In this document: piece after piece, positions 1-64,000 of the stretch
Layout: each line of letters starts with the position of its first letter
Position numbering within the stretch: position 1 is the stretch's first letter
From: Chryseobacterium taklimakanense
GTDB lineage: Bacteria; Bacteroidota; Bacteroidia; Flavobacteriales; Weeksellaceae
Length of the DNA stretch: 64,000 nt
NCBI RefSeq assembly: GCF_900187185.1
Contig: NZ_LT906465.1
Location: forward strand, 1,798,001 to 1,862,000
Reading direction: 5' to 3'
Notes under the pieces: model-generated
The model's database searches: none
What the model saw: only the letters and a program-made list of their open reading frames with translations
What the model was told of the DNA's origin: nothing
Translations under genes and position numbers: made by a program

Positions 1-1
1 G

Positions 2-1399
2 AACAAAGCCGGAAAAACCGAAGATGCCCAGGAATTTTTCAACAAAGCAAAATCAGAAAAAGTTTCTGATCCGCAGATCAGAGGTCTTACCTTTTACGAA
101 ATTGGGAAGTTTTACGCAGACAGAAATGATTATATCTCGGCCGGAGCGTACTATGATTCCGCGTTGGCAGTGATGAGTTATGAACCGTCTAAACAGGATC
201 TTACGTCTATTTCCAAAAATATTAAGGACGTTTCGCGCAACTATTACCTGATCAAAAAAAATGACAGCATTCTTGCTTTGAGCAAAATGCCGGAACAAGA
301 AAAACGGGCATTTTTCAACAAGTATATTGAAGGAATAAAGGCGAAAGAAGCCATGGCAGAAGCAGAAAAAAAGAAATCTGAACGTAATAAAGGGTTTGAT
401 ACTGGTGATTATGATGCCAATTCGGTATTTGCCAACAGCAGAGGAAACAATTTTCAGGATTTTGGCAATATCACCGGTGGTAAAAGCGGGTTTTATTTCG
501 CAAATTCAAATACGGTTTCTAAAGGCCAGTCAGAATTCAGGCAAATCTGGGGAAACAGGTCGTTGGTGGATGACTGGCGATTTTCTAGCCGTTCCGCTTC
601 AATAGAGGATGTAAGAAATGAGGCGCTCGGTTTGGAAACCGTCCAGAATCCAAGAAGGTTTGAACCGGAATTTTATATAGAGAAACTCCCTACCGATGCC
701 CTCCAGCTCCAGGCCCTGAAAAAAGACCGCGATACCGCAAGTTTAGGACTCGGCAGGATGTATGAGAACTATTTTTCTGATACGGAACTGGCTACCAAAA
801 CGCTTTACGATTTGGTGGATGCCAATCCGGAACAGGATGTTAAACTTCAGGCACTTTACAGGATTTTTGCAATGAATTATGAAAAGAATCCCGCAGCTGC
901 AGAACGCGCAAAAGCAATGATTTTATCAGAGTTCCCGTATACTTCTTATGCCGAATTTGTTAAAAACCCGAAAAGTACAGGATTTTCCAAGTCAACAACT
1001 GATGTAGAAAAGCTTTATACCGATGCCTTTAATCTTTATACCCAGGAAAAATACAGTGAATCGCAGGCCTTGATCACTCAGGCAATTGAAAAATATCCGA
1101 AAGATGCCTTAGTTCCTAAATTTACCTTGCTCAACGCATTCAATACTGGGAAAACCGCAGGTAAAGAAATTATGATCCTCCAGCTGGAGCAGCTTGCGTT
1201 GAGTTATCCTAAAACCAGCGAAGGTATAAAAGCTGCACAAATGCTTCAATATCTGAAAAGTGACCTGCAGATGGTCCCAACCGATGAGGCTGGAAATCAA
1301 ACGGGATTTCCGGGTCCCGGGCGTCCGGAAAATGCGGGGCCTGTTTCTCAAAAGGAAAGATCGCAAATTGGACGGCCAGAGTCTAACGGTGACAATTAA
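2..1399 (+). CDS. sprE: Gliding motility / type IX secretion lipoprotein SprE (PorW), 3' part
   Basis: Open at the left edge of the window: the frame runs without a stop from nt 2, so the N-terminus and lipoprotein signal lie upstream; 465 residues are visible. The sequence is rich in TPR-like helices (for example the stretch around nt 700-1250, with repeated YxxAxxLY/KYP patterns). The segment near nt 490-600, reading GFYFANSNTV then FRQIWGNR and DDWRFSSR, matches the conserved signature of SprE/PorW, a TPR lipoprotein of the Bacteroidota type IX secretion system needed for gliding and secretion in Flavobacterium. The C-terminus is Gly/Pro/Asn-rich and probably disordered. Followed by a terminator hairpin. 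A generic TPR protein is the alternative, but the WGNR/DxWR signature makes SprE likely. Confidence 0.82.
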   Translation, partial: NKAGKTEDAQEFFNKAKSEKVSDPQIRGLTFYEIGKFYADRNDYISAGAYYDSALAVMSYEPSKQDLTSISKNIKDVSRNYYLIKKNDSILALSKMPEQEKRAFFNKYIEGIKAKEAMAEAEKKKSERNKGFDTGDYDANSVFANSRGNNFQDFGNITGGKSGFYFANSNTVSKGQSEFRQIWGNRSLVDDWRFSSRSASIEDVRNEALGLETVQNPRRFEPEFYIEKLPTDALQLQALKKDRDTASLGLGRMYENYFSDTELATKTLYDLVDANPEQDVKLQALYRIFAMNYEKNPAAAERAKAMILSEFPYTSYAEFVKNPKSTGFSKSTTDVEKLYTDAFNLYTQEKYSESQALITQAIEKYPKDALVPKFTLLNAFNTGKTAGKEIMILQLEQLALSYPKTSEGIKAAQMLQYLKSDLQMVPTDEAGNQTGFPGPGRPENAGPVSQKERSQIGRPESNGDN

Positions 1400-1526
1400 G
1401 TGCAGTAGAATTAAACTGCATTTAAAAGTCGAAAACACTTAGCGTCAACAAATAGTGCCAGTGCAGAAATTGGATAAGAAAAAAGATTTGTAAAGATAAA
1501 CTTCCCCAAAAAAGATTAAAAAAGCA

Positions 1527-1557
1527 AGCCGTTTCACAACTGTGAAAACGGCTTTTC
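1527..1557 (+). terminator. Terminator after sprE
   Basis: Hairpin with arms AGCCGTTT-CACA and TGTG-AAAACGGCT (one bulged A) followed by TTTTCT. It lies between the stop of sprE and the convergent tnaA. Confidence 0.7.
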
Positions 1558-1646
1558 TGGGCGTTTTTCCCGACCTTCTGATGGAGAAAGGTTTTCATTA
1601 GACGATTCTCAGCTCTACATCATTTGGTTTTAAGACATTCTTCATT

Positions 1647-3023
1647 TTATGCTTTATCGAGTTTTACCGTGAAATGTCGCATAATTTCAGATTCCCACGA
1701 GATTTTGTAACCTGAGCTGATTTCGTTCCTACGGTCGAAAACATTCTTGAGCGCAGCAGCGATATAATCCATATGGTTGTTGGTATAAGTGCGCCTCGGA
1801 ATTGCAAGTCTCACGAATTCCGTTTTTGGATAGCGGTTTTCCCGGGTTTCGGGATCTCTGTCTGCGAGGATTGCCCCGATTTCCACACCTCTGATTCCGG
1901 CCTCTTTGTAAATTTCAACAGCTAAAGTCTGAGCAGGAAATTCCTCTCTTTTTACATTTGGTAAAAATTTCAGGGCATCAACAAAAACTGCATGTCCGCC
2001 AATGGGTCTTTGTACCGGAATTCCCATTTCGATCAGTTGGTTTCCCAGATATTCCACCTGAGAAATGCGGCTTTCCAGATATCCAAATTCTGTGGCTTCA
2101 TCCAAACCTACTGCGAGGGCAGCCATATCTCTGCCGCTGAGCCCGCCATAAGTGATGAAACCCTCGTAAATAATTGTAAAGTTTGAAGCTTTTCTAAAGA
2201 TTTCTTCATTGTTGAGCGCGATGAAGCCGCCAATATTTACCAGGCCGTCTTTTTTGGAACTCATCGTCATGCCGTCGCCGTAGGAAAAAATCTCTTTGCA
2301 GATTTCTTTGATGGTGCGGTTTTGCTGTCCGTCTTCCCTTTGTTTGATGAAATAGGCATTTTCTGCAAACCTGGCAGAATCGAAATAAACCGGAATGCCA
2401 TATTTGTTGGAAAGATCGCGCACAGCTTTTATGTTTTCCAAAGAAACGGGCTGCCCACCCGAGGTATTGCAGGTAATCGTAATCAGGCAGAAAGGAATCT
2501 TTTCCTTTGGATACGTCTGGTAAACTTTTTCAAGTTTTACTAAATCGATATTTCCTTTGAAAGGGTGGATGAGTTCAGTATCAAAAGCTTCATCAATGGT
2601 ACAGTCGATCGCGTGGGCCTTTCTGAATTCGATATGCCCTTTCGTGGTATCAAAATGGGAATTTCCCGGAACGATGTCGCCGTCTTTCACCAAAACAGAA
2701 AAAAGCACGTTTTCCGCCGCTCTTCCCTGGTGTGTCGGCAATAAATATCTGTAACCGGTAATTTTGTTTACAGACTGATAAAGCTCCTGAAACGATCGTG
2801 AGCCGGCATAACTTTCATCACCCGTCATGAGGGCGCCCCACTGCCGGTCGCTCATGGCGCCGGTGCCGCTGTCGGTCAGCAGGTCGATAAAAACTTTGTC
2901 ACTTTCTAGGTTGAAGAGGTTGTAATGGGCTTCGCTGATCCAGTTTTCTCTTTCTTCTTTAGTAGATTGGCGGATGGGCTCCACCATTTTGATGCGGTAA
3001 GGTTCCGCGTATGGTAATTTCAT
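1647..3023 (-). CDS. tnaA: Tryptophanase (tryptophan indole-lyase)
   Basis: 458-residue PLP-dependent beta-eliminating lyase, full length for the tryptophanase/tyrosine phenol-lyase family. Landmarks: LLTDSGTGAMS at 48-58, GDESYAGSRS at 68-77, PTHQGRAAEN at 96-105, FDSARFAENAY at 214-224, and the PLP-lysine motif SSKKDG with Lys257/258. Two positions separate the two family members: tyrosine phenol-lyase has Thr in FTTT and Arg in ERG, tryptophanase has Asp and Ile. This protein has Asp125 (FDTT) and Ile382 (VEIG), and it ends in RHFTVKL like E. coli TnaA, so tryptophanase is favoured. It would degrade tryptophan to indole, pyruvate and ammonia in the cytoplasm; indole production is typical of Chryseobacterium. 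Monocistronic or first read after the DUF502 gene (86 bp gap). No tryptophan permease is adjacent. Confidence 0.88.
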   Translation of the reverse strand: MKLPYAEPYRIKMVEPIRQSTKEERENWISEAHYNLFNLESDKVFIDLLTDSGTGAMSDRQWGALMTGDESYAGSRSFQELYQSVNKITGYRYLLPTHQGRAAENVLFSVLVKDGDIVPGNSHFDTTKGHIEFRKAHAIDCTIDEAFDTELIHPFKGNIDLVKLEKVYQTYPKEKIPFCLITITCNTSGGQPVSLENIKAVRDLSNKYGIPVYFDSARFAENAYFIKQREDGQQNRTIKEICKEIFSYGDGMTMSSKKDGLVNIGGFIALNNEEIFRKASNFTIIYEGFITYGGLSGRDMAALAVGLDEATEFGYLESRISQVEYLGNQLIEMGIPVQRPIGGHAVFVDALKFLPNVKREEFPAQTLAVEIYKEAGIRGVEIGAILADRDPETRENRYPKTEFVRLAIPRRTYTNNHMDYIAAALKNVFDRRNEISSGYKISWESEIMRHFTVKLDKA

Positions 3024-3109
3024 TGGTAAGGAATGAGTTTAAATTAATAATTAAAAAAATCCAGCGACTAAAAATTATAATTGATTCACTGTTCATTATT
3101 AATTCAAAA

Positions 3110-3730
3110 TCACTCCGGTGCCTTGAAAACATTGTCGTCTGAGTGAAATCCTGCAACACCTCCGCTCACAGCAAATTTCATTGCGGCTGAAGCGGACATG
3201 CCTACTACGGGTTTTATGTTTTTTTCCTCGGTAATGATCACCCAACCGGAAATCGCGTAAGAATGGGGCAGGTACACTGCGACATAATTGTGCTTCTCAA
3301 CTTCACCCATTTCTTTTTGGGTCAGGAATCCGATGCGCCAGATTTCTGGGTTTTCGTTGGTTTTTACCCAAACCGGATTGTTGAATTTCTTTTTATCGCC
3401 TACGAATGAGGACATGACATCTTTCGTGGGAGTGTAAATATGTTTAATGCCGGGTGTTTTTTCGAGGAAACTGTCAACGCGGTCGAAAATCAGCCTTCCA
3501 AAGACGAATTTACTTCCCAGAAATCCAATTAAAACTGTTGCTGCAATAACCAGTAAAAAAGTAATTCCCGGATAAAGGTTTTCTGAAAGGAAAGGGATGC
3601 TGCTGTCTATCGACGATACAATATACCAGATGACAAAAATCGTCAGTCCGAACGGCCCAATGATCATTAATCCCTGAAAAAAATATTTCAGGAAGAAATT
3701 CAGGTAATCTTCTTTTGTTTTTAGGGGCAT
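3110..3730 (-). CDS. DUF502 family membrane protein
   Basis: 206 residues. Two hydrophobic segments near residues 15-37 and 47-68, then a soluble domain with FLEKTPGIKHIYTPTKD and AVYLPHSYAISGW/VII, which are conserved in DUF502 proteins (widespread bacterial inner-membrane proteins of unknown function, also known as LIKE COV homologues in plants). The product is probably anchored in the inner membrane with the C-terminal domain in the cytoplasm. It starts 17 bp downstream of the miaE stop on the same strand, so the two are likely co-transcribed. Function unknown. Confidence 0.78.
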   Translation of the reverse strand: MPLKTKEDYLNFFLKYFFQGLMIIGPFGLTIFVIWYIVSSIDSSIPFLSENLYPGITFLLVIAATVLIGFLGSKFVFGRLIFDRVDSFLEKTPGIKHIYTPTKDVMSSFVGDKKKFNNPVWVKTNENPEIWRIGFLTQKEMGEVEKHNYVAVYLPHSYAISGWVIITEEKNIKPVVGMSASAAMKFAVSGGVAGFHSDDNVFKAPE

Positions 3731-3747
3731 TGTTCGGTTATTGCGGT

Positions 3748-4326
3748 CTATCCGTGGATGGTTTCTTTTTTCCCGTAGCTCTGGATGATTTTGGCTTCAT
3801 ATTCCAGCCATTCTTCCCAGCGTTGGTTCACTTTTTCGGGATCGCCGAGCTGCCTTGCAAATCCGATGAAGGTCGTGTAATGATTGGCTTCGGAAATCAT
3901 CAGTTCGCGGTAGAAGGTTTTCAGTTCTTCATCTTTTATATTTTCGGTGAGAACTTTAAAGCGTTCGCAGCTCCGGGCTTCAATCATCGCAGCAAAAAGC
4001 ATTTTGTCAACAATCAGGTCTTCTCTGCTGCCCTGCACGATAAATTTGAAAAGATCTCCTACGTAATCATCTTTTCGGGCGCGGCCCAGTTCGTAGCCTC
4101 TCGCCTTGATGATTTCGTGCACCTGGTTGAAGTGGCCGAGCTCTTCCTGGGCGATTGCCAGCAGTTCGGTAACGATCTCCGGATGTTCCGGCAGCATTGT
4201 AATAAGCGTGATGGCATTGGTGGCTGCTTTCTGCTCGCACCAGGCGTGATCTGTGAGGATTTCGTCTATATTTTCTTCGGCTATATTGGCCCAGCGTGGA
4301 TCTGTTGGTAATTTTAGCTTAAACAT
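3748..4326 (-). CDS. miaE: tRNA-(ms2io6A)-hydroxylase MiaE
   Basis: 192 residues, the usual length for MiaE, a ferritin-like non-haem di-iron monooxygenase that hydroxylates the isopentenyl group of 2-methylthio-N6-isopentenyladenosine at tRNA position 37. Candidate di-iron ligands are visible: Glu31 (CEQKAA), Glu61/62 with His65 (QEELGH), Glu116 (MIEARSCERF), Glu146 and His149 (SEANHY). The IEARSCERF and SEANHYTTF blocks are characteristic. The enzyme that makes its substrate, MiaB, is encoded 8 kb away at 12.4-13.8 kb. Upstream on the reverse strand is a TATTTTTA box that could serve as its -7 element. Confidence 0.92.
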   Translation of the reverse strand: MFKLKLPTDPRWANIAEENIDEILTDHAWCEQKAATNAITLITMLPEHPEIVTELLAIAQEELGHFNQVHEIIKARGYELGRARKDDYVGDLFKFIVQGSREDLIVDKMLFAAMIEARSCERFKVLTENIKDEELKTFYRELMISEANHYTTFIGFARQLGDPEKVNQRWEEWLEYEAKIIQSYGKKETIHG

Positions 4327-4487
4327 TTATGAAGTAATTTGGTGTAAAAATAAATATTCTGTTAAAAAGAACGTGCTTTTTCACAATTATTAACAGGGCT
4401 TATAAAATTCTCATCAAAATTGAAGGTTTAGAGGTTTTGGCATCACTATTGAGAATTCTGCTTCAATTAACATTAAATAAAAAAATT

Positions 4488-4736
4488 ATGAAAACTGCAG
4501 CAATAGTAAAAAGAAATTTTGAAAGACTGGCTCTATTAACCGTGATGTTCTTCGCAAGCGTCATCGCATTTGCACAGGAAACTACCACGCCAAAAGTAGA
4601 CATCAACACTACAGAAACAACTACTACCACAACTACTGAAGAGTGGTTTACCAATCCGCTTTATTGGATTATCGGAGCTTTATTGCTTATTGCGCTAATC
4701 GCAGTGGTTGCGAGAGGTAACAGAAGATCGGCATAA
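4488..4736 (+). CDS. Small Thr-rich single-pass membrane protein
   Basis: 82 residues from the ATG at 4488, chosen over an in-frame start at 4437 because it begins a clear signal peptide (basic MKTAAIVKRN, then a hydrophobic core, cleavage after AFAQ near residue 28). After it come a Thr/Glu-rich linker (about 20 residues with runs of Thr), EEWFTNPLYW, a transmembrane helix near 57-75 and a short basic tail RGNRRS. Predicted topology: short periplasmic Thr-rich segment and one membrane anchor. I do not recognise a family. It is followed closely by a strong terminator, consistent with a monocistronic small gene. Confidence 0.6.
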   Translation: MKTAAIVKRNFERLALLTVMFFASVIAFAQETTTPKVDINTTETTTTTTTEEWFTNPLYWIIGALLLIALIAVVARGNRRSA

Positions 4737-4761
4737 CACTTTACATTCATATTACATTCAG

Positions 4762-4797
4762 AAAACCGCTCCGTAATTTTTTACGAAGCGGTTTTTT
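4762..4797 (+). terminator. Terminator after the small membrane protein
   Basis: Arms AAAACCGCT-CGTAA and TTACG-AGCGGTTTT with a TTTT loop and one mismatch, followed by eight Ts on the forward strand. It overlaps the last codons of the convergent acyltransferase gene. Confidence 0.85.
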
Positions 4798-5869
4798 TTC
4801 GCAGGAACTCCAAAGTTTTCCAGCCCAGCGAATCAATTTTTTTCAGACCGGAGGCAATGATGATTGCTAAAATAACATTGATAATGAAAATCAGGACCAT
4901 TAAAATATACCAAGGCAATTTTCCCTGTAGCGCTGCAACGAGGAAATAAACCAGCGATGAACTTATCCCCTGTGCGAAATAAAAGAAGATTGCATTCTTG
5001 CCGATGTATGTAATGATGCTTTCGCTGGAAATTTTCAGGCGGTTGTACAGAACGAATAATGTGGCAAGCGAAAACAGCGACCAAACGATATAGGGAATTT
5101 TGGGTGGAAACTTCTGCTTGTTCATCTTGAAGAAAATCTCAGTGCCATAGCTCCAGAACATCCACAGCAAGAGCAAAGCAACCATGCCATAAACCGCCGG
5201 AATCCATTTTGTCGGGATTTTTTGGCCCTTCATTTTATTGGCAATCAGGAACAGTCCAAGATAAAACGCAACATAGCCCACCTGTCCCGACGGATAATAT
5301 TGTGGGAAAACATTGAAAATAAGGGTTAATGCCAGACATAGGGCAATAAACCAATTGACATGTTTCGGAAAAAATCTTAAAATCAGAACTCCGAAAACCG
5401 TAAGGATGAAATAAACTTTCAGATACCAGAAACTGCCCATCACTACCGGAAACGTATCAGCGTTGGAGTAGCTGTGAAGATACCAGTTGCCTAAATTCTG
5501 CCATTGGGGAACATCAGAAATGTTCTGCGGAACGTATTTGCTGCCGAAAGTGGAGTAGAAATCCTTCATCCACTCCAACCCAAAAACATTCAGCCCGAAA
5601 ACTTTGAAAAAATAATCGAGAAAGAACAGGAATGTCACAAATATCATATAAGTGATCTGCAGTTTCAGCAGGCGGTAGAAGGTCTTTTCAACATTTCCGC
5701 CGGAGGTAATTCCGCTGAGTGCATAGAAAAGAGGTACGTCAAAAAGGAGAGAAATGACGCGCCATTCAGTAGGCACATAAAACTGCCCGCTCCAGAAAAC
5801 GGTGTGAATGAAAATGATGGCAATGGTGGCGGCACCTTTCGCAAAATCAATGTAGAGGTCTCTTTTCAT
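4781..5869 (-). CDS. Acyltransferase-3 family membrane protein
   Basis: 362 residues with about ten hydrophobic segments. The N-terminus RDLYIDFAKGAATIAIIFIHTVF has the acyltransferase-3 (AT3) signature: an Asp followed 14 residues later by the proposed catalytic His (His22) in the first membrane helix. AT3 proteins move acyl groups, usually acetyl, from acyl-CoA across the inner membrane onto cell-surface sugars or other extracellular acceptors. No glycan-synthesis gene is nearby, so the acceptor cannot be told. The gene converges on the small membrane protein and is separated from rplU by a 434-bp intergenic region. Confidence 0.72.
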   Translation of the reverse strand: MKRDLYIDFAKGAATIAIIFIHTVFWSGQFYVPTEWRVISLLFDVPLFYALSGITSGGNVEKTFYRLLKLQITYMIFVTFLFFLDYFFKVFGLNVFGLEWMKDFYSTFGSKYVPQNISDVPQWQNLGNWYLHSYSNADTFPVVMGSFWYLKVYFILTVFGVLILRFFPKHVNWFIALCLALTLIFNVFPQYYPSGQVGYVAFYLGLFLIANKMKGQKIPTKWIPAVYGMVALLLLWMFWSYGTEIFFKMNKQKFPPKIPYIVWSLFSLATLFVLYNRLKISSESIITYIGKNAIFFYFAQGISSSLVYFLVAALQGKLPWYILMVLIFIINVILAIIIASGLKKIDSLGWKTLEFLRKKTAS

Positions 5870-6079
5870 ATATTTTTGATTAAATCAAAAGTACAGAAAT
5901 TTTGTTGGCCAACGGTATATGGACGGCGGAGGTTGGAAGTTTTTTTTAACGCAGATTTTTACAGTTTGGGTTGATCTTCTTCAACAATTTTCAAGTTGAA
6001 TGCTTCGACATGCATAGTGTGTCAGAAAAAACCGTTCATTTCTTTTATTGAGATTTTCATGCTCTTGCCGCATCGTTAC

Positions 6080-6173
6080 TAGCCCGGATTGCAGCGGTTA
6101 CCCCACAGCGAGGGAGCGGAACGCAGTGGAGCGACCGAGCGAGGAGTATGAGCGAAAAGCCGGATAAAGCTCC
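6080..6173. repeat. Flavobacterial-type dispersed intergenic repeat, copy A
   Basis: A GC-rich island in an AT-rich spacer. It begins TAGCCCGGATTGCAGCGG and ends AGCCGGATAAAGCTCC, with an internal GAGCGGAACGCAGTGGAGCG segment. The edges AGCCCGGAT and AGCCGGAT and the word GGATnGnAGCGG recur in copy B at 27809-27882. I recognise this style of element from intergenic regions of many flavobacterial genomes, where similar palindromic units occur in many copies; function is unknown. Confidence 0.55.
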
Positions 6174-6232
6174 TGATTAAAAAACCGCATTTTCACGATT
6201 AAAAATTCCTGCTAAAATTTTGCAGATAACCC

Positions 6233-6262
6233 TTTGTGTTTCAGAAAAAATTTGTATTTTTG
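6233..6262 (+). promoter_or_regulatory. Promoter of rplU-rpmA
   Basis: TTG at 6234-6236, an 18-bp spacer and TATTTTTG at 6255-6262, a full match to the Bacteroidota pattern TTG-N17-23-TAnnTTTG. The start codon of rplU lies 42 bp downstream of the -7 box. Confidence 0.72.
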
Positions 6263-6303
6263 CACACTCAAAATAGAATATTAACAAATAAAATTTATAA
6301 GCA

Positions 6304-6732
6304 ATGTTTGCAATTGTAGAGATAGCAGGGCTTCAATACAAAGTTGAGCAAGACCAAAAGTTGTTTGTAAACCGTCTGAAAGGAGACAAAGGTGCGAAGG
6401 TATCTTTCGACAAAGTTCTTCTTACTGTGAACGGTACTACATCTGTTGGCGCCCCGGCTGTAAGCGGTATCACTGTTGATGCTGAAATTTTAGAACACGT
6501 TCAGGCGGATAAAGTAATCGTTTTCAAAAAGAAAAGAAGAAAAGGATACGCTAAAAAGAACGGACACAGACAACAGCTTACGCAAATCGTAATCACGGGA
6601 ATTACCGGAGCTGAGGACAAAAAATCTAAAGCTAAGAAGGAAACTCCTGCGAATGAAACAGCAAAGGCTGAAGCTGGCGAAAAGGAGGCTAAAAAAACCA
6701 CTAAAAAAGCAGACGCTGAGAGCGCTGAATAA
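6304..6732 (+). CDS. rplU: 50S ribosomal protein L21, with a charged C-terminal extension
   Basis: 142 residues. The first roughly 100 residues are a normal L21: MFAIVEIAGLQYKV at the N-terminus, DKVLL, and the RNA-binding KKKRRKGYAKKNGHRQ segment. L21 is normally about 103 residues; here about 40 extra residues follow, composed almost only of Lys, Ala, Glu and Thr, probably a disordered tail on the ribosome surface. L21 binds 23S rRNA. The gene is followed 29 bp later by rpmA, the standard L21-L27 pair. Confidence 0.96.
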   Translation: MFAIVEIAGLQYKVEQDQKLFVNRLKGDKGAKVSFDKVLLTVNGTTSVGAPAVSGITVDAEILEHVQADKVIVFKKKRRKGYAKKNGHRQQLTQIVITGITGAEDKKSKAKKETPANETAKAEAGEKEAKKTTKKADAESAE

Positions 6733-6761
6733 TTTTTAAACCAAAAAAACCTTAAAATAAA

Positions 6762-7019
6762 ATGGCACACAAAAAAGGAGTTGGTAGTTCCAAAAACGGT
6801 AGAGAATCTCACTCAAAGAGACTAGGTGTGAAGATTTTCGGAGGTCAGGAAGCAGTTGCCGGAAACATCATCGTAAGACAAAGAGGTACGCAGCACCACC
6901 CGGGTGAAAACGTGGGTATCGGTAAAGACCACACTTTGTTTGCATTGGTGGACGGTAAGGTAGTTTTCAGAAAGAAAGCAAACAACAGATCTTTCGTATC
7001 TGTAGAGCCAAACGCATAA
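6762..7019 (+). CDS. rpmA: 50S ribosomal protein L27
   Basis: 85 residues with the canonical N-terminus [21 protein letters not shown] that reaches into the peptidyl-transferase centre, followed by [11 protein letters not shown]-like sequence ([15 protein letters not shown]). There is no N-terminal pre-extension of the Firmicutes kind. Second gene of the rplU-rpmA pair and followed by a terminator. Confidence 0.97.
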
Positions 7020-7042
7020 TACAGCGTTTTATAAAAAACAGT

Positions 7043-7074
7043 AATCCCGGATCGCAAGGTTCGGGATTTTTTTT
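7043..7074 (+). terminator. Terminator after rpmA
   Basis: AATCCCG and CGGGATT arms around a short GATCGCAAGGTT loop, followed by a run of eight to nine Ts. Confidence 0.9.
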
Positions 7075-7190
7075 AGGTTACATACTGATTGTTAATAATT
7101 TGCATTATTGCAGCAGAAACTCTGGTGGAAAAATTTAGGGCTATCTGACATATAATTGTTAATTTTAACCCTTATAAAAATAAACAGCAA

Positions 7191-8723
7191 ATGGCGGACA
7201 AGGCAAAATTCATCACGGATTTAAATGCAAGGTACACCCCAAAAGGCGAAAGCATTATTTTAGGAAAAGGAATTTTAGACGGCGAAGTGGTTCCGGAAGT
7301 GAATGTGACCATTCCACTGAAAACCATCAATCGCCACGGGTTGATAGCAGGAGCAACAGGTACCGGTAAAACCAAAACTGTGCAGGTTTTTGTAGAGCAG
7401 CTGTCACACGCCGGCGTTCCGTCTTTGGTACTTGATATCAAAGGAGACTTTTCTGGGATTGCAGAACCGGGTAGGCGAAATGCCATTATAGATGAAAGAT
7501 ATGGCAAAACGCTTCTGAACTGGCAGGCACAGTCTTTTCCGGTCGAGCTGATGTCGATTTCCGGTGAACGTGGCGTAAAGCTTCGTGCGACGGTTACGGA
7601 GTTTGGGCCGGTCTTGCTTTCCAAGATTTTGGATTTGAATGATACCCAGTCGAGCATCATGTCGATTGTTTTCAAATATTGTGATGATAAAGGACTGCCG
7701 CTCATTGACCTTGATGATCTAAAGAAAGTCCTGCAATATGTGACGGATAATCCGCAGGGTAAAGCTGATTTGTCCAATAATTACGGTTCCATATCACCGG
7801 CTTCGCTTGGAGCAATTTTGCGTTCCATCGTGGCACTGGAGCAGCAGGGCGCAGCTTTATTCTTTGGGGAACCGAGCTTTGATGTCGAAGATTTATTGCA
7901 GCAGAGAGACGGCAAAGGTGTGGTAAATATTCTCAGGGTCGGAAACATCCAAAGCAAGCCGCAGCTCTTCTCTACATTTATGCTGTCGCTTTTTGCGGAG
8001 ATTTATATGACTTTCCCGGAAGAAGGCGATGCCGGAAAACCAAAACTGGTTCTCTTCATCGATGAAGCCCATTTGATCTTTAAGGAAGCTTCAAAAACGC
8101 TTTTGAACCAAATTGAAACCATGGTGAAGCTCATCCGTTCAAAAGGAGTTGGGATTTATTTTATCACCCAAATTCCTGGTGATGTACCCGAAAATGTGCT
8201 TTCTCAGTTGGGTTTAAAAATTCAGCACGCACTGCGTGGATTTACCGCAAAAGACCGCAAAGAAATCGACAAAGCCGTAGAAAATTACCCGATTACGGAG
8301 TTTTATAATGCCGGCCAGCTGATCCAAAATCTCGGAATTGGTGAAGCGTTCGTCACTGCGCTCGACGAAAAGGGAATTCCGACACCTTTGGTGCACACCT
8401 ATCTGATCTCTCCGGAATCACGAATGGATGTTTTGACTGATGCTGAGGTTGCGGATCTGACTTCGCGTTCGGCTTTGGTTGCTAAGTATGAGCAAACCGT
8501 AAATAAGGATTCTGCTTACGAAATGCTGACCAGCAGAATGGAACAGGCTGTGAAAAATGCACCGCCGGAGGTTCCTAAAACCACAAGAAAGCCAAAAGAA
8601 GAACCGGGAATGTTTGAAAGCGTGATGAACAGCCGCGCAGGGAGGACCTTCACTTCCACTTTGGCTCGCGAGGGGGCAAAATTTGTTCTGGGAATGTTAG
8701 GTTTAGGCGGAAGGAGAAGATAA
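7191..8723 (+). CDS. HerA-like ATPase (DUF853 / helicase HerA-like)
   Basis: 510 residues. Walker A GATGTGKT at 54-61 and a Walker B near 284-292 (LVLFIDEAHLIF), with a FASTK/HerA-type layout: QVFVEQL after the P-loop, DIKGDFSGIAEPG, and FITQIPGDVPENVLSQLG downstream (sensor region). This is the DUF853 group of hexameric FtsK/HerA-type ATPases, typically about 500 residues; the cellular substrate is not established, though DNA translocation is presumed. The C-terminus is Pro/Lys-rich then GRTFTSTLAREG plus a short Gly-rich hydrophobic end. It lies 56 bp upstream of a DnaQ-like exonuclease gene on the same strand, which would suit a joint role on DNA, but that is inference. Confidence 0.82.
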   Translation: MADKAKFITDLNARYTPKGESIILGKGILDGEVVPEVNVTIPLKTINRHGLIAGATGTGKTKTVQVFVEQLSHAGVPSLVLDIKGDFSGIAEPGRRNAIIDERYGKTLLNWQAQSFPVELMSISGERGVKLRATVTEFGPVLLSKILDLNDTQSSIMSIVFKYCDDKGLPLIDLDDLKKVLQYVTDNPQGKADLSNNYGSISPASLGAILRSIVALEQQGAALFFGEPSFDVEDLLQQRDGKGVVNILRVGNIQSKPQLFSTFMLSLFAEIYMTFPEEGDAGKPKLVLFIDEAHLIFKEASKTLLNQIETMVKLIRSKGVGIYFITQIPGDVPENVLSQLGLKIQHALRGFTAKDRKEIDKAVENYPITEFYNAGQLIQNLGIGEAFVTALDEKGIPTPLVHTYLISPESRMDVLTDAEVADLTSRSALVAKYEQTVNKDSAYEMLTSRMEQAVKNAPPEVPKTTRKPKEEPGMFESVMNSRAGRTFTSTLAREGAKFVLGMLGLGGRRR

Positions 8724-8779
8724 AATTTAAAATTCAGCAGGTTTCGTCAGCAGTGGCAAAACTTTGTTTTTAGTATAGA

Positions 8780-10006
8780 ATGTATTCAGTAATTGACATA
8801 GAAGGCAACGGCGCAGGTTTCCGGCAGGAAAGTATTATTGAGGTCGCGATTTACAGATATGACGGCCACGAAATTGTGGACCAGTTCATTTCGTTGGTAA
8901 ACCCCGAAAGTGACATCACCAGCTTTGTACAAAAACTCACCGGTATCACTCCAAAAATGGTGAAAACTGCCCCAAAATTTCATGAAATTGCCCGCAGAGT
9001 CATCGAAATTACAGAAGGAACCACTTTAGTTGGGCATAATATCGATTTTGATTACAGAATGCTTCGCCAGTCGTTTAAAAGGTTGGGCTACGACTACAAA
9101 ATCAATATTCTAGATACGATTCCGCTTGCTAAAAAACTGATTCCCGATGCGGAGAGTTATTCGCTCGGTAAACTGGTAAAATCTCTGGGAATACCTTTGG
9201 TGGAACAACACAGAGCAGGTGGTGACGCCCGCGCGACTTTAGATTTGTTTAAACTTCTGATTTCCAAAGATACTGATAATGAAATCATCCAAAGCCAGCA
9301 CGACGAAACCAACGCCAAGACTTATGTGAACAAAATTCGCGACCTCACTCAGGATTTACCGAACGAGCAGGGAATCATCTACTTTCAGGATGCGGAAGGC
9401 AAGATTCTCTTTTCGGATTTTGTGGATGATATCAACCGGTTTGCGAAAAAAATTTTTAACTCAAAATCAAAGAAATGCAAACCGCTTCAGGAAAATTCTG
9501 CACAGATACACTACGAACTTACAGGAAATGTGGTCGTTGCAAAGCTCTTGATGAAAACAAAAGGCATCAGAAAGAAGGAAAATCTCCCATTCGGATTGTT
9601 TCACCGTAACGGTAAATATTTGGTCGAGAAGAATGCGCTGGTTGAGAATGAAAAACCGTTGGTGAAGTTTAAATCCTTTACCCAGGCATTAAAAGCTTTG
9701 AATTTTATTAAATCAAAAGAAGAATATTCTGATGTTAAGGAGTTTACCAAAAAAATCAACCTTAAAAAGCGAAATGAAGTCTGGACGACTAACGGCAGAG
9801 TTTTAGGAGAAAAAGCTTTTCTGCTTTTCGAAAACGGAAAACTCACTTCGTTTGGATTTTATGAATTTCACACTCAGATTCAGACAAAGGAAAAAATTAA
9901 TAAACTCAAAATCAATATTCCGGGATCTGCCCAGGATCTTCAGAATGACCTGAAACTGGCGCTAATCAGAGGTGATATGGAAATAATTCAAATGCCTGAA
10001 AAGTAG
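8780..10006 (+). CDS. DnaQ-type 3'-5' exonuclease with degenerate GIY-YIG-like C-terminal domain
   Basis: 408 residues. Residues 1-160 are a DEDDh exonuclease: Asp6 and Glu8 (DIEGNG), Asp89/91 (GHNIDFDYRML), His144 and Asp149 (EQHRAGGDA). After a short linker, residues 193-260 read LPNEQGIIYFQDAEGK then ILFSDF and later YELTGNVVVAKLLM, which follows the layout of the UvrC/Cho N-terminal nuclease (LPxxPGVYxFxDxxGxxLYVGKA ... ELEALLLE). The GIY motif survives only as GIIYF and the YIG motif is replaced by FSD, so the second nuclease is probably inactive. Such exonuclease-UvrC-like fusions are known in Bacteroidota and Actinobacteria. The remainder (270-408) is Lys-rich without a recognised motif. 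The lysA leader promoter starts immediately after the stop codon. Confidence 0.8.
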   Translation: MYSVIDIEGNGAGFRQESIIEVAIYRYDGHEIVDQFISLVNPESDITSFVQKLTGITPKMVKTAPKFHEIARRVIEITEGTTLVGHNIDFDYRMLRQSFKRLGYDYKINILDTIPLAKKLIPDAESYSLGKLVKSLGIPLVEQHRAGGDARATLDLFKLLISKDTDNEIIQSQHDETNAKTYVNKIRDLTQDLPNEQGIIYFQDAEGKILFSDFVDDINRFAKKIFNSKSKKCKPLQENSAQIHYELTGNVVVAKLLMKTKGIRKKENLPFGLFHRNGKYLVEKNALVENEKPLVKFKSFTQALKALNFIKSKEEYSDVKEFTKKINLKKRNEVWTTNGRVLGEKAFLLFENGKLTSFGFYEFHTQIQTKEKINKLKINIPGSAQDLQNDLKLALIRGDMEIIQMPEK

Positions 10007-10014
10007 TATTTTTG
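10007..10014 (+). promoter_or_regulatory. -7 box for a leader transcript ahead of lysA
   Basis: TATTTTTG begins at the first base after the exonuclease stop codon and matches TAnnTTTG perfectly. No convincing -33 TTG is visible. Transcription would begin near 10020, giving a leader of about 215 nt before lysA. A perfect 10-bp palindrome TTTGCGCAAA sits at 10024-10033 where a repressor could bind. Confidence 0.5.
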
Positions 10015-10052
10015 CAAATGAATTTTGCGCAAATGACGAATAACCATTACTT

Positions 10053-10154
10053 TTGACGGAATTTTTTAAGAAAAATAAAAAATTGAAAACGGTTTATGCA
10101 TCAAAAAAGGGTATGAAGAAGGGAAGCAAAAAGTTCTCTAAAAAACCTGTATAA
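10053..10154 (+). CDS. Candidate lysine-rich leader peptide upstream of lysA
   Basis: A frame of 33 residues from a TTG at 10053, or 13 residues from the ATG at 10113 (MKKGSKKFSKKPV). The long form contains 13 lysines out of 33, mostly as adjacent pairs. It ends 32 nt before a terminator hairpin that is itself just upstream of lysA, the last enzyme of lysine synthesis. No Shine-Dalgarno is visible, which is normal in this phylum, and the long form lacks an ATG. Treat as a hypothesis: base composition alone (AAA-rich spacer) gives lysine codons easily. Confidence 0.35.
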   Translation: MTEFFKKNKKLKTVYASKKGMKKGSKKFSKKPV

Positions 10155-10216
10155 AATTGAGCCGTTTTCTGTATATCATTGCGAGGCAGGCTCTTTTCGG
10201 GAACCTGCTTTTTTTT
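10085..10216 (+). promoter_or_regulatory. Candidate transcription attenuator of lysA
   Basis: Three visible parts: GAAAACGG at 10085-10092 and its exact complement CCGTTTTC at 10162-10169, which would enclose the lysine-rich frame; a terminator-like hairpin GCAGGCTC/GAACCTGC (one mismatch) at 10186-10208 followed by eight Ts; and CCTGT at 10146-10150, which can pair with GCAGG of the terminator and so compete with it. This arrangement is what peptide-dependent attenuators use, but the hairpin could also simply end an upstream transcript. No lysine riboswitch core was recognised. Confidence 0.4.
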
Positions 10217-10235
10217 AATAATTAAAAGAAAATAT

Positions 10236-11435
10236 ATGACAAACCAGGATTTAATCAACATCGCCACAGAATTCGGGACGCCGGTATATGTCTACGATGC
10301 GGAGTCGATTAAAGAACAATATGGGAAGCTGAAAAATTCCTTTTCAGATAACACAAGATTTTTTTACGCCTGTAAAGCTTTGACGAATATCAATATTCTA
10401 AAATACGTCAATCAGCTGGGTGCCGATCTCGACTGCGTTTCGATCAATGAAGTAAAACTTGGCCTGAAAGCCGGTTTTGAACCTGAGAGAATCCTGTTTA
10501 CGCCAAATTGCGTTGACCTTGCAGAAATAGAGGAAGCCATGGCTCACAAAGTGCACATCAATATCGATAATATTTCGATTCTGGAGCAGTTTGGCAATAA
10601 ATACGGAAACTCATATCCAATTTTTATTCGTGTAAATCCACATATTTATGCTGGAGGTAACCATAAAATCTCTACTGGGCACATCGATTCCAAATTCGGG
10701 ATATCGATTCACCAGATGCGCCACATCGAACGTGTAATGAAATCTACAAATATTTTGGTGGAAGGGCTTCATATGCACACCGGAAGTGAGATCAAGGATG
10801 CCGATGTCTTTCTGCAGGGCCTGGAAATTATGTTTGAACTTTCGGAGCATTTCCCGGATCTGAAATACATCGACATGGGAAGCGGTTTCAAAGTGCCTTA
10901 CCAAAAAGACGATATGGAAACCGATGTGCAGACACTCGGAAAAAAAGTGGAAAAGGTATTCACCAGCTTCCTGAAAGAAAGCGGGAAAGACCTTCAGTTA
11001 TGGTTTGAACCTGGAAAATATTTGGTTTCAAAATCGGGGCATTTTTTGGTAAAAGCCAATGTGATCAAGCAGACCACGGCGACGGTTTTTGTGGGCGTGA
11101 ATTCTGGGTTTAATCACCTGATCCGCCCGATGTTTTACGATTCTTACCACATCATTGAAAACCTTTCAAATCCAAACGGCCCGGAGCGGATCTATACTGT
11201 TGTCGGGAATATCTGTGAGACCGATACTTTTGCGTGGGACAGAAAAATAAACGAAGTGCGGGAAACCGATATCATCGTTTTTAGGAATGCCGGCGCGTAT
11301 GGTTATGAAATGAGCTCAAATTTTAATTCAAGATTAAAGCCGGCTGAAGTTTTCTACATTGATGGTAAAGCGCATCTGATAAGGAAAAGGGATGAATTTG
11401 AAGATTTACTGAAAAATCAGATTGAGGTTTTGTAA
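10236..11435 (+). CDS. lysA: Diaminopimelate decarboxylase
   Basis: 399 residues from the ATG at 10236; an in-frame start at 10179 is rejected because it would begin inside the terminator-like hairpin region and its extra residues do not match the family. Fold-type III PLP enzyme: the PLP lysine in FFYACKALTNINIL, HMHTGSEI, GSGFKVPY (Gly-rich phosphate loop), EPGKYLV, the acidic CETDTFAWD and GAYGYEMSSNFNSRLKPAE at the C-terminus. It converts meso-diaminopimelate to lysine in the cytoplasm. Aspartate kinase and asd of the same pathway are elsewhere in the window, so the pathway is not one operon. A leader with a lysine-rich frame precedes it. Confidence 0.95.
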   Translation: MTNQDLINIATEFGTPVYVYDAESIKEQYGKLKNSFSDNTRFFYACKALTNINILKYVNQLGADLDCVSINEVKLGLKAGFEPERILFTPNCVDLAEIEEAMAHKVHINIDNISILEQFGNKYGNSYPIFIRVNPHIYAGGNHKISTGHIDSKFGISIHQMRHIERVMKSTNILVEGLHMHTGSEIKDADVFLQGLEIMFELSEHFPDLKYIDMGSGFKVPYQKDDMETDVQTLGKKVEKVFTSFLKESGKDLQLWFEPGKYLVSKSGHFLVKANVIKQTTATVFVGVNSGFNHLIRPMFYDSYHIIENLSNPNGPERIYTVVGNICETDTFAWDRKINEVRETDIIVFRNAGAYGYEMSSNFNSRLKPAEVFYIDGKAHLIRKRDEFEDLLKNQIEVL

Positions 11436-11471
11436 AATTTCTATCTTAATAAAAATTACACTTTGAAAAAG

Positions 11472-11500
11472 AAGACTTTGTTCGATAGCAAAGTCTTTTT
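11472..11500 (+). terminator. Terminator after lysA
   Basis: AAGACTTTG and CAAAGTCTT arms (9 bp, perfect) around TTCGATAG, then TTTTTG. Confidence 0.85.
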
Positions 11501-11530
11501 GTATTTTTAGCGAAATAAAAAACAAGTACT

Positions 11531-12238
11531 ATGAAATATTTTGCCTTATTTTTTATCATGTTTTTTGCTGCATCTCACAGTCAGGTACTCCTGAGGTATC
11601 CTGAAGGGCAGGAACCATACAAAGGCGGAAGAATTGCTCTTAATAAAGAATTACAGGAAATTCTTCAGAAAAATACGCCTAATGGATGCGAAAAAGATGA
11701 GGCTTTAGCACTAAAAGTTATGGTTGCCGAAGATGCTAAAATAAAACTGGTGTATGAACAGGATACTGCTGCGACCAGTAATAATAAATGTGCTTATGAT
11801 TTAGCTAAAAATGCTTTAAAATATACCAGTGGTTGGCAACCTGCCACTGTAAATAATGAGAAAGTAAAAGCTATCGCGCATTTGCTGTTTGCTCCTAATG
11901 ACCTTCTAAAAGGTGATCTGGTTGTAACAGATGAAGAAACAAAGAACGCTGAATTTCCCGGTGGGATCACTAAATATCGGGAAAAATTTATGAGCTGTTT
12001 CGACTCAAGAAGTTACAGGTATTCTGGTGATTTGCGGTTTGTTATAAACTTTGAAATCAACACTGTCGGCGGGGTTCAGAATATTTTTATTGATAGCGAT
12101 TTTGGTAACCCAGGTTTTGTCGATATGGTAACTTCCTGCGTGCAGGGTCCAAAAAAAATAAAGTGGAAACCTGCTGAATACAAGGGAATTCCTGTGGTAA
12201 CCCAGTTTAGATTGCCTATCTCCATCCGAACTAACTAA
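11531..12238 (+). CDS. Secreted hypothetical protein with TonB-C-like repeats
   Basis: 235 residues with an N-terminal signal peptide (MKYFALFFIMFFAASHSQ, cleavage near residue 17-18). The C-terminal half reads EFPGGITKYREKF then LRFVINFEINTVGGVQNIFIDSDFG, SCVQGPKKIKWKPAEYKGIPVVTQFRLPISI, which follows the layout of the TonB C-terminal fold (beta strand, GxV, helix, KWKPA, beta strand); the N-terminal half has a shorter similar pattern (ALALKVMVAED ... YTSGWQPATVNNEKVKA). It lacks a transmembrane anchor and ExbB/ExbD neighbours, so it is not a TonB energy transducer; more likely a periplasmic protein of unknown role. Flanked by terminators or promoters on both sides. Confidence 0.6.
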   Translation: MKYFALFFIMFFAASHSQVLLRYPEGQEPYKGGRIALNKELQEILQKNTPNGCEKDEALALKVMVAEDAKIKLVYEQDTAATSNNKCAYDLAKNALKYTSGWQPATVNNEKVKAIAHLLFAPNDLLKGDLVVTDEETKNAEFPGGITKYREKFMSCFDSRSYRYSGDLRFVINFEINTVGGVQNIFIDSDFGNPGFVDMVTSCVQGPKKIKWKPAEYKGIPVVTQFRLPISIRTN

Positions 12239-12274
12239 CTTCAATGCAATTCTGCCATTCTGGCACAATTTCCT

Positions 12275-12282
12275 TATCTTTG
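12275..12282 (+). promoter_or_regulatory. -7 box of miaB
   Basis: TATCTTTG, a perfect TAnnTTTG match, followed by GCACGCTAA. It lies 85 bp upstream of the proposed GTG start. Confidence 0.55.
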
Positions 12283-12366
12283 CACGCTAATCGTGTTCGA
12301 AATTAATTCAAATGGCTTGTTTTTTAAATAAATTTGAACTTTCGAACCATATTGAACCATAATACC

Positions 12367-13815
12367 GTGCAGGAAAAATATATAGACGAAACCAAACAGG
12401 GCGAAGCTTACGCGATCGCGGAAAAACCGGAAAACACCAAAAAACTTTTTCTGGAAAGCTACGGCTGCCAGATGAACTTTTCCGACAGTGAAATCGTGGC
12501 TTCCATTCTGAATAATGAAGGTTACAATACCACTTTAAATGTTGAAGAAGCAGATTTAATTTTGCTTAATACCTGTTCCATCCGTGAGAAGGCTGAGCAG
12601 ACCGTTCGGATGCGCCTTTCACAGTTCAAAAAACAGAAAGAAAACAATCCGGGGCTTACCGTGGGCGTTCTCGGTTGTATGGCTGAACGTCTCAAAAGCA
12701 AGTTTTTAGAAGAAGAGCATTTGGTGGACTTAGTCGTGGGGCCTGATGCTTACCGTGATTTGCCAAACCTGCTAAAAGAAACCGAAGGCGGAAGTGATGC
12801 CATCAATGTAATCCTTTCAAAAGAGGAAACTTACGCTGATATTTCTCCGGTTCGCTTGGGTGGAAACGGTGTTACTGCATTCGTTACGATCACGCGGGGT
12901 TGTGATAATATGTGTACATTTTGCGTAGTTCCTTTCACCAGAGGGCGTGAGCGCAGCCGCGATCCCCATTCAATTTTGGCGGAGTGCAAAGAACTTTGGG
13001 AAAACGGCTACAAGGAAATTACCTTGCTTGGCCAGAACGTTGACAGCTACCTGTGGTACGGCGGCGGACCGAAAAAAGATTTTGCTAAAGCCACTGATTT
13101 ACAGAAGGCCACGGCAGTAGATTTTGCACATTTGCTGGAAATGGTTGCCAAAGAAGTTCCGGGAATGCGCATCCGTTTTGCAACTTCCAATCCGCAGGAT
13201 ATGAGCCTGGATGTTTTCAGGATGATGGCGAAATATGACAACATCTGTAAATATGTTCACCTGCCGGTGCAAAGCGGTAGCAACAACATGCTGAAGGCCA
13301 TGAACCGTCAGCATACCCGTGAAGAATATCTCGAACTCATCCAAGAAGCCAAAAAATTGGTGCCTGAAATCGCCTTTTCACAGGATATGATTACCGGTTT
13401 CTGCGGTGAAACTGAGGAAGATCACCAAGATACCCTCTCCTTGATGAAAGAAGTTGAGTATGACTACGGTTATATGTTTGCCTATTCTGAAAGACCGGGA
13501 ACTCCGGCCCACAAAAGGATGGAAGACAATGTTCCGCCAGAGGTAAAACAAAGACGGCTGGCTGAAATCATTAAGTTGCAGGGCGAGCTTTCCCGGAAAA
13601 GAATGAGTTCATATGTCGGACGGAATCATGAAATTTTAATCGAAGGAACTTCCAAGAAGAATGAAAATCAATGGAAAGGCCGCAATTCCCAAAATGCTGT
13701 TTGCGTTTTCGATAAGGAAGAGGGCCAGAAAGTTGGTGACATCGTGACTGTTTTTGTTTACGATAATACGCAGGGTACACTTTTGGGAAAAAAAGCGGAT
13801 ATAGTGAGCGTATAA
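12367..13815 (+). CDS. miaB: tRNA-2-methylthio-N6-dimethylallyladenosine synthase MiaB
   Basis: 482 residues from a GTG at 12367. There is no ATG in the N-terminal part of the frame; GTG gives MQEKYIDETKQGEA, the usual N-terminus in this group, whereas a TTG at 12334 adds residues outside the family. Radical-SAM methylthiotransferase: N-terminal cluster cysteines in ESYGCQMN, NTCSIREKAE and LGCMAERLK; radical-SAM triad CDNMCTFC (CxxxCxxC) in TRGCDNMCTFCVVPFTRGRERSR; C-terminal TRAM domain near the last 65 residues. It adds the methylthio group to i6A37 in tRNAs reading UNN codons. MiaE, which acts on the product, is encoded at 3.7-4.3 kb. Confidence 0.95.
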   Translation: MQEKYIDETKQGEAYAIAEKPENTKKLFLESYGCQMNFSDSEIVASILNNEGYNTTLNVEEADLILLNTCSIREKAEQTVRMRLSQFKKQKENNPGLTVGVLGCMAERLKSKFLEEEHLVDLVVGPDAYRDLPNLLKETEGGSDAINVILSKEETYADISPVRLGGNGVTAFVTITRGCDNMCTFCVVPFTRGRERSRDPHSILAECKELWENGYKEITLLGQNVDSYLWYGGGPKKDFAKATDLQKATAVDFAHLLEMVAKEVPGMRIRFATSNPQDMSLDVFRMMAKYDNICKYVHLPVQSGSNNMLKAMNRQHTREEYLELIQEAKKLVPEIAFSQDMITGFCGETEEDHQDTLSLMKEVEYDYGYMFAYSERPGTPAHKRMEDNVPPEVKQRRLAEIIKLQGELSRKRMSSYVGRNHEILIEGTSKKNENQWKGRNSQNAVCVFDKEEGQKVGDIVTVFVYDNTQGTLLGKKADIVSV

Positions 13816-13890
13816 ATCTTACTTGTATTTGATGGTAATCATCAGCAAACTATTACTTTGAAAGAAAAATATTAAAATTTTAAACAGAAA

Positions 13891-15177
13891 ATGACCGACC
13901 TTCAATCCATAAAAACACGCTACGGCATCATAGGCAATTATCCTGCGCTCAACCGGGCTCTGGAAAAAGCCATTCAGGTGGCACCGACTGATATTTCAGT
14001 TCTTGTCATCGGAGAATCGGGTGTCGGAAAAGAATTTATTCCGAAAATTATCCATTCTGAATCCAGAAGAAAACATCAGCCATATATCGTCGTGAACTGC
14101 GGGGCAATTCCCGAAGGAACAATTGATTCCGAACTTTTTGGACACGAAAAAGGCGCTTTTACAGGTGCGACTTCCACGAGAAAAGGCTATTTTGAGGTGG
14201 CCGACGGCGGAACTATATTTTTGGACGAAGTTGGAGAACTCCCTCTGCAGACGCAGGTCCGTTTGCTTCGAGTGCTGGAAAGTGGCGAATTTATGAAAGT
14301 CGGCTCCTCACAAGTGCAGAAAACAGATGTGAGAATTGTGGCAGCCACCAACGTCAATATGATGAAAGCCATTCAGGACGGGCGTTTTCGTGAAGATCTG
14401 TATTACCGGTTGAATACGGTGCAAATCGATATGCCGGCATTGCGTGACAGGAAAGGCGACATTCATCTGCTTTTCAGGAAATTTGCAATTGATTTTGCCG
14501 AAAAATACCGAATGCCGGAACTTCAACTGACCGATGATGCGGTTTCATACCTCGAAAATTATTCATTCCCGGGAAATGTGCGGCAGCTGAGAAATCTGGT
14601 GGAGCAAATGACCGTTGTGGAGCAAAAACGTGAAATAAACTCCGTGTGTCTCGCAGAATATATTCCTGTGCAGGCCAATTTACCGGCTGTAGTTCAGAAA
14701 AATCAGCCAGGCAGCATTTCCACCTCAGAATTTCACTCCGAAAGGGAAATCATGTACAAGATCCTTTTCGATATGCGAAACGACATAAATGATTTAAAAT
14801 CCTTAACTTCGGAACTGATAAAGAACAGGGGAACCGGCGGCTTCAGCAACCAGGAGCAGGATTTGATCAACAGGATTTATACTCCGGAAAAGCAGAGTGC
14901 TAATCCAAATTCGCTGCTTTACTTCGAAAACAGCAACCGTAATCCGGTAAATCCAACAATCATTTCAAGCCCTAATGAAAATGATTATGATGATGTTGAA
15001 GATATCGAAGTGGAGGAAGCCCAACCCGTTTCACTGTCACTTCAAAACAATGAAAGAGAATTGATTGTGAGAGCTTTAGAGAAACATAAAGGGAGGAGAA
15101 ATAAAGCCGCTGACGAACTGGGAATTTCCCAAAGAACGCTTTACAGAAAGATAAAACAGTATAATTTAGAAGATTAA
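13891..15177 (+). CDS. Sigma-54-dependent activator (AAA+ and Fis-type HTH)
   Basis: 428 residues. AAA+ domain starts almost at the N-terminus: Walker A GESGVGKE at 41-48, the sigma-54 contact loop GAFTGA at 87-92, Walker B GGTIFLDE at 105-112, and RLLRVLESGEFMKVG plus NVRQLRNLVEQ downstream. There is a linker of about 120 residues, then a Fis-type helix-turn-helix at 388-425 (RRNKAADELGISQRTLYRKIKQY). No receiver or PAS domain is present, so activity would be controlled by another protein or by level. It is a transcription activator working with RpoN, which is not in this window. It overlaps the next gene by 1 nt (TAATG), so it is co-transcribed with lptE. Confidence 0.9.
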   Translation: MTDLQSIKTRYGIIGNYPALNRALEKAIQVAPTDISVLVIGESGVGKEFIPKIIHSESRRKHQPYIVVNCGAIPEGTIDSELFGHEKGAFTGATSTRKGYFEVADGGTIFLDEVGELPLQTQVRLLRVLESGEFMKVGSSQVQKTDVRIVAATNVNMMKAIQDGRFREDLYYRLNTVQIDMPALRDRKGDIHLLFRKFAIDFAEKYRMPELQLTDDAVSYLENYSFPGNVRQLRNLVEQMTVVEQKREINSVCLAEYIPVQANLPAVVQKNQPGSISTSEFHSEREIMYKILFDMRNDINDLKSLTSELIKNRGTGGFSNQEQDLINRIYTPEKQSANPNSLLYFENSNRNPVNPTIISSPNENDYDDVEDIEVEEAQPVSLSLQNNERELIVRALEKHKGRRNKAADELGISQRTLYRKIKQYNLED

Positions 15178-15740
15178 TGGAAAGATTTAAGAATTCGAAT
15201 TACGGATTTCAGAAGAGCTTTGGAAGGCTTTTCACAATTTCCTTTTTCTCTTTTCTCCTCTTTCTTCAGGCCTGTTACAGTTTTACCAACTCGTCACTAA
15301 ATCCGGACGTGAAAACGATTCAGATCAAAGATTTCATCAACAATGCTGCATTGGTAAATCCAACTTTGGCGCAGCAGTTTACGATAGACATCAATAACCG
15401 TTTCCTGCAACGCACCACCCTGAAAGGGGCAACCGAAAATCCCCACATTCTGATTGAAGGCGAAATCACGGACTATACGATATCCCCCACCACGATTTCA
15501 TCGCCGGTAGAAAACAGTGTAGGCGGGCAAATTCAGGCGGCACAAAATAAATTGACGATTACCGTAAAGGTCCACTACGAAAATGCGATTGAACCTGAAA
15601 AGGGCTTTGACCGTACTTATTCGGACGAGGCGGTTTTCAGCAGTGATCTGGATATCAATCAGATAGAAGCTTCGCAGATTAAAATTGTGAACGAGAGGAT
15701 CATCAACAAAATTTTCAACGATATTATAGCAGACTGGTAA
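15177..15740 (+). CDS. lptE: LPS assembly lipoprotein LptE
   Basis: 187 residues. A basic N-terminus, hydrophobic stretch and lipobox FLQAC mark it as a lipoprotein (lipidated Cys near residue 33). The mature part begins YSFTNSSLNPDVKTIQIKDFIN and contains LAQQFTIDINNRFLQRTTL, typical of the Bacteroidota LptE family, which plugs the LptD barrel that inserts lipopolysaccharide in the outer membrane. The ATG overlaps the stop of the sigma-54 activator by one base and the next gene starts directly after its stop codon, giving a tight three-gene run. Confidence 0.88.
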   Translation: MERFKNSNYGFQKSFGRLFTISFFSFLLFLQACYSFTNSSLNPDVKTIQIKDFINNAALVNPTLAQQFTIDINNRFLQRTTLKGATENPHILIEGEITDYTISPTTISSPVENSVGGQIQAAQNKLTITVKVHYENAIEPEKGFDRTYSDEAVFSSDLDINQIEASQIKIVNERIINKIFNDIIADW

Positions 15741-17339
15741 ATGAATGTGCGAGTTTTAGAATTATTAAAGAATCCTGAAAATATTCAGTCCGACGATTTA
15801 AAATTGCTTGAAAGCGAGATTAAATCTAAGCCTTATATTCAAAATATCAGGGCTTTGCATTTGTTAGGGACGCATCGTTTCAATCCCGAGATTTATCAGA
15901 AAATTCTTTCTGAAACCGCCGCATACACCACCGATAAGAAAATTCTTTATCACTTCATCAATAAAAAATCGGTTGGCGAAGCTGAAAAAATTTCTGTTGA
16001 GGGACAGGTCAATCAGCCGCAGAAGGAAAATTTAGAGCAGACCGCAGACGTTACTTTCAGCAATGTAAAAGAACCAACGTATGTTGAAATTAATGGTGAG
16101 AAAAACCGGATTTTGTTTAAAGGAGAGGAAAATTTCTTTGAATTTAAAGACGAAGAAGAAAACGACGGAGTTTCTTTAACGCAAAATCAACCTGAAGATA
16201 TTGTTGAGCAAAAAATCTTTCCGGGGGAAATAGTTTATGAAGAAGAAAAAATCATAGAAACACAGAATTCTGAAACTGAAATGCTTGCCAGAAACTCCAG
16301 CACAGAAATTGACGATACGGAAATTGTAGAAGGACCTGAAAAAGTTGATCTGAATGAAGAGGTTTCTTCGGAAGTCAGTTTTCATGGAATTGATAACTTC
16401 TTTCCAAATATTGCAGTCCCTGTTGAAAAAAAGGTTGAAAACTACCAGCCAAAACATGCGCCAAACCGTCATGAAGAAGAAATGAAACGTTTAATCGCTG
16501 AAGTGGAAGCTAAAATAAAAGCCAGGAAACAGGCACAACCGGCTGCAGAAAAAACTGAAGAGGAAGATATGCCGAATTTTGAAACCAATTTTACAGAAAC
16601 GCAGGAGTTTAATCTTAAAAAAACAGAAAACGAACCCGCAAAAGAAACTGTACAAACTGATAGTGATAAAACTTCTGAAGCTGTAGAACAACAACCCAAA
16701 GAAATTCAACCGGAAAAAATTCCAGTCCAAAATACAGCTTGGAAACCGATGTCATTGGTTACAAACACACCGGATGGTTTAATTAAAAAGGAAGAAAGTT
16801 TGAAGCTTCAAGAGAAACAGGAAGCAGCTAAAAATCAGCCAGATAAGGCAGCAGAATTTCAAGGAGAAATTACAGAAGAGGAAAGACCGGTTTTCAATGT
16901 GTCATTCTTTGCGCCGAGCGTTTCGAAAATTGAGGAAGAAAAAGCGGCCGAACTGGTGATTTCAAAAGCTGAGGATAAAGTACAGCCTCAGGACAGCAAC
17001 GTTCCGCAGTTTATCAACACATGGCAAAAGTGGCTGAAGATTGAGCGCAGAGAACCGGAACCGTCAAAAGAAGAAATCAAGGAGAAGGCGATCGAAAAAT
17101 TTATTGAAAATGAACCAAAAATTTCCAAATTGAAGGAGGAAACCACTTCTGTTGTGAAGGAAAAAGCTGGTGATATTTCCCACCTGATGACGGAAACTCT
17201 GGCAAAATTATACGTTGAGCAAAGACTTTACTCCAAAGCCATTAAAGCTTACGAAGTCCTGCAGCAGAAACATCCTGAAAAGTCAGATTATTTTGCAGAA
17301 AAAATCAGGGAGGTGAAGGATTTGCGAAGCGGGAAATAA
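15741..17339 (+). CDS. Glu/Lys-rich protein with C-terminal TPR-like segment
   Basis: 532 residues. Residues 1-75 form a compact helical domain (MNVRVLELLKNPENIQSDDLKLLE ... IRALHLLGTHRF). Residues 80-450 are rich in Glu, Lys, Gln and Asn with no hydrophobic core, probably disordered. Residues 480-530 (TETLAKLYVEQRLYSKAIKAYEVLQQKHPEKSDYFAEKI, given here in part) look like a single TPR hairpin. No signal peptide, so cytoplasmic. It begins at the first base after the lptE stop. Comparable proteins follow lptE in other flavobacteria; function unknown. Confidence 0.6.
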   Translation: MNVRVLELLKNPENIQSDDLKLLESEIKSKPYIQNIRALHLLGTHRFNPEIYQKILSETAAYTTDKKILYHFINKKSVGEAEKISVEGQVNQPQKENLEQTADVTFSNVKEPTYVEINGEKNRILFKGEENFFEFKDEEENDGVSLTQNQPEDIVEQKIFPGEIVYEEEKIIETQNSETEMLARNSSTEIDDTEIVEGPEKVDLNEEVSSEVSFHGIDNFFPNIAVPVEKKVENYQPKHAPNRHEEEMKRLIAEVEAKIKARKQAQPAAEKTEEEDMPNFETNFTETQEFNLKKTENEPAKETVQTDSDKTSEAVEQQPKEIQPEKIPVQNTAWKPMSLVTNTPDGLIKKEESLKLQEKQEAAKNQPDKAAEFQGEITEEERPVFNVSFFAPSVSKIEEEKAAELVISKAEDKVQPQDSNVPQFINTWQKWLKIERREPEPSKEEIKEKAIEKFIENEPKISKLKEETTSVVKEKAGDISHLMTETLAKLYVEQRLYSKAIKAYEVLQQKHPEKSDYFAEKIREVKDLRSGK

Positions 17340-17376
17340 ATCATTTGTTAATTCCCGAAGTCACGAAGCCTTCGGA

Positions 17377-18088
17377 TTACGAGTATCGCAACTTATCAAT
17401 ATTCCGTTCGATTTTATTGATCACTTTGTCTGAAAATTTTCTTTCGTCTTTTAGTTTGCGAACGGCGAATGGGCAGCGTTTTCTAAAGACCATAAAATGA
17501 TAGTCTTCCCGTACCCAAATGCTGTATTTTTCAAAGAAAATCATTTCGAAACCTACACCTTCCAGATGTTGAAGAAGGGGAAGCAGCTGTACGGATTGGT
17601 CGATGGTTTGCAGTTTCATGTTCACGCACGTATTCGATGTATTCCGGATTGGGGATATTGATGCAAACGATCGAGTTTTCGTCCGTATAAGTGGAAATCT
17701 GGCGGAACAGGTTCCCGTGTAATGAAAGGGGAATATGCTCAATCACATCGAGCAGGGTTACGAAATTGAAATTTTTATCTTGTGGAATATATTTCACCGC
17801 ATCTGCCGCAGTAAACAAAATATTAGTTTTTTCAGCAAGCTGCTTTTTTGCGGCTTCAATGCTCTTTTCGCTTAAATCTACGGCTTCAATAATGCCTCTT
17901 TTTACGCGCTTGGCCAGCAGTTTCGTGAAATTTCCAACACCGCAGCCCAATTCCAACACCGTAGAATCTGATTTCAGGCCCAGTTCAAAAAGCCTTTTGT
18001 AGAGTGAAATCAGGCTCTCGTTTGCGCCGCTTTCCGGATGGGTGTCTATAAAATCGTGGTAAGGTTTTGAAATTTCCTCTTGCTGCAT
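17377..18088 (-). pseudogene. Class I SAM-dependent methyltransferase, frameshifted
   Basis: The N-terminal 165 residues read in one frame (17590-18088): VLELGCGVGNFTKLL is the SAM-binding motif I, then AVDLSEKSIE, AADAVKYIP, NFVTLLDVIEHIP. The rest (MKLQTIDQSV to DKLRYS, with FFEKYSIWVREDYHFMVFRK) continues in another frame from about 17620 to 17377. The switch occurs near 17615-17625, where the reverse strand reads GTGAACATGAAACTGC: a few bases appear to be missing from what would be a short GAACA repeat. Joined, the product would be about 235 residues, a normal length. Either a genuine recent inactivation or a sequencing error. Confidence 0.72.
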
Positions 18089-18126
18089 AAAACTGTGTGT
18101 AAAAGAGGTTGATTATCAGTAAAAAC

Positions 18127-18161
18127 AAAAACGCTGCCAATCACAGATTAACAGCGTTTTT
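18127..18161 (-). terminator. Terminator after the tRNA cluster
   Basis: On the reverse strand AAAACGCTG and CAGCGTTTT arms enclose a 15-nt loop and are followed by TTTGTTTTT. It separates the tRNAs from the methyltransferase gene. Confidence 0.75.
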
Positions 18162-18164
18162 AAG

Positions 18165-18248
18165 TACCCCAGACGGGACTTGAACCCGTACGTCCTTGCG
18201 GACACAGGATTTTAAGTCCTGCGTGTCTACCAATTCCACCACCAGGGC
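18165..18248 (-). tRNA. tRNA-Leu (anticodon UAA)
   Basis: 84 nt on the reverse strand. Acceptor GCCCTGG at the 5' end, D-arm GGTGGAATTGGTAGAC, anticodon stem CAGGA/TCCTG with loop CTTAAAA (anticodon TAA), a long variable arm TGTCCGCAAGGACGT as expected for a class II tRNA, and T-loop GGTTCAAGTCC. CCA is not encoded. Confidence 0.95.
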
Positions 18249-18261
18249 GAAGTAGAAAATG

Positions 18262-18334
18262 AGCGAAAAACGGGACTCGAACCCGCGACCCCAACCTTGG
18301 CAAGGTTGTGCTCTACCAACTGAGCTATTTTCGC
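18262..18334 (-). tRNA. tRNA-Gly (anticodon GCC)
   Basis: 73 nt on the reverse strand. Acceptor GCGAAAA pairs with TTTTCGC, D-arm GCTCAGTTGGTAGAGC, anticodon stem CAACC/GGTTG with loop TTGCCAA (anticodon GCC), and T-arm GCGGGTTCGAGTCCCGT. CCA is not encoded. Middle gene of a three-tRNA cluster. Confidence 0.95.
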
Positions 18335-18376
18335 AAAAAAAATTTCTAAAATCAAATTTTAGAAATTTACAAAAAG

Positions 18377-18458
18377 TGCGGATGAAGGGACTCGAACCCC
18401 CACGCCTCACGGCACCAGATCCTAAGTCTGGCGTGGCTACCAATTACACCACATCCGC
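18377..18458 (-). tRNA. tRNA-Leu (anticodon UAG)
   Basis: 82 nt on the reverse strand. Acceptor GCGGATG pairs with CATCCGC, anticodon stem CCAGA/TCTGG with loop CTTAGGA (anticodon TAG), long variable arm TGCCGTGAGGCGT, T-arm GGGGGTTCGAGTCCC. First gene of the cluster in transcription order. Confidence 0.95.
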
Positions 18459-18622
18459 ATTTGATTAAAGAACTTCTCTTCTTTTTTGTGAGTGCAAATA
18501 TATAGCTTTTTTAGTTTTAAAAACAAATTTTTTTGAAAAAATTTTTTTAACAATTAAGGATAAAGATTTTTCGGGATTTTATTTTGATTTTCCTATTTTT
18601 ACATTCTCAAGATTTTAAAACT

Positions 18623-19009
18623 ATGGAATTACAAGGCACAGTGAAGAAACTTTTTGAAACCCAGACTTTTGCAAGCGGTTTCCAAAAAAGAGAAATGATA
18701 TTATTAACGCAGGAGCAGTATCCCCAGCCGATAAGCATCGAATTTTTATCTGAAAAAATATCTTTGCTGGATAATGTTTCAGAAGGGGATGAAGTGAAAG
18801 TTGGGATCAACATCCGCGGCCGGGAATGGACTTCACCACAGGGAGAAACCAAGTATTTCAACTCGATCACGGGCTGGAGGCTGGAAAAAGCTGCTGCCGG
18901 AAACAGCTACAATGAACCTACACAAGCTCAGCCTTCAGCAAATGCTACTACAGCTTCAGCTCCTGATAATCCTTTCGCTGAAGAGGAAGATGATGATTTG
19001 CCGTTCTGA
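18623..19009 (+). CDS. DUF3127 protein with SSB-like acidic tail
   Basis: 128 residues from the ATG at 18623 (MELQGTVKKLFETQTF); an in-frame start at 18584 is rejected because it lies upstream of a TATTTTTA box at 18594-18601 that probably is the -7 element. The body is a small beta-rich OB-like domain (GTVKKLF, KREMILLT, INIRGREWTSP, FNSITGWRLEK), as in DUF3127, a Bacteroidota family thought to resemble single-stranded DNA-binding proteins. The C-terminus NPFAEEEDDDLPF has the same build as the SSB tip that recruits repair enzymes. Role in DNA metabolism is inferred. Confidence 0.75.
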   Translation: MELQGTVKKLFETQTFASGFQKREMILLTQEQYPQPISIEFLSEKISLLDNVSEGDEVKVGINIRGREWTSPQGETKYFNSITGWRLEKAAAGNSYNEPTQAQPSANATTASAPDNPFAEEEDDDLPF

Positions 19010-19061
19010 TTTTAGTGAAAAGAATAAATGAATTGTCCTACTTTTACGGTAGGATTTTTTT

Positions 19062-19703
19062 ATGGTACAGTTAAGCGAAAATGAGATTTTCTTCCCCGAT
19101 CCCACAAGTTATCATCCTTTGACCGGATTGATGGCCTATGGTGGCGATCTGTCACCGGAAAGGATCTGGCTTGCATATCAGCTGGGAATCTTTCCATGGT
19201 ATAATCCTGGGGAAGAAATTCTGTGGTGGTGCCCGGATCCCAGATTTGTGCTGTATCCGGACGAGCTTAAAATATCAAAATCCATGCGGAAAATCCTCCG
19301 GCATGAGGTCTTTACCTTTACCGAGAATCAATATTTTGAAGAAGTGATGCGCAGCTGCATGCAGGTTCCGAGAAAAGACCAGGATGGAACGTGGATTTCT
19401 GAAGAACTCATTTCATCTTTTGTGCAGCTTCACCAAGAAGGAAAAGCCATGAGCGTCGAAGTGTGGAAAAATAAAGCGTTGGTAGGTGGTTTTTATGGAG
19501 TGGTTGTAAATAATGTTTTTTGTGGGGAAAGTATGTTCTCTAAAGTCAGCAACGCGTCGAAAGCGGGATTTATTCACTTCGTGGAAAAATATAAAAATGA
19601 ATTTGAGCTGATTGACTGCCAGATTCATTCTGAACATCTGGAAAGTCTTGGGGCAAGGATGATTCCGAAGCTGGCATATCTGAAAATTCTTTACACAAAA
19701 TAA
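19062..19703 (+). CDS. aat: Leucyl/phenylalanyl-tRNA-protein transferase
   Basis: 213 residues, standard length. Diagnostic blocks: GLMAYGGDLSPERIWLAYQLGIFPWYNPGEEILWWCPDPRF is spread over residues 22-62 (only landmarks quoted), then GTWISEELI, GKAMSVEVW and GGFYGVVVNNVFCGESMFS. Aat transfers Leu or Phe from tRNA to proteins with N-terminal Arg or Lys, marking them for ClpS/ClpAP proteolysis. It lies 52 bp downstream of the DUF3127 gene, possibly one transcript. Confidence 0.95.
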   Translation: MVQLSENEIFFPDPTSYHPLTGLMAYGGDLSPERIWLAYQLGIFPWYNPGEEILWWCPDPRFVLYPDELKISKSMRKILRHEVFTFTENQYFEEVMRSCMQVPRKDQDGTWISEELISSFVQLHQEGKAMSVEVWKNKALVGGFYGVVVNNVFCGESMFSKVSNASKAGFIHFVEKYKNEFELIDCQIHSEHLESLGARMIPKLAYLKILYTK

Positions 19704-19727
19704 AAAAAGCCGCATTACGCGGCCTTT
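19702..19727. terminator. Bidirectional terminator between aat and the DUF5689 gene
   Basis: GCCGC and GCGGC arms around ATTAC. The reverse strand continues into TTTTTTTA, so it mainly serves the reverse-strand lipoprotein gene. Confidence 0.65.
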
Positions 19728-19752
19728 CATACTGTTTTTCTTTCAGGTTTTA

Positions 19753-21819
19753 TTATTTAGCACCTGAAATTTTCACATTGTCAATTTCCCATGTTGCAGC
19801 TGCACTGGTGGTCGAAGTATATTTAAAAGCAACAAATATTTTCTTGCCTGCATAAGCTGCAAGATCGATATTTCCGGAGTTAGCCCATCCATAGGCACCT
19901 TCGTCTGTATCAAGGGTTGGGTTCAGTTTCACCCAGTTTGTTGTTGCCGGATTCCCGGTGTAGTTTTCAGTAATGTATGTTTCGATATCATTACCGGCAA
20001 ATCTTTTGTCGTTGTCGAATGAAAGGAAATACTTATCGTAACCCGTCAGTTCAACGGCATTTTTGCTGATCAGCCAGTCTTCGTTGGCAAAATTACCTCC
20101 CTGAAAGCCGCTTATTACGGCGAAAGTGTTTCCTGAAATGGTCTGGGTTCTCCAGCCCTGGGTTCCGGTAATGCTTACGGCATTCCATTTGGTAAGGTCA
20201 GCAAACGGATCTTCGAAAATAGCTGTGAATTTCATTTTTGGAGGCAATGTTCCGTCACATCTCGGGTTATCAAGATCGATATCTCTCAGTTTTGTAATCC
20301 TAAGCTGATAAGCTCCTCTGAATATTTGCAGAACAGCGTACACGTCTCCTTTTCCGGTGTCCATTTGTACGTTATTTGCCAGAAGCGGCTCATCTTTTGT
20401 TCCAAAATCTGCTCTGCCGTTTGTTCTCAGGATAATCTTATTGCCACTGCAGTCTTCAAGAGTTCTGTTGGTATCTGACGTACCGTCGGCAAAGTTTTTC
20501 CAAAGATCGGCGTTTGTAACCTGCAGGTCTTTGATTTTTATCCATTTTCCAACATCTGCAGTCGTAAGGGATGAAATCGTTCTTTCAGTAGCAGTAACCG
20601 CTGAAATAGGGGTATCGTTGGCAAAGAAATGCTTGTAAGTATCTGCCAGTTCTACCTGGCCCACATTTCCGTTGAAAAGTCCGCCAAGCTGCAGTTCGCC
20701 GTCTTTATCACCAATATAAAGGTCTTTCAGGTTTACTGTAAGCATTCTTCCCACCTGGAATCTTTTGTCCAGATAAAGGTCATTCATATTGATATTGATT
20801 CTGATACCGCCCGTTGCATCTTCTACATAAAGATATTTAAACAGGTTTCCTGTCTGGTCATTGGCTGTAACTTTTGCTGTAAGTGTTGCGTTATCTTTTA
20901 TTAACGTCGGATTGGTTGCTGACTTGTAAATCGCTTTTGCCTGAGCTACGGTAAGTTTAGAAGCATTGGGGTCTGCAGCACAAGGTGCAACTTTTTTGTC
21001 GAGTCTCGGGCCGTTCATTTCCAGGTCTGTATCTCTTACAATATAGAACTGGTAAGTTGTTCTGAATTTGCTCAGAATACCTACGAATTTACCGTTGCCT
21101 GAAGGGAGCGTTTTGGTAGCAAAAGTCGCGTAACCGCTGTTTCTGGCTACTTTTGTAGTAGCTGCAGTGTGGGTAGGGTCTGTAAGTCCCCGGTCCGCAC
21201 TTGTTCCATCCGGAGCATATTGTAAGCAAAGTGTGTTGGCGTGGAACTCCGCATTGTTGATTTGGATTAGGGCTCCTACCAAAGCATCGTTCGCTGGCTT
21301 CACCTCTGCGAGAGTCATCACTTTCGGGATGATGGCAGCTTTTTCAGTACAAGATTTCACGATATTGGTTGGAACCATTTTCTCAGGAATTCTGCCGAAC
21401 ACGTTAGCGGCATCCATTGCGCCCAGCTGTATGAAATCACCATATTTACCCATTGCAAGGCCTTTCAGTTTGATGTAGACTTTGGACCCTTGTGGAAAAT
21501 TAGCATAAGTACTGACAGCATCCACACTGATGACCAGACCCTGAGTCGGATTTTCCGGTTTATCCTGAATGTAGAGGTATTTGTATATGTTTCCTGTTTC
21601 ATCTGAAGATGAGACATAACCTTCAACGACATCATCTGTAGTGAAAGTCTGGTCCTGTGGCATAGCCTTCAGTTCGGCAAGAGTTTTTGTAGCCTTCAGG
21701 TCGCCACACTGATAGGACAGATCCGGTGTGCCGTATTTATCATCGTGCACACAACCTGTTAGCAGTAATGCCGAAAGGATTACCAGTAACAACTTTATAT
21801 ATGAACTTAAAAATTTCAT
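19753..21819 (-). CDS. Outer-membrane lipoprotein with two DUF5689 domains
   Basis: 688 residues. Lipobox LLTGC places the lipidated Cys at 23. Two similar modules follow at about 38-275 and 285-515; each carries ETGNIYKYLYIQD or QTGNLFKYLYVED, a PQGSKVYIKLKGL or VGRMLTVNLKDL strand, a QLG(A/G) segment and FRTTYQFYIVRD or FRGAYQLRITKLRD. This is the DUF5689 pattern, an OB-fold-like domain related to nucleic-acid-binding OB modules of secreted nucleases. The last 155 residues (FEDPFADLTKWNAVS to EIDNVKISG) look like a jelly-roll choice-of-anchor domain. It lies 22 bp downstream of a TonB-dependent receptor gene, so it is probably the surface binding partner of that receptor. Confidence 0.75.
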   Translation of the reverse strand: MKFLSSYIKLLLVILSALLLTGCVHDDKYGTPDLSYQCGDLKATKTLAELKAMPQDQTFTTDDVVEGYVSSSDETGNIYKYLYIQDKPENPTQGLVISVDAVSTYANFPQGSKVYIKLKGLAMGKYGDFIQLGAMDAANVFGRIPEKMVPTNIVKSCTEKAAIIPKVMTLAEVKPANDALVGALIQINNAEFHANTLCLQYAPDGTSADRGLTDPTHTAATTKVARNSGYATFATKTLPSGNGKFVGILSKFRTTYQFYIVRDTDLEMNGPRLDKKVAPCAADPNASKLTVAQAKAIYKSATNPTLIKDNATLTAKVTANDQTGNLFKYLYVEDATGGIRININMNDLYLDKRFQVGRMLTVNLKDLYIGDKDGELQLGGLFNGNVGQVELADTYKHFFANDTPISAVTATERTISSLTTADVGKWIKIKDLQVTNADLWKNFADGTSDTNRTLEDCSGNKIILRTNGRADFGTKDEPLLANNVQMDTGKGDVYAVLQIFRGAYQLRITKLRDIDLDNPRCDGTLPPKMKFTAIFEDPFADLTKWNAVSITGTQGWRTQTISGNTFAVISGFQGGNFANEDWLISKNAVELTGYDKYFLSFDNDKRFAGNDIETYITENYTGNPATTNWVKLNPTLDTDEGAYGWANSGNIDLAAYAGKKIFVAFKYTSTTSAAATWEIDNVKISGAK

Positions 21820-21841
21820 TTCTTGTGAATTTTTATTTTAA

Positions 21842-24649
21842 TTAAAATCTAAAGTAAACATTTGCAAAGAAGGTTGTTCCCCTGTCGTACCAAAGTTTTG
21901 GCCCGAAAAGCGGGGTTTCTCTCTGGCTTTCAAGATAGGCTTCGCGGAAATTTGATTTTCTGCCCTGCTCGAATCCGCCGGTAACATAATCTCTGTTGTT
22001 CAGGATATTATTAACGCTGATGCTGGCTCCCACCCTGTATTTGCCAAACTGGAATGTTTTACCTGCGTTGGCGTTAATCATAAACTGATCTTCAAATTTG
22101 GTCTGCTTCAGCAGCGCAGCCACATTTTCTTCAGTTGCACCAGGAATTTCAATCTTTGTCTGGGAGTCCGTAATCGGAAGATAATTGTCCCCTGTTAATG
22201 GATTGGTGTAGAAGTTAGGCGTTCTGTTAAGAACGGAGAAATCAAGATATTGGTCTGCAAGATAATTCGCAGAGGCTCCAAACCACCAGAATTTCGGACT
22301 GTTATATCTGAAGCCTAACGAAGCTGCTTTCTGTGGGGTGCCGGCAATTTTATAGCCTTTGATATTGGCTTTCCCGTAGTATTCCGCACCTCTGGCATAT
22401 TTTTCGTCGTCGGTACTGATGTAAACATCAGGATTGTTTTGGTAAGTATAATCCCCGTAACTGCCGACAGCGATGATATTGAAGGTTGGTGATAATTTGA
22501 TATCCGCACCAAGTTCTATGCCCTTGTATCTTTTTTCAGTTCCTGCCAATACTTCAGTGGTGAATCTGTCGCCTTGTCCCGAATCGTCAAGCTCGGCAAA
22601 ATACCTTGAAATTTCGGTAGCATTGCTGATGTCGGTCCAATATCCGGAAAGCCTCAATTTAAGAACCTGCCCTCTTACAATATAGCTTAATTCGTTTGAA
22701 TTGATAATCTGATTGTCTACGCCAGGTGTTACATAATCGCTTACTCTTGGGTTGATGAAAATTTCATTAAGCGTCGGTGCCAGGCTGAATAAAGTTCCGT
22801 TGTACACGATAAAGTTTTTACCGTTGATCTTATAAGTTACTCTGGCTTTTAGTCCGGCATCGAAGGCGTCATACACTGCACTTTCCCCTTTGGAATTGTC
22901 CTGATAGAAATGATTCCTGTAATGCCCGTTTCTCTGAGATTCTGAATAGCCACCGAAAGCGGAAGCCATCAAATTCCATTTTGGAAAATCAATTTCTGTA
23001 GACGCATTGAAAACGTAGCTGTCGCGGAAAAGTTCGTAAGAGTACTGGGTTCTTTGTCCTTCGTACACCTTCACATCTTCGCTGTCCAGGTTGAATCTGT
23101 TGTCTGCCCCGAACGCATCAAGATTAAGCGCGAAGTCTGCACCCAAAAGGTCTTTAATCCTTCTGAAATTATCAGAATTTAATTTTTGATAATTAAAGTT
23201 GAGGTTCAGCTTCCAGGTATCGCTCAGCTTGGTATCAAAATGAGAGACGAAGTTGTAGGTTTTGTCTTCATTCACGTCGTCTACAAGGGTGTAAATGGCT
23301 CTTCTACCTTCAATGTCATTTCCTGCAGCATCTTTGCCGTAGCTTATTCCCATATAATTTTTTGCAGCAGCAACGCCGTAGTTTTGCTGGTATAGTCCCA
23401 GCCAGTCGATCTGGCTGTTGGTTACAAACTCATCTTCAGTATAATTTCCGAAGCTTGGTAATTTTCTGTAATAAGTTGGGTTGGGATCGGCGCCATGAAA
23501 CCAGTCTAAGCGGCTTCTGGCGTCGCTTCCCTGCTGGTAAGAAAATGTATTGTTCCAGTTGCTGGCTTTTCCAATTTTGTTATAAGTCTGAAGCATAAAG
23601 ATCGGCTCGAACGTTTTCCGGATTCTGGAATTTCGTTTTTCACCGTCTTGCCAACCCCAGTATGAGTTGTAGTTTTTACCCATGATATCATATGCTTCCT
23701 GAGTATTCGGGCTGTTTGATGCTCTGTAAGTGGGCGCACCAAATGCGGTAAGGTTCATAGAAAACCTGTCGCTGAACTTTTTCTCAATAGAACCGAAATA
23801 TGCGTAAGAATCCTGATATGTTCCATCAATTACGCCCTCTTCTGCCCATCTGCGGCTTCCAGAAAAAGTAAACGCCCAGCCGCTCGGCAACATCCCTGTA
23901 GAATAGGTCGCCATCGCTCTGTGTCTGTAACTTCTGTTTGTAAAGGAGTAAGCTAATGAAGTTCCTTTTCTGTAATTGGAAGCTCTGGTATTGTAATAAA
24001 CCAAACCGCCCAGATTACCGAAAGCATTTTCGGATGGCGTGATATTGTCAACGTTTTCCTGTGGATATCTGGTAACGTCGTTTAGGCCGCCCCAGTTGCT
24101 GAAATCTATACGGCCGTCATCATTTTTAGACATCGACACCCCATTGAACAAAACATCTTCATATCTGTTGTCAACGCCTCTGGGCCTGAACCAGTAAGCT
24201 CCCAATTCAAATGCTGCTACATTTTGGAAGGCGTCTCTGCCGGAGCTTAAGAGGCCAACCGTCGGCTGCATGGAGCTGCCGTCATCGTCTGCCGCGGCAT
24301 CGTCAATTACAATAACGCCCAGATCTGAAGTTGTAGCAGCTGGAATAAGGCTGATCACACCCAAATCCTTTCTTTTCTCGCCTTCTGTTACAGCAAAATC
24401 TACGGTCTTGCTTTCTAAACCGGCTTTGGAAACAATGATCTGATATTGCCCCGGCTGCAGGTTTACAAATTGGAAATACCCGATCTTGTCTGCTGTAACA
24501 TCATCGGATGACTGTACTAAATCTACGTCAGCTCTCTCTACAGGGTTTCCCTGTGCGTCTTTTACGTAAGCATAGACAGTAGTCTGCGCGTAGTAAAACG
24601 ATGCCGGAAGCAAAGTAAAAAGTGAGATTAGTGATAATTTTTTTATCAT
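21842..24649 (-). CDS. TonB-dependent receptor (partner of DUF5689 lipoprotein)
   Basis: 935 residues. Signal peptide to about residue 21 (ASFYYAQ), a carboxypeptidase-regulatory-like beta-sandwich at 23-105 (YVKDAQGNPVERADVDLVQ), plug domain at about 130-230 (VIDD ... NRYEDVLFNGVSMSKND, GNLGGLVYYNT), then a 22-strand type barrel ending in the aromatic residue FRF. The N-terminal sandwich and the lipoprotein encoded immediately downstream suggest uptake of a large or bound substrate across the outer membrane. The divergent neighbour encodes a secreted nuclease/phosphatase, so nucleic-acid breakdown products are the best guess. A -7 box TAAATTTG (reverse) lies at 24699-24706. Confidence 0.85.
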   Translation of the reverse strand: MIKKLSLISLFTLLPASFYYAQTTVYAYVKDAQGNPVERADVDLVQSSDDVTADKIGYFQFVNLQPGQYQIIVSKAGLESKTVDFAVTEGEKRKDLGVISLIPAATTSDLGVIVIDDAAADDDGSSMQPTVGLLSSGRDAFQNVAAFELGAYWFRPRGVDNRYEDVLFNGVSMSKNDDGRIDFSNWGGLNDVTRYPQENVDNITPSENAFGNLGGLVYYNTRASNYRKGTSLAYSFTNRSYRHRAMATYSTGMLPSGWAFTFSGSRRWAEEGVIDGTYQDSYAYFGSIEKKFSDRFSMNLTAFGAPTYRASNSPNTQEAYDIMGKNYNSYWGWQDGEKRNSRIRKTFEPIFMLQTYNKIGKASNWNNTFSYQQGSDARSRLDWFHGADPNPTYYRKLPSFGNYTEDEFVTNSQIDWLGLYQQNYGVAAAKNYMGISYGKDAAGNDIEGRRAIYTLVDDVNEDKTYNFVSHFDTKLSDTWKLNLNFNYQKLNSDNFRRIKDLLGADFALNLDAFGADNRFNLDSEDVKVYEGQRTQYSYELFRDSYVFNASTEIDFPKWNLMASAFGGYSESQRNGHYRNHFYQDNSKGESAVYDAFDAGLKARVTYKINGKNFIVYNGTLFSLAPTLNEIFINPRVSDYVTPGVDNQIINSNELSYIVRGQVLKLRLSGYWTDISNATEISRYFAELDDSGQGDRFTTEVLAGTEKRYKGIELGADIKLSPTFNIIAVGSYGDYTYQNNPDVYISTDDEKYARGAEYYGKANIKGYKIAGTPQKAASLGFRYNSPKFWWFGASANYLADQYLDFSVLNRTPNFYTNPLTGDNYLPITDSQTKIEIPGATEENVAALLKQTKFEDQFMINANAGKTFQFGKYRVGASISVNNILNNRDYVTGGFEQGRKSNFREAYLESQRETPLFGPKLWYDRGTTFFANVYFRF

Positions 24650-24698
24650 GATTTAAAAAATTGTATTTCAGGTTTTTGCCAGTTTAAAAGTGGGGTTG

Positions 24699-24706
24699 CA
24701 AATTTA
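24699..24706 (-). promoter_or_regulatory. -7 box of the TonB receptor-DUF5689 operon
   Basis: Reverse-strand TAAATTTG followed by CAACCCC, 50 bp upstream of the receptor start codon. Perfect TAnnTTTG match. Confidence 0.6.
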
Positions 24707-24822
24707 ATATTTTTAAATTATTAGTATGCACTTAAAACCTTTATTTTATGTAATTGATATGTTAAAATATATTAACCTGATTTAATTTTAGGATAAACGA
24801 GTAATCTAAGATACAGATTGTT

Positions 24823-24830
24823 TAAATTTG
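24823..24830 (+). promoter_or_regulatory. -7 box of the secreted nuclease gene
   Basis: TAAATTTG, a perfect match, 18 bp before the ATG at 24848. Its position excludes the in-frame upstream ATG at 24818 as a start. Confidence 0.6.
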
Positions 24831-24847
24831 TAACACAATTACTAATA

Positions 24848-26041
24848 ATGAAAAGACTGTTTATCTTTGCCACTCTTTTAAGCTTTGGTTTTATATTCTG
24901 TCAAAAGCAGGTGCAGCGGGCAACTGTAGCCTTTTTAAATGTTGAAAACGTTTGGGATACCATCCCGTCAGCGGATTATATCGACGGAACTTTACCGCTC
25001 AATAACCCGAGGTTTCACCGGAGTGTACCAATCGATTCTTTAAAGTATCTTCCCGTAACTGAAGATTATAAAGGTGTTTGGAGCGATTCTCTACTTATCG
25101 GTAAAAAAGTAATCAGGCATCAGATCCTCGCCGACGAATTCACTCCAAAAAGCCCTAAGAATTACAATACCAAAGTTTTTAATCAGAAACTGAACAATAT
25201 TACAAAAGTAATTTCAGAGCTTGGTAGGCAGTACACGAATAACGCTCCTGTAATTGTCGGACTTATTGAAGTGGAAAACAGGCAGGTTGTGGAAGCGATT
25301 GTAAAACATCCCACCCTTGCAAAATACGATTATGGGATCGTTCATTATAATTCTTATGATGCCAGAGGAATTGATGTCGCAATCATCTACCAAAAGAAAA
25401 GATTTGTACCCACGAAAACTTATAAAAAAGAAGTTGTAAACTTTGATGATGAGGGCAAAAGGTCATACACCAGAGATATTTTGGTGGCAGAAGGCCTTTT
25501 GGATGGTGAGAAAATCGCTGTATTCATGAATCACTGGCCGTCCAGAAGTGGTGGTGAAGCAAGATCGATGGCGAGGAGAAATGCTGCGGCTGCAGTTTTG
25601 AAAAAAGAAATGGATAGGCTGAGAAAAGAAGATCCTTCGGTTAAGCTTTTTGCGATGGGCGATTTCAATGACCATCCCGTGAGCCCGTCACTTAAAAAAC
25701 ACCTTGGCGCTGTAGGTGACCCGAAAGAGCTTTCTGATTCTTCACCGTATTATAACTTAATGACAAAACTTTACAAGGCCGGCGTAGCTTCACTGGCTTA
25801 CCGTGATGCACCGAATCTATTTGACCAAATCATCGTTTCCAAAAACTTGGTTTCTGATAAAATTTCTGATAAATATTCAATTTTCAAGGCTGAAATTTAC
25901 GCTCCGCCTTATATGATAACCCGAGAGGGGCAGTGGAAGGGTTACCCGTTCCGCTCATGGAGTGGCGATGTGTATACAGGTGGGTACAGCGACCACTTTC
26001 CGGCCGTCGCGGTGGTACAGCGAGAATTTGTAAAGAAATAA
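24848..26041 (+). CDS. Secreted endonuclease/exonuclease/phosphatase family protein
   Basis: 397 residues starting at 24848 with a signal peptide MKRLFIFATLLSFGFIFCQ. EEP-fold catalytic motifs are all present: FLNVENVWDT (Asn, Glu), VGLIEVENR (Glu), HYNSYDARGIDVAIIYQ, MNHWPSR (His), GDFNDHP (Asp, Asn) and YSDHFPAVA (Asp-His) near the C-terminus. Such enzymes cut phosphodiester or phosphomonoester bonds with Mg2+. With export signal and a divergent TonB receptor/DUF5689 pair, extracellular nucleic acid or phosphodiester degradation is likely; sphingomyelinase-like activity is an alternative within the same fold. Confidence 0.85.
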   Translation: MKRLFIFATLLSFGFIFCQKQVQRATVAFLNVENVWDTIPSADYIDGTLPLNNPRFHRSVPIDSLKYLPVTEDYKGVWSDSLLIGKKVIRHQILADEFTPKSPKNYNTKVFNQKLNNITKVISELGRQYTNNAPVIVGLIEVENRQVVEAIVKHPTLAKYDYGIVHYNSYDARGIDVAIIYQKKRFVPTKTYKKEVVNFDDEGKRSYTRDILVAEGLLDGEKIAVFMNHWPSRSGGEARSMARRNAAAAVLKKEMDRLRKEDPSVKLFAMGDFNDHPVSPSLKKHLGAVGDPKELSDSSPYYNLMTKLYKAGVASLAYRDAPNLFDQIIVSKNLVSDKISDKYSIFKAEIYAPPYMITREGQWKGYPFRSWSGDVYTGGYSDHFPAVAVVQREFVKK

Positions 26042-26049
26042 AAAATCAG

Positions 26050-26070
26050 CCGCAGCAATGCGGTTTTTTT
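26050..26070 (+). terminator. Terminator after the nuclease gene
   Basis: CCGCA and TGCGG arms with a GCAA tetraloop and seven Ts. Confidence 0.8.
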
Positions 26071-26110
26071 GGCTCTTAATTTGCTGATTATTAATTCGTA
26101 AATTCTTATT

Positions 26111-26524
26111 ATGAAAAAGGCATTTTACCTGTTAGCGCTTCTGGCAGTCTTTACCATAAGCTGCACGCCGCAAAAACCAAATCCGGAAAATCAGACCGTA
26201 ATGAAACCGGAGAAAAATGATGACGGCGAGTGGGATATTGATGTGATCGACTCTCAATATGATTATTTCCTGAACGCCATTGCCAAACCGATGAGCATGT
26301 ACACCGAATCTTACCTGAAAACCAGAAATCAGTTTTTGGTGAGCGAATGGAATTCTTACTACTACAGCGGCCGCTATCGGAATGTTATCGAATCAGCGAT
26401 TGATTATGATCCCAATGAAAATTATGGTTTAAAGTTCGAGTACAAACTTTACCAGGTTTTCGCCTACGTGCACTGGAAATACGGCTTACGAATGCAGGGC
26501 TTAAGTGCGACAGACCGGCGATGA
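26111..26524 (+). CDS. DUF6146-like lipoprotein
   Basis: 137 residues. Lipoprotein signal with lipobox TISC (Cys at about 18), a short Pro/Asn/Lys linker, then a conserved-looking domain: IDVIDSQYDYFLNAIAKP, MSMYTESYLKTRNQFLVSEWN, YYSGRYRNVIESAIDYDPNENYGLKFEYKLYQVFAYV (landmarks at residues 47-125). I associate this pattern with DUF6146 of flavobacteria; function unknown. Its terminator overlaps the end of convergent sufS. Confidence 0.6.
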   Translation: MKKAFYLLALLAVFTISCTPQKPNPENQTVMKPEKNDDGEWDIDVIDSQYDYFLNAIAKPMSMYTESYLKTRNQFLVSEWNSYYYSGRYRNVIESAIDYDPNENYGLKFEYKLYQVFAYVHWKYGLRMQGLSATDRR

Positions 26525-26543
26525 AAATAAATTTCATAAAAAA

Positions 26544-27764
26544 TCAGCTCAGCATTCGCTGGGCTTTTTTTACGCCCTCGGCCAAAGCATCGATCTCTTC
26601 GAAAGTATTATAAACCGCAAAACTTGCACGTACCGTTCCGGCAATTTTATAATAATCCATAATCGGCTGAGTGCAGTGGTGCCCTGTTCTTACTGCAATC
26701 CCCATTTTATCCAGGATCATCCCCGCATCTGAAGCAATTCCCGCACCTTCTAATGTGAAGGAAACCACACCAGTGCGTTTTGCTTTCTCACCATAGATTT
26801 TTAGATTTTCTATTTCCAGGAGTTTTTTTTGAGCGTACTCCAGAAGGGCATTTTCATGGTTTTGAATATTTTCGTGACCGATGCTTTCAATAAAATCTAC
26901 AGCTGCTCCCAGAGCAATATTGCCGCCAACATTAGGTGTGCCGGCTTCAAATTTAAAAGGGAGGTCAGCATAAGTTGTGCCGTCAAAGGAGCAGGTCGCG
27001 ATCATCTCGCCGCCACCATGGAAAGGCTGAATTTTCCTCAGGATATCTTCTTTGCCGTAAAGAATTCCGACACCCATAGGCGCGTACATTTTGTGTCCTG
27101 AAAAGGCGAAGAAATCGCAGTCCATCCTCTGCACATCTATTGCGAAATGAGGTGCTGACTGGGCGCCGTCGATCACAATAAAGGCACCTGAATTTTTTCT
27201 TGTTTTTGAAATGATTTCTTCGATTGGGTTTAAGATTCCCAATGCATTGGAAACGTGGTTTACGGAGACAATTTTTGTTTTTTCGTTTAAATGTTTATCT
27301 AAAAAATCGAGTTGAAGGATGCCGTTTTCATCCATTGGGATCACCTTCAGCTTTGCGCCGGTCCTTTCGCACAGCATTTGCCAGGGAACGATGTTGGAAT
27401 GGTGTTCCAGATGAGAAATAATGATTTCGTCGCCGGCTTTTATTTCTTGGGTTAAAGCGTAAGCCAGAAGATTGATGCTTTCCGTCGTTCCTCTGGTGAA
27501 AATCACCTCGTAATCATGCTTAGCATTGATGAACTTCTGAATTTTCCTCCGTGAAAGCTCCATTTCCTCAGTAGCCAACTGGCTTAAAGTGTGGATGCCA
27601 CGGTGGACGTTGGCATTGAGGGTTTCGTAATATTTGGTCCAGCTTTCAATCACCGAAACAGGCTTTTGCGAAGTGGCAGCATTATCAAAGTAAACCAATG
27701 GTTTGCCATTGATCTGCTGCTGAAGAATCGGGAATTGTGACCGGATGTACTGTAAATTGAACAT
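26544..27764 (-). CDS. sufS: Cysteine desulfurase SufS
   Basis: 406 residues, typical SufS length. YFDNAATSQKP near the N-terminus, VHRGIHTLS, FTRGTTESINLLA, EHHSNIVPWQ, VDGAQSAPH, the PLP lysine in SGHKMYAPMGVGILYG and the active-site Cys in RTGHHCTQPIM. The persulfide-forming Cys sits in a short lobe, as in the SufS (group II) type rather than IscS. It supplies sulfur for Fe-S cluster assembly. The other suf genes are not adjacent on this side. Promoter box at 27785-27792. Confidence 0.93.
   Translation of the reverse strand: MFNLQYIRSQFPILQQQINGKPLVYFDNAATSQKPVSVIESWTKYYETLNANVHRGIHTLSQLATEEMELSRRKIQKFINAKHDYEVIFTRGTTESINLLAYALTQEIKAGDEIIISHLEHHSNIVPWQMLCERTGAKLKVIPMDENGILQLDFLDKHLNEKTKIVSVNHVSNALGILNPIEEIISKTRKNSGAFIVIDGAQSAPHFAIDVQRMDCDFFAFSGHKMYAPMGVGILYGKEDILRKIQPFHGGGEMIATCSFDGTTYADLPFKFEAGTPNVGGNIALGAAVDFIESIGHENIQNHENALLEYAQKKLLEIENLKIYGEKAKRTGVVSFTLEGAGIASDAGMILDKMGIAVRTGHHCTQPIMDYYKIAGTVRASFAVYNTFEEIDALAEGVKKAQRMLS
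26546..26575. terminator. Shared terminator overlapping the sufS 3' end
   Basis: AGCTCAGC and GCTGGGCT arms around ATTC with TTTTTTT after it on the forward strand; the reverse strand has TTTTTT too. The hairpin lies inside the last codons of sufS (AQRMLS and stop), so terminator and coding sequence overlap. Confidence 0.75.
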
Positions 27765-27784
27765 TGCTCTTATTTAGAATGGTT

Positions 27785-27792
27785 CAAATTTA
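27785..27792 (-). promoter_or_regulatory. -7 box of sufS
   Basis: Reverse-strand TAAATTTG, 21 bp upstream of the sufS ATG. Perfect TAnnTTTG match. Confidence 0.6.
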
Positions 27793-27808
27793 CGGAATAT
27801 TTTCCGCA

Positions 27809-27882
27809 ATAGGGATAGTAGCGGAAATCCTTTTGTATGAAATGGAAAAGCGGGGCACAAAAGATTGCAGCGGATAGCCCGG
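27809..27882. repeat. Flavobacterial-type dispersed intergenic repeat, copy B
   Basis: Starts AATAGGGATAGTAGCGG, continues AAATCCTTTTGTATG, then GGCACAAAAGATTGCAGCGG and ends ATAGCCCGG. The pair ATCCTTTTGT/ACAAAAGAT forms a stem, closed outside by GGGATA...-type and TAGCCC-type edges. Shares GATTGCAGCGG and AGCCCGG words with copy A at 6080-6173. It lies in the 244-bp spacer between sufS and the serine hydrolase gene, just upstream of the sufS promoter. Confidence 0.6.
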
Positions 27883-28008
27883 TTTTGTAAAATGCGTGGT
27901 TTATGGGTTGGCTTTACAAAAATTGCCCTTACTGAAATTAAAGAAAGCTGCGCCCAATCCTTCGGACACGCAATGCTAATTTTATCTGGCAGAAATTATT
28001 TCTGAAAT

Positions 28009-29139
28009 TTAAAAATTATCCGCCACCTGATTGACAATAAACTCCACCTGAACGGGTCTTCCCTTTTTATCTTTTGGCTGATTGTCGTAGCTTCCGGTCC
28101 TTACGATGACCATTTGTTTTTCGGGAACCACGATGATATACTGGCCCAGAAGTCCCCAAAAATAATAGTGTTTGTATTTCGCATCCTGATTGATCCAAAG
28201 TCCCATGCCGTAAGCTTCGTTTGAGAGCTTGGTGGGCGTGCGCATTTGTTGGATGAAATTCCTGTTGAAAAGCTGCAGGGAATCTACTTTTCCGTCGTTG
28301 AGCATTAATTGCCCCAGTTTAGCAAAATCCCTTGGAATGGCGTTGATGCAGCAGAAAGTTTTTTCCATTCCGTTGTCGTCGGTGTTCCATTCGGCGTTGT
28401 GCTCCATTCCCAGCGGTTGCCATATTTTAGATGAAAGGTAGCTTGCCAGAGGTTGGTTAACCGCTTTGCGGACCGCAAACCCTAAAAGCTGCGTTGCGCC
28501 GCTTTGATACTGGAATCTTGTCCCCGGCATTTCTTTAAAACCTTTCAGAAAGACGGCTTCTGCCAGGCTGTTGCCGTAATAAGCCTTTGCATTTGGAGTA
28601 AATGGATTTTTGTAATCCTCGTTCCAGTTCAGCCCGGCTTCCATTTTTGCCAGGTTTTCCAGAGTGAGGTTTTTCCCAAGTTCAACATTGGCGTAGTTGT
28701 CGTAAAAATCGGAATAAAGCTCATTTTGTGATTTTATTTTGCCGTCATCTATGGCTTTTCCGTATAAAAGTACGGTGACTGCCTTGGCCATCGAAAAAGA
28801 ATTGGTTTTCGAATCTTTAGTATAGCCATCCCAATACTCTTCGTGGAGTAATTTTCCGTTTTTTATAATGAGAAAAGAAGCGGTTTTGCTTGCCTTCAAA
28901 TCTCTTAATAATTTCTCGGGAAGTTTCTTTTTATTATAATTCTCATCTTTTTGCCATGGTTTTGCGGTGCCGGCAATTACTGTATGGCTCGGAAAAAGAC
29001 CGCCGTCGTCAATCGTTGCGCTGTTCTCGCCGCGCAAATAAGTTTTCGCGATACCTTTAAAAAGATATTCGTACCGGAATGTGTAGGCAAGTACCACAAT
29101 AACTGCCAGAAAAACGGCTATTCCCTTTAAGATTTTCAC
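28009..29139 (-). CDS. Serine hydrolase (beta-lactamase / class C PBP-like)
   Basis: 376 residues from a GTG at 29139 (MKILKGIAVFLAVIVVL). The frame stays open to 29241, but that extension would cross the glyS terminator and lacks family resemblance, so GTG is preferred. One N-terminal membrane anchor, then a serine-hydrolase domain with the catalytic SxxK tetrad in NSFSMAKAV, the Tyr of YQSGATQLLG (YxS) and a late His region. Likely anchored in the inner membrane or exported with its domain in the periplasm. Substrate unknown: peptidoglycan peptides, D-amino-acid esters or other esters are all possible for this family (PF00144 type). Confidence 0.82.
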   Translation of the reverse strand: MKILKGIAVFLAVIVVLAYTFRYEYLFKGIAKTYLRGENSATIDDGGLFPSHTVIAGTAKPWQKDENYNKKKLPEKLLRDLKASKTASFLIIKNGKLLHEEYWDGYTKDSKTNSFSMAKAVTVLLYGKAIDDGKIKSQNELYSDFYDNYANVELGKNLTLENLAKMEAGLNWNEDYKNPFTPNAKAYYGNSLAEAVFLKGFKEMPGTRFQYQSGATQLLGFAVRKAVNQPLASYLSSKIWQPLGMEHNAEWNTDDNGMEKTFCCINAIPRDFAKLGQLMLNDGKVDSLQLFNRNFIQQMRTPTKLSNEAYGMGLWINQDAKYKHYYFWGLLGQYIIVVPEKQMVIVRTGSYDNQPKDKKGRPVQVEFIVNQVADNF

Positions 29140-29166
29140 TGTAAACAGATTTGAAAACAAATTTAA

Positions 29167-29194
29167 ATAAAAAAGCCCCGAAAAGTCGGAGCTT
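29167..29194 (-). terminator. Terminator after glyS
   Basis: On the reverse strand AAGC-TCCGA and TCGG-GGCTT arms around CTTT (one mismatch) followed by TTTTTTA. It separates glyS from the serine hydrolase gene. Confidence 0.75.
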
Positions 29195-29300
29195 GATTTA
29201 TATTTTGAATAGATTTTTGCGACACAAAGCGCACCGGGCATTCACAAAGCATACAAAATTTATTATATGTACCGTGGAACAGAGTCAATAAACTTGCAGA

Positions 29301-30842
29301 TTAAATTTTAGAAAGCAGGTTTCTGAAATTGGTTTTCTCGTCGATAATTCTTCTCAAATCGGCCACCTGAACCCTTTCCTGCTGCATGGTATCACGGTCC
29401 CTAAGAGTTACCGTATGATCTGTTAACGAATCATGGTCGATGGTGATGCAGAACGGTGTTCCAAGGGCGTCATTTCTTCTGTAACGTTTACCAATGCTGT
29501 CTTTTTCCTCGTAGATGAGGTTGAAATCGTATTTCAGATCGTTGAAAATTTTCTCAGCATATTCGCCCAGTCCGTCTTTTTTCATCAAAGGTAAAATCGC
29601 GGCTTTTACCGGAGCCAATGCCGGCGGAAGTGAAAGTACAGTTCTTTCGGAACCGTCTTCCAAAACTTCATCTTTCAGGCAGTGCGACATCAGTGCAAGG
29701 AACATTCTGTCGAGTCCTATTGAGGTTTCCACCACATAGGGCGTGTAATTTTCGTTTCTTTCCGGATCGAAATACTGTAATTTTCTGCCAGAGTGCTGTT
29801 CGTGGGCACTTAAATCGAAATCAGTTCTGGAGTGGATGCCTTCCAGTTCTTTAAAACCAAATGGAAATTTGAACTCAATATCAGTAGCAGCGTTTGCATA
29901 ATGGGCCAGTTTTTCATGGTCGTGAAATTTGTAGTTTTCTTCACCCAAACCTAAAGCCAAATGCCAGTTGAGGCGTTTTTGCTTCCATTCTTCATAATGT
30001 TTCAGTTCGGTTCCCGGCTGCACGAAAAACTGCATTTCCATCTGCTCGAATTCGCGCATTCTGAAGATAAACTGCCGCGCAACAATCTCATTCCTGAAGG
30101 CTTTGCCGATCTGTGCAATACCAAACGGGAGCTTATGCCTGGAAGTCTTCTGAACATTTAAAAAGTTAACGAAAATACCCTGCGCAGTTTCCGGACGCAG
30201 GTACAGATCCATCGCGTTGTCTGCTGATGCTCCGAGTTTTGTGCCGAACATGAGGTTGAACTGCCTTACATCCGTCCAGTTCTTGGAACCGGTGTCAGGG
30301 TCGGCTATTTCAAGCTCTTCAATCAATGCTTTTACATCAGCAAGGTTTTCTGTTTCCAGGGATTTTGCCATTCTGGAAAGGATGGTTTTCTGCCTTTCAC
30401 GGTATTCCATCACCCTGGCGTTTGTGTTTTCAAACTGTTCTTTTTCGAAAGCGTCACCAAAACGTTTCGCAGCTTTTTCTATTTCTTTCTGGGCTTTGTC
30501 TTCCAGTTTTGCGCAGTAATCTTCAATCAAAACGTCGGCGCGGAAACGTTTTTTGGAATCTTTGTTATCGATTAACGGATCATTGAATGCATCCACGTGC
30601 CCGGAAGCTTTCCAGGTGGTTGGGTGCATGAGGATGGCAGCGTCGATCCCCACAATGTTTTCGTTCAGCTGAACCATCGCTTTCCACCAGTACTGCTTGA
30701 TATTGTTTTTCAGCTCGGCGCCGTTCTGACCGTAGTCGTAAACCGCTGAAAGCCCGTCATATATCTCTGAACTTGGGAATATAAAACCGTATTCTTTTGC
30801 GTGAGAAATCACCTTCCTGAAAACATCTTCCTGTTTTGCCAT
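29301..30842 (-). CDS. glyS: Glycine-tRNA ligase, alpha2 type
   Basis: 513 residues from the ATG at 30842 (MAKQEDVFRKVISHAKEYGF); a start 24 bp upstream adds only MCKFYFKI. Class II synthetase of the dimeric (eukaryal/archaeal-like) GlyRS type: DYGQNGAELKNNIKQYWW in motif 1 region, RPETAQGIFVNFLN, FRNEIVARQFIFRMREFEQMEMQFF (motif 2), GLDRMFLAL (motif 3), and a C-terminal anticodon-binding domain with LPPALAPVKAAILPL. Charges tRNA-Gly; a tRNA-Gly(GCC) gene is in this window at 18.3 kb. Insertions at 170-200 are helical. Confidence 0.95.
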   Translation of the reverse strand: MAKQEDVFRKVISHAKEYGFIFPSSEIYDGLSAVYDYGQNGAELKNNIKQYWWKAMVQLNENIVGIDAAILMHPTTWKASGHVDAFNDPLIDNKDSKKRFRADVLIEDYCAKLEDKAQKEIEKAAKRFGDAFEKEQFENTNARVMEYRERQKTILSRMAKSLETENLADVKALIEELEIADPDTGSKNWTDVRQFNLMFGTKLGASADNAMDLYLRPETAQGIFVNFLNVQKTSRHKLPFGIAQIGKAFRNEIVARQFIFRMREFEQMEMQFFVQPGTELKHYEEWKQKRLNWHLALGLGEENYKFHDHEKLAHYANAATDIEFKFPFGFKELEGIHSRTDFDLSAHEQHSGRKLQYFDPERNENYTPYVVETSIGLDRMFLALMSHCLKDEVLEDGSERTVLSLPPALAPVKAAILPLMKKDGLGEYAEKIFNDLKYDFNLIYEEKDSIGKRYRRNDALGTPFCITIDHDSLTDHTVTLRDRDTMQQERVQVADLRRIIDEKTNFRNLLSKI

Positions 30843-31043
30843 AATCTTAAAATAGAATTTGCACAAAAATAGGGATTTTAAAATGATTTTATAAAAGAAA
30901 AGGCAGCCTCAATTGCATCTCATCAAAGGTTTTTAACTGAAGATAATCGTCAAAACTATAAAAATCTACACCTCACCGAAGCGGTTTGGCAATTCAAATA
31001 AGAACGGGTTGATTACTTAATTTTACTAAGAGAAACGATTACA

Positions 31044-32114
31044 TTATTTTTTCCCTTTTTCGATACGGATATTTTGATTTTTTTGATTTTCGAGCTGCAA
31101 TCTCAGTGCATTGATCTGATTCTGTAAATATTCGATATCTGTATTGTTCCTCGCCGTTTTGGAATAATGCCAGATCAGGTTGATGTCTTTTATCATCTGG
31201 TCATGCTGCAGAAGTTCATCTTTTGGAATGAATGTGCTGTCATTCAGAATGGTGATGTCCAGATATTTTTTATTGTTATTTTCAAAAGCTCTATAATTAA
31301 GGATAGCGATTTCCGGATTTTTCTCCCTGATGCGCTTTATATAGTTATCGGCTCTTTGTTTCAGGTTTTCGTCATTCCATTTTTTTATGGTGAAGAATAG
31401 GCTGGGCAAAACCGCAAGAATCGAAAGAACTGTAACGAGAATTGACGCGTTTCTGTTCATCTTGTTGTCTTTTTCCAGATAATATTTCTGATAGCCGAGA
31501 ATTATACTTAAGATCCACGTGCCCACGCCGATAAAAACACAATTAATCAGATAAAAATATAACCCACCCAAGAAATATTCCCAGTTCAGGTTCGCCAGTC
31601 CGTAACCTGCGGTACAAAGCGGCGGAATACAGGCTGTGGCAACCGCAACCCCGGCAATAACCTTAATCGCCTCTTTTCTGGTAATTCCCAAAAACCATGC
31701 AAACCCACCGAAAAGCGCCAGAAAACAGTCGAAGACGGTAGCATCCTTAAAAGCTGCCAACTGTGAGGTTTCTGAATGAAATGGAGTGATGACAAAGTAA
31801 ACTGTTGACGCCAAAAGGCCGGTTAAGACCATAATTGTCCAGTTCCAGAGCGAAAGTTTGATGAGGCCTTTGGCTTTGATGGAAAGCCCGAAAGCCAAAC
31901 CAACCACCGGCCCCATCAGCGGTGAAATGAGCATTGCCCCAATCACTGCCGCGGGAGAATTGATGTTGAGCCCCACACAGGCAATACCCATGGAAAGCAC
32001 CAGCAGCCAAAGATTGTGCCCCCGGAAATATACCCCTTCCTCGATCTCGGCGTAAGTTTGTTTTTCTTCTTCCTCCTTCGGGAGACGCAGGGTATTTTTA
32101 AAACTGTAAGGCAT
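31044..32114 (-). CDS. DUF389 family membrane protein
   Basis: 356 residues from the ATG at 32114. Residues 20-245 hold about six membrane helices with the DUF389 signature: SPAAVIGAMLISPLMGPVVGLAFGLSI and GVAVATACIPPLCTAGYGL (both Pro/Gly-rich re-entrant-like segments), then YFYLINCVFIGVGTWIL. The C-terminal 110 residues are soluble and end in a coiled coil (IEYLQNQINALRLQLENQ). Related to the TIGR00341/TIGR00271 uncharacterised proteins; transport function is not established. Flanked by 177 bp and 110 bp spacers without other features. Confidence 0.82.
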   Translation of the reverse strand: MPYSFKNTLRLPKEEEEKQTYAEIEEGVYFRGHNLWLLVLSMGIACVGLNINSPAAVIGAMLISPLMGPVVGLAFGLSIKAKGLIKLSLWNWTIMVLTGLLASTVYFVITPFHSETSQLAAFKDATVFDCFLALFGGFAWFLGITRKEAIKVIAGVAVATACIPPLCTAGYGLANLNWEYFLGGLYFYLINCVFIGVGTWILSIILGYQKYYLEKDNKMNRNASILVTVLSILAVLPSLFFTIKKWNDENLKQRADNYIKRIREKNPEIAILNYRAFENNNKKYLDITILNDSTFIPKDELLQHDQMIKDINLIWHYSKTARNNTDIEYLQNQINALRLQLENQKNQNIRIEKGKK

Positions 32115-32200
32115 CAAAATCGGTTTTAAACAAAATTATCTAAAAATTCGCGAAAGAGAAATCTAGATGAAATAAACTTTTATTAAAATCAGGAATTCAG

Positions 32201-32208
32201 TAAATTTG
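32201..32208 (+). promoter_or_regulatory. -7 box of pyrD
   Basis: TAAATTTG only 16 bp before the pyrD ATG, implying a very short 5' leader. Perfect TAnnTTTG match. Confidence 0.6.
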
Positions 32209-32224
32209 CAAAACCTTTTTTTCA

Positions 32225-33244
32225 ATGTACAAAAGCATCATCCGTCCTTTTCTCTTCAAACTCGATCCAGAAAAAGCGCACCACCTTACATTTTCAGTGC
32301 TTAAAAAACTTGGTTTTCTCTCAAAATATTTTTTGGCTAAACCCGTTGAAGACAAACGCCTGGAACGTGAAGTTTTTGGCCTTAAATTCAAAAATCCGGT
32401 AGGCTTGGCTGCGGGTTTGGATAAAGATGCCGTTGCCTTCAAGGAGCTTTCTGATCTCGGATTTGGATTTATTGAGATAGGCACGCTTACGCCAAAAGCA
32501 CAGCCCGGCAATGATAAAAAAAGGCTTTTCAGATTGGTTGAAGATTCCGGCATCATCAACAGAATGGGTTTTAATAATGGTGGAGTAGATGCGGCTGTAG
32601 AGCGCCTTAAGAAAAACAAAAACGTACTCATCGGCGGAAATATTGGTAAAAACAAAGTCACGCCGAATGAAGAAGCGGTCAACGATTATAAGATCTGTTT
32701 CGGGAAACTGTTTGATTATGTGGATTATTTTGTGGTAAACGTTTCTTCGCCTAACACCCCAAATCTTCGTGCGCTACAGGATAAGGAACCGTTAACTAAG
32801 CTTTTAGGTGAGCTTCAGAGGATGAATTTGGAAAAGCCCAAGCAAAAACCAATTCTCCTGAAAATTGCCCCTGATTTGACCGAGGAGCAGCTTCTTGATA
32901 TCATAGATATTGTAAAGGATACCAAAATCGCAGGCGTAATCGCAACCAATACCACGCTATCGCGCGAAGGATTGAGGTCTGAAAACAAAAAAGAAACCGG
33001 CGGGCTTTCCGGGAAGCCACTGGCGAAACGCTCCACTGAGGTCATTCGTTTCCTGTCGGAAAAGAGTGGTAAAGCATTCCCCATCATCGGTGTCGGTGGA
33101 ATTCATACTGCAGAAGATGCGCTCGAGAAACTGGAAGCCGGCGCAAGCCTTGTTCAGCTCTATACCGGATTTATTTATGAAGGCCCGCAGCTGATTAGAG
33201 AAATAAACCAGGCGCTGTTAAGTCCGCGAAAATCAAATTCGTAG
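32225..33244 (+). CDS. pyrD: Dihydroorotate dehydrogenase (quinone), class 2
   Basis: 339 residues. The N-terminal helical segment [28 protein letters not shown] is the membrane-associated domain of class 2 enzymes. FMN-barrel motifs: [52 protein letters not shown] with the catalytic Ser, [46 protein letters not shown]. It oxidises dihydroorotate to orotate in pyrimidine synthesis, passing electrons to quinones at the inner membrane. Monocistronic and convergent with the DUF445 gene. Confidence 0.95.
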
Positions 33245-33253
33245 CCCCAAATT

Positions 33254-34498
33254 TTAAATTAAGAAATGCGAAAGCGTGTAGATCAGCAACCCGACCAGGC
33301 CGCCCACCAAAGTCCCGTTTACACGTATAAACTGTAAATCTTTTCCAACCTCAAGTTCCAGTTTGTTGGAAAGTTCCTTGCCTTCCCAGTTGCCCACGGT
33401 TGAAGAGATCAGATCACCGAACTGGTGTGTGTTTTTCAGGATGTATTTATAAGCCGTGAAGCGGATCCAGTGATCGATTTTGTGCTGAAGTTTTTCGTCA
33501 GTTTGTAAGTTGTGAGAGAGTTCAATGATGTTTTTTCTGATATAATTTTTTAGGGCGGAATTTTCTGTTTCAAGTTCTTTAATCAAAGATTTTTTAATTG
33601 AATTCCAGATGTCCTGCGCGTACTGCTGTATTTTTTCTTCGTTCAGGAAACTGTCTTTTATGGATTGAAATTCATCCTGCCATTTTTCATTTGCCTTTAA
33701 ATCCTCGGAGAATACCATCAGTTTACCAGTAATTTCCTGTCGAAGTGAATGTTCTGCATCATTTTCTACTTCCTCAAAATATTTGGAAAGCCCGGATGTA
33801 ATCTTATCCGCAATCGCATCGTCTACAAACTTCGGAATCAGGGCGAAGCTTTCTCTTTTCACCCGTTCACGCACCATCTCCTGATTGTTCAGCACATAAT
33901 CTTTAATTTGTTTTGAAAGTGAAGTCACCAGCCGCTGGTGGTCATTTTTTTCAAGAATATACTGAAGCCCGCTGCCAACAATCTGGTTGATTTTCCAGTC
34001 ATGCGACATTTCTTTAGCCTTTCCTGAAATAAAGTTTACGACGCTTTTGTCTTCAAGTTTATTTAAAATATCAAGAACGATAACTGATGTTTCTGATATC
34101 AAGAGTTCCTGATTGCGTTCTTTTGAAAGCCATTCGCCCACAAAATTCGACACCTTTAATTTTAAAATATAGGGCCTTATGTTTTGCGGTGAAAGGAAAT
34201 TCCCGACCACGAAACTCCCAAGATTGTCGCCAATCTGATCTTTTTTGTTCTGAATTAAATTGGTATGAGGAATTTTCAAACCCAATGGATGGTGAAAAAG
34301 CGCCGTAACTGCGAACCAGTCTGCCAGCGCACCAACCATAGCTGCCTCCGAAAACGCACGAACATACCCGATCCAGTGCGAATTATCAGATTTCTGAAGA
34401 ATGGTCGTTATAATAAAAACCGTCGCCATCAGAACAAAAAGCCCGGTGGCAAATGCTTTGTATTTACGGAGTTGTCTGCGTTTTTCTTGGTCGGTCAT
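33254..34498 (-). CDS. DUF445 family protein
   Basis: 414 residues. N-terminal membrane helix near 15-32, then the DUF445 hallmark GYVRAFSEAAMVGALADWFAVTALFHHPLGLKIPHTNLI (landmarks at 44-85), long helical stretches with SVVNFISGKAKEM, RESFALIPKFVDDAI and EVGKDLQFIRVNGTLVGGLVGLLIYTL, with a second membrane helix at the C-terminus. The YheB/YjiN-type family is of unknown function. A reverse-strand TAAATTTG lies just upstream (34505-34512), close enough that the transcript may be nearly leaderless. Confidence 0.82.
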   Translation of the reverse strand: MTDQEKRRQLRKYKAFATGLFVLMATVFIITTILQKSDNSHWIGYVRAFSEAAMVGALADWFAVTALFHHPLGLKIPHTNLIQNKKDQIGDNLGSFVVGNFLSPQNIRPYILKLKVSNFVGEWLSKERNQELLISETSVIVLDILNKLEDKSVVNFISGKAKEMSHDWKINQIVGSGLQYILEKNDHQRLVTSLSKQIKDYVLNNQEMVRERVKRESFALIPKFVDDAIADKITSGLSKYFEEVENDAEHSLRQEITGKLMVFSEDLKANEKWQDEFQSIKDSFLNEEKIQQYAQDIWNSIKKSLIKELETENSALKNYIRKNIIELSHNLQTDEKLQHKIDHWIRFTAYKYILKNTHQFGDLISSTVGNWEGKELSNKLELEVGKDLQFIRVNGTLVGGLVGLLIYTLSHFLI

Positions 34499-34652
34499 TT
34501 AAAACAAATTTAGTAAATTTATAAGCCACAAAAGGGAGAAAAGTTTTTTGGTTATTTTTAAGCGAACAAAAACAGATCTTCGATGTGAACTTTGTGTTCT
34601 CTTGTCACAATGGTTAATTACCTTGTTCTTTTGTAACTTTTGTGGTTATATT

Positions 34653-35177
34653 ATGAAGCTTTTATATCTCATATTCACGTTCATTTTTCTGCAAGCATGC
34701 TCGCAGGCCAATCAACCTATAAAATCAACTGCAATGGAAAATCAATCAGCAAAAAACAATCCATATTTCTCCAGAACTGATACGGCAAAAGTAAATATCT
34801 CCGATGATGAGTGGAAAAAAATCCTTTCGCCGGAACTTTACGATATTGCGAGAAACGCCGCAACGGAACGGCCCCATACCGGAAAGTACAACGAATTCGA
34901 TCAGGTTGGTGAGTATTATTGTGCCGCCTGCGGAAACCATTTGTTCAAAAGTGACCAAAAATTCGCCTCCACCTGTGGTTGGCCAAGTTTTTTTGAAGCG
35001 GATAAAAACGGCGTGGCGTACAAACGCGATTCATCCTATGGGATGGAAAGGATAGAAGTGGTCTGCAAAAGATGCGATTCCCACCTCGGGCATGTGTTCA
35101 ATGATGGCCCAGCGCCAACAGGAATGCGGTACTGCATGAACTCAGTAAGCCTGGATTTTGTTCCGGAAAAGAAATAA
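34653..35177 (+). CDS. msrB: Peptide-methionine (R)-S-oxide reductase MsrB, lipoprotein form
   Basis: 174 residues from the ATG at 34653; an upstream in-frame start at 34548 is unlikely because only the 34653 start gives a signal sequence. MKLLYLIFTFIFLQACS has a lipobox (LQAC), so the enzyme is probably tethered to the periplasmic side of an outer or inner membrane. MsrB domain: ISDDEWKKILSPELYDIAR, the structural zinc cysteines CAAC and CKRC, GWPSFFEA, HLGHVFNDGP and the catalytic Cys in RYCMNS. It repairs methionine-R-sulfoxide; an exported form would protect envelope proteins. Confidence 0.92.
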   Translation: MKLLYLIFTFIFLQACSQANQPIKSTAMENQSAKNNPYFSRTDTAKVNISDDEWKKILSPELYDIARNAATERPHTGKYNEFDQVGEYYCAACGNHLFKSDQKFASTCGWPSFFEADKNGVAYKRDSSYGMERIEVVCKRCDSHLGHVFNDGPAPTGMRYCMNSVSLDFVPEKK

Positions 35178-35268
35178 TTTCCCTATAAAATATTTCACTT
35201 TAAAAGTTAAAGTATTATAAAATTGAGTTAAAGTTTTTCATTTTAACCATCTGATATTTATGTTTTTA

Positions 35269-35276
35269 TAAATTTG
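35269..35276 (+). promoter_or_regulatory. -7 box of the L,D-transpeptidase gene
   Basis: TAAATTTG followed by CACC, 33 bp upstream of the ATG. Confidence 0.6.
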
Positions 35277-35308
35277 CACCCGGATTTAAGTTAACATAAT
35301 ATATTTAG

Positions 35309-36067
35309 ATGAAGAAATTAGTTTTAGCTCTTACGGTTACGTTTGCTGTCGCCACCTCATATATATCATCCGACAGAGTTGTGAATTCTGAAGCAGTAAC
35401 TGCCGATACTTTAGCGGCACCCGTAAGAATCAACAATGCAAAACCCATCGAGACCAAAATGCTTTCTGCAGCTGAGAGATTATACCAGGATATTGATTTC
35501 TCATCAGGAACAAAATTGAGTTTTGATGTATTTGAAAAAGCATTAAAAGGTTTTAACAATCTGAAGAAAGCCGGTGAAATCAGTGATTCTGCGAACCTTT
35601 TGACCGTTTGCGATTTCTCACTTTCTTCCAATACGAAAAGGCTTTGGGTGATTGATACTGAGACTGGTAAAATCCTTTTCAATTCTTTGGTTGCTCATGG
35701 CAAAAATACCGGCGAAGAATACGCAACTAACTTTTCCAACAGAGAAAATTCTTTGCAGAGCAGTATGGGATTTTATGTGACCGATGCAACCTATGAAGGC
35801 GAAAATGGATATTCATTAAGGCTTTTGGGAAAAGATAAAGGCTATAATGATGCAGCATTGCAAAGAGCAGTAGTTATGCACGGCGCTGATTATGTGAGTG
35901 AGGCTTTTGCGGCTCAGCACAAAAGAATCGGCAGAAGCTGGGGTTGCCCTGCGGTACCGAGAAATCTGGCTGCACCGATCATCAACACCATTAAGGGACA
36001 AAATGTTCTTTTTATATATTATCCGGATCAGGGTTATTTGAGTTCCTCGAAGTGGTTAAATTCATAA
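35309..36067 (+). CDS. Murein L,D-transpeptidase catalytic domain protein
   Basis: 252 residues. A signal peptide covers roughly residues 1-20. The catalytic motif is visible at 190-216: MHGADYV with His191, then GRSWGCPAVP with the nucleophile Cys213. Upstream, LWVIDTETGKILFNSLVAHGKNTG is the standard strand pair of these domains (PF13645-type). It is predicted to act in the periplasm on peptidoglycan stem peptides, either cross-linking or attaching proteins. Own promoter and strong terminator, so monocistronic. Confidence 0.88.
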   Translation: MKKLVLALTVTFAVATSYISSDRVVNSEAVTADTLAAPVRINNAKPIETKMLSAAERLYQDIDFSSGTKLSFDVFEKALKGFNNLKKAGEISDSANLLTVCDFSLSSNTKRLWVIDTETGKILFNSLVAHGKNTGEEYATNFSNRENSLQSSMGFYVTDATYEGENGYSLRLLGKDKGYNDAALQRAVVMHGADYVSEAFAAQHKRIGRSWGCPAVPRNLAAPIINTIKGQNVLFIYYPDQGYLSSSKWLNS

Positions 36068-36091
36068 TTATACTGTTAAATAATTGCTAAG

Positions 36092-36126
36092 AAAAGGCGT
36101 TCAAAATTTTTTTGAACGCCTTTTTG
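36092..36126 (+). terminator. Terminator after the L,D-transpeptidase gene
   Basis: AAAAGGCGTTCAAAA and TTTTGAACGCCTTTT arms (15 bp) with a very short loop and a further T. Confidence 0.92.
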
Positions 36127-36194
36127 CTTTAGTCTTTGCTGCGACTACATTCAATTTACCCTTAAAAAGTGAATCGAGCGTGTGTGGCTTTTGT

Positions 36195-38861
36195 CTAAAA
36201 TTTCAGATCTAAGCCCAGATAAACATTTGCCGTCATAACCGGAGCGTAAATCATTCCGCCGTCAAAGTAATTTCCGAACGGATTCTTGGCATCTATAATC
36301 GGATTTTTCTGCATCGTTGATGTCAGGTTCTCGCCGCCCAAATAAATTCGGGTTTTATCATTTAAATTTTTCGCAACCTGTGCATTTAAAGTGTTATACG
36401 GATCAGAATATTCCGGAAGCCTGAATTCTGCAGGATTGGAATTCAAATTAGGAAGTTTTTGCTTTCCGACTAAATTCAGTGTTGTATCAAACGTCCAGAA
36501 GCCACCTTTGTCATTTTTGGCCGTAGCGTAAGCCAGGTTTACGAAACCTCTGTGTTTTGCCATAAAAGGAATTTCACGCCTGCCGCCTTCGAAATCTGCC
36601 TGCACATCGTAGTATTTATAGGCCAGACGCACATCAAAATTCTTCGCTGGAGTCAGATCCCATTGGGTTTGGAAACTGTTAGCAAAGGATCTTCCGTCCA
36701 GATTATAGAACACCATTTTCTGTGGCGACTGGTCCAGATCCAATAAAACCTGATCTTTAAAATCTGTTCTGAAAAAATCAGCAATTACAGTGGATTTCCT
36801 TCCAAAAATTTTGAAATCCTGTTGAAGGCTCGCACCGTAGTTCCACGCGATTTCAGGTTTCAGCCCATAAATTTTCCCGCCGTTGTCTCGGATTTCAATG
36901 GCTCTGTTCGAGGCGAAATAACCTTGGCTTTCTGCAAAAACATTCGCAGTACGGAATCCTTTTCCTGCAGACAACCGTAGAATGGTTTTCGGAGTGAAAT
37001 CATATTTAAAATTCAACCTCGGTGTAAACTGCGTTCCCGCCAAATTATGAAAATCGGTTCTGGCTCCGGCGACCAAGGTGTATCTTGCACCGGTTAAGGT
37101 GTATTCAAAGAATATACCAGGCACGGTCTCGGTTCTCCTGTAGTTTAAGCTAAGATAATCTTCATCGTATTTATCATAAAGAAAACTTGCACCTGTTTTA
37201 TATTTATGATTGGTATTTCCGAAAATGCTTTCAAAAATTAAGTTCGAATATAGGGTGTTCTGCCTCCCGAAATAATTTCTTAAACCAAAGAAACTGTCCT
37301 GCTGGTGATAGGTGTATTGGTTCATCCAGCCAATACTCTGATAAGGTTTTCCTTTAAAAATATAGCCTGTTTTATTCCAAACCTGAAATCTGGAAATATC
37401 GATACCAACACCATAAGCAGGTTGTTCAGACTGATCCAGCGCTTTGTTATAATTCATTTGCCCGGCATTTCTTCTGTCCTGCAACGCATTAATCCCAAAA
37501 TGCGTGCCCCAGCCGGAATGTTCCAAATCGCTGAAATTCAAAAGATAAGTTGCGTTCATTTGCGTGCCGGTCGGCTGATCCAGAAATCCGTCATCATTGG
37601 AATCTACTTTTGCAAAGGTTCCGTTCCCGTGGAACAGAATACTTTGGTTCCAATGGTCGTTTAGGGGCGAAACGTGGGTGATATTCAATTCGGTTCTGGC
37701 ATTAATGTCTCCAAAGATGTTCATTGAAGTTTCCGTTTTATCCTGATGCTTCAAAAGTTCGGTGTTAATTTGTCCGGTAATGCTTTCATAACCGTTAGTG
37801 ACGGTACTTCCTCCTTTGGTTAACTGAATTCCGCCAATCCAGCGACCCGGGATAAAATTTAATCCGTAAGCTGCAGCCAAACCTCTGATTTCCGGTAAAA
37901 GTTCTTTAGACAGAGCAGTGTATTTTTGGTCAAGGCCCAGCATTTTCAGCTGTTTGGTGCCCGTTACGGCATTGCTGTATGAAACATCAACAGTGGCATT
38001 GGTCTCAAAGCTTTCTGAAAGATTACAGCAGGCCGCTTTCAAAAGTTCTTTTCCACTGATATTAAACGTCAAACCTGCGTTTTTTCCGTCGATTGCAGTT
38101 GCGGCCTGTGCTTTCGTCACAGTCACGCCTTCAATTTGCTTATCAAAATGTTCATCGTGACTGCTGAAATCCTTTTTTGGCGCTACAGCTTCTTTACCGT
38201 CAGAATGCACATGTGGGTTGGGTTCTGTAAATTCTGTAGTCCTGTCGTAAAGGCAACATCCGGGAAGTTTTCTGTAAACCTCGTCTGGGGCTTTGAACTT
38301 TTCATTGTCGTGCCCCACATCTGCAATTTTTTTAAGGATAGCTTCGGCCGTAGTTTCAGCAGAATCGAAATCCAATGTTACTTTTTGTGTTGCTGCGTCC
38401 CAGATTGCAGTGGTTGCGCCGGCCTGTTTAGCGGTGCTTTCGATCCGGTCTTTACACATTTCGCAGTTGCCTTTCACAAAAAAGACCTTCTTCTCAGTTG
38501 GCGTAGAGGCATTTTGTTTAATGAAAGAAGGTTCGCGGTCATACAGGCAACATCCCGGAAGTTTGCTGTAAACAGCGTCGGGTGCAGTATATTTTTCGTT
38601 ATCGTGGCCGGCATCTGCGATTTTTTTCAGGATGCCATCTGCAGTTGTTTTGTTGGGATCAAATTCGACCTGTAAAGTTTGGGTTTCAGAATTCCAGACC
38701 GCTGTTTTGGCGCCATTCTTTTTGGCAGTACTTTCGATCCGGTCTTTACACATGCTGCAGTTTCCTTTTACCAGAAATGTTCCGGTAGTTTGTGCAAATA
38801 AAAAGGTTTGGAATATGAGGCTGAAGAGGACAGCCAGTCCTGTTTTCAGATTTTTTTTCAT
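36195..38861 (-). CDS. TonB-dependent receptor with two N-terminal HMA (copper-binding type) domains
   Basis: 888 residues. Signal peptide to residue 24 (LFAQ). Two tandem heavy-metal-associated domains: the first at 26-112 with Cys35/Cys38 (GNCSMCKDRIE), the second at 124-210 with Cys133/Cys136 (GNCEMCKDRIE). Each is followed by GHDNEK and a KLPGCCLYDR block (Cys104/105 and Cys202/203); the repeat period is 98 residues. A His/Asp-rich linker (HVHSD ... SSHDEHFD) joins them to the plug, which has AACCNLSESFETNA (Cys278/279) and RWIGGIQLTKG, then the barrel ending GLDLKF. Probably imports or senses copper or a similar soft metal. A Cys/His-rich small protein gene is 104 bp upstream on the same strand. 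Confidence 0.85.
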   Translation of the reverse strand: MKKNLKTGLAVLFSLIFQTFLFAQTTGTFLVKGNCSMCKDRIESTAKKNGAKTAVWNSETQTLQVEFDPNKTTADGILKKIADAGHDNEKYTAPDAVYSKLPGCCLYDREPSFIKQNASTPTEKKVFFVKGNCEMCKDRIESTAKQAGATTAIWDAATQKVTLDFDSAETTAEAILKKIADVGHDNEKFKAPDEVYRKLPGCCLYDRTTEFTEPNPHVHSDGKEAVAPKKDFSSHDEHFDKQIEGVTVTKAQAATAIDGKNAGLTFNISGKELLKAACCNLSESFETNATVDVSYSNAVTGTKQLKMLGLDQKYTALSKELLPEIRGLAAAYGLNFIPGRWIGGIQLTKGGSTVTNGYESITGQINTELLKHQDKTETSMNIFGDINARTELNITHVSPLNDHWNQSILFHGNGTFAKVDSNDDGFLDQPTGTQMNATYLLNFSDLEHSGWGTHFGINALQDRRNAGQMNYNKALDQSEQPAYGVGIDISRFQVWNKTGYIFKGKPYQSIGWMNQYTYHQQDSFFGLRNYFGRQNTLYSNLIFESIFGNTNHKYKTGASFLYDKYDEDYLSLNYRRTETVPGIFFEYTLTGARYTLVAGARTDFHNLAGTQFTPRLNFKYDFTPKTILRLSAGKGFRTANVFAESQGYFASNRAIEIRDNGGKIYGLKPEIAWNYGASLQQDFKIFGRKSTVIADFFRTDFKDQVLLDLDQSPQKMVFYNLDGRSFANSFQTQWDLTPAKNFDVRLAYKYYDVQADFEGGRREIPFMAKHRGFVNLAYATAKNDKGGFWTFDTTLNLVGKQKLPNLNSNPAEFRLPEYSDPYNTLNAQVAKNLNDKTRIYLGGENLTSTMQKNPIIDAKNPFGNYFDGGMIYAPVMTANVYLGLDLKF
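38232..38789 (-). repeat. Tandem duplication encoding the two HMA modules
   Basis: Direct repeat with a 294-bp period inside the receptor gene. It is visible in DNA as well as protein: CTTTCGATCCGGTCTTTACA occurs on the forward strand in both copies (38441 and 38733 areas). Reflects an in-gene domain duplication. Confidence 0.75.
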
Positions 38862-38965
38862 TATATTAAATAGCTTTAAATATTATTATTGATGTATTCC
38901 CTCTTTCATTGAAGAAATACACAAGTTACCTAAAGGATATACCTTTGGGTTTTAAACATAATAAA

Positions 38966-39340
38966 TTAAGCTATTTTAGGCGGTTGCCAGATTTCCTGAA
39001 GCCCTGTAGAAAAGTGGGGGCTGTTGTAGTTGAAATCAGATTTTTTATCTGTAGAAAAATTGTGAACGGTTTTCACTGTCTCCGCAGGTTCGAAAGACGG
39101 TATGAAAGATGCGTGGCAGCCGCTGCAGTGCATACAGCAGTTATCGGTGCAGCCATCGTGTGATTTGTGATTTTTCGAGCAGTCGGATTCTTTTTTTTGC
39201 TTGGAATCGTGGCAGGAACTATCCGTCTGCTCTGTATTGCAGCAATCTGATACTGATTTTTGAGCAAGGAGATTCTTATTGGGAAGTATCAACAGTCCCA
39301 AAGTAAGAAGCATCATCAAAATCGGCATTATCCTTCTCAT
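38966..39340 (-). CDS. Cys/His-rich exported small protein (HYC_CC_PP-like)
   Basis: 124 residues from the ATG at 39340. Hydrophobic signal peptide to about residue 26 (LLAQ), then a segment packed with Cys, His, Asp and Lys: SDCCNTE, SSCHDS, SDCSKNHKSHDGCTDNCCMHCSGCH. The C-terminal third lacks Cys and ends WQPPKIA. It resembles small flavobacterial proteins called HYC_CC_PP in annotation. Likely periplasmic metal binding (copper, zinc). Located directly upstream of the HMA-TonB receptor gene, and both lie between terminators, so a two-gene metal operon is likely. Confidence 0.65.
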   Translation of the reverse strand: MRRIMPILMMLLTLGLLILPNKNLLAQKSVSDCCNTEQTDSSCHDSKQKKESDCSKNHKSHDGCTDNCCMHCSGCHASFIPSFEPAETVKTVHNFSTDKKSDFNYNSPHFSTGLQEIWQPPKIA

Positions 39341-39347
39341 CACAATG

Positions 39348-39355
39348 CAAAGCTA
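39348..39355 (-). promoter_or_regulatory. -7 box of the metal operon
   Basis: Reverse-strand TAGCTTTG, matching TAnnTTTG, but only 7 bp before the ATG; the transcript would be nearly leaderless. Confidence 0.45.
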
Positions 39356-39370
39356 CAATTTTTCCTGCAA

Positions 39371-39397
39371 ACAAAAACCACCTTCATGAGGTGGTTT
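39371..39397. terminator. Bidirectional terminator between NlpC/P60 gene and metal operon
   Basis: AACCACCT and AGGTGGTT arms around TCATG, with T runs on both strands. Ends the reverse-strand NlpC/P60 transcript. Confidence 0.85.
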
Positions 39398-39421
39398 TTT
39401 TATTTTCAATTATTTAGTCAT

Positions 39422-40090
39422 TTAATTTTGAGCCAGTGAAGAGTAGTCTATGATGTCATCGTTGACGATTCTTTTTGCAAATCGGAATTTCGGACCCCAG
39501 TAAGAATCAGTAAGCGGAGAAATCATAACGCCGCGGGAAGTTGATGCGTGGATAAATTTTACTGAGCCGTTTTCATCCACATCGTGAACGATTCCTACGT
39601 GAGAGATGCGGCCACCGTTTGAGAAAAATACCAAATCACCTTTTCTCATGTCTTCTCTTGCAACTCTTTCGCCTTCCTGAGCCTGGGCTGCTGCAACTCT
39701 TGGCAAATGCATCCCCATAGTGGCTCCGAATACGGAAAGTACAAAAGCTGAACAGTCAATCCCGCTTCTTGTAGTACCGCCATATCGGTATGGTGTTCCC
39801 AAATAAGATTCAGCTTCAGCCAGCATATCGTCCATTTTCTTTTCAAAAAGAATAGTTTTCTGGATTTCAGCGCTTTTGTTTGCCTTTTCGATATTGGCCA
39901 AAGCTATATCGATTTGTTTTGCCGGTGAAATTTCTTTTTTGGCTTCAGAAAGTTTATTTGGAGTGATGGATGCCAGTTTGGCATCAGTTTTGTAGTTTGT
40001 TGGTTGAGATACAACGTAATTGCTAACGCAAGATTGTAGTGAAAATACAGATAAAATTACAGTCAGATACGATAAAACTCTTTTCTTCAT
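39422..40090 (-). CDS. NlpC/P60 family lipoprotein (C40 peptidase)
   Basis: 222 residues. Lipobox SLQSC gives the lipidated Cys at 21. Residues 30-95 are a Lys/Ala-rich linker. The NlpC/P60 domain starts near 100: YLGTPYRYGGTTRSGIDCSAFVLSVFG holds the catalytic Cys, KGDLVFFSNGGRISHVGIVHD the catalytic His, then VKFIHASTSRGV. It is a probable D,L-endopeptidase acting on peptidoglycan stem peptides from an envelope-anchored position. A near-exact copy of its start region occurs 323 bp upstream (see repeats). Confidence 0.9.
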   Translation of the reverse strand: MKKRVLSYLTVILSVFSLQSCVSNYVVSQPTNYKTDAKLASITPNKLSEAKKEISPAKQIDIALANIEKANKSAEIQKTILFEKKMDDMLAEAESYLGTPYRYGGTTRSGIDCSAFVLSVFGATMGMHLPRVAAAQAQEGERVAREDMRKGDLVFFSNGGRISHVGIVHDVDENGSVKFIHASTSRGVMISPLTDSYWGPKFRFAKRIVNDDIIDYSSLAQN

Positions 40091-40104
40091 ATATATTTGA
40101 TTTC
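40076..40104. repeat. 29-bp direct repeat, copy 1 (spans the NlpC/P60 start codon)
   Basis: Forward strand AACTCTTTTCTTC, then A, then TATATATTTGATTTC. It covers the first five codons and the 14 bp upstream of the NlpC/P60 gene. 28 of 29 bases match copy 2. Confidence 0.8.
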
Positions 40105-40398
40105 TGTGTTAAAATGCTAGTTTTTACTTTCGATTGACAAGGCAAAAGTATTTAATAGCACTAAAAGACAATGTTTTTTGAAATTTCAAAAACCTTTTTT
40201 TAACACATTTTAACATATCTAAAGGGTATGTTAAAGAAAAAAGAGCCGTAATCCCTTTATTTAGGTTTTACGGCTTTGCTTTTTATTAAGATTTTTTAAC
40301 ACTTTTTCGTTGTTATCTATTAATTATATTAACCATTCCTATAATTGTATAAAAATTTAACTTTTTTATTTTATAAATTTGTTTAGCATTTTAAGAAC

Positions 40399-40427
40399 AA
40401 CTCTTTTCTTCTTATATATTTGATTTC
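40399..40427. repeat. 29-bp direct repeat, copy 2 (start codon lost)
   Basis: Same 29 bp as 40076-40104 apart from one base. The mismatch falls in the position of the start codon, so the reverse strand reads AAG where copy 1 has ATG. After the repeat the reading frame stops within about 15 codons. Confidence 0.8.
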
Positions 40428-40481
40428 GCCCTGTAGATTAATACACTATGGGGCATTTTTTTAAAATAACTTTTTTAAAAT

Positions 40482-40507
40482 AAAAAAATCCTGCAGTGAG
40501 CAGGATT
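40482..40507 (-). terminator. Terminator after glnN
   Basis: AATCCTGC and GCAGGATT arms with a 5-nt loop; the reverse strand continues TTTTTTT. Confidence 0.88.
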
Positions 40508-40532
40508 TCTCATCATATTGAACTGATTGATT

Positions 40533-42731
40533 TTATCTCGTAAACAGTAGTTCCCGGTACTTCATCATCGGCCAAAGTTCATCATCCACCATCATTTCCA
40601 GAGCATCGCTGGCCTCACGGATTTTGTCAAATCTTGGCTTTACGTCGTTGCAGTAGGCTTCGGCCTGCTTCTGACCGTGCATTTGGGAAGCGGTTTCTTT
40701 AGCTGCAAGCAGTTCATCCACGCCCACTTTTATTTGGGCTACATTGGCGGAAATGCCTTTAATGAGATCCATCTGTTCTCTAGCTAAAGGTTCGAATTCT
40801 TTGTCGCCAAAAATTTCTTTTAATCCTTTTACATTATCGATCAAACGGTTTTGATAGTTCAGCGCCGCCGGAATAATGTGGTTTCTGGCAATGTCAGACA
40901 AAACTTTTGCTTCAATATCAATCGTTGTAGAATATTTCTCCAGTTTAACCTCGTTTCTCGCCTCCAACTCCCTTTTGGTGTAGATGCCAAGTTCTTCATA
41001 CAGCTCAATAAACTTTTTGTTCATCTCACTCTTAAGGGCCTCCGGAGTGGTTTTCAGGTTGTTCAGGCCGCGTTTTGCTGCCTCATTTGCCCAGTCTTCA
41101 GAATAGCCATCACCTTCAAACAAAATAGATTTGCAGTCTTTAATATATTCTCTCAGGACATTGAAGATTGCTTCATCTTTTTTAAGATTTTTATTGTCGA
41201 TTAAGTCATCAACCTCGCCTTTGAAAGTTCGCAACTGTTTGGCCATAATCGCATTGAGAACGGTCATCGGTCCGGCGCAGTTTGACGAAGAGCCCACAGC
41301 GCGGAATTCAAATTTGTTTCCTGTAAAAGCGAATGGTGAAGTTCTGTTTCTGTCGGTATTATCCAGTAAAATTTCAGGAATTTTACCCACTACGTTCAGT
41401 TTAAGCTCAGTTTTTTCTTCCGGTGAAAGTTTACCGTCCGTCACTTTTTCAAGCTCTTCCAGCACGCCATACAGTTGGCTTCCGATAAATGCAGAGATAA
41501 TCGCCGGTGGTGCCTCGTTTGCGCCCAATCTGTGATCGTTGTTTGCGGTGGCAATGCTTGCTCTTAATAGGTCAGAATATTCGTAAACCGCTTTCAATGA
41601 ATTTACGAAAAATGTCAGGAACTGAAGGTTTTTCTTAGGATTTTTTCCAGGGCTTAAAAGGTTTTCGCCAGTATCTGTGGCCATCGACCAGTTGTTGTGC
41701 TTGCCGCTTCCGTTAACGCCTTTAAATGGTTTCTCGTGGAAAAGGATGTGAAAATGATGTTTATGTGCCACCCGGGCCATAATGTCCATCAACAGGGAGT
41801 TGTGGTCAACAGCCACATTGGTTTCCTCAAACATTGGCGCCAGTTCAAACTGGTTCGGTGCAACCTCGTTGTGACGCGTGGTAACAGGAATTCCCAGTTT
41901 CATACACTCTATTTCCAGTTCTTTCATAAAATTCATCACCCGGGTAGGAATAGAACCGAAGTAGTGGTCATCCAGTTGCTGCCCTTTTGCCGGAGAGTGG
42001 CCAAGCAAAGTTCTGCCCGTGAACACCAGGTCCGGTCTTGACTGGTACAAAGCACTGTCTACGAGGAAGTATTCCTGTTCCCAGCCTAAAGTGGCGGTAA
42101 CTTTCGTGACGTTTTTATCAAAATATGATTTGCAAACATCTGTTGCAGCGTCGTCTAAAGCAGAAAGAGCCCTTAGTAAAGGTGTTTTATAATCTAAGGC
42201 TTCCCCGGTGTAAGAAATAAATATGGAAGGGATGCAAAGTGTGGTTCCGATGATAAATGCCGGTGAAGTCGGGTCCCATGCGGTGTAACCCCGTGCTTCA
42301 AAAGTGTTTCGGATGCCGCCGTTCGGGAACGAAGATGCGTCCGGTTCCTGCTGAATCAGCATTCCGCCGTTGAATCTTTCAATCGCTCGGTCGCTTTCAA
42401 ATGGTGTGAAAAATGAATCGTGTTTTTCTGCTGTCGAGCCTGTTAACGGTTGAAACCAGTGGGTGTAGTGCGTTGCGCCTTTGGACAGAGCCCAGTCTTT
42501 CATCGCTACGGCGATCTGGTCGGCGATATTTCTTGGGGTTTTTGATCCTTTTTTTATGGCGTCCTGTATCGATGTAAAGGCTTCTTTGGTAAGGTAAGCC
42601 CTCATTGTTTCTTCCGAGAATACATTTTCGCAGAACAGTTCGGAAAGTTTTTTAGGAACTTCCACCGCGTTGTCCTTTCTGTAATTTCTGAAAGGCAGTT
42701 CAGCAAGCGCTTTAAATCTTAATGTTGACAT
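40533..42731 (-). CDS. glnN: Glutamine synthetase type III
   Basis: 732 residues, the length of GSIII dodecamers (GSI and GSII are 350-470). Landmarks: THYTHWFQPLTGSTAEKHDSF (positions 81-102), GWEQEYFLVD, NEVAPNQFELAPMFEETNVAVDHN, HEKPFKGVNGSGKHNNWSM, NRTSPFAFTGNKFEFRAVGSS. These carry the substrate and metal ligands of the glutamine-synthetase fold. It makes glutamine from glutamate and ammonia with ATP, and GSIII is the usual enzyme in Bacteroidota. Reverse-strand TAAATTTG at 42753-42760 is its likely -7 box, 22 bp before the ATG. Monocistronic. Confidence 0.95.
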   Translation of the reverse strand: MSTLRFKALAELPFRNYRKDNAVEVPKKLSELFCENVFSEETMRAYLTKEAFTSIQDAIKKGSKTPRNIADQIAVAMKDWALSKGATHYTHWFQPLTGSTAEKHDSFFTPFESDRAIERFNGGMLIQQEPDASSFPNGGIRNTFEARGYTAWDPTSPAFIIGTTLCIPSIFISYTGEALDYKTPLLRALSALDDAATDVCKSYFDKNVTKVTATLGWEQEYFLVDSALYQSRPDLVFTGRTLLGHSPAKGQQLDDHYFGSIPTRVMNFMKELEIECMKLGIPVTTRHNEVAPNQFELAPMFEETNVAVDHNSLLMDIMARVAHKHHFHILFHEKPFKGVNGSGKHNNWSMATDTGENLLSPGKNPKKNLQFLTFFVNSLKAVYEYSDLLRASIATANNDHRLGANEAPPAIISAFIGSQLYGVLEELEKVTDGKLSPEEKTELKLNVVGKIPEILLDNTDRNRTSPFAFTGNKFEFRAVGSSSNCAGPMTVLNAIMAKQLRTFKGEVDDLIDNKNLKKDEAIFNVLREYIKDCKSILFEGDGYSEDWANEAAKRGLNNLKTTPEALKSEMNKKFIELYEELGIYTKRELEARNEVKLEKYSTTIDIEAKVLSDIARNHIIPAALNYQNRLIDNVKGLKEIFGDKEFEPLAREQMDLIKGISANVAQIKVGVDELLAAKETASQMHGQKQAEAYCNDVKPRFDKIREASDALEMMVDDELWPMMKYRELLFTR

Positions 42732-42752
42732 TGAAGTGGGGTTTTAATGGTG

Positions 42753-42760
42753 CAAATTTA
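42753..42760 (-). promoter_or_regulatory. -7 box of glnN
   Basis: Reverse-strand TAAATTTG followed by CACC, 22 bp before the start codon. Confidence 0.6.
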
Positions 42761-42947
42761 TATAAAAAATCAATTCACAAATAAAAAACTATAAAATTTT
42801 AGGGGGTAAAAATAAAATTTTACTTATTTTGAGCTTTATACTTTATAAAATAAGGGGTGGTTGTTGATATTTGTCAATTTAAACCTTAAAATATGACCGC
42901 AAAGTGTCAGGCGTAAATTTTGTAACATATATATATGGTGTAGAAGT

Positions 42948-42955
42948 TATTTTTG
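42948..42955 (+). promoter_or_regulatory. -7 box of the FAD oxidoreductase gene
   Basis: TATTTTTG, 18 bp upstream of the ATG at 42973. It supports that start over the in-frame one at 42904. Confidence 0.55.
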
Positions 42956-42972
42956 TGAAAGATTTAATACCT

Positions 42973-44178
42973 ATGAAACTTAAAACTTCTGAACCTTTCT
43001 GGCTGGTAAAAAACGGCATTCTTGAAAGTTACCCATCATTAAGAGAAAATATTGAAACCGAAATCCTTATCGTAGGCGGCGGAATTACCGGAAGTTTGAT
43101 TGCTCATCAGTGCATAAAGGAAGGTTACATAACGGTCCTGATTGATAAGAGAGAAGTATGTAATGGGAGCACTTCCGCCACGACCTCAATGCTGCAGTAT
43201 GAAATTGATGTCCCGTTGTATGAACTTACCGGAATGATTGGGAATGACGGTGCCGAGAAAAGTTACTGGGCGTGTTTTGATTCGATTGATGATTTGCAGA
43301 AGGTTCATCAAGAGGTGAAATCGGAAGCGGGTTTCAAAAAGAAGAAATCCTTGTATTTTGCGGCACTAAAAAAAGATGTTTCGTGGTTAAAGAAGGAGTT
43401 TGAAGCAAGAAAGGCAGCAAAATTTCCTGTAAAATGGCTGGAAGCTGATGAAATTGAAAAACACTACCAGTTAAAAAACACGTATGGCGGAATTCTTTCA
43501 GACCAGGGCGGAAGTATTGATGCTTTTCGTCTGGCACACGATATTCTAAGGTTCAACCATAAAAAAGGTTTGCAGATTTTCGATAAAACAGAAATCACCA
43601 AAACAGAGTACTCAAAGACAGGTGTGAAAATTACTACGGAATACGGCAATTTCATCAAAGCTAAAAAAATCATTTATTGCAATGGTTTTGAAAGTACCGA
43701 GATCATTAAGGAAAAATTTGTTGATTTATTGTCAACTTATGCCATTGTAAGTGAAAGTTCGGAAGAAGGAATGCCGCATCTCGAAAATATACTCATCTGG
43801 AATACCGCCGAACCTTACCTGTATATGCGCACGACGGATGACAACCGGATTTTGATCGGCGGCGAAGATGAAGATTTTGTAGATGCCAGAAAACGGGATG
43901 CGCTGCTTGAAAAAAAAGCAAAAAAACTTCAGAAAACTTTAGGAAAATACATTCCGGATTATGATATGCGGATTGATTTTTCATGGGGCGGAACTTTCGG
44001 GGAAACCAAAGACGGACTGCCGTACATAGGCGAACATCCTGACTTTCCGGGCGCTTACTTTGTATTGGGTTTCGGTGGAAACGGAATAACTTTCTCGGTG
44101 ATTGGGATGGAAATGGTTTCTGACTTTCTGAAAAACAGGAAGCACGAACTGTCTGAATACTTTAAATTCCGAAGATAG
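42973..44178 (+). CDS. FAD-dependent oxidoreductase (DAO / DadA type)
   Basis: 401 residues from the ATG at 42973 (MKLKTSEPFWLVKNG). Dinucleotide-binding GGGITG at 35-40 in ILIVGGGITGSLIAHQ, then VLIDKREVCNGSTSATTSMLQYEID (the FAD contact region of glycine/D-amino-acid oxidases), and C-terminal GLPYIGEHPDFPGAYFVLGFGGNGITFS. Most like gamma-glutamylputrescine oxidase/DadA-type enzymes that oxidise amines or amino acids; the substrate cannot be told from sequence. Stand-alone gene with no transporter or aminotransferase next to it. Confidence 0.82.
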   Translation: MKLKTSEPFWLVKNGILESYPSLRENIETEILIVGGGITGSLIAHQCIKEGYITVLIDKREVCNGSTSATTSMLQYEIDVPLYELTGMIGNDGAEKSYWACFDSIDDLQKVHQEVKSEAGFKKKKSLYFAALKKDVSWLKKEFEARKAAKFPVKWLEADEIEKHYQLKNTYGGILSDQGGSIDAFRLAHDILRFNHKKGLQIFDKTEITKTEYSKTGVKITTEYGNFIKAKKIIYCNGFESTEIIKEKFVDLLSTYAIVSESSEEGMPHLENILIWNTAEPYLYMRTTDDNRILIGGEDEDFVDARKRDALLEKKAKKLQKTLGKYIPDYDMRIDFSWGGTFGETKDGLPYIGEHPDFPGAYFVLGFGGNGITFSVIGMEMVSDFLKNRKHELSEYFKFRR

Positions 44179-44300
44179 TCTTTCCTTAAAGTTTTATCAC
44201 AAAGTGCATAAGGTAAAAATGGACAAATGCTCTAATTTATTGTTATTTGTGTTTTTGCATTGAAAAAGAACAGTTCACAAATCATTAATTTTAAATTTAT

Positions 44301-44308
44301 TAACTTTG
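44301..44308 (+). promoter_or_regulatory. -7 box of the DUF6909-like gene
   Basis: TAACTTTG followed by TGCG, 42 bp upstream of the ATG at 44350. Confidence 0.55.
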
Positions 44309-44349
44309 TGCGTCATTAATTATAAATTTAACAAAACTATATATAATTT

Positions 44350-46023
44350 ATGGCAACAAATCTAAGAGCACGTGAAACGACGGAAGCTATCGAAAGGCTT
44401 TACGTTACGATGCGGCACCTTTTCTACAGGGGCTTTTTCAAACCGGGCGGCGTTTCCGGCGAAACCATACGAAACCTTTTAATGACCATTTCTCCCGAAA
44501 TCTACGGTTCGATGAGCATTTCGAACAAGGTGGAGCTGGACGGACTTTTGTATGTTCTCGACCGTCTTCCGGAAGGGATTGAAGAAACCGCTTTCGTACA
44601 CCTCACTTCCGATGAAGGTTTTGAAAAAGGAGGTTTCGAGGTGATTGTTCCCAAGAAACGCCGCAGAAACTGCTATAGAATTGATGAACACCAGATGAAC
44701 ATTGAGGTTTTACTCGGCCGTTCAGAGATTTATGATATCCTGACGCACCTCACTTTTCTTTATATCGAGGCAGACAAAATCCGCGAACTCGCCTATATTA
44801 AAGATGAGGACTACCGGCCAACCAGAGCCTGGAGAATAATTGAAGAGGTCGCCAAAGGCGAGAAAAAATTTAGCCGCAAAGAAAAAGAAGTCGCGCTGAT
44901 TCACCTGTCTTCATTATTGGGAAGGACTTTCGATGAGGTATTGAATGCGTACAATTCTTTCGGCGACGATCAAAATCCTGACCGCCTTTTTAAAATCATT
45001 TATCATTTGGGGAAAGCCAGTCTGGATGATATGAAGGGAACAAGGGAACGCGAGATTTTCTTCAGCGCCATTCTGCGCGAACGTGTTGGGCACCATCTTT
45101 TTGGTGAGCGCTGGGCAAATAAAGTAAAGGAGGTTCTGGCATCAAATAATCTGCATATGAGACCGCTGCATATCATTTCGGCGAACATGCATTCGGTGAA
45201 AAATATGCTGTTTGCCAACGATGCTTTGGATAAAAAAGCAACCAAAGAGGTAGATTACTCGCTTTACCAGGACATCAGCAACAAGAAGGTCTTGCAGGAA
45301 AAAGTGCTGAATCACTCTCAAAAATCAGGTTTAATCTATATTGATGACGTCAGCGGCAGTAATATTGACGTTCAGATCATCGATTTAAGCAAAACAAATC
45401 TGAAAAATACGCCTTTTGCAGGTGCGAAATATTCCGGTGAGGATGTAGTTTTGGTGTTTGATTACGCTTTTGGGGAACAGGCTTTTGAGATCATGGATGA
45501 ATTACTCCGTCCGTATGAATTCAATGGTGAAGTATACACGATGAAGGTAAAATCGATTTCCATAATGGGAAAAGCTGGAATTTTAACTGGCGGCAAAGGC
45601 GACATCATGATACCGACCTCCCATATTTTTGAAGGAACTGCCGACAATTATGTTTTTGAAAACGCTTTGAAGCTTGAAGATTTTCAGGATGATGAAATAA
45701 CAGCGTATGAAGGTCCGATGATTACCGTACTTGGAACTTCGCTTCAGAACAAGGACATTCTTTCCTATTTTATGAACACGACGTGGAAAGCGGTTGGCCT
45801 TGAAATGGAAGGGGCGCATTATCAGAAAGCAATTCAGGTTGCCAGCAAGATCCGTCACCACATATCTCCGGATTTGTTCGTGATGTACGGATACTACGCT
45901 TCGGATAATCCTCTTGAAACCGGAAGTACGCTTTCTTCCGGCGGACTTGGACTTACCGGCGTGAAACCGACGTACATGATTACGTACCGGATCATTGAAA
46001 AGATTCTAAATTCCCCGAAATAA
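44350..46023 (+). CDS. DUF6909-like protein with C-terminal nucleoside-phosphorylase-like domain
   Basis: 557 residues, no signal peptide. N-terminal half is helical with conserved-looking blocks TEAIERLYVTMRHLFYRGFFKPGGVSGETIR, PKKRRRNCYRIDEHQMNIE, GRSEIYDILTHLTFLYIEA, LRERVGHHLFGERWANKVKE, PLHIISANMHSVKN. From about residue 340 the pattern changes: VVLVFDYAFGEQAFEIMDELLRPY, ISIMGKAGILTGGKGDIMIPT, TAYEGPMITVLGTSLQNKDI, GLEMEGAHYQKAIQVAS. The last carries the EMEGAxYxxA motif that in nucleoside phosphorylases and MTA/SAH nucleosidases contacts the ribose, and GKAGIL/GDIMIPTSH resembles their central strands. I connect the whole to DUF6909 of flavobacteria. A nucleotide- or nucleoside-binding role is inferred. 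Confidence 0.65.
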   Translation: MATNLRARETTEAIERLYVTMRHLFYRGFFKPGGVSGETIRNLLMTISPEIYGSMSISNKVELDGLLYVLDRLPEGIEETAFVHLTSDEGFEKGGFEVIVPKKRRRNCYRIDEHQMNIEVLLGRSEIYDILTHLTFLYIEADKIRELAYIKDEDYRPTRAWRIIEEVAKGEKKFSRKEKEVALIHLSSLLGRTFDEVLNAYNSFGDDQNPDRLFKIIYHLGKASLDDMKGTREREIFFSAILRERVGHHLFGERWANKVKEVLASNNLHMRPLHIISANMHSVKNMLFANDALDKKATKEVDYSLYQDISNKKVLQEKVLNHSQKSGLIYIDDVSGSNIDVQIIDLSKTNLKNTPFAGAKYSGEDVVLVFDYAFGEQAFEIMDELLRPYEFNGEVYTMKVKSISIMGKAGILTGGKGDIMIPTSHIFEGTADNYVFENALKLEDFQDDEITAYEGPMITVLGTSLQNKDILSYFMNTTWKAVGLEMEGAHYQKAIQVASKIRHHISPDLFVMYGYYASDNPLETGSTLSSGGLGLTGVKPTYMITYRIIEKILNSPK

Positions 46024-46050
46024 AAAAGTTGCCAATTCGGTAACTTTTTT
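46022..46050. terminator. Bidirectional terminator between DUF6909-like and aspartate kinase genes
   Basis: AAAAAGTTGCC and GGTAACTTTTTT arms (one G-T pair) around AATTC; T runs on both strands. Confidence 0.85.
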
Positions 46051-46052
46051 AT

Positions 46053-47438
46053 TTACGGATTTTGGCAAAGTGCTCCGTTCAGGGCTTTTATCGCGGCTTC
46101 ATAATGTTCCCGGCGAATCACAAACTGCAGGTTGACCTGCATCAGCGACTGGCCGTAACATTCAATATTGATATTGTTTTCATAAAGGGCCTTTGTAGCT
46201 CGGTAAAGGAATCCCGGCCCCGAAATATTGCTTCCCATCGCACAGACCATCGCCACGGGAACTGCATTTACCTGATAGAAAACCTGTTTCAGTTCTTCGA
46301 TCAGTTTTTCAGCATTTTGATTTTCCCAGATCACCATGGTAATTGAATTGGCGTTGGTGGATTTCAAAACATAGCTGATATTGTACTTCTGGAAATAGCT
46401 CATGATTCGGGCATCATAGCCAACTTCATTCACCATCAGGGGATCGTGCACTTCCACGGCGATCATCTGTTTGGAGCCTGAAACAATCTCGACTCTGGTA
46501 TCCGGTGATTTGTAATCTTTTGAAATTAGCGTGCCTTCGTGTTCCGGTTCGAAAGTGTTCTTAATCCTGATATTGATTCCCGCCAGTTCCAGTGGCTTTG
46601 CGGCTTTTGGGTGAATCGCTTCCATCCCGATATCCGCCAGTTGGTCCGCGATGATGTAATTGGTAAGCCCTACAGGGACACAATTTTCAACGCCGACGAT
46701 GTTTGGGTCCGCGCTGGAAAGGTGGTATTCTTTGTGAATGACGGCTTCATCAGCTTCTACATCGACGGCGATTTTACTGAAAGTAACTTCGGAATAACCG
46801 CGGTCGAAAGCCCGCATAATGCCCTCAGTTCCTTTGGTATAGCCTGTTGCCACGCAGATTACTTCACTAAAATCTATTCCGGAAAATGCTTTTGTGATTC
46901 TTTGGTCAATGGTCAGAGCTTCGTTGTCATCAAAGCCGCATAAATCGATAAACAGGGCATTAATGCTATTATTTTGGATGATATTAACCGAATTCCATGC
47001 AGAATGCGCTTCACCAATCGATGCTAAAATTTCGCGGGCTGCGAGGTGTATATCTTTCGCATTCACGTAACCGGAGGCGAGAACTTTTCTTAGGCTTTCG
47101 AGCATTGCTTTTGCCTGATTGATTCGGTTTGTGATAAACTGGTTGGCCTCATTCAGATTTAAACCGATATTTACAAGGCTTTCATTAATCTGAATAAGTT
47201 TTCCGCAAAGTTCATCCAAAGCCTTTGGATAATCTTCACTGTTTAGAAATTTGCTGTAAACGCCCGGTTCACCGGTTTTTTTATGTTCTAAAAGCCAGTT
47301 GGTAACATTATTATAAGCCGAAACCACGAAAATGCGGTTATACATTTGTTCCGGCGCGCGTTTTCCTGTGATGATGTTCTGCAAAACATCCTGAAACTGA
47401 GACATCGATGTTCCGCCAATTTTTTCTACCGTAAGCAT
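46053..47438 (-). CDS. Aspartate kinase, Ask_Ect-like form
   Basis: 461 residues. N-terminal nucleotide-binding motif is VEKIGGTSMSQFQDVLQNI rather than the common KFGGTSV, followed by RIFVVSAYNNVTNWLLEHKKTG. The middle has RGYSEVTFSKIAVDVEADEAVIHKEY (in place of GRGGSDTTA), IHPKAAKPLELAGINIRIKNTFEPEHEGTLI, and two ACT-type regions at the C-terminus (ISYVLKSTNANSITMVIW, NIECYGQSLMQVNLQFVI). This is the aspartate kinase variant first tied to ectoine gene clusters, but no ectoine genes are near. It should phosphorylate aspartate at the head of lysine/threonine/methionine synthesis; regulatory ligand unknown. -7 box TACTTTTG (reverse) at 47458-47465. Confidence 0.85.
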   Translation of the reverse strand: MLTVEKIGGTSMSQFQDVLQNIITGKRAPEQMYNRIFVVSAYNNVTNWLLEHKKTGEPGVYSKFLNSEDYPKALDELCGKLIQINESLVNIGLNLNEANQFITNRINQAKAMLESLRKVLASGYVNAKDIHLAAREILASIGEAHSAWNSVNIIQNNSINALFIDLCGFDDNEALTIDQRITKAFSGIDFSEVICVATGYTKGTEGIMRAFDRGYSEVTFSKIAVDVEADEAVIHKEYHLSSADPNIVGVENCVPVGLTNYIIADQLADIGMEAIHPKAAKPLELAGINIRIKNTFEPEHEGTLISKDYKSPDTRVEIVSGSKQMIAVEVHDPLMVNEVGYDARIMSYFQKYNISYVLKSTNANSITMVIWENQNAEKLIEELKQVFYQVNAVPVAMVCAMGSNISGPGFLYRATKALYENNINIECYGQSLMQVNLQFVIRREHYEAAIKALNGALCQNP

Positions 47439-47457
47439 ATTTTAATTCTTCCGGGTG

Positions 47458-47465
47458 CAAAAGTA
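47458..47465 (-). promoter_or_regulatory. -7 box of the aspartate kinase gene
   Basis: Reverse-strand TACTTTTG followed by CACC, 20 bp upstream of the start codon. Confidence 0.55.
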
Positions 47466-47565
47466 CTAAAGTTCAAATATATATGGTGCAGATTTCTGAT
47501 GACAATCGTAACCATCGGGAGTTGAGTAAAAATTCTTATCTTTCGCTTTCGAAAAATTTTACTTA

Positions 47566-49410
47566 ATGAAAAGACTGTATTCACTCATACTTTTAACGTT
47601 TTTTGGTTTTGTTTCCGCCCAGCAATATCCTTATTATCAGCAATATGCCAAGTATAAAATGGATATTGATGTGGATGCGCCCAACTTTACTTATCAGGGA
47701 AAACAGACATTGACTTATACCAACAATTCGCCGGATGAACTTAAAGTAGTTTATTTTCACCTTTACTGGAATGCGTTTAAAGCTGGTTCGATGATGGATC
47801 AGCGTGTACAGAGCCAGGGCATTAACGGTGACAGCAGGCTTCAGCAGAACGGAATCTCCAGATTGGCTTCAATTCCAAAAGAAGAAGAAGGAGCCCAGAA
47901 TATCAAATGGATCAAACAGAACGGCAAAACCCTGAAATTTGAAATTCAGGAAACCATTATGAAGGTGCAGTTGGCAGAGCCAATCAAGCCAAATTCCAGC
48001 ACAACTTTTACGATGATATGGGATGCTGTGGTACCAAAACAAATCCGCCGTGCCGGCAGAAATAACCGCGAAGGTGTTGATATGACCATGACGCAGTGGT
48101 ATCCAAAAATTGCTGAATATGATTATGATGGATGGCATGCTTTCGACTATATCGGCAGGGAATTTCACGCACCCTTTGCAGATTTTGACATTAATATTAA
48201 AATTGATAAAGACTACGTGATTGGTGCCGGCGGAACGCTTTTGAACCAAAATGATGTAAAAGGCTATTCGCAGAGTGCAAATGTAAAAACCGATGCCAAC
48301 GGTAAAGCGACCTGGAAATGGCAGGCGAAAAATTTACTGGATTTTGCCTGGGCTGCGGATAAAGATTTCAGCGTTGAAACTTTTACGGTTTTAGACGGGC
48401 CGCAGATATATTATGTCTATCAAAAATCAGAAAAGACAAAGTTTTGGGAAGAAAGCAAGCCTTTAATCACCAAATATTTCCAGATTATGAATGCCACTTT
48501 TGGGCGCTACGCCTATCCAAGTTATTCATTTGTACAGGGTGGTGACGGTGGAATGGAATACGGAATGACAACGATGATTTTAGGTGAGGCTAAAACCCTG
48601 GAAGGTTTGGTTGGTTTAATGGTTCATGAAGGCAATCACTCCTGGTTTCAGCAGATGCTTGCGACCAATGAAAGTACGAAGCCGTGGCTCGATGAAGGCT
48701 TTACCAGTTACGCGGAAACTTTGGTTATGCATCAGCTGTTTCCACCGGCAGAACCAGTGGCGAATCCTTTTGTGGGAACGATCAATTCCTACACGAAATT
48801 TGTAAAAACAGGGAAGGAGGAGCCGGCTTCGTGGCTGGCAGATCATCACGATGATGGCAGAGCTTATTCTGTGGCAAGTTATACGAAAGGTGAACTTTAT
48901 CTGGTGCAGTTGGGCTACATTGTCGGCGAACAAACGCTTTCACTCATTATGAAGGAATATTTCAACCAATGGAAAATGAAACATCCAACAGACAGAGATT
49001 TTCTTCACATCGCGCAGAAAATTTCCGGAATGGATTTGAAATGGTTCAATAATTACTGGATAAATACTACAAAAACAATTGATTACGCTGTGAAAAATGT
49101 AGAATATGGCGACGGCGCAACAACGGTGACGTTGGTGAATAAAGGTGGCGTTCCGATGCCGGTTGATTTCAGCGTTTTAACCAAAGACAAAAAGGTGGTG
49201 AATTACCAAATTCCGGTGAATATGACGAGAGAGTGGAAGAAGAAGGACATCTACGGGAATTTTACAACTCTGAACTATTGGCCATGGACACAAAAGGAAT
49301 ACAAATTCACGATTCCTTTCACAAAAGCTGAAATTTCTGCTTTGGGGATTGATTTTTCGCAGAGAATGGCAGATGTGAATCCGGCGGATAATATTGTTGA
49401 GGTTAGATAA
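47566..49410 (+). CDS. Secreted M1 family metallopeptidase
   Basis: 614 residues. Signal peptide to about residue 18 (GFVSAQ). The zinc site reads MVHEGNHSWFQQM (HExxH) with the third ligand Glu in KPWLDEGFTSYAE 18-20 residues later; the exopeptidase loop appears as GGDGGMEYGMTTMI (in place of GAMEN). Other family features: TLTYTNNSPDELKVVYFHLYWNAF and TQWYPKIAEYDYDGWHAFDYIGREFHAPFADFDINI near 175-215. A gluzincin aminopeptidase of the kind common in Bacteroidota, probably periplasmic or surface-exposed, feeding on peptides. TATCTTTC at 47537-47544 may be its -7 box. Followed 20 bp later by coaX. Confidence 0.9.
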   Translation: MKRLYSLILLTFFGFVSAQQYPYYQQYAKYKMDIDVDAPNFTYQGKQTLTYTNNSPDELKVVYFHLYWNAFKAGSMMDQRVQSQGINGDSRLQQNGISRLASIPKEEEGAQNIKWIKQNGKTLKFEIQETIMKVQLAEPIKPNSSTTFTMIWDAVVPKQIRRAGRNNREGVDMTMTQWYPKIAEYDYDGWHAFDYIGREFHAPFADFDINIKIDKDYVIGAGGTLLNQNDVKGYSQSANVKTDANGKATWKWQAKNLLDFAWAADKDFSVETFTVLDGPQIYYVYQKSEKTKFWEESKPLITKYFQIMNATFGRYAYPSYSFVQGGDGGMEYGMTTMILGEAKTLEGLVGLMVHEGNHSWFQQMLATNESTKPWLDEGFTSYAETLVMHQLFPPAEPVANPFVGTINSYTKFVKTGKEEPASWLADHHDDGRAYSVASYTKGELYLVQLGYIVGEQTLSLIMKEYFNQWKMKHPTDRDFLHIAQKISGMDLKWFNNYWINTTKTIDYAVKNVEYGDGATTVTLVNKGGVPMPVDFSVLTKDKKVVNYQIPVNMTREWKKKDIYGNFTTLNYWPWTQKEYKFTIPFTKAEISALGIDFSQRMADVNPADNIVEVR

Positions 49411-49430
49411 TAATTTTAAAAATCAGCAAA

Positions 49431-50189
49431 ATGACCTCCATCGTAATCAACATCGGCAATACCAATATCCGTTTCGGGCTTTTTGATGACGATAACTGTG
49501 ATATTTCGTGGATAATCAATACAAAGCCATATAAAACCAGCGATGAACTAATCCTTCAGTTTATGATGCTTTATCAAACACACAAGATAGAAGCTGAATC
49601 TGTGGACAAGATCATCATCGGCTCAGTAGTGCCGCAGATCACACAGGACGTCATCCGCGCGATCAAAAAACTTCACGGCAAAGCTCCGGTTTTGGTGGAC
49701 CGCGATACGCCCTCAGGAGTGCAGGCCAAATCCAAACAGATGGGTACGGATATTTACGCCAATTTGGTAGCGGCGCATAATCTTTATCCAGGTAAAAAGA
49801 AAATCATTATCGATTTTGGAACAGCACTTACTGCGAGCTGTATTGCTGAAAACGGTGAAACCATCGGTGTCATCATCGCTCCGGGAATCGTTACCGCACT
49901 GAATTCATTGGTGGGACAAACAGCACAGCTTCCGGAAATTGAACTGGTGAGGCCAAAATCCGTTCTTGGCCTCGACACGGTTTCCTGTATGCAAAGCGGT
50001 ATGGTTTACGGTTTCCTCGGTATGGTGGAAGGTTTTATTGAGCGGATCAATGATGAGGTTGAGGATGACTGTTTTGTCATTGCTACCGGTGGAGTTTCCC
50101 ACATTTACAAGCCTTTAACCGATAAAATCCATGTTTTGGACCGGTTGCATACTTTGAAAGGGCTTTACTTTTTAGGGAAAGATTTGTGA
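49431..50189 (+). CDS. coaX: Type III pantothenate kinase
   Basis: 252 residues, ASKHA fold. SIVINIGNTNIRFGLFDDDN at the N-terminus, IIGSVVPQIT, VDRDTPSGVQAKSKQMGTDIYANLVAAH, KIIIDFGTALTASC, GVIIAPGIVTALNSLVGQTAQLPEIEL and ATGGVSHIYKPL. It phosphorylates pantothenate, the first step to coenzyme A. Odd point: the N-terminal DxGNT motif, whose Asp is usually taken as catalytic, is NIGNT here (Asn in place of Asp, residue 7); the second Asp (GTD) and DFGT are kept. Lies 20 bp after the M1 peptidase gene, perhaps one transcript. Confidence 0.88.
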   Translation: MTSIVINIGNTNIRFGLFDDDNCDISWIINTKPYKTSDELILQFMMLYQTHKIEAESVDKIIIGSVVPQITQDVIRAIKKLHGKAPVLVDRDTPSGVQAKSKQMGTDIYANLVAAHNLYPGKKKIIIDFGTALTASCIAENGETIGVIIAPGIVTALNSLVGQTAQLPEIELVRPKSVLGLDTVSCMQSGMVYGFLGMVEGFIERINDEVEDDCFVIATGGVSHIYKPLTDKIHVLDRLHTLKGLYFLGKDL

Positions 50190-50316
50190 GTAAAATATAA
50201 AAGAGTAAAGGCGAAAGAATAAAGTAACCGCAAAAGCTTTTAAATTCACGTTTCGCAATTCGTGAAGAAATTCACAGGGCAGCGAATTCATACTTTAACA
50301 ACTCACTCAGAGAAAT

Positions 50317-50748
50317 TCACCTTTTCGAGCGAAAGAAATCCAAAACGATTTGTGAACATTCGTTTGCTAAAATTCCGGTTACGACTTCTGTTTTTGGATG
50401 AAGCGTAAGATTTTTATTGATAAAACCACGCTGTTCGTCTCTGGCACCGATTACAACTTTTGAAATCTGCGACCAGTTTAGCGCACCAGCGCACATGACG
50501 CACGGTTCCAGCGTGATATAAATTGTGCAGTTTTGCAGGTATTTTCCGCCCAAAAAATTTGCTGCTGAGGTGATGGCCTGCATTTCCGCGTGTGCGGTAA
50601 CGTCGTTCAAAGTTTCTGTTAAGTTGTGCGACCTTGCTATCACACGGTTGCTGGATACGATGATGCAGCCTACAGGAACTTCATCTTTTTCGAAGGCAGC
50701 TTCGGCTTCCTGAAGCGCCATTTTCATAAAATATTCGTCGGTAAACAT
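50317..50748 (-). CDS. tadA: tRNA adenosine deaminase / nucleoside deaminase
   Basis: 143 residues, zinc-dependent deaminase fold. His53-Ala-Glu55 (TAHAEMQAI) and PCVMC with Cys83 and Cys86 are the metal ligands and proton shuttle; NLTETLNDVTAHAE and GARDEQRGFINKN match TadA, which converts A34 to inosine in tRNA-Arg(ACG). The related guanine deaminases have a different C-terminus, so TadA is preferred. No clear operon partner. Confidence 0.85.
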   Translation of the reverse strand: MFTDEYFMKMALQEAEAAFEKDEVPVGCIIVSSNRVIARSHNLTETLNDVTAHAEMQAITSAANFLGGKYLQNCTIYITLEPCVMCAGALNWSQISKVVIGARDEQRGFINKNLTLHPKTEVVTGILANECSQIVLDFFRSKR

Positions 50749-50900
50749 AAAAAAAGCTTCAGTGCAAAACTAAAGTTTTTATTTATTTTAAAAATAATTT
50801 TAGAATTTGCAGCAGAAACTGAAGTCTCTCTATCATTTTGTGCGTTCATGCAAGTCATTCGGAAAATTAATGTGGGCAGAAATTGATTAAAAAATTCAAT

Positions 50901-50925
50901 AAAAAACCACTGCGTACTGCAATGG
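50901..50925 (-). terminator. Terminator after the DUF6702-like gene
   Basis: Reverse-strand CCATTGC and GCAGTGG arms (one G-T pair) with a 5-nt loop, then TTTTTT. Confidence 0.75.
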
Positions 50926-50953
50926 CTTTTATTAATTTTTTTATGGTTACTTT

Positions 50954-51424
50954 TTAAAAGTTGACTTCACCTGTTTCCCGGCCCCGAAGGAAATTTAATG
51001 TCTTCATTTGGCCTTTATAAGCGACGTTTACCACGTTGAGCTGTTTTGGATAGGTTTCAAGAAGGATAGCATTTCTGATTTTCAGGCTGTTTAAATCACT
51101 CACTCCACTGGTTTCAAAATATACCCAAACCGATTCGCCGTTGACCTGGCTGCCAGTGAAAGTTAAGTTTTTTGGCTGTCCGTTGACGTAGACATCAACA
51201 GTTTTATTCACGTATTTCTTCACTTCGGCTTCAAAGCCTGCTGTTTCCGGACGGATTTTTATGGCGTTTGAAATGTGGTCTGTATTAAGTTTTGTGGTGA
51301 ATTTAAGCGTTTTGCTCCCTTCTACATAATCTACTTTTGTCATGGATGAGAAAAAGTCTGCCGCAGCAAAGCTCATCATCACAAAAAATGTTAAAACTGC
51401 GAATATGTAAAAATTTTTCTTCAT
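50954..51424 (-). CDS. DUF6702-like exported protein
   Basis: 156 residues. Signal peptide to about residue 22 (MSFAAAD), then a beta-rich domain: SSMTKVDYVEGSKTLKFTTKLNTDHISNAI, NKTVDVYVNGQPKNLTFTGSQVNGESVWVYFETSGVSDLNSLKIRNAILLETYPKQLNVVNVAYKGQMKTLNFLRGRET (landmarks at 29-150). I associate the pattern TxxxYxxxxKxLxITTKLFxDD with DUF6702 of Bacteroidota; function unknown. Last gene of a reverse-strand series ending at a terminator. Confidence 0.6.
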   Translation of the reverse strand: MKKNFYIFAVLTFFVMMSFAAADFFSSMTKVDYVEGSKTLKFTTKLNTDHISNAIKIRPETAGFEAEVKKYVNKTVDVYVNGQPKNLTFTGSQVNGESVWVYFETSGVSDLNSLKIRNAILLETYPKQLNVVNVAYKGQMKTLNFLRGRETGEVNF

Positions 51425-51478
51425 TACTGTTTTAAATTACAACGATAATTTACATTTCATTTTCAAATATAATGCCAA

Positions 51479-52237
51479 CTAGAAATTAACGTTGATCGAG
51501 TATTTGTCATAAAATGCCTTGATGTGCGCTACCGCTTCATCAGCCGTATCTACCACACGATAGAGATTCAGGTCTTCCTCAGCAATCATCCCGTTTTTGA
51601 GTAAAGTGTCTCTGAACCAATCTAACAGGCCTGCCCAAAATTCTGAACCTACCAGTACAATTGGGAATCGTGCTATTTTTTGGGTTTGGATGAGCGTCAT
51701 CGCTTCAGAAAGTTCGTCTAAGGTTCCAAATCCGCCGGGCATTACCACAAAACCCTGCGAATATTTTACAAACATCACCTTCCGCACAAAAAAATAATTG
51801 AAATCCATTGAATAATGCTTGTCGATATATGGATTGAAGTGCTGTTCGAAAGGCAGCTCGATATTCAAACCAATCGATTTTCCGCCGGCTTTTCGGGCGC
51901 CACGGTTTCCCGCTTCCATAATTCCTGGTCCGCCCCCCGTTATAATTCCGAAGCCAATTTGTGTAATTTTCTCAGCAATATCTACGGCCACCTGGTAATA
52001 TTTATCAGTTTCCTTTAACCTTGCGGAGCCGAAAAGCGAAACACAGGGTCCAATTTTAGCGAGTTTTTCGTAGCCGTCTACAAATTCAGCCATAATTTTA
52101 AAAACCATCCAGCTGTCTTTGCTAATGGTCTCGTCCCATGTTTTTTCCTTGAAATGGCTTTGCACCCGCTGGTCAATTTCCAGTTCCGGGCCTGTGATGA
52201 CTTTGGTTAAACCTTTGCCACGTTTTATTTTGCTCAT
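51479..52237 (-). CDS. LOG family / TIGR00730 Rossmann-fold protein
   Basis: 252 residues. GPCVSLFGSARLKETDKYY, the loop GGGPGIMEAGNRGARKAGG and the hallmark MPGGFGTLDELSEAMTLIQT (PGGxGTxxE) are clear. The LOG (lysine decarboxylase-like) family contains nucleotide 5'-monophosphate nucleosidases; some act on purine or pyrimidine nucleotides, and plant members activate cytokinins. The start codon lies 3 bp after the stop of the nucleotidyltransferase gene, so it belongs to the same operon, but a link to sugar salvage is not obvious. Residue-level substrate assignment is not possible. Confidence 0.82.
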   Translation of the reverse strand: MSKIKRGKGLTKVITGPELEIDQRVQSHFKEKTWDETISKDSWMVFKIMAEFVDGYEKLAKIGPCVSLFGSARLKETDKYYQVAVDIAEKITQIGFGIITGGGPGIMEAGNRGARKAGGKSIGLNIELPFEQHFNPYIDKHYSMDFNYFFVRKVMFVKYSQGFVVMPGGFGTLDELSEAMTLIQTQKIARFPIVLVGSEFWAGLLDWFRDTLLKNGMIAEEDLNLYRVVDTADEAVAHIKAFYDKYSINVNF

Positions 52238-52240
52238 AAT

Positions 52241-52954
52241 TTATTTGAAAATTTGTTCCGCTTCCAATACGGATTCTGGCCTGCCCACATCTACCAGCTG
52301 GGCATTGTGCTCATAGCCGTGTATTTTTTCTGTAAGCATCAGATCCAGATATTCTTCCATGATTGAAAACTTTCCGGTTCTTTTTATTTTGTTAAAAATT
52401 TCAGGATTAATGCAGTGAATCCCGCTGAAAGCCAATGCTTTAAAGCCTTTATTGAATTCTGCCAATCTTTGTTCGCCGCTCTGCACATTCATCCATCCGC
52501 GAAGGATCATGTCTTCATTGAAGAGCAATTTGCGGGAACTGTTCCTGTCGGATACCGCCAGCGTCGCAAAATCTTTGTTTTTCTGATGGTAATTCACAAA
52601 ATCAGTGATGTTCATGTCGGTTAAAATATCAGCGTTCATGATGAGGAAATCCTCTCCAAAATCCAGAAATCTCCTTGCAAAAACCAAACCACCACCGGTT
52701 TCCAGGAGTTCGGCCTGCTCATCAGAGATTTCAATTTTCGCGTTGAAATTATTGTTTTCCTTCAAGAAATCAACAATTTGCTGGCCGAAATGATGCACAT
52801 TAATCACAAAATCATTGATCCCGAACGACTGCAGGTATTTTATATTTCTTTCAAGCAGCGGAATGCCGTTCACCCTGGCCATCGCTTTGGGGTGATGGTC
52901 GGTAAAAGGTTTTAGGCGGGTGCCTTTTCCTGCGGCAAATATTAAAGCTTTCAT
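52241..52954 (-). CDS. Sugar-1-phosphate nucleotidyltransferase, MurU-like
   Basis: 237 residues. N-terminal signature AAGKGTRLKPFTDHHPKAMARVNG is the nucleotide-binding loop of sugar nucleotidyltransferases (the Lys in PKA is the usual catalytic/phosphate contact). DFLIMNADILTD carries the metal-binding Asp, and ETGGGLVFARRFL follows. Size and close neighbours suggest MurU, which couples UTP to N-acetylmuramic acid 1-phosphate in a peptidoglycan recycling route; mannose- or glucose-1-phosphate transferases of the same fold are alternatives. It is 9 bp downstream of the RapZ-C gene and 3 bp upstream of the LOG gene. Confidence 0.72.
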   Translation of the reverse strand: MKALIFAAGKGTRLKPFTDHHPKAMARVNGIPLLERNIKYLQSFGINDFVINVHHFGQQIVDFLKENNNFNAKIEISDEQAELLETGGGLVFARRFLDFGEDFLIMNADILTDMNITDFVNYHQKNKDFATLAVSDRNSSRKLLFNEDMILRGWMNVQSGEQRLAEFNKGFKALAFSGIHCINPEIFNKIKRTGKFSIMEEYLDLMLTEKIHGYEHNAQLVDVGRPESVLEAEQIFK

Positions 52955-52963
52955 AAATTTATA

Positions 52964-53380
52964 TCAGAAATGAGCATTAAGTTGGGGTTGTTCGTCGTGA
53001 TTAATGATTACTTCCACTTCCGGATACTTTTTTCTGATGAATTCTGCAGTTTTCTCGGCTGCGTAAACTGAGCGGTGCTGGCCGCCAGTACATCCGAAAT
53101 TGATCTGCAGGTTCCCGAAACCGCGCTGGATATAGTTATCTATCGTAATAGAAATCAGATTGTGGATGGTTTCCAGGAATTTTGGCATTTCGGTTTGGCG
53201 TTCAAGGTACTCCTGCACGCCTGAATCTTTGCCGGTTTGCAGTTTATACTCTTCAACTCTTCCGGGGTTCAGGATTCCTCTGCAGTCGAAAGCAAAGCCG
53301 CCACCGTTACCGCTTTCATCTTTTGGTATGCCGCCTTTTTTGTAGGAAAAACTGTGGATTTCTATTTTTAGTTTGCTCAT
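52964..53380 (-). CDS. Stand-alone RapZ C-terminal domain protein
   Basis: 138 residues. FDCRGILNPGRVEEYKLQTGKDSGVQEYL (residues 30-58), then QINFGCTGGQHRSVYAAEKTAEFIRKKYPEVEVIINHDEQ match the C-terminal half of RapZ (YvcJ family), including CTGGQHRSV. The N-terminal P-loop ATPase half of RapZ is absent; the protein begins directly with the C-terminal domain. In E. coli this half binds glucosamine-6-phosphate and regulates amino-sugar synthesis. It sits between kinase and nucleotidyltransferase genes that suit amino-sugar salvage, so sensing or binding a cell-wall sugar is plausible. Confidence 0.8.
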   Translation of the reverse strand: MSKLKIEIHSFSYKKGGIPKDESGNGGGFAFDCRGILNPGRVEEYKLQTGKDSGVQEYLERQTEMPKFLETIHNLISITIDNYIQRGFGNLQINFGCTGGQHRSVYAAEKTAEFIRKKYPEVEVIINHDEQPQLNAHF

Positions 53381-53554
53381 TTTTTATGTTTAAATCTTAA
53401 GTTTTATTTTTCAAGAGGTTCTATTTTAACAGGAATCAAAGATGGCGTTAAGACTGCTAAGGATTTTGATGATCAATATTATTTGGGTAAGGCATTGAAA
53501 ACTCGTTGATAAATGGTTTTTTTGAGTTTGAAATGTTACTTTAAAAAAGGTGGA

Positions 53555-54574
53555 TTACCAATCCCTGCGGTTACCAAATTTCTTAATTTTTTCTTCAGCG
53601 TCCGTTTTTAGCCTTTCAATTAAATCTCTCAATTCAGGATAATTCCCCATTTCATCCCATGATTGTGAAGTTTGAATTAAATTCTTAATCCCCTGATCGA
53701 TACTTTTTATAAAATGTTCTTTTTTCTGCACCAGTCCACGGAAACCGTACGCTCCTAAAACCTGCAGATTGCGGAGCAGCCTGATTGGTAAAACTGATTT
53801 TCTCAAAGACTGCCTTTCATTTTCACCATCAAATAATGAAATATAGAAATCCAACATTTCTCCTTTAAATTCATCGGGAAAATTGGCTTTAGCCTGATAT
53901 AGAAAAGACACCATATCGTACATCGCCGGGCCTTCCATTGCTGCCTGGTAATCAATGAAATAAACGCCGTTATTCTCATCCACCATAATGTTTCTCGCCT
54001 GGAAATCCCGGATCATTAAAACTTTAGGCTTTATATTTACAATGGATTGTGCCAGTGTATTAAATTCTTTCAGCAGTGTAGACTTATGGTATGGTATTTC
54101 CAGAATGTCTGCGAAAAAAAACTTGAAATAATTCAAATCGTGAAGAATCGGCAGGCTGTCGTATTTTTCGTATTCAAATGTTCTGGAATAATCAATTTTT
54201 CCAATGGTAACTTTCTGCAAGTGGTGGAGTTTGCTCAGAGTTTCTTTAACCAGAATTTTAACCCTTTCGCTTAACCCTTCATCCTGAATGATTTCGGATA
54301 ATGTTTTGCTGCCTAAATACTGCTGGATGTACGTTTTACGGTCAACGGAAATTTTATAAATCTTCGGAGTATTAAGACTGAGGTTCGAAAAAACGTCCGA
54401 AAAATAAAAGAAACTTTCATTCTCAGGGAGGTTGTCGTTTCTGGTTACAACGTATGTATGTTGATCTGTTTCAGCGATAAAATTTTTGCGGGAAGAGCCG
54501 CTTTGGGGCAAAGCATAAAAAGCTGAGGTCCTGCCTCCTGAAAAGTCATCAAAAAAATCTTTTTCTTCTTCCAA
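53555..54574 (-). CDS. Aminoglycoside-phosphotransferase-fold kinase, AmgK-like
   Basis: 339 residues of the APH/choline-kinase fold. The catalytic loop reads LMIRDFQARNIMV: Asp and Asn are present but the His of HRD is Ile. The metal-binding segment is YFIDYQAAMEGPAMYDMVSFLYQAKANFPDE, closely like AmgK (DFQDA..GP..YDL.SLL), which phosphorylates N-acetylmuramate or N-acetylglucosamine at the anomeric position. The N-lobe (FIAETDQHTYVVTRND) is less conserved. It is first in a run with RapZ-C and MurU-like genes on the same strand, 174 bp upstream of RapZ-C. An antibiotic kinase role is unlikely in this setting. Confidence 0.7.
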   Translation of the reverse strand: MEEEKDFFDDFSGGRTSAFYALPQSGSSRKNFIAETDQHTYVVTRNDNLPENESFFYFSDVFSNLSLNTPKIYKISVDRKTYIQQYLGSKTLSEIIQDEGLSERVKILVKETLSKLHHLQKVTIGKIDYSRTFEYEKYDSLPILHDLNYFKFFFADILEIPYHKSTLLKEFNTLAQSIVNIKPKVLMIRDFQARNIMVDENNGVYFIDYQAAMEGPAMYDMVSFLYQAKANFPDEFKGEMLDFYISLFDGENERQSLRKSVLPIRLLRNLQVLGAYGFRGLVQKKEHFIKSIDQGIKNLIQTSQSWDEMGNYPELRDLIERLKTDAEEKIKKFGNRRDW

Positions 54575-54633
54575 AGCTCCGAGTGTATTGGTACAAATAT
54601 AATAAATTGTGCCCGATTTTCTATATTTGCACC

Positions 54634-55167
54634 ATGTTCAGTGATTTCAAACCCGTACTGATGATCCTGCTGAGATTTCTGCTCATTTACCTCGTGTTGC
54701 TGGGGCTTTATCAGCTGTACCTCAATTATTTCATCGGGCAGGGGCTGGATCCGGTTTCCAAATGGGTGGGCGGCCAAAGTAATTCTGTACAGAATTTTCT
54801 GGGATACGAATCGCAAATGGTAGACCAGCCTGAGCGCGAAACCTCATGGTTTTACGTAGAAGGTGCATATCGCTCAAGGATGGTGGAAGGCTGCAATGCG
54901 ATTTCCATCATGATACTTTTCCTGGCCTTCATTTTCGCATTCTACAATGGAGCCAAAACTTTTGTTTTTGGATTGGCAGGACTGGTTTTTCTGCACATCA
55001 TAAATGTGTTGCGGATTGCCGGACTGAACCTTTTAATCGTTGAATATCCGAAATATACTAAAATTGGTCACGATTATTTTTTTCCGGCGATCATATACGG
55101 AAGTGTAGTCATCCTGTGGCTGGTCTGGATTAAATTTTTTGCCAAAAAGCCTTCCCAAAATGCTTAA
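54634..55167 (+). CDS. xrtF: Exosortase F (XrtF)
   Basis: 177 residues from the ATG at 54634; in-frame ATG at 54583 is rejected because the hydrophobic helix layout starts later. Several membrane helices. The exosortase triad is visible: Cys87 in VEGCNAISIMILF, Arg127 in NVLRIAGLN, His146 in IGHDYFFPA. Exosortases are membrane cysteine proteases thought to cut C-terminal sorting tags (PEP-CTERM-like) and attach the proteins to the envelope. The small size, spacing and partner gene identify the flavobacterial type F. Substrate proteins are not recognisable in this window. Divergent from the AmgK-like gene. Confidence 0.88.
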   Translation: MFSDFKPVLMILLRFLLIYLVLLGLYQLYLNYFIGQGLDPVSKWVGGQSNSVQNFLGYESQMVDQPERETSWFYVEGAYRSRMVEGCNAISIMILFLAFIFAFYNGAKTFVFGLAGLVFLHIINVLRIAGLNLLIVEYPKYTKIGHDYFFPAIIYGSVVILWLVWIKFFAKKPSQNA

Positions 55168-55588
55168 ATGGTTATTTGTTATCGCTGGAGTTCTTGGTCT
55201 AATCGGTGTGCGGGTGATCGAGCATCAGGCGTTTTACGATCCCTTTCTGCAATATTTTTCATCTGCCGACAAAAAAGCACATTTTCCTGAATTTGAGTGG
55301 ACCCCATTGATTCTGAGTTATATTTTCAGGTTTTTGCTGAACCTGCTTTTCTCAGCTGTAATTATTCAGGCGCTGTTCCAAGACAGGCGGTGGACAGTTC
55401 AGGGGCTTGCTTTGCTGGCGATAGTATTCATCGTGACAATGCCCATTTATCTTTATTGCATATATACCAAATTCGAAATTGGATACCTTTTTTCTTTTTA
55501 TATGCGGCGGTTTGTGATTCAGCCATTGATTTTGCTGCTCATTGTGCCGATGTTTTATTACAGGAAGCAGTTTTTGGATAGAAAATAA
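55160..55588 (+). CDS. Exosortase F system-associated membrane protein
   Basis: 142 residues from the ATG at 55160; starts 8 bp before the xrtF stop, so translationally coupled. Four hydrophobic segments (about 3-17, 52-72, 82-102, 115-135), with VRVIEHQAFYDPFLQYFS, FEWTPLILSYIFRFLLNLLFS and SFYMRRFVIQPLILLLIVPMFYYRKQF. Matches the small protein that accompanies xrtF in flavobacteria; role unknown, presumably membrane partner of the exosortase. Confidence 0.82.
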   Translation: MLKWLFVIAGVLGLIGVRVIEHQAFYDPFLQYFSSADKKAHFPEFEWTPLILSYIFRFLLNLLFSAVIIQALFQDRRWTVQGLALLAIVFIVTMPIYLYCIYTKFEIGYLFSFYMRRFVIQPLILLLIVPMFYYRKQFLDRK

Positions 55589-55722
55589 TGCTGGTTTTCT
55601 GGCAGGTTTTACTGATTGCGTAGGTTTCCTAAAATCTTTTTTTTCAGGAATTTCGTGGGATGTGTTTCAATCTCCCGCGGGTTGTGCACAATACGCTGAT
55701 TTCTTTCTGTTTTTGGTTTAAA

Positions 55723-56724
55723 TTATTCAGGATAATTATGTTTCTGTGGTTGGGAAATGCTTTCTGCAGTCCATTCTATTTTTTTTACAAAAGGATGCTG
55801 ACGAACCGGACATTCGGCTAGTTGACAGATTTCGCAGGAAAACGGCTTGCAGTCATCCATATGGACATTGAATTCTACATTTCTTTCGGTGTTAGCAGCG
55901 ATGGCTTTTACCATGGTTTCCATTTCTTCGTGGGCGTCTCTCAGTTCAAAATACCATGGCAGAGTCATATGCCCGTCGAGATGAAGCGTGCTGCCATGTT
56001 GCTGGATTTTTACGTTATGCACATCAATCCATTCAGGTTTACGGGTTTCGTTAAGGAATTTTGCGAGCCGGTCCACCATCTCCAGGTCGGCTTCATCCAT
56101 AATTCCGCTAAGGGCCTTTCGGATAATTCTGTAACCTACAAAAATGATGTAGCCCCCGAAAATTATGGCTACTGCAGCATCGATCCAGTTTAAGCCGGTA
56201 AAATAAACCAAAATCAAACTGAGCACAACGCCGCCGGTTGTTATGGTGTCGCTTTGCAGATGTTTGCCTGAACTTTGCAGCACCAGGGAATTTTCTTTAA
56301 TCCCTTTTCTTAGAGAAATATAACCCATAACATAATTGATTACCGCGGTGGCAGCGATAATCAGGATTCCCCAGTCGAGTTTCTGAAGCTGGTTACCGTG
56401 AAGCATCGAGTCTGTCGCTTCCACAATAATCATGATTCCGGCAAAAATGATAAGCGCACCTTCAATACCTGAAGTTACAAATTCCACTTTTCCGTGGCCG
56501 TAAGGATGGTCGTAGTCTCTCGGTTTTGCGGCAAGATAAAGCGAATACAGGCCCATAAAAGCTGCAATGATATTCACGATACTTTCCATCGCATCCGAAA
56601 AAACAGCATCGGAATTGGTGAGGTGCCACGCGATGAGTTTCCCAATAAAAAGAAGCACACCCACAATAGCCACATTCCGCTGGAAACTGAATTTCTGCTG
56701 CTCCGGGGTTTTGGTAACTTCCAT
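55723..56724 (-). CDS. Cation diffusion facilitator family transporter
   Basis: 333 residues from the ATG at 56724 (MEVTKTPEQQKFSF); a start 33 bp upstream is possible. About five to six membrane helices with SDAMESIVNIIAAFMGLYSL, DYDHPYGHGKVEFV, and SSGKHLQSDTITTGGVVLSL (HxxxD, the metal site in TM5). The TM2 site has Asp then Asn where two acidic residues are usual (SDAMESIVN). The C-terminal cytoplasmic domain is CDF-like (IDVHNVKIQQHGSTLHLDGHM) and continues into an unusual Cys-rich tail C-x4-C-x2-C-x4-C. Likely exports Zn2+, Fe2+ or related divalent ions. Confidence 0.85.
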   Translation of the reverse strand: MEVTKTPEQQKFSFQRNVAIVGVLLFIGKLIAWHLTNSDAVFSDAMESIVNIIAAFMGLYSLYLAAKPRDYDHPYGHGKVEFVTSGIEGALIIFAGIMIIVEATDSMLHGNQLQKLDWGILIIAATAVINYVMGYISLRKGIKENSLVLQSSGKHLQSDTITTGGVVLSLILVYFTGLNWIDAAVAIIFGGYIIFVGYRIIRKALSGIMDEADLEMVDRLAKFLNETRKPEWIDVHNVKIQQHGSTLHLDGHMTLPWYFELRDAHEEMETMVKAIAANTERNVEFNVHMDDCKPFSCEICQLAECPVRQHPFVKKIEWTAESISQPQKHNYPE

Positions 56725-56754
56725 ATTCTGAAGTTTAAAGTTTGAGTTATCTAA

Positions 56755-56782
56755 CAAAAAAAATCCCGCACCAGGCGGGATT
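56755..56782 (-). terminator. Terminator after asd
   Basis: AATCCCGC and GCGGGATT arms (8 bp) with a 5-nt loop; the reverse strand continues TTTTTTTT. Confidence 0.9.
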
Positions 56783-56789
56783 TCGATTT

Positions 56790-57782
56790 TTATACAAATT
56801 CTTTCTGTACCAGATATTCGGCGATCTGCACTGCGTTGGTAGCGGCACCTTTCCGGAGGTTGTCTGCTACAATCCAGAGGTTGAGCGTCTTTGGCTGAGA
56901 CTTGTCTCTGCGGATCCTTCCAACGAAAACCTCGTCCTTTCCTTCGGAATAGAGCGGCATCGGATAAATGTTGTTTTCCACATCATCCATCACAATAACT
57001 CCCGGTGTTTCAGACAGGATTTTCTTTACGTCTGCCAAATCGAATTCATTTTCAAATTCGATGTTTACACTTTCGGAATGTCCGCCCTGCACCGGAACTC
57101 TCACTGCTGTTGCGGTGAGGCTGAAGGTATCATCGCCTAGAATCTTTTTAGGCTCCTTCATCAGTTTCAATTCTTCTTTAGTATAATCATCATCCGAGAA
57201 AACATCACATTGCGGTAAAGCATTTTTGAAAATTTCGTACGGATAAACTTTAGCTACAGAATCATCACCTTTGATCTCTGCGTTCAGCTGATCTACTGCG
57301 TTTTTACCGGTACCGGTTACCGACTGATATGTGGAAACAATAACGCGCTTCACATCATATTTTTGGTTTAAAGGGTGCAGCACCATCACAAGCTGAATTG
57401 TGGAACAGTTAGGATTTGCGATGATTTTATCCTCCTTTTCCACAACGTTTGCGTTGATCTCCGGAACAACGAGCTTTTTTGTAGGATCCATTCTCCAGGC
57501 GGAAGAATTGTCCACTACGAAAGTTCCAGCTTCTGCAAATTTAGGTGCCCAGTCTAAGGAAGTTCCGCCCCCTGCTGAAAATATAGCGATGGCAGGTTTC
57601 ATCTCGACGGCATCCTGCATTGAAACAATGGAGTAGTCCTTGCCTTTATAATTGACAGTTTTCCCGACAGATTTCTCCGATGCCACCGGAATAAGTTCCG
57701 TGACAGGAAAATTTCTTTCTTCCAAAACCTTCAGCATCACCTGGCCAACCATCCCGGTCGCGCCTACTACCGCTACTTTCAT
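56790..57782 (-). CDS. asd: Aspartate-semialdehyde dehydrogenase
   Basis: 330 residues. NADP-binding GATGMVGQVM at 7-17, FSAGGGTSLDWAPKFAEAG, the catalytic Cys126 in NPNCSTIQLVM, QSVTGTGKNAV, and the later VPVQGGHSESVNIEF with the active-site His. It reduces aspartyl phosphate to aspartate semialdehyde, the branch point to lysine, threonine and methionine; aspartate kinase and lysA of the route are elsewhere in the window. Followed by a strong terminator. Upstream on the reverse strand are tandem 10-bp repeats (separate entry). Confidence 0.95.
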   Translation of the reverse strand: MKVAVVGATGMVGQVMLKVLEERNFPVTELIPVASEKSVGKTVNYKGKDYSIVSMQDAVEMKPAIAIFSAGGGTSLDWAPKFAEAGTFVVDNSSAWRMDPTKKLVVPEINANVVEKEDKIIANPNCSTIQLVMVLHPLNQKYDVKRVIVSTYQSVTGTGKNAVDQLNAEIKGDDSVAKVYPYEIFKNALPQCDVFSDDDYTKEELKLMKEPKKILGDDTFSLTATAVRVPVQGGHSESVNIEFENEFDLADVKKILSETPGVIVMDDVENNIYPMPLYSEGKDEVFVGRIRRDKSQPKTLNLWIVADNLRKGAATNAVQIAEYLVQKEFV

Positions 57783-57820
57783 ATGTTTTTTAGTTTGAAT
57801 AATTTCAGTATTGTTTTAAG

Positions 57821-57850
57821 ATTGTTCAAAATTGTTCAAAATTGTTCAAT
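57821..57850. repeat. Three tandem 10-bp repeats upstream of asd
   Basis: ATTGTTCAAA repeated three times in a row, with the last unit ending in AAT. One helical turn per unit. A similar 10-bp pair (CCAGATTAAA/CCAGATTGAA) occurs at 58007-58026 in the same 251-bp spacer. Could be operator half-sites or slippage; no known motif recognised. Confidence 0.6.
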
Positions 57851-58033
57851 CGAGATCTATATAAGATTTTTAGTTAGGCCTTTTAATCAGTTTTGATAAG
57901 TTATCCGTTGAAATAGCGATTTTCTATTACAGAGAATCGCGAAAGATATCAGATATCTAGATCCTCAAATCTTTTTACTGATGCTATACGAATTGAACTT
58001 TTGGAACCAGATTAAACCAGATTGAACTGTTTC

Positions 58034-58471
58034 TTACCCGAAGAGTCTCGCCCACTGGAATGCCCAAAGCATCAGTGCCACAGCGATAAGCCCCATAATT
58101 ACATTGCCCATCGTCAGTTTATCCTGTGTTTTGAATTTTTTGTTTAAAATGGTCAAAAGAACCGCAGCAACAATCATTGCAGTTGGGTGTTCTACATAAG
58201 TATGCCTCGATACGGAATCGCTCATCAATGTGCCGGCCTCTTTTGCTGCTTTAAAGCCCGGTGAAAAGAAAAAAAGCATCACCAAACCTACCAGTGCCTG
58301 AAGGTGGAAGAAAATCATGGTAAAAAGCGTAGATTTTCTCAAGAATTTTGAAATGTTTCCGGAATAACCAAACATTGTCAATAACAGGGCAACGACAAAA
58401 ACGGCAATCAACAAAAGAAGTAAATAAGCAAATCCTCTGTGTGCCTGAAGCATGATGTAAAACGTGTCCAT
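58034..58471 (-). CDS. Cytochrome-b-like four-helix membrane protein
   Basis: 145 residues from the ATG at 58471. Four hydrophobic helices near 5-30, 42-65, 85-105 and 118-138. Histidines are in positions suited to haem or quinone binding: His11 (LQAHRGF) in helix 1, His in IFFHLQALVGL of helix 2, and RHTYVEHP before helix 3. Such proteins are annotated as cytochrome B in related flavobacteria, but haem binding is not shown. Alone on this strand, next to the IS-disrupted terminator. Confidence 0.6.
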   Translation of the reverse strand: MDTFYIMLQAHRGFAYLLLLLIAVFVVALLLTMFGYSGNISKFLRKSTLFTMIFFHLQALVGLVMLFFFSPGFKAAKEAGTLMSDSVSRHTYVEHPTAMIVAAVLLTILNKKFKTQDKLTMGNVIMGLIAVALMLWAFQWARLFG

Positions 58472-58565
58472 AAAATATTTTTTAAAGGTTAGCTGCAAAT
58501 ATAAAAAAATCCCGGCGATTGTGGACTGCCCCCAAAAAGTTAGACACTTTTTAGGGGCATTTTTT

Positions 58566-59090
58566 ATGGGGAAAAGTAAATATTCAGCAGACTTTAAATT
58601 AAAAGCTATAAAGAGATATCACAAAGGTGACATTGGAACAGACGATTTAGGAAAACGCATTGGAGTTTGTGGTTCATTGGTTCGTAAATGGATAAAATTT
58701 TATGAACTTTATGGAGTTTCAGGACTTGTTCGGCTTTCCAATAGGCATTACACAAAAGATTTTAAATTAAAGATTTTATCAGTAATTGAGAAAGAGAATT
58801 TAAGTTTAAAAGAAGCGTCGAGAAGGTTTAATATTCCTGCGGAGTCCAGTATTCTTAGTTGGCAGCGTAATTACAAAAAAAATGGTATTTTAGGTTTAGA
58901 AAACAGACCCAGGGGAAGACCTAAAACCATGAGTAATTACAAGCGAAAAAAAAAGAAAACAGGCAAACCCTTAACAAGGGAGGAAGAACTGTTGGAGAGG
59001 ATTTATTATTTAGAAGCCGAGAACGCCATTTTAAAAAAGTTAGACGCCTTAATTCAGGAAAGGAAAAATCCAAAGCCATCGAAGAGTTAA
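58566..59090 (+). CDS. IS150-type transposase OrfA (double HTH)
   Basis: 174 residues from the ATG at 58566; the frame extends upstream out of the IS but those residues are not real. Two helix-turn-helix units: DFKLKAIKRYHKGDIGTDDLGKRIGVCGSLVRKWIKFYE and DFKLKILSVIEKENLSLKEASRRFNIPAESSILSWQRNYK (landmarks at 9-50 and 68-110), then a Lys-rich linker and a leucine-zipper-like coiled coil (EEELLERIYYLEAENAILKKLDAL). The latter contains the frameshift site. Binds the IS ends. Confidence 0.9.
   Translation: MGKSKYSADFKLKAIKRYHKGDIGTDDLGKRIGVCGSLVRKWIKFYELYGVSGLVRLSNRHYTKDFKLKILSVIEKENLSLKEASRRFNIPAESSILSWQRNYKKNGILGLENRPRGRPKTMSNYKRKKKKTGKPLTREEELLERIYYLEAENAILKKLDALIQERKNPKPSKS
59033..59039 (+). 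other. Programmed -1 frameshift heptamer A-AAA-AAG
   Basis: In the OrfA frame the codons are TTA AAA AAG, giving the canonical slippery A-AAA-AAG used by IS150/IS3 elements. Slippage by -1 leads without a stop into the OrfB frame and yields a transframe transposase of about 450 residues. Confidence 0.85.
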
Positions 59091-59131
59091 GGCAGGACTT
59101 TGATTTAGCAGTACTGCTGGATTGTACATCG

Positions 59132-59920
59132 ATGGCAAGAAGCAGTTTTTATTACTATCAAAAACGCTTTCAAATGAAAGATAAATATGCGGAAATAAAA
59201 GAAATGATTAAGCAGATTTATCATCGTCACAAAGGAAGGTTGGGCTATAGAAGAATTACTTTGCTTTTGAAAGAAAAAGGAATTTTGATTAATCACAAAA
59301 CTGTTTTACGACTTATGAAAATATTAGGTTTAAAGAGTATTATCCGAGTGAAGAAATATAAATCTTACAAGGGAGAGCAAGGGAAAATTGCGCCCAATGT
59401 TCTACAGAGGAATTTCAAATCGGACGCTCCTAATCAGAAATGGGCAACCGATGTTACAGAGTTTAATGTATCGGGTAATAAACTTTACCTATCTCCAATC
59501 ATCGATCTATTTAATGGTGAAATTGTCAGTTTTGACCTATCTGAAAGACCTGTGTTCAGCCAAATCATCAGGATGCTAAAGAAATCATTCAGAAAAGTAA
59601 AATCTACACAAAACATCATTCTACATTCTGATCAAGGTTGGCAGTATCAAATGAAACATTACCAAAACTTGTTAAAAGAAAAAGGCATTATTCAAAGTAT
59701 GTCCAGAAAAGGAAACTGTTTGGACAATGCGGTGATAGAGAACTTTTTTGGAACAATAAAATCAGAAATGTTTTATACCAGAAAGTTTGGTTCCATTCAG
59801 GAACTTAAGATGGAAATAGTGAAGTACATTCACTATTACAACAATGATAGAATAAGACTCAATCTCAAAGGAAAGAGTCCGGTACAGTACCGAACTCTTT
59901 CCTTTGAGAATATTGTTTAA
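59132..59920 (+). CDS. IS150-type transposase OrfB (DDE integrase domain)
   Basis: 262 residues from the ATG at 59132, but probably made mainly as OrfA-OrfB fusion; its frame is open back to the slippery site. HTH_21-like start (IYHRHKGRLGYRRI), then the DDE core: Asp107 (WATDVTEF), Asp167 (LHSDQGWQY) and Glu203 (AVIENFFGTIKSEM), with the 35-residue D-to-E spacing of IS3 transposases, and the terminal YHYYNNDRIRLNLKGKSPVQYR block. Complete. Confidence 0.93.
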   Translation: MARSSFYYYQKRFQMKDKYAEIKEMIKQIYHRHKGRLGYRRITLLLKEKGILINHKTVLRLMKILGLKSIIRVKKYKSYKGEQGKIAPNVLQRNFKSDAPNQKWATDVTEFNVSGNKLYLSPIIDLFNGEIVSFDLSERPVFSQIIRMLKKSFRKVKSTQNIILHSDQGWQYQMKHYQNLLKEKGIIQSMSRKGNCLDNAVIENFFGTIKSEMFYTRKFGSIQELKMEIVKYIHYYNNDRIRLNLKGKSPVQYRTLSFENIV

Positions 59921-59985
59921 TTTTGTCTAAACTTTTGGGTGCAGTCTATTGCCGGGATTATTATTAAGAACTTGAACTCAGTGGA

Positions 59986-62900
59986 TTAGAATGAATATTT
60001 CATACCGAATGTCGCGCTCCAAGTTGTGGATCTTGAACTTACAGATCTGTAAGGTGAAGTAACCAGATTATTACCGTCTCTTAACATTTGGAAAGTTGGA
60101 TTGGCACTTACTGAACCAGTTCTTGTAAGGACAGATCTACCGTTTGAAAGTATTTGATCCTGGATTCCCCATTCAGAGTTTAGAAGGTTTCCGAAGTTTA
60201 CCACGTCAAGAGTTAGAGATAGTTTATGTCCTTTATCAAACATATCTTTGAAAAGATCCTGTGTTAATTTTACATCAAATCTGTTTTTCCAAGGCATTAA
60301 GAATGCATTTCTCGGAACAATTTTGCCTCTGTACTCTTCCAGTCCGTTTGCAGTTACAAATTTGTCGAAAGCATCTCTCTGTTGCTGAACAGTGAACAAA
60401 ACTGCGCCTTTACTGTCTTTGATATCTGTGAAATTGATATCAGAAGTATTGGTAGGAATGTAAAGCAGGTCGCTAGTAATTCCGTCACCATTCACGTCAT
60501 TAGCATAAATGTAAGAGAATCTACCTTGATTTGCTCCGTTGTAGTAAATACCGATTGTTGTATTTCTGAAGTTGTAGCTTAGAGTACCAACTACACGGTG
60601 TGGAATTGCGAAGTCAGAAATTCCAAGAATTTGCTCATTCGGGTTGTCGATAGACGGAAGTCCTGACCAAGATGAGTTAGCAGAAGACCCAGGGTTGCTG
60701 GTAATATCTTTCGCATCAGAGTAAGTGTAGAATAATGAACCGGATAATCCGTTCCAAGGCCTCAGGTTTGCACCAAATGTTGCAGAAAATGCATAACCTT
60801 TCTGATCGGTATTTGTAAGAACTGTAACGTTATTAGCTCCGATTTTGTTATTATACTGATAAGATGCAAGAGTTGGATAGAACTCACGGTCAGCATAAGT
60901 CATTCTTTGACCTGATGCTTTTCTGTTAGCTGCAAACTGGAATACCGCATTTACATCTTTAGTATAAAGGATATCAGATGTCAAAGTGATCGGAGATTCA
61001 GGAATTTTGAAATCTACACCAAAGCTTGATCTCCATACAGATGGCATTTTGAAGTTGTCGTCTACCAAAGCAATTGTACTAGGAGTACCTCCACTTGGTG
61101 AAGTGATGAAAACATTTTCTGCGCCTGCAGGTACATTTTTCAAATGGTAGTAAATATCTTCCGGGTGGAATCTTACATTCTTAATCCATCCGCTTATAGT
61201 GTTATAACCGTTTGGCTCAATAGTATTCTGAAGAACACCGGCATTAGTTGGCATATTAGTTAACCATACGAAAGGTACCCTACCAGTGAAGATACCGGTA
61301 CCACCTCTGAAGATTAATGAACGGTCTCCAAGTGCGTCAAAGTTGAATCCAAATCTAGGGGATAGCTGGATTTTTGATTTTGGCCACATACCTGAAGAGT
61401 AAGTACGCTTGTTTCCGTTGATGTCAAGTAATTCAAGAGCGTCAATAGATGGGTTAGCCGTAAGGTCATTCAGATAGAAAGGTTTTTCAGCTCTTAAACC
61501 TAGCGTAAAGTTAAATTTATCAGTTACGGTAATTCTGTCTTGAATGTATGCTGAACCTAGTCCAAAGTTAACTCTTGAATAAGTTTCCTGACCTTCATAT
61601 GGATAAGTTAGACCAAACATAATTGGAGCGACCTCCTGTGCAGTTCCTGTTTTAAGGAAATCTTCTACAGAAGCATATCTGTAGTAACCAGTACCCATAC
61701 GTGTATATGAGTTTCCGAATTTTTGTAGCTCGTATGCTAAACCACCTGTGAAAGTGTGTTTTCCTGTGTTGTAAGTAAGGTTATTTGTGAATGACAGGTT
61801 ATCATTGATCACATCATTAAGGTAAGAGAATAATTCTGTACCAAAACTGATGTAGTTACCACCTGTTGCAGAACCGTCCCAAATGTCTACAAAAGGGAAA
61901 AGGTTGCTTGAAGGTGTGGTTCTTGTATCCTGGATTTTAGAATATGTGAATAAGAACTTGTTTGATACTGCAGAGTTGAAGGTTGAGTTCAATTCAGCTG
62001 TGAAAGACTGAACTTTGTTTGAAAACGAGTAGTTACCATTCTCGAAAGTCATAGCATTCTCGCTTACCCTGTTCCAAGTAGAACGTGGCTGAGGACCTGA
62101 GTTACCATTTGCAACCTGCATTGACGATCCGTCAAGAATGTTATAACGGAAAGCCGCTTTGTGCTTATCGCTGATATTCCAGTCTAATCTTGCCAATAGT
62201 TTATCTCCTTTTTGCTCAGCTTCATTTGCGTATCCCTGATATCTACCCGGATCGTATCCCCAAGTATTGATCAAGTGATTTCTCACTGCGATAAGGTCAG
62301 ATTCTTTAACTCTAGAGATATTTTGAGCAACATTTGCTACACCGTTTTGAGACGCTCTCCAAAGGTTTGCACCTGATGCATTTGCACCTGTAGCAGTTTC
62401 TCTTTCAGCACTGATGAAGAAGAATAGTTTATTTTTAGCGATAGGGCCACCAATGGTAAGACCGTTCACAAGTCTAGCACCGCTTACCTTATCGATGTTA
62501 TTGCCATTGATTTTCCAGCCGTTAAGTTCTTTACCGTTGTAGTATCCGTAAAGTGAACCGTGGAATTTATTGGTTCCTGATTTTGTTACAGCGTTAATCC
62601 CAGCACCAGTAAAGCCTGATTGAGTTACATCAAACGGAGCAATGTTTACAGAGATTTCCTGAATTGCATCCAAGGAAATCGGCTGTGAGTTACCGCCAGG
62701 AAGTGGGTTAGTAGACAAACCAAAACCGTTGTTAAAATTAGCACCGTCGATTTGTAAATTGTTATACCTCGCATCTCTACCTGCAAAAGAAACACCATTT
62801 GCCTGTGGAGTCAGTCTTGTAAATTCCGTGATGCTTCTCGTAGTTTGAGGAAGTTCCTGAATTTGTTTTTGTCCAACGTTCGTTGCTGCACCAGTTTTGT

Positions 62901-63285
62901 TTTGGTTGGTAGTTGATCTCGCTCCGGTTACTACAACTTCAGCGATATCTTTAGTTTTTACAGACGCACTTGGGTTAAGCACGAAAGGCTGGCCAAGTTC
63001 CAAATATACATCATCGTAAACCTCAGCGGATTGACCTGGTCTGCTCACTTCGATTCTGTAAGGGCCACCAACACGCATGTTAGAAATGTTGAATCTTCCT
63101 GATTCGTTTGCAACACCTGTGTAAACAGTACCTGACGGAAGGTGTGTTGCGGTTACGGTAGCTCCTGCAGACTGTGTAATTACACCCTGGATGCTACTCG
63201 TAGTAACCTGCGCATGTAAAGTTCCATAGCCGCAAAATGCAATCGCAGCAATAAGAACCGACTTTTTTAAAGGACTAAAATTCAT
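59986..63285 (-). CDS. Oar-like TonB-dependent receptor
   Basis: 1099 residues. Signal peptide to about residue 26 (YGTLHAQ), carboxypeptidase-regulatory-like domain at 29-115 (SIQGVITQSAGATVTATHLPSG, ESGRFNISNMRVGGPYRIEV), TonB-box-like and plug region at 118-260 (EVVVTGARS, TTRSITEFTRLTPQANG, DARYNNLQIDGANFNNGFG, GGNSQPISLDAIQEISVNIAPFDVTQSGFTGAGINAVTKSGTN), then the barrel, ending GMKYSF. The plug wording is that of the Oar subfamily, large receptors of Bacteroidota and Myxococcus. Ligand unknown. Its terminator has been split by an IS. Promoter box at 63321-63328. Confidence 0.88.
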   Translation of the reverse strand: MNFSPLKKSVLIAAIAFCGYGTLHAQVTTSSIQGVITQSAGATVTATHLPSGTVYTGVANESGRFNISNMRVGGPYRIEVSRPGQSAEVYDDVYLELGQPFVLNPSASVKTKDIAEVVVTGARSTTNQNKTGAATNVGQKQIQELPQTTRSITEFTRLTPQANGVSFAGRDARYNNLQIDGANFNNGFGLSTNPLPGGNSQPISLDAIQEISVNIAPFDVTQSGFTGAGINAVTKSGTNKFHGSLYGYYNGKELNGWKINGNNIDKVSGARLVNGLTIGGPIAKNKLFFFISAERETATGANASGANLWRASQNGVANVAQNISRVKESDLIAVRNHLINTWGYDPGRYQGYANEAEQKGDKLLARLDWNISDKHKAAFRYNILDGSSMQVANGNSGPQPRSTWNRVSENAMTFENGNYSFSNKVQSFTAELNSTFNSAVSNKFLFTYSKIQDTRTTPSSNLFPFVDIWDGSATGGNYISFGTELFSYLNDVINDNLSFTNNLTYNTGKHTFTGGLAYELQKFGNSYTRMGTGYYRYASVEDFLKTGTAQEVAPIMFGLTYPYEGQETYSRVNFGLGSAYIQDRITVTDKFNFTLGLRAEKPFYLNDLTANPSIDALELLDINGNKRTYSSGMWPKSKIQLSPRFGFNFDALGDRSLIFRGGTGIFTGRVPFVWLTNMPTNAGVLQNTIEPNGYNTISGWIKNVRFHPEDIYYHLKNVPAGAENVFITSPSGGTPSTIALVDDNFKMPSVWRSSFGVDFKIPESPITLTSDILYTKDVNAVFQFAANRKASGQRMTYADREFYPTLASYQYNNKIGANNVTVLTNTDQKGYAFSATFGANLRPWNGLSGSLFYTYSDAKDITSNPGSSANSSWSGLPSIDNPNEQILGISDFAIPHRVVGTLSYNFRNTTIGIYYNGANQGRFSYIYANDVNGDGITSDLLYIPTNTSDINFTDIKDSKGAVLFTVQQQRDAFDKFVTANGLEEYRGKIVPRNAFLMPWKNRFDVKLTQDLFKDMFDKGHKLSLTLDVVNFGNLLNSEWGIQDQILSNGRSVLTRTGSVSANPTFQMLRDGNNLVTSPYRSVSSRSTTWSATFGMKYSF

Positions 63286-63320
63286 ATCAATTTATTTATA
63301 AAAATTAAATTTTCACGGTG

Positions 63321-63328
63321 CAAAATTA
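63321..63328 (-). promoter_or_regulatory. -7 box of the Oar-like receptor gene
   Basis: Reverse-strand TAATTTTG followed by CACCG, 36 bp upstream of the start codon. Perfect TAnnTTTG match. Confidence 0.65.
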
Positions 63329-63341
63329 ATTCTAAAAAAGG

Positions 63342-63396
63342 AAGGCTATATTAACAAAATGTTAATTATTAAAATTTTGTTAATATAGCCTTTTTT
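63342..63396. terminator. Long perfect hairpin, bidirectional terminator after nadC
   Basis: 19-bp perfect stem: AAGGCTATATTAACAAAAT at 63342-63360 and its complement at 63374-63392, with a 13-nt AT-rich loop and T runs on both strands. It ends the nadC transcript on the reverse strand just upstream of the receptor promoter. Confidence 0.85.
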
Positions 63397-63505
63397 CTCT
63401 TTGATTTTCAGGTGATTTGTGTTTCAAATCGTGCGTTTAAACTTTGGCAAAGATATTTATTTATTTTTAAAAATATTAAGAAAATTTAATTACATCATAA
63501 TTTAT

Positions 63506-64000
63506 TTAATCCTTCACGGCCTTCAGGCTAATATCAATATTTTCAGCGGAATGCGTCAGTGCACCCGCAGAAATATAAGTAACGCCGGTAGAAGCCACAT
63601 CTTTTAACATCTCTCTGGTAATTCCGCCGGAAGCTTCACTTTCACATCTCCCGTTGATGAGTTCTACCGCTTTTTTCATGGTTGGTACGTCCATATTATC
63701 GAGCATAATGCGGTCCACTTTTGCATTGATGGCTTCCTTTACCTCGTCCAGATTGCGGGTTTCTACCTCAATTTTCAGTTTCTTTTTATTCTTTTTCAGG
63801 TACTCTTTGCACATTTTCACGGCATTGGTGATGCTTCCGTTGTAATCGATATGATTGTCTTTTAGCATGATCATATCATAAAGCCCGTACCGGTGGTTTG
63901 TGCCACCACCAATGGCGACTGCCCATTTTTCACAAATCCTGAAATTAGGCGTCGTTTTCCTGGTGTCGAGAAGCTTGGTTTTTGTACCGACCAGACGTGA
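63506..64000 (-). CDS. nadC: Nicotinate-nucleotide pyrophosphorylase (carboxylating), 3' part
   Basis: The frame is open to the right edge; the start codon lies beyond the window. 164 residues are visible. They begin LVGTKTKLLDTRKTTPNFRICEKWAV and contain GGGTNHRYGLYDMIMLKDNHI, VETRNLDEVKEA, DRIMLDNMDV and EASGGITREMLKDVASTGVTYISAGALTHS, all diagnostic for NadC (quinolinate phosphoribosyltransferase) including the Arg/Lys substrate contacts. It makes nicotinate mononucleotide from quinolinate for NAD synthesis. Confidence 0.95.
   Translation of the reverse strand, partial: SRLVGTKTKLLDTRKTTPNFRICEKWAVAIGGGTNHRYGLYDMIMLKDNHIDYNGSITNAVKMCKEYLKKNKKKLKIEVETRNLDEVKEAINAKVDRIMLDNMDVPTMKKAVELINGRCESEASGGITREMLKDVASTGVTYISAGALTHSAENIDISLKAVKD

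Follow-up and report, generated by a model that had tools for sequence, protein, structure and literature searches.

The lysA locus and its leader

The window analysed here, a stretch of 64,000 nt from Chryseobacterium taklimakanense (contig NZ_LT906465.1), carries lysA, the gene for diaminopimelate decarboxylase (10236-11435, + strand; TIGR01048 equivalog above cut-off, E 9.1e-112), which is the gene taken here to be regulated. Upstream of it lies a gene for a DnaQ/DEDDh-type exonuclease (8780-10006, +), which stands outside the proposed attenuator. A spacer of 229 nt separates the exonuclease stop codon (TAG, ending at 10006) from the lysA ATG at 10236. An earlier note on this DNA had placed a Lys-rich leader frame and competing hairpins in this spacer (10007-10235), and the leader features that it named are all present at the coordinates that it gave. 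The fold of the leader RNA beats 198 of 200 dinucleotide shuffles (z -2.38).

The probable leader promoter is of the Bacteroidota -33/-7 type (10025-10055, +), with TTG at 10025-10027, a spacer of 20 nt and the box TACTTTTG at 10048-10055. A TAnnTTTG/A box is found 18-29 nt 5' of the leader ORF in 67 of 67 leaders, and TAnnTTTG has been mapped as the sigma-A -7 box of F. psychrophilum in the transcriptome study of that bacterium (PMC9723704). A second TAnnTTTG match, TATTTTTG (10007-10014, +), directly follows the exonuclease stop codon. It is the box that the earlier note had picked out and it does exist, but the box at the conserved distance from the ORF is TACTTTTG; TATTTTTG may possibly act as a weaker promoter.

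The true leader ORF is most likely the frame of 23 codons at 10083-10154 (+), which starts with TTG, ends with TAA at 10154 and would encode MKTVYASKKGMKKGSKKFSKKPV, a peptide with 9 Lys. It is read in this way because its start lies 153 nt before lysA, in agreement with most relatives (148-158 nt); its length and its KG----SK core match theirs as well. The TTG start codon is unusual among the relatives and counts against reading the element as an attenuator. The frame preferred previously, a TTG frame of 33 codons with 13 Lys (10053-10154), is indeed open, but its start falls inside the conserved -7 box, and the ORF of 23 codons is preferred to it. An ATG within the same frame, at 10113, gives MKKGSKKFSKKPV.

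Conservation, coding selection and distribution

Upstream regions were gathered through LysA, from named genomes and from genomes of the family, because a direct DNA search across the family picked up nothing beyond short matches of A/T-rich or terminator sequence. The frame, the Lys codons and the terminator are kept in Chryseobacterium, Epilithonimonas, Kaistella, Halpernia and Cloacibacterium rupense, so that the conservation check in close relatives proposed with the first reading came out in its favor. The ORF in the spacer has 23 codons in Chryseobacterium and Epilithonimonas (type MQNFKQNKTGKKGAVKFSKVWNI), 25 in Kaistella and Halpernia (type MKVLNSIKKVASKGKKFFSKAYSVE) and 31, with the same core (SSKGKKHFPK), in C. 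rupense; in each case, a hairpin with a T run stands between it and lysA. Across 67 non-redundant leaders, the -7 box, the length of the ORF (23-25 codons as a rule), the position of its stop codon, the terminator and the order of the parts are all kept, with 4-9 Lys per leader. The leader also stays with lysA where the exonuclease gene is more distant (gaps up to 1.8 kb). Riemerella, Elizabethkingia, Cloacibacterium normanense and some Kaistella-related species have a lysA upstream region without the leader. The presence of the leader in C. rupense (L033) vs a 98-nt gap without it in C. normanense (L038) represents a gain or loss within one genus.

These comparisons bear on the simplest alternative, namely that a constitutive terminator of the upstream transcript stands in an AT-rich spacer whose Lys-rich frame reflects chance composition. 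AT-rich spacers do yield Lys codons, a caveat already entered in the earlier note, and the terminator could end the exonuclease transcript. However, the 9 Lys in the 23-codon frame exceed those in all 20,000 base shuffles, the Lys content is above that of composition-matched shuffles in 5 of 5 leaders tested, and frame, Lys codons, promoter box and antiterminator are kept even with the exonuclease gene at such distances, which leaves a chance origin of the Lys codons contradicted and this explanation highly improbable.

The frame carries a coding signal (pN/pS 0.48 and 0.30 in the two main leader groups), and the other two reading frames contain stop codons in all leaders but one. Among the 24 Kaistella-type leaders, Lys 8, 13, 15, and 16 are found in 24/24 and Lys 20 in 23/24, AAA and AAG being freely exchanged. 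Lys is the majority residue in 7 of 24 columns, and five of the six columns conserved to at least 95% (K8, K13, G14, K15, K16, and K20) are Lys. The core Lys columns show a pS of 0.91 and a pN of 0.006, against 0.44 and 0.31 in the other columns, a contrast which is descriptive since the core columns were picked for their conservation; by this computation, the core Lys codons appear to be under purifying selection. In the 38 Chryseobacterium-type leaders, K5, K11, K12, and K19 are invariant, as are several other residues, and the mean conservation of the Lys columns (0.89) is hardly higher than that of the others (0.86). The conserved non-Lys residues in this group are F, V, W, N, and G, and RNA pairing explains part of their conservation.

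The placement of the Lys codons is also constrained. No Lys occurs in the last four codons of the Kaistella- and Chryseobacterium-type leaders (0 of 248 codons), as against 367 of 1164 codons elsewhere in them, and in 63 of 65 leaders the distance from the last Lys to the stop is 4 or 5 codons. The last Lys of the window leader itself stands 2 codons before the stop. Many Chryseobacterium-type leaders (L034-L055 and similar) carry A-AAA-AAG, a dnaX-type slippery heptamer, in frame at the in-ORF hairpin (codons 10-12). The heptamer is not conserved, being replaced by GGG-AAA-AAG in most Kaistella-type leaders.

Of 247 Weeksellaceae genomes, 131 from 8 genera carry a match at E 1.2e-4 or better to a covariance model (R1) built from the alignment A1 of 54 leaders. 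This count was made by hand from the match table and leaves out the match in genome G025, which falls in the terminal part of a peptidase-like gene, has no lysA behind it and is taken as chance. The 30 best matches have lysA downstream without exception (30/30), and within the 247 family genomes the model found the element with confidence at no gene other than lysA. The same ORF core recurs, together with a compensated hairpin, in a distant leader (L296) that had no part in building the model. Searched against 295 genomes of the class, the model gave no match besides the organism's own genome, two other members of the family among the listed genomes remaining unmatched; likewise, no comparable leader was seen in 20 lysA upstream regions from other families, 13 of which are from the Flavobacteriaceae side (family f3). 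The element looks confined to part of the Weeksellaceae, as a family invention tied to one gene. In four genera (g10, g17, g22, and g29), LysA is clearly more distant (E about 1e-140 to 1e-160) than in the leader-bearing genera (1e-223 or better), which suggests a gene replacement.

Conservation at the peptide level would also fit a functional basic small protein of 23-25 aa that is co-located with lysA and has no part in its control. Yet the peptide has no Pfam or NCBIfam match, it is found with confidence only at lysA, its N- and C-terminal residues differ between groups, and its core sits between the covarying RNA elements described below, and such a function is scarcely credible.

RNA pairings and the position of the ribosome

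The spacer contains an intrinsic terminator (10186-10216, +), in which a D arm (10186-10194) pairs with an E arm (10200-10208) in a stem of -10.4 kcal/mol followed by a run of eight T (10209-10216), as had been noticed at the outset. Four nucleotides after the leader stop codon lies an antiterminator segment, C (GAGCCGT, 10159-10165, +), which can pair with D at 10186-10193. C:D and D:E share the D arm and are therefore mutually exclusive. A hairpin within the ORF, A:B (10120-10139, +), joins AGGGAA (10120-10125) and TTCTCT (10134-10139). These pairings were scored on A1, with 500 shuffles and slid registers as controls. In the terminator D:E, 92.0% of cells are paired and 49 carry changes on both sides; the corresponding figures are 89.9% and 21 for the antiterminator C:D and 92.8% and 53 for the in-ORF hairpin A:B, with 0 of 500 shuffles reaching them in each case. 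All three pairings beat every shuffle in paired cells and covariation score, and every slid register as well. The number of pairs with double changes, taken alone, is not clearly above the shuffles, and relatedness of the leaders thus inflates part of the covariation. Clear independent compensations do occur, as in leader L077, where the post-stop GAGU has become GAUU together with a change of the terminator arm from ACUC to GAUC. C:D contains a mismatch in three Chryseobacterium leaders (L204, L213, and L215).

The competing hairpins first recognized by eye are thus borne out by covariation, while the segments involved had to be corrected. CCTGT, initially named as the competitor of the terminator, is present at 10146-10150 but is not conserved; the competitor kept in relatives is the GAGC/GAGU segment right behind the leader stop, here GAGCC. 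Cloacibacterium rupense and a related MAG (L033 and L032) have the antiterminator segment inside the leader ORF (GAG CTG CAA TAA) instead of behind the stop. Similarly, the 8-bp stem between GAAAACGG (10085-10092) and CCGTTTTC (10162-10169) exists and can be extended to 12 bp, its 5' arm at the start of the ORF (10085-10096, +) pairing with 10158-10169, but as such it is local to this genome. It is the window equivalent of a pairing in Kaistella-type leaders, in which both C and the end of the ORF are partners of early codons (79.6% of cells paired, reached by 6 of 500 shuffles, i.e., modest support). The Chryseobacterium-type leaders have no outer stem covering C. Where it occurs, the outer stem is predicted to sequester the antiterminator segment when the ribosome is absent. 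A further pairing, B:C, between the FSK codons and the post-stop segment looks good by eye and would be expected in a strict 1:2/3:4 scheme, but it is not above the shuffles.

A structured leader with a terminator and an antiterminator ahead of a metabolic gene could also be a riboswitch or a protein-binding leader, its RNA being bound directly by a metabolite or protein with no role for the ORF. Against this reading, Rfam gives no match near threshold and no lysine riboswitch among the matches up to E = 10, no aptamer-like domain is conserved, sequence and length being free to vary both ahead of the ORF and between C and D, and the frame is under coding selection. Direct binding is therefore considered very unlikely.

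The coupling of these pairings to translation was modeled by folding the RNA up to the end of arm D with a ribosome footprint at each codon, reaching 15 nt upstream and 12 nt downstream of the first base of the A-site codon; this is a simple model, and its codon-level details are uncertain. With the ribosome at the stop codon, no leader of the two main groups retains C:D in constrained folding, nor does the window leader. With the ribosome up to about three codons before the stop, C:D is usually still able to form, and when it stalls at Lys 8, C:D forms in 96% of the Kaistella-type leaders, in all Chryseobacterium-type leaders and in the window leader. The capacity to form C:D drops once the ribosome is 2-4 codons from the stop, immediately past the last Lys codon, and the usual position of this codon (4-5 codons before the stop) approximately coincides with the latest stall at which the antiterminator stays free. 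In the window leader, the antiterminator is strong for stalls at codons 2-10 and 19-22 and weak for stalls at codons 11-18. A ribosome stalled at the last Lys allows the early codons of some Kaistella-type leaders to pair with C again, so that only earlier Lys codons would work there. Without a ribosome, the window leader and several Kaistella-type leaders sequester C and form the terminator by default, whereas Chryseobacterium-type leaders do not.

The element in front of lysA is real and conserved and very probably a translation-coupled attenuator, and lysine is its most probable signal. The modeled geometry, which follows the logic of the trp and his attenuators, is well explained by a classical ribosome-mediated transcription attenuator, which would in all likelihood couple lysA expression to the supply of charged lysyl-tRNA. 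Transcription would begin a few bases past TACTTTTG (10048-10055), and a ribosome would translate the 23-codon leader behind RNA polymerase. When lysine is ample, the ribosome would quickly reach the stop codon and cover C, D:E would form, and transcription would end before lysA. When lysyl-tRNA is short, the ribosome would stall at a Lys codon, with the outer stem opened and C left free to pair with D, so that the terminator would be blocked and lysA transcribed. We infer that the leader is translated, that termination takes place in vivo and that lysine starvation is what is sensed. The proposal of the earlier note, control of lysA by lysine supply through leader stalling, is thus supported by conservation, covariation and stall geometry, with the long frame, the competing segment and the first -7 box wrong in detail.

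A stall could alternatively be brought about by the nascent peptide itself, with KG....FSK arresting in the exit tunnel when free lysine or some other small molecule, and not lysyl-tRNA, is the signal. In the Chryseobacterium-type leaders, G, V, F, S, V, W, and N are indeed invariant or nearly so, and pN/pS is 0.35 outside the core Lys columns. However, only the K, G, and S/T-K positions are kept across all groups, and the G, F, and S codons form the covarying in-ORF hairpin. Moreover, a stall induced by lysine would turn lysA on at high lysine, the wrong sense for a biosynthetic gene, and peptide arrest in place of attenuation appears quite improbable. A hybrid of attenuator and sensing peptide, in which the conserved KG----(F/S)SK peptide aids the stall or acts in trans after its release, is an unlikely addition to the attenuator.

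Relation to known systems

Lysine genes are controlled in cis by riboswitches and T-boxes. The lysine riboswitch (L box, RF00168) and the lysine T-boxes resemble the present element in that lysine genes are switched by lysine supply, often via a terminator, but they sense free lysine or uncharged tRNA-Lys by RNA folds, and no such fold is present here: a search of the window and the leader against Rfam (E up to 10) gave, for the leader, only sub-threshold chance matches, with no lysine riboswitch and no T-box among those listed. With the classical attenuators of Proteobacteria and Actinobacteria (trp, his, thr, leu, ilv, and phe), the element shares a short leader ORF in which codons for the end product abound, the placement of control codons slightly ahead of the stop codon, an antiterminator and a terminator that exclude each other, and a T run before the first structural gene. 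Unlike them, it combines Lys control codons with lysA, is found in Bacteroidota behind a TTG/TAnnTTTG promoter, and has an additional covarying hairpin within the ORF. The class of mechanism is thus classical, while the amino acid, the gene and the lineage appear to be new.

In the literature, Seliverstov et al. (2005; PMC1262725) count lysine among the amino acids under riboswitch control, naming the L box, and assign histidine, threonine, and phenylalanine to attenuators. Leader-peptide systems, earlier seen only in Proteobacteria and Actinobacteria, were later extended to Firmicutes (Naville and Gautheret, 2010; PMC2965389), and the regulation predicted upstream of lysQ in Lactococcus lactis is histidyl-tRNA-dependent (Korolev et al., 2016; PMC4833913). 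The closest likeness in the same class of bacteria comes from the transcriptome of F. psychrophilum, which gave clues for leader-peptide attenuation before amino-acid biosynthesis operons, its main text naming neither lysine nor lysA (PMC9723704). SEP5 of Sinorhizobium meliloti, a small ORF that is translated and lies in a 5'UTR, has three Lys codons and was proposed to be a leader, but threonine codons dominate in it, it precedes aspartate dehydrogenase, and the passage devoted to it offers no structural evidence (PMC10117765). No lysine-codon leader peptide or lysine attenuator was found described in Rfam or in the open literature searched, an absence which is not proof; within these sources, the initial impression that lysine attenuation of lysA is an undescribed mechanism holds.

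A lysine-codon attenuator would fill a gap among the amino acids sensed by stalled ribosomes and provide a conserved example for Bacteroidota, where cis-regulation is poorly described. The control would sit at the single step dividing lysine supply from cell-wall diaminopimelate. Acting on lysA alone would save lysine synthesis and spare the cell wall, which makes sense because the substrate of the enzyme, meso-diaminopimelate, also feeds peptidoglycan.

HisG (PF01634) and IlvD (PF00920), sought as sites of other attenuators for comparison, have no match in the organism's own complete genome, while the controls match in 13-14 of 14 cases; the organism, which has kept lysA, is on this count probably a histidine and branched-chain amino acid auxotroph. 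Elsewhere in the window, three tRNA genes are clustered at 18165-18458 (-), and a Flavo-1 RNA (RF01705, 54.4 bits), a motif of unknown function, lies at 27798-27888 (+).
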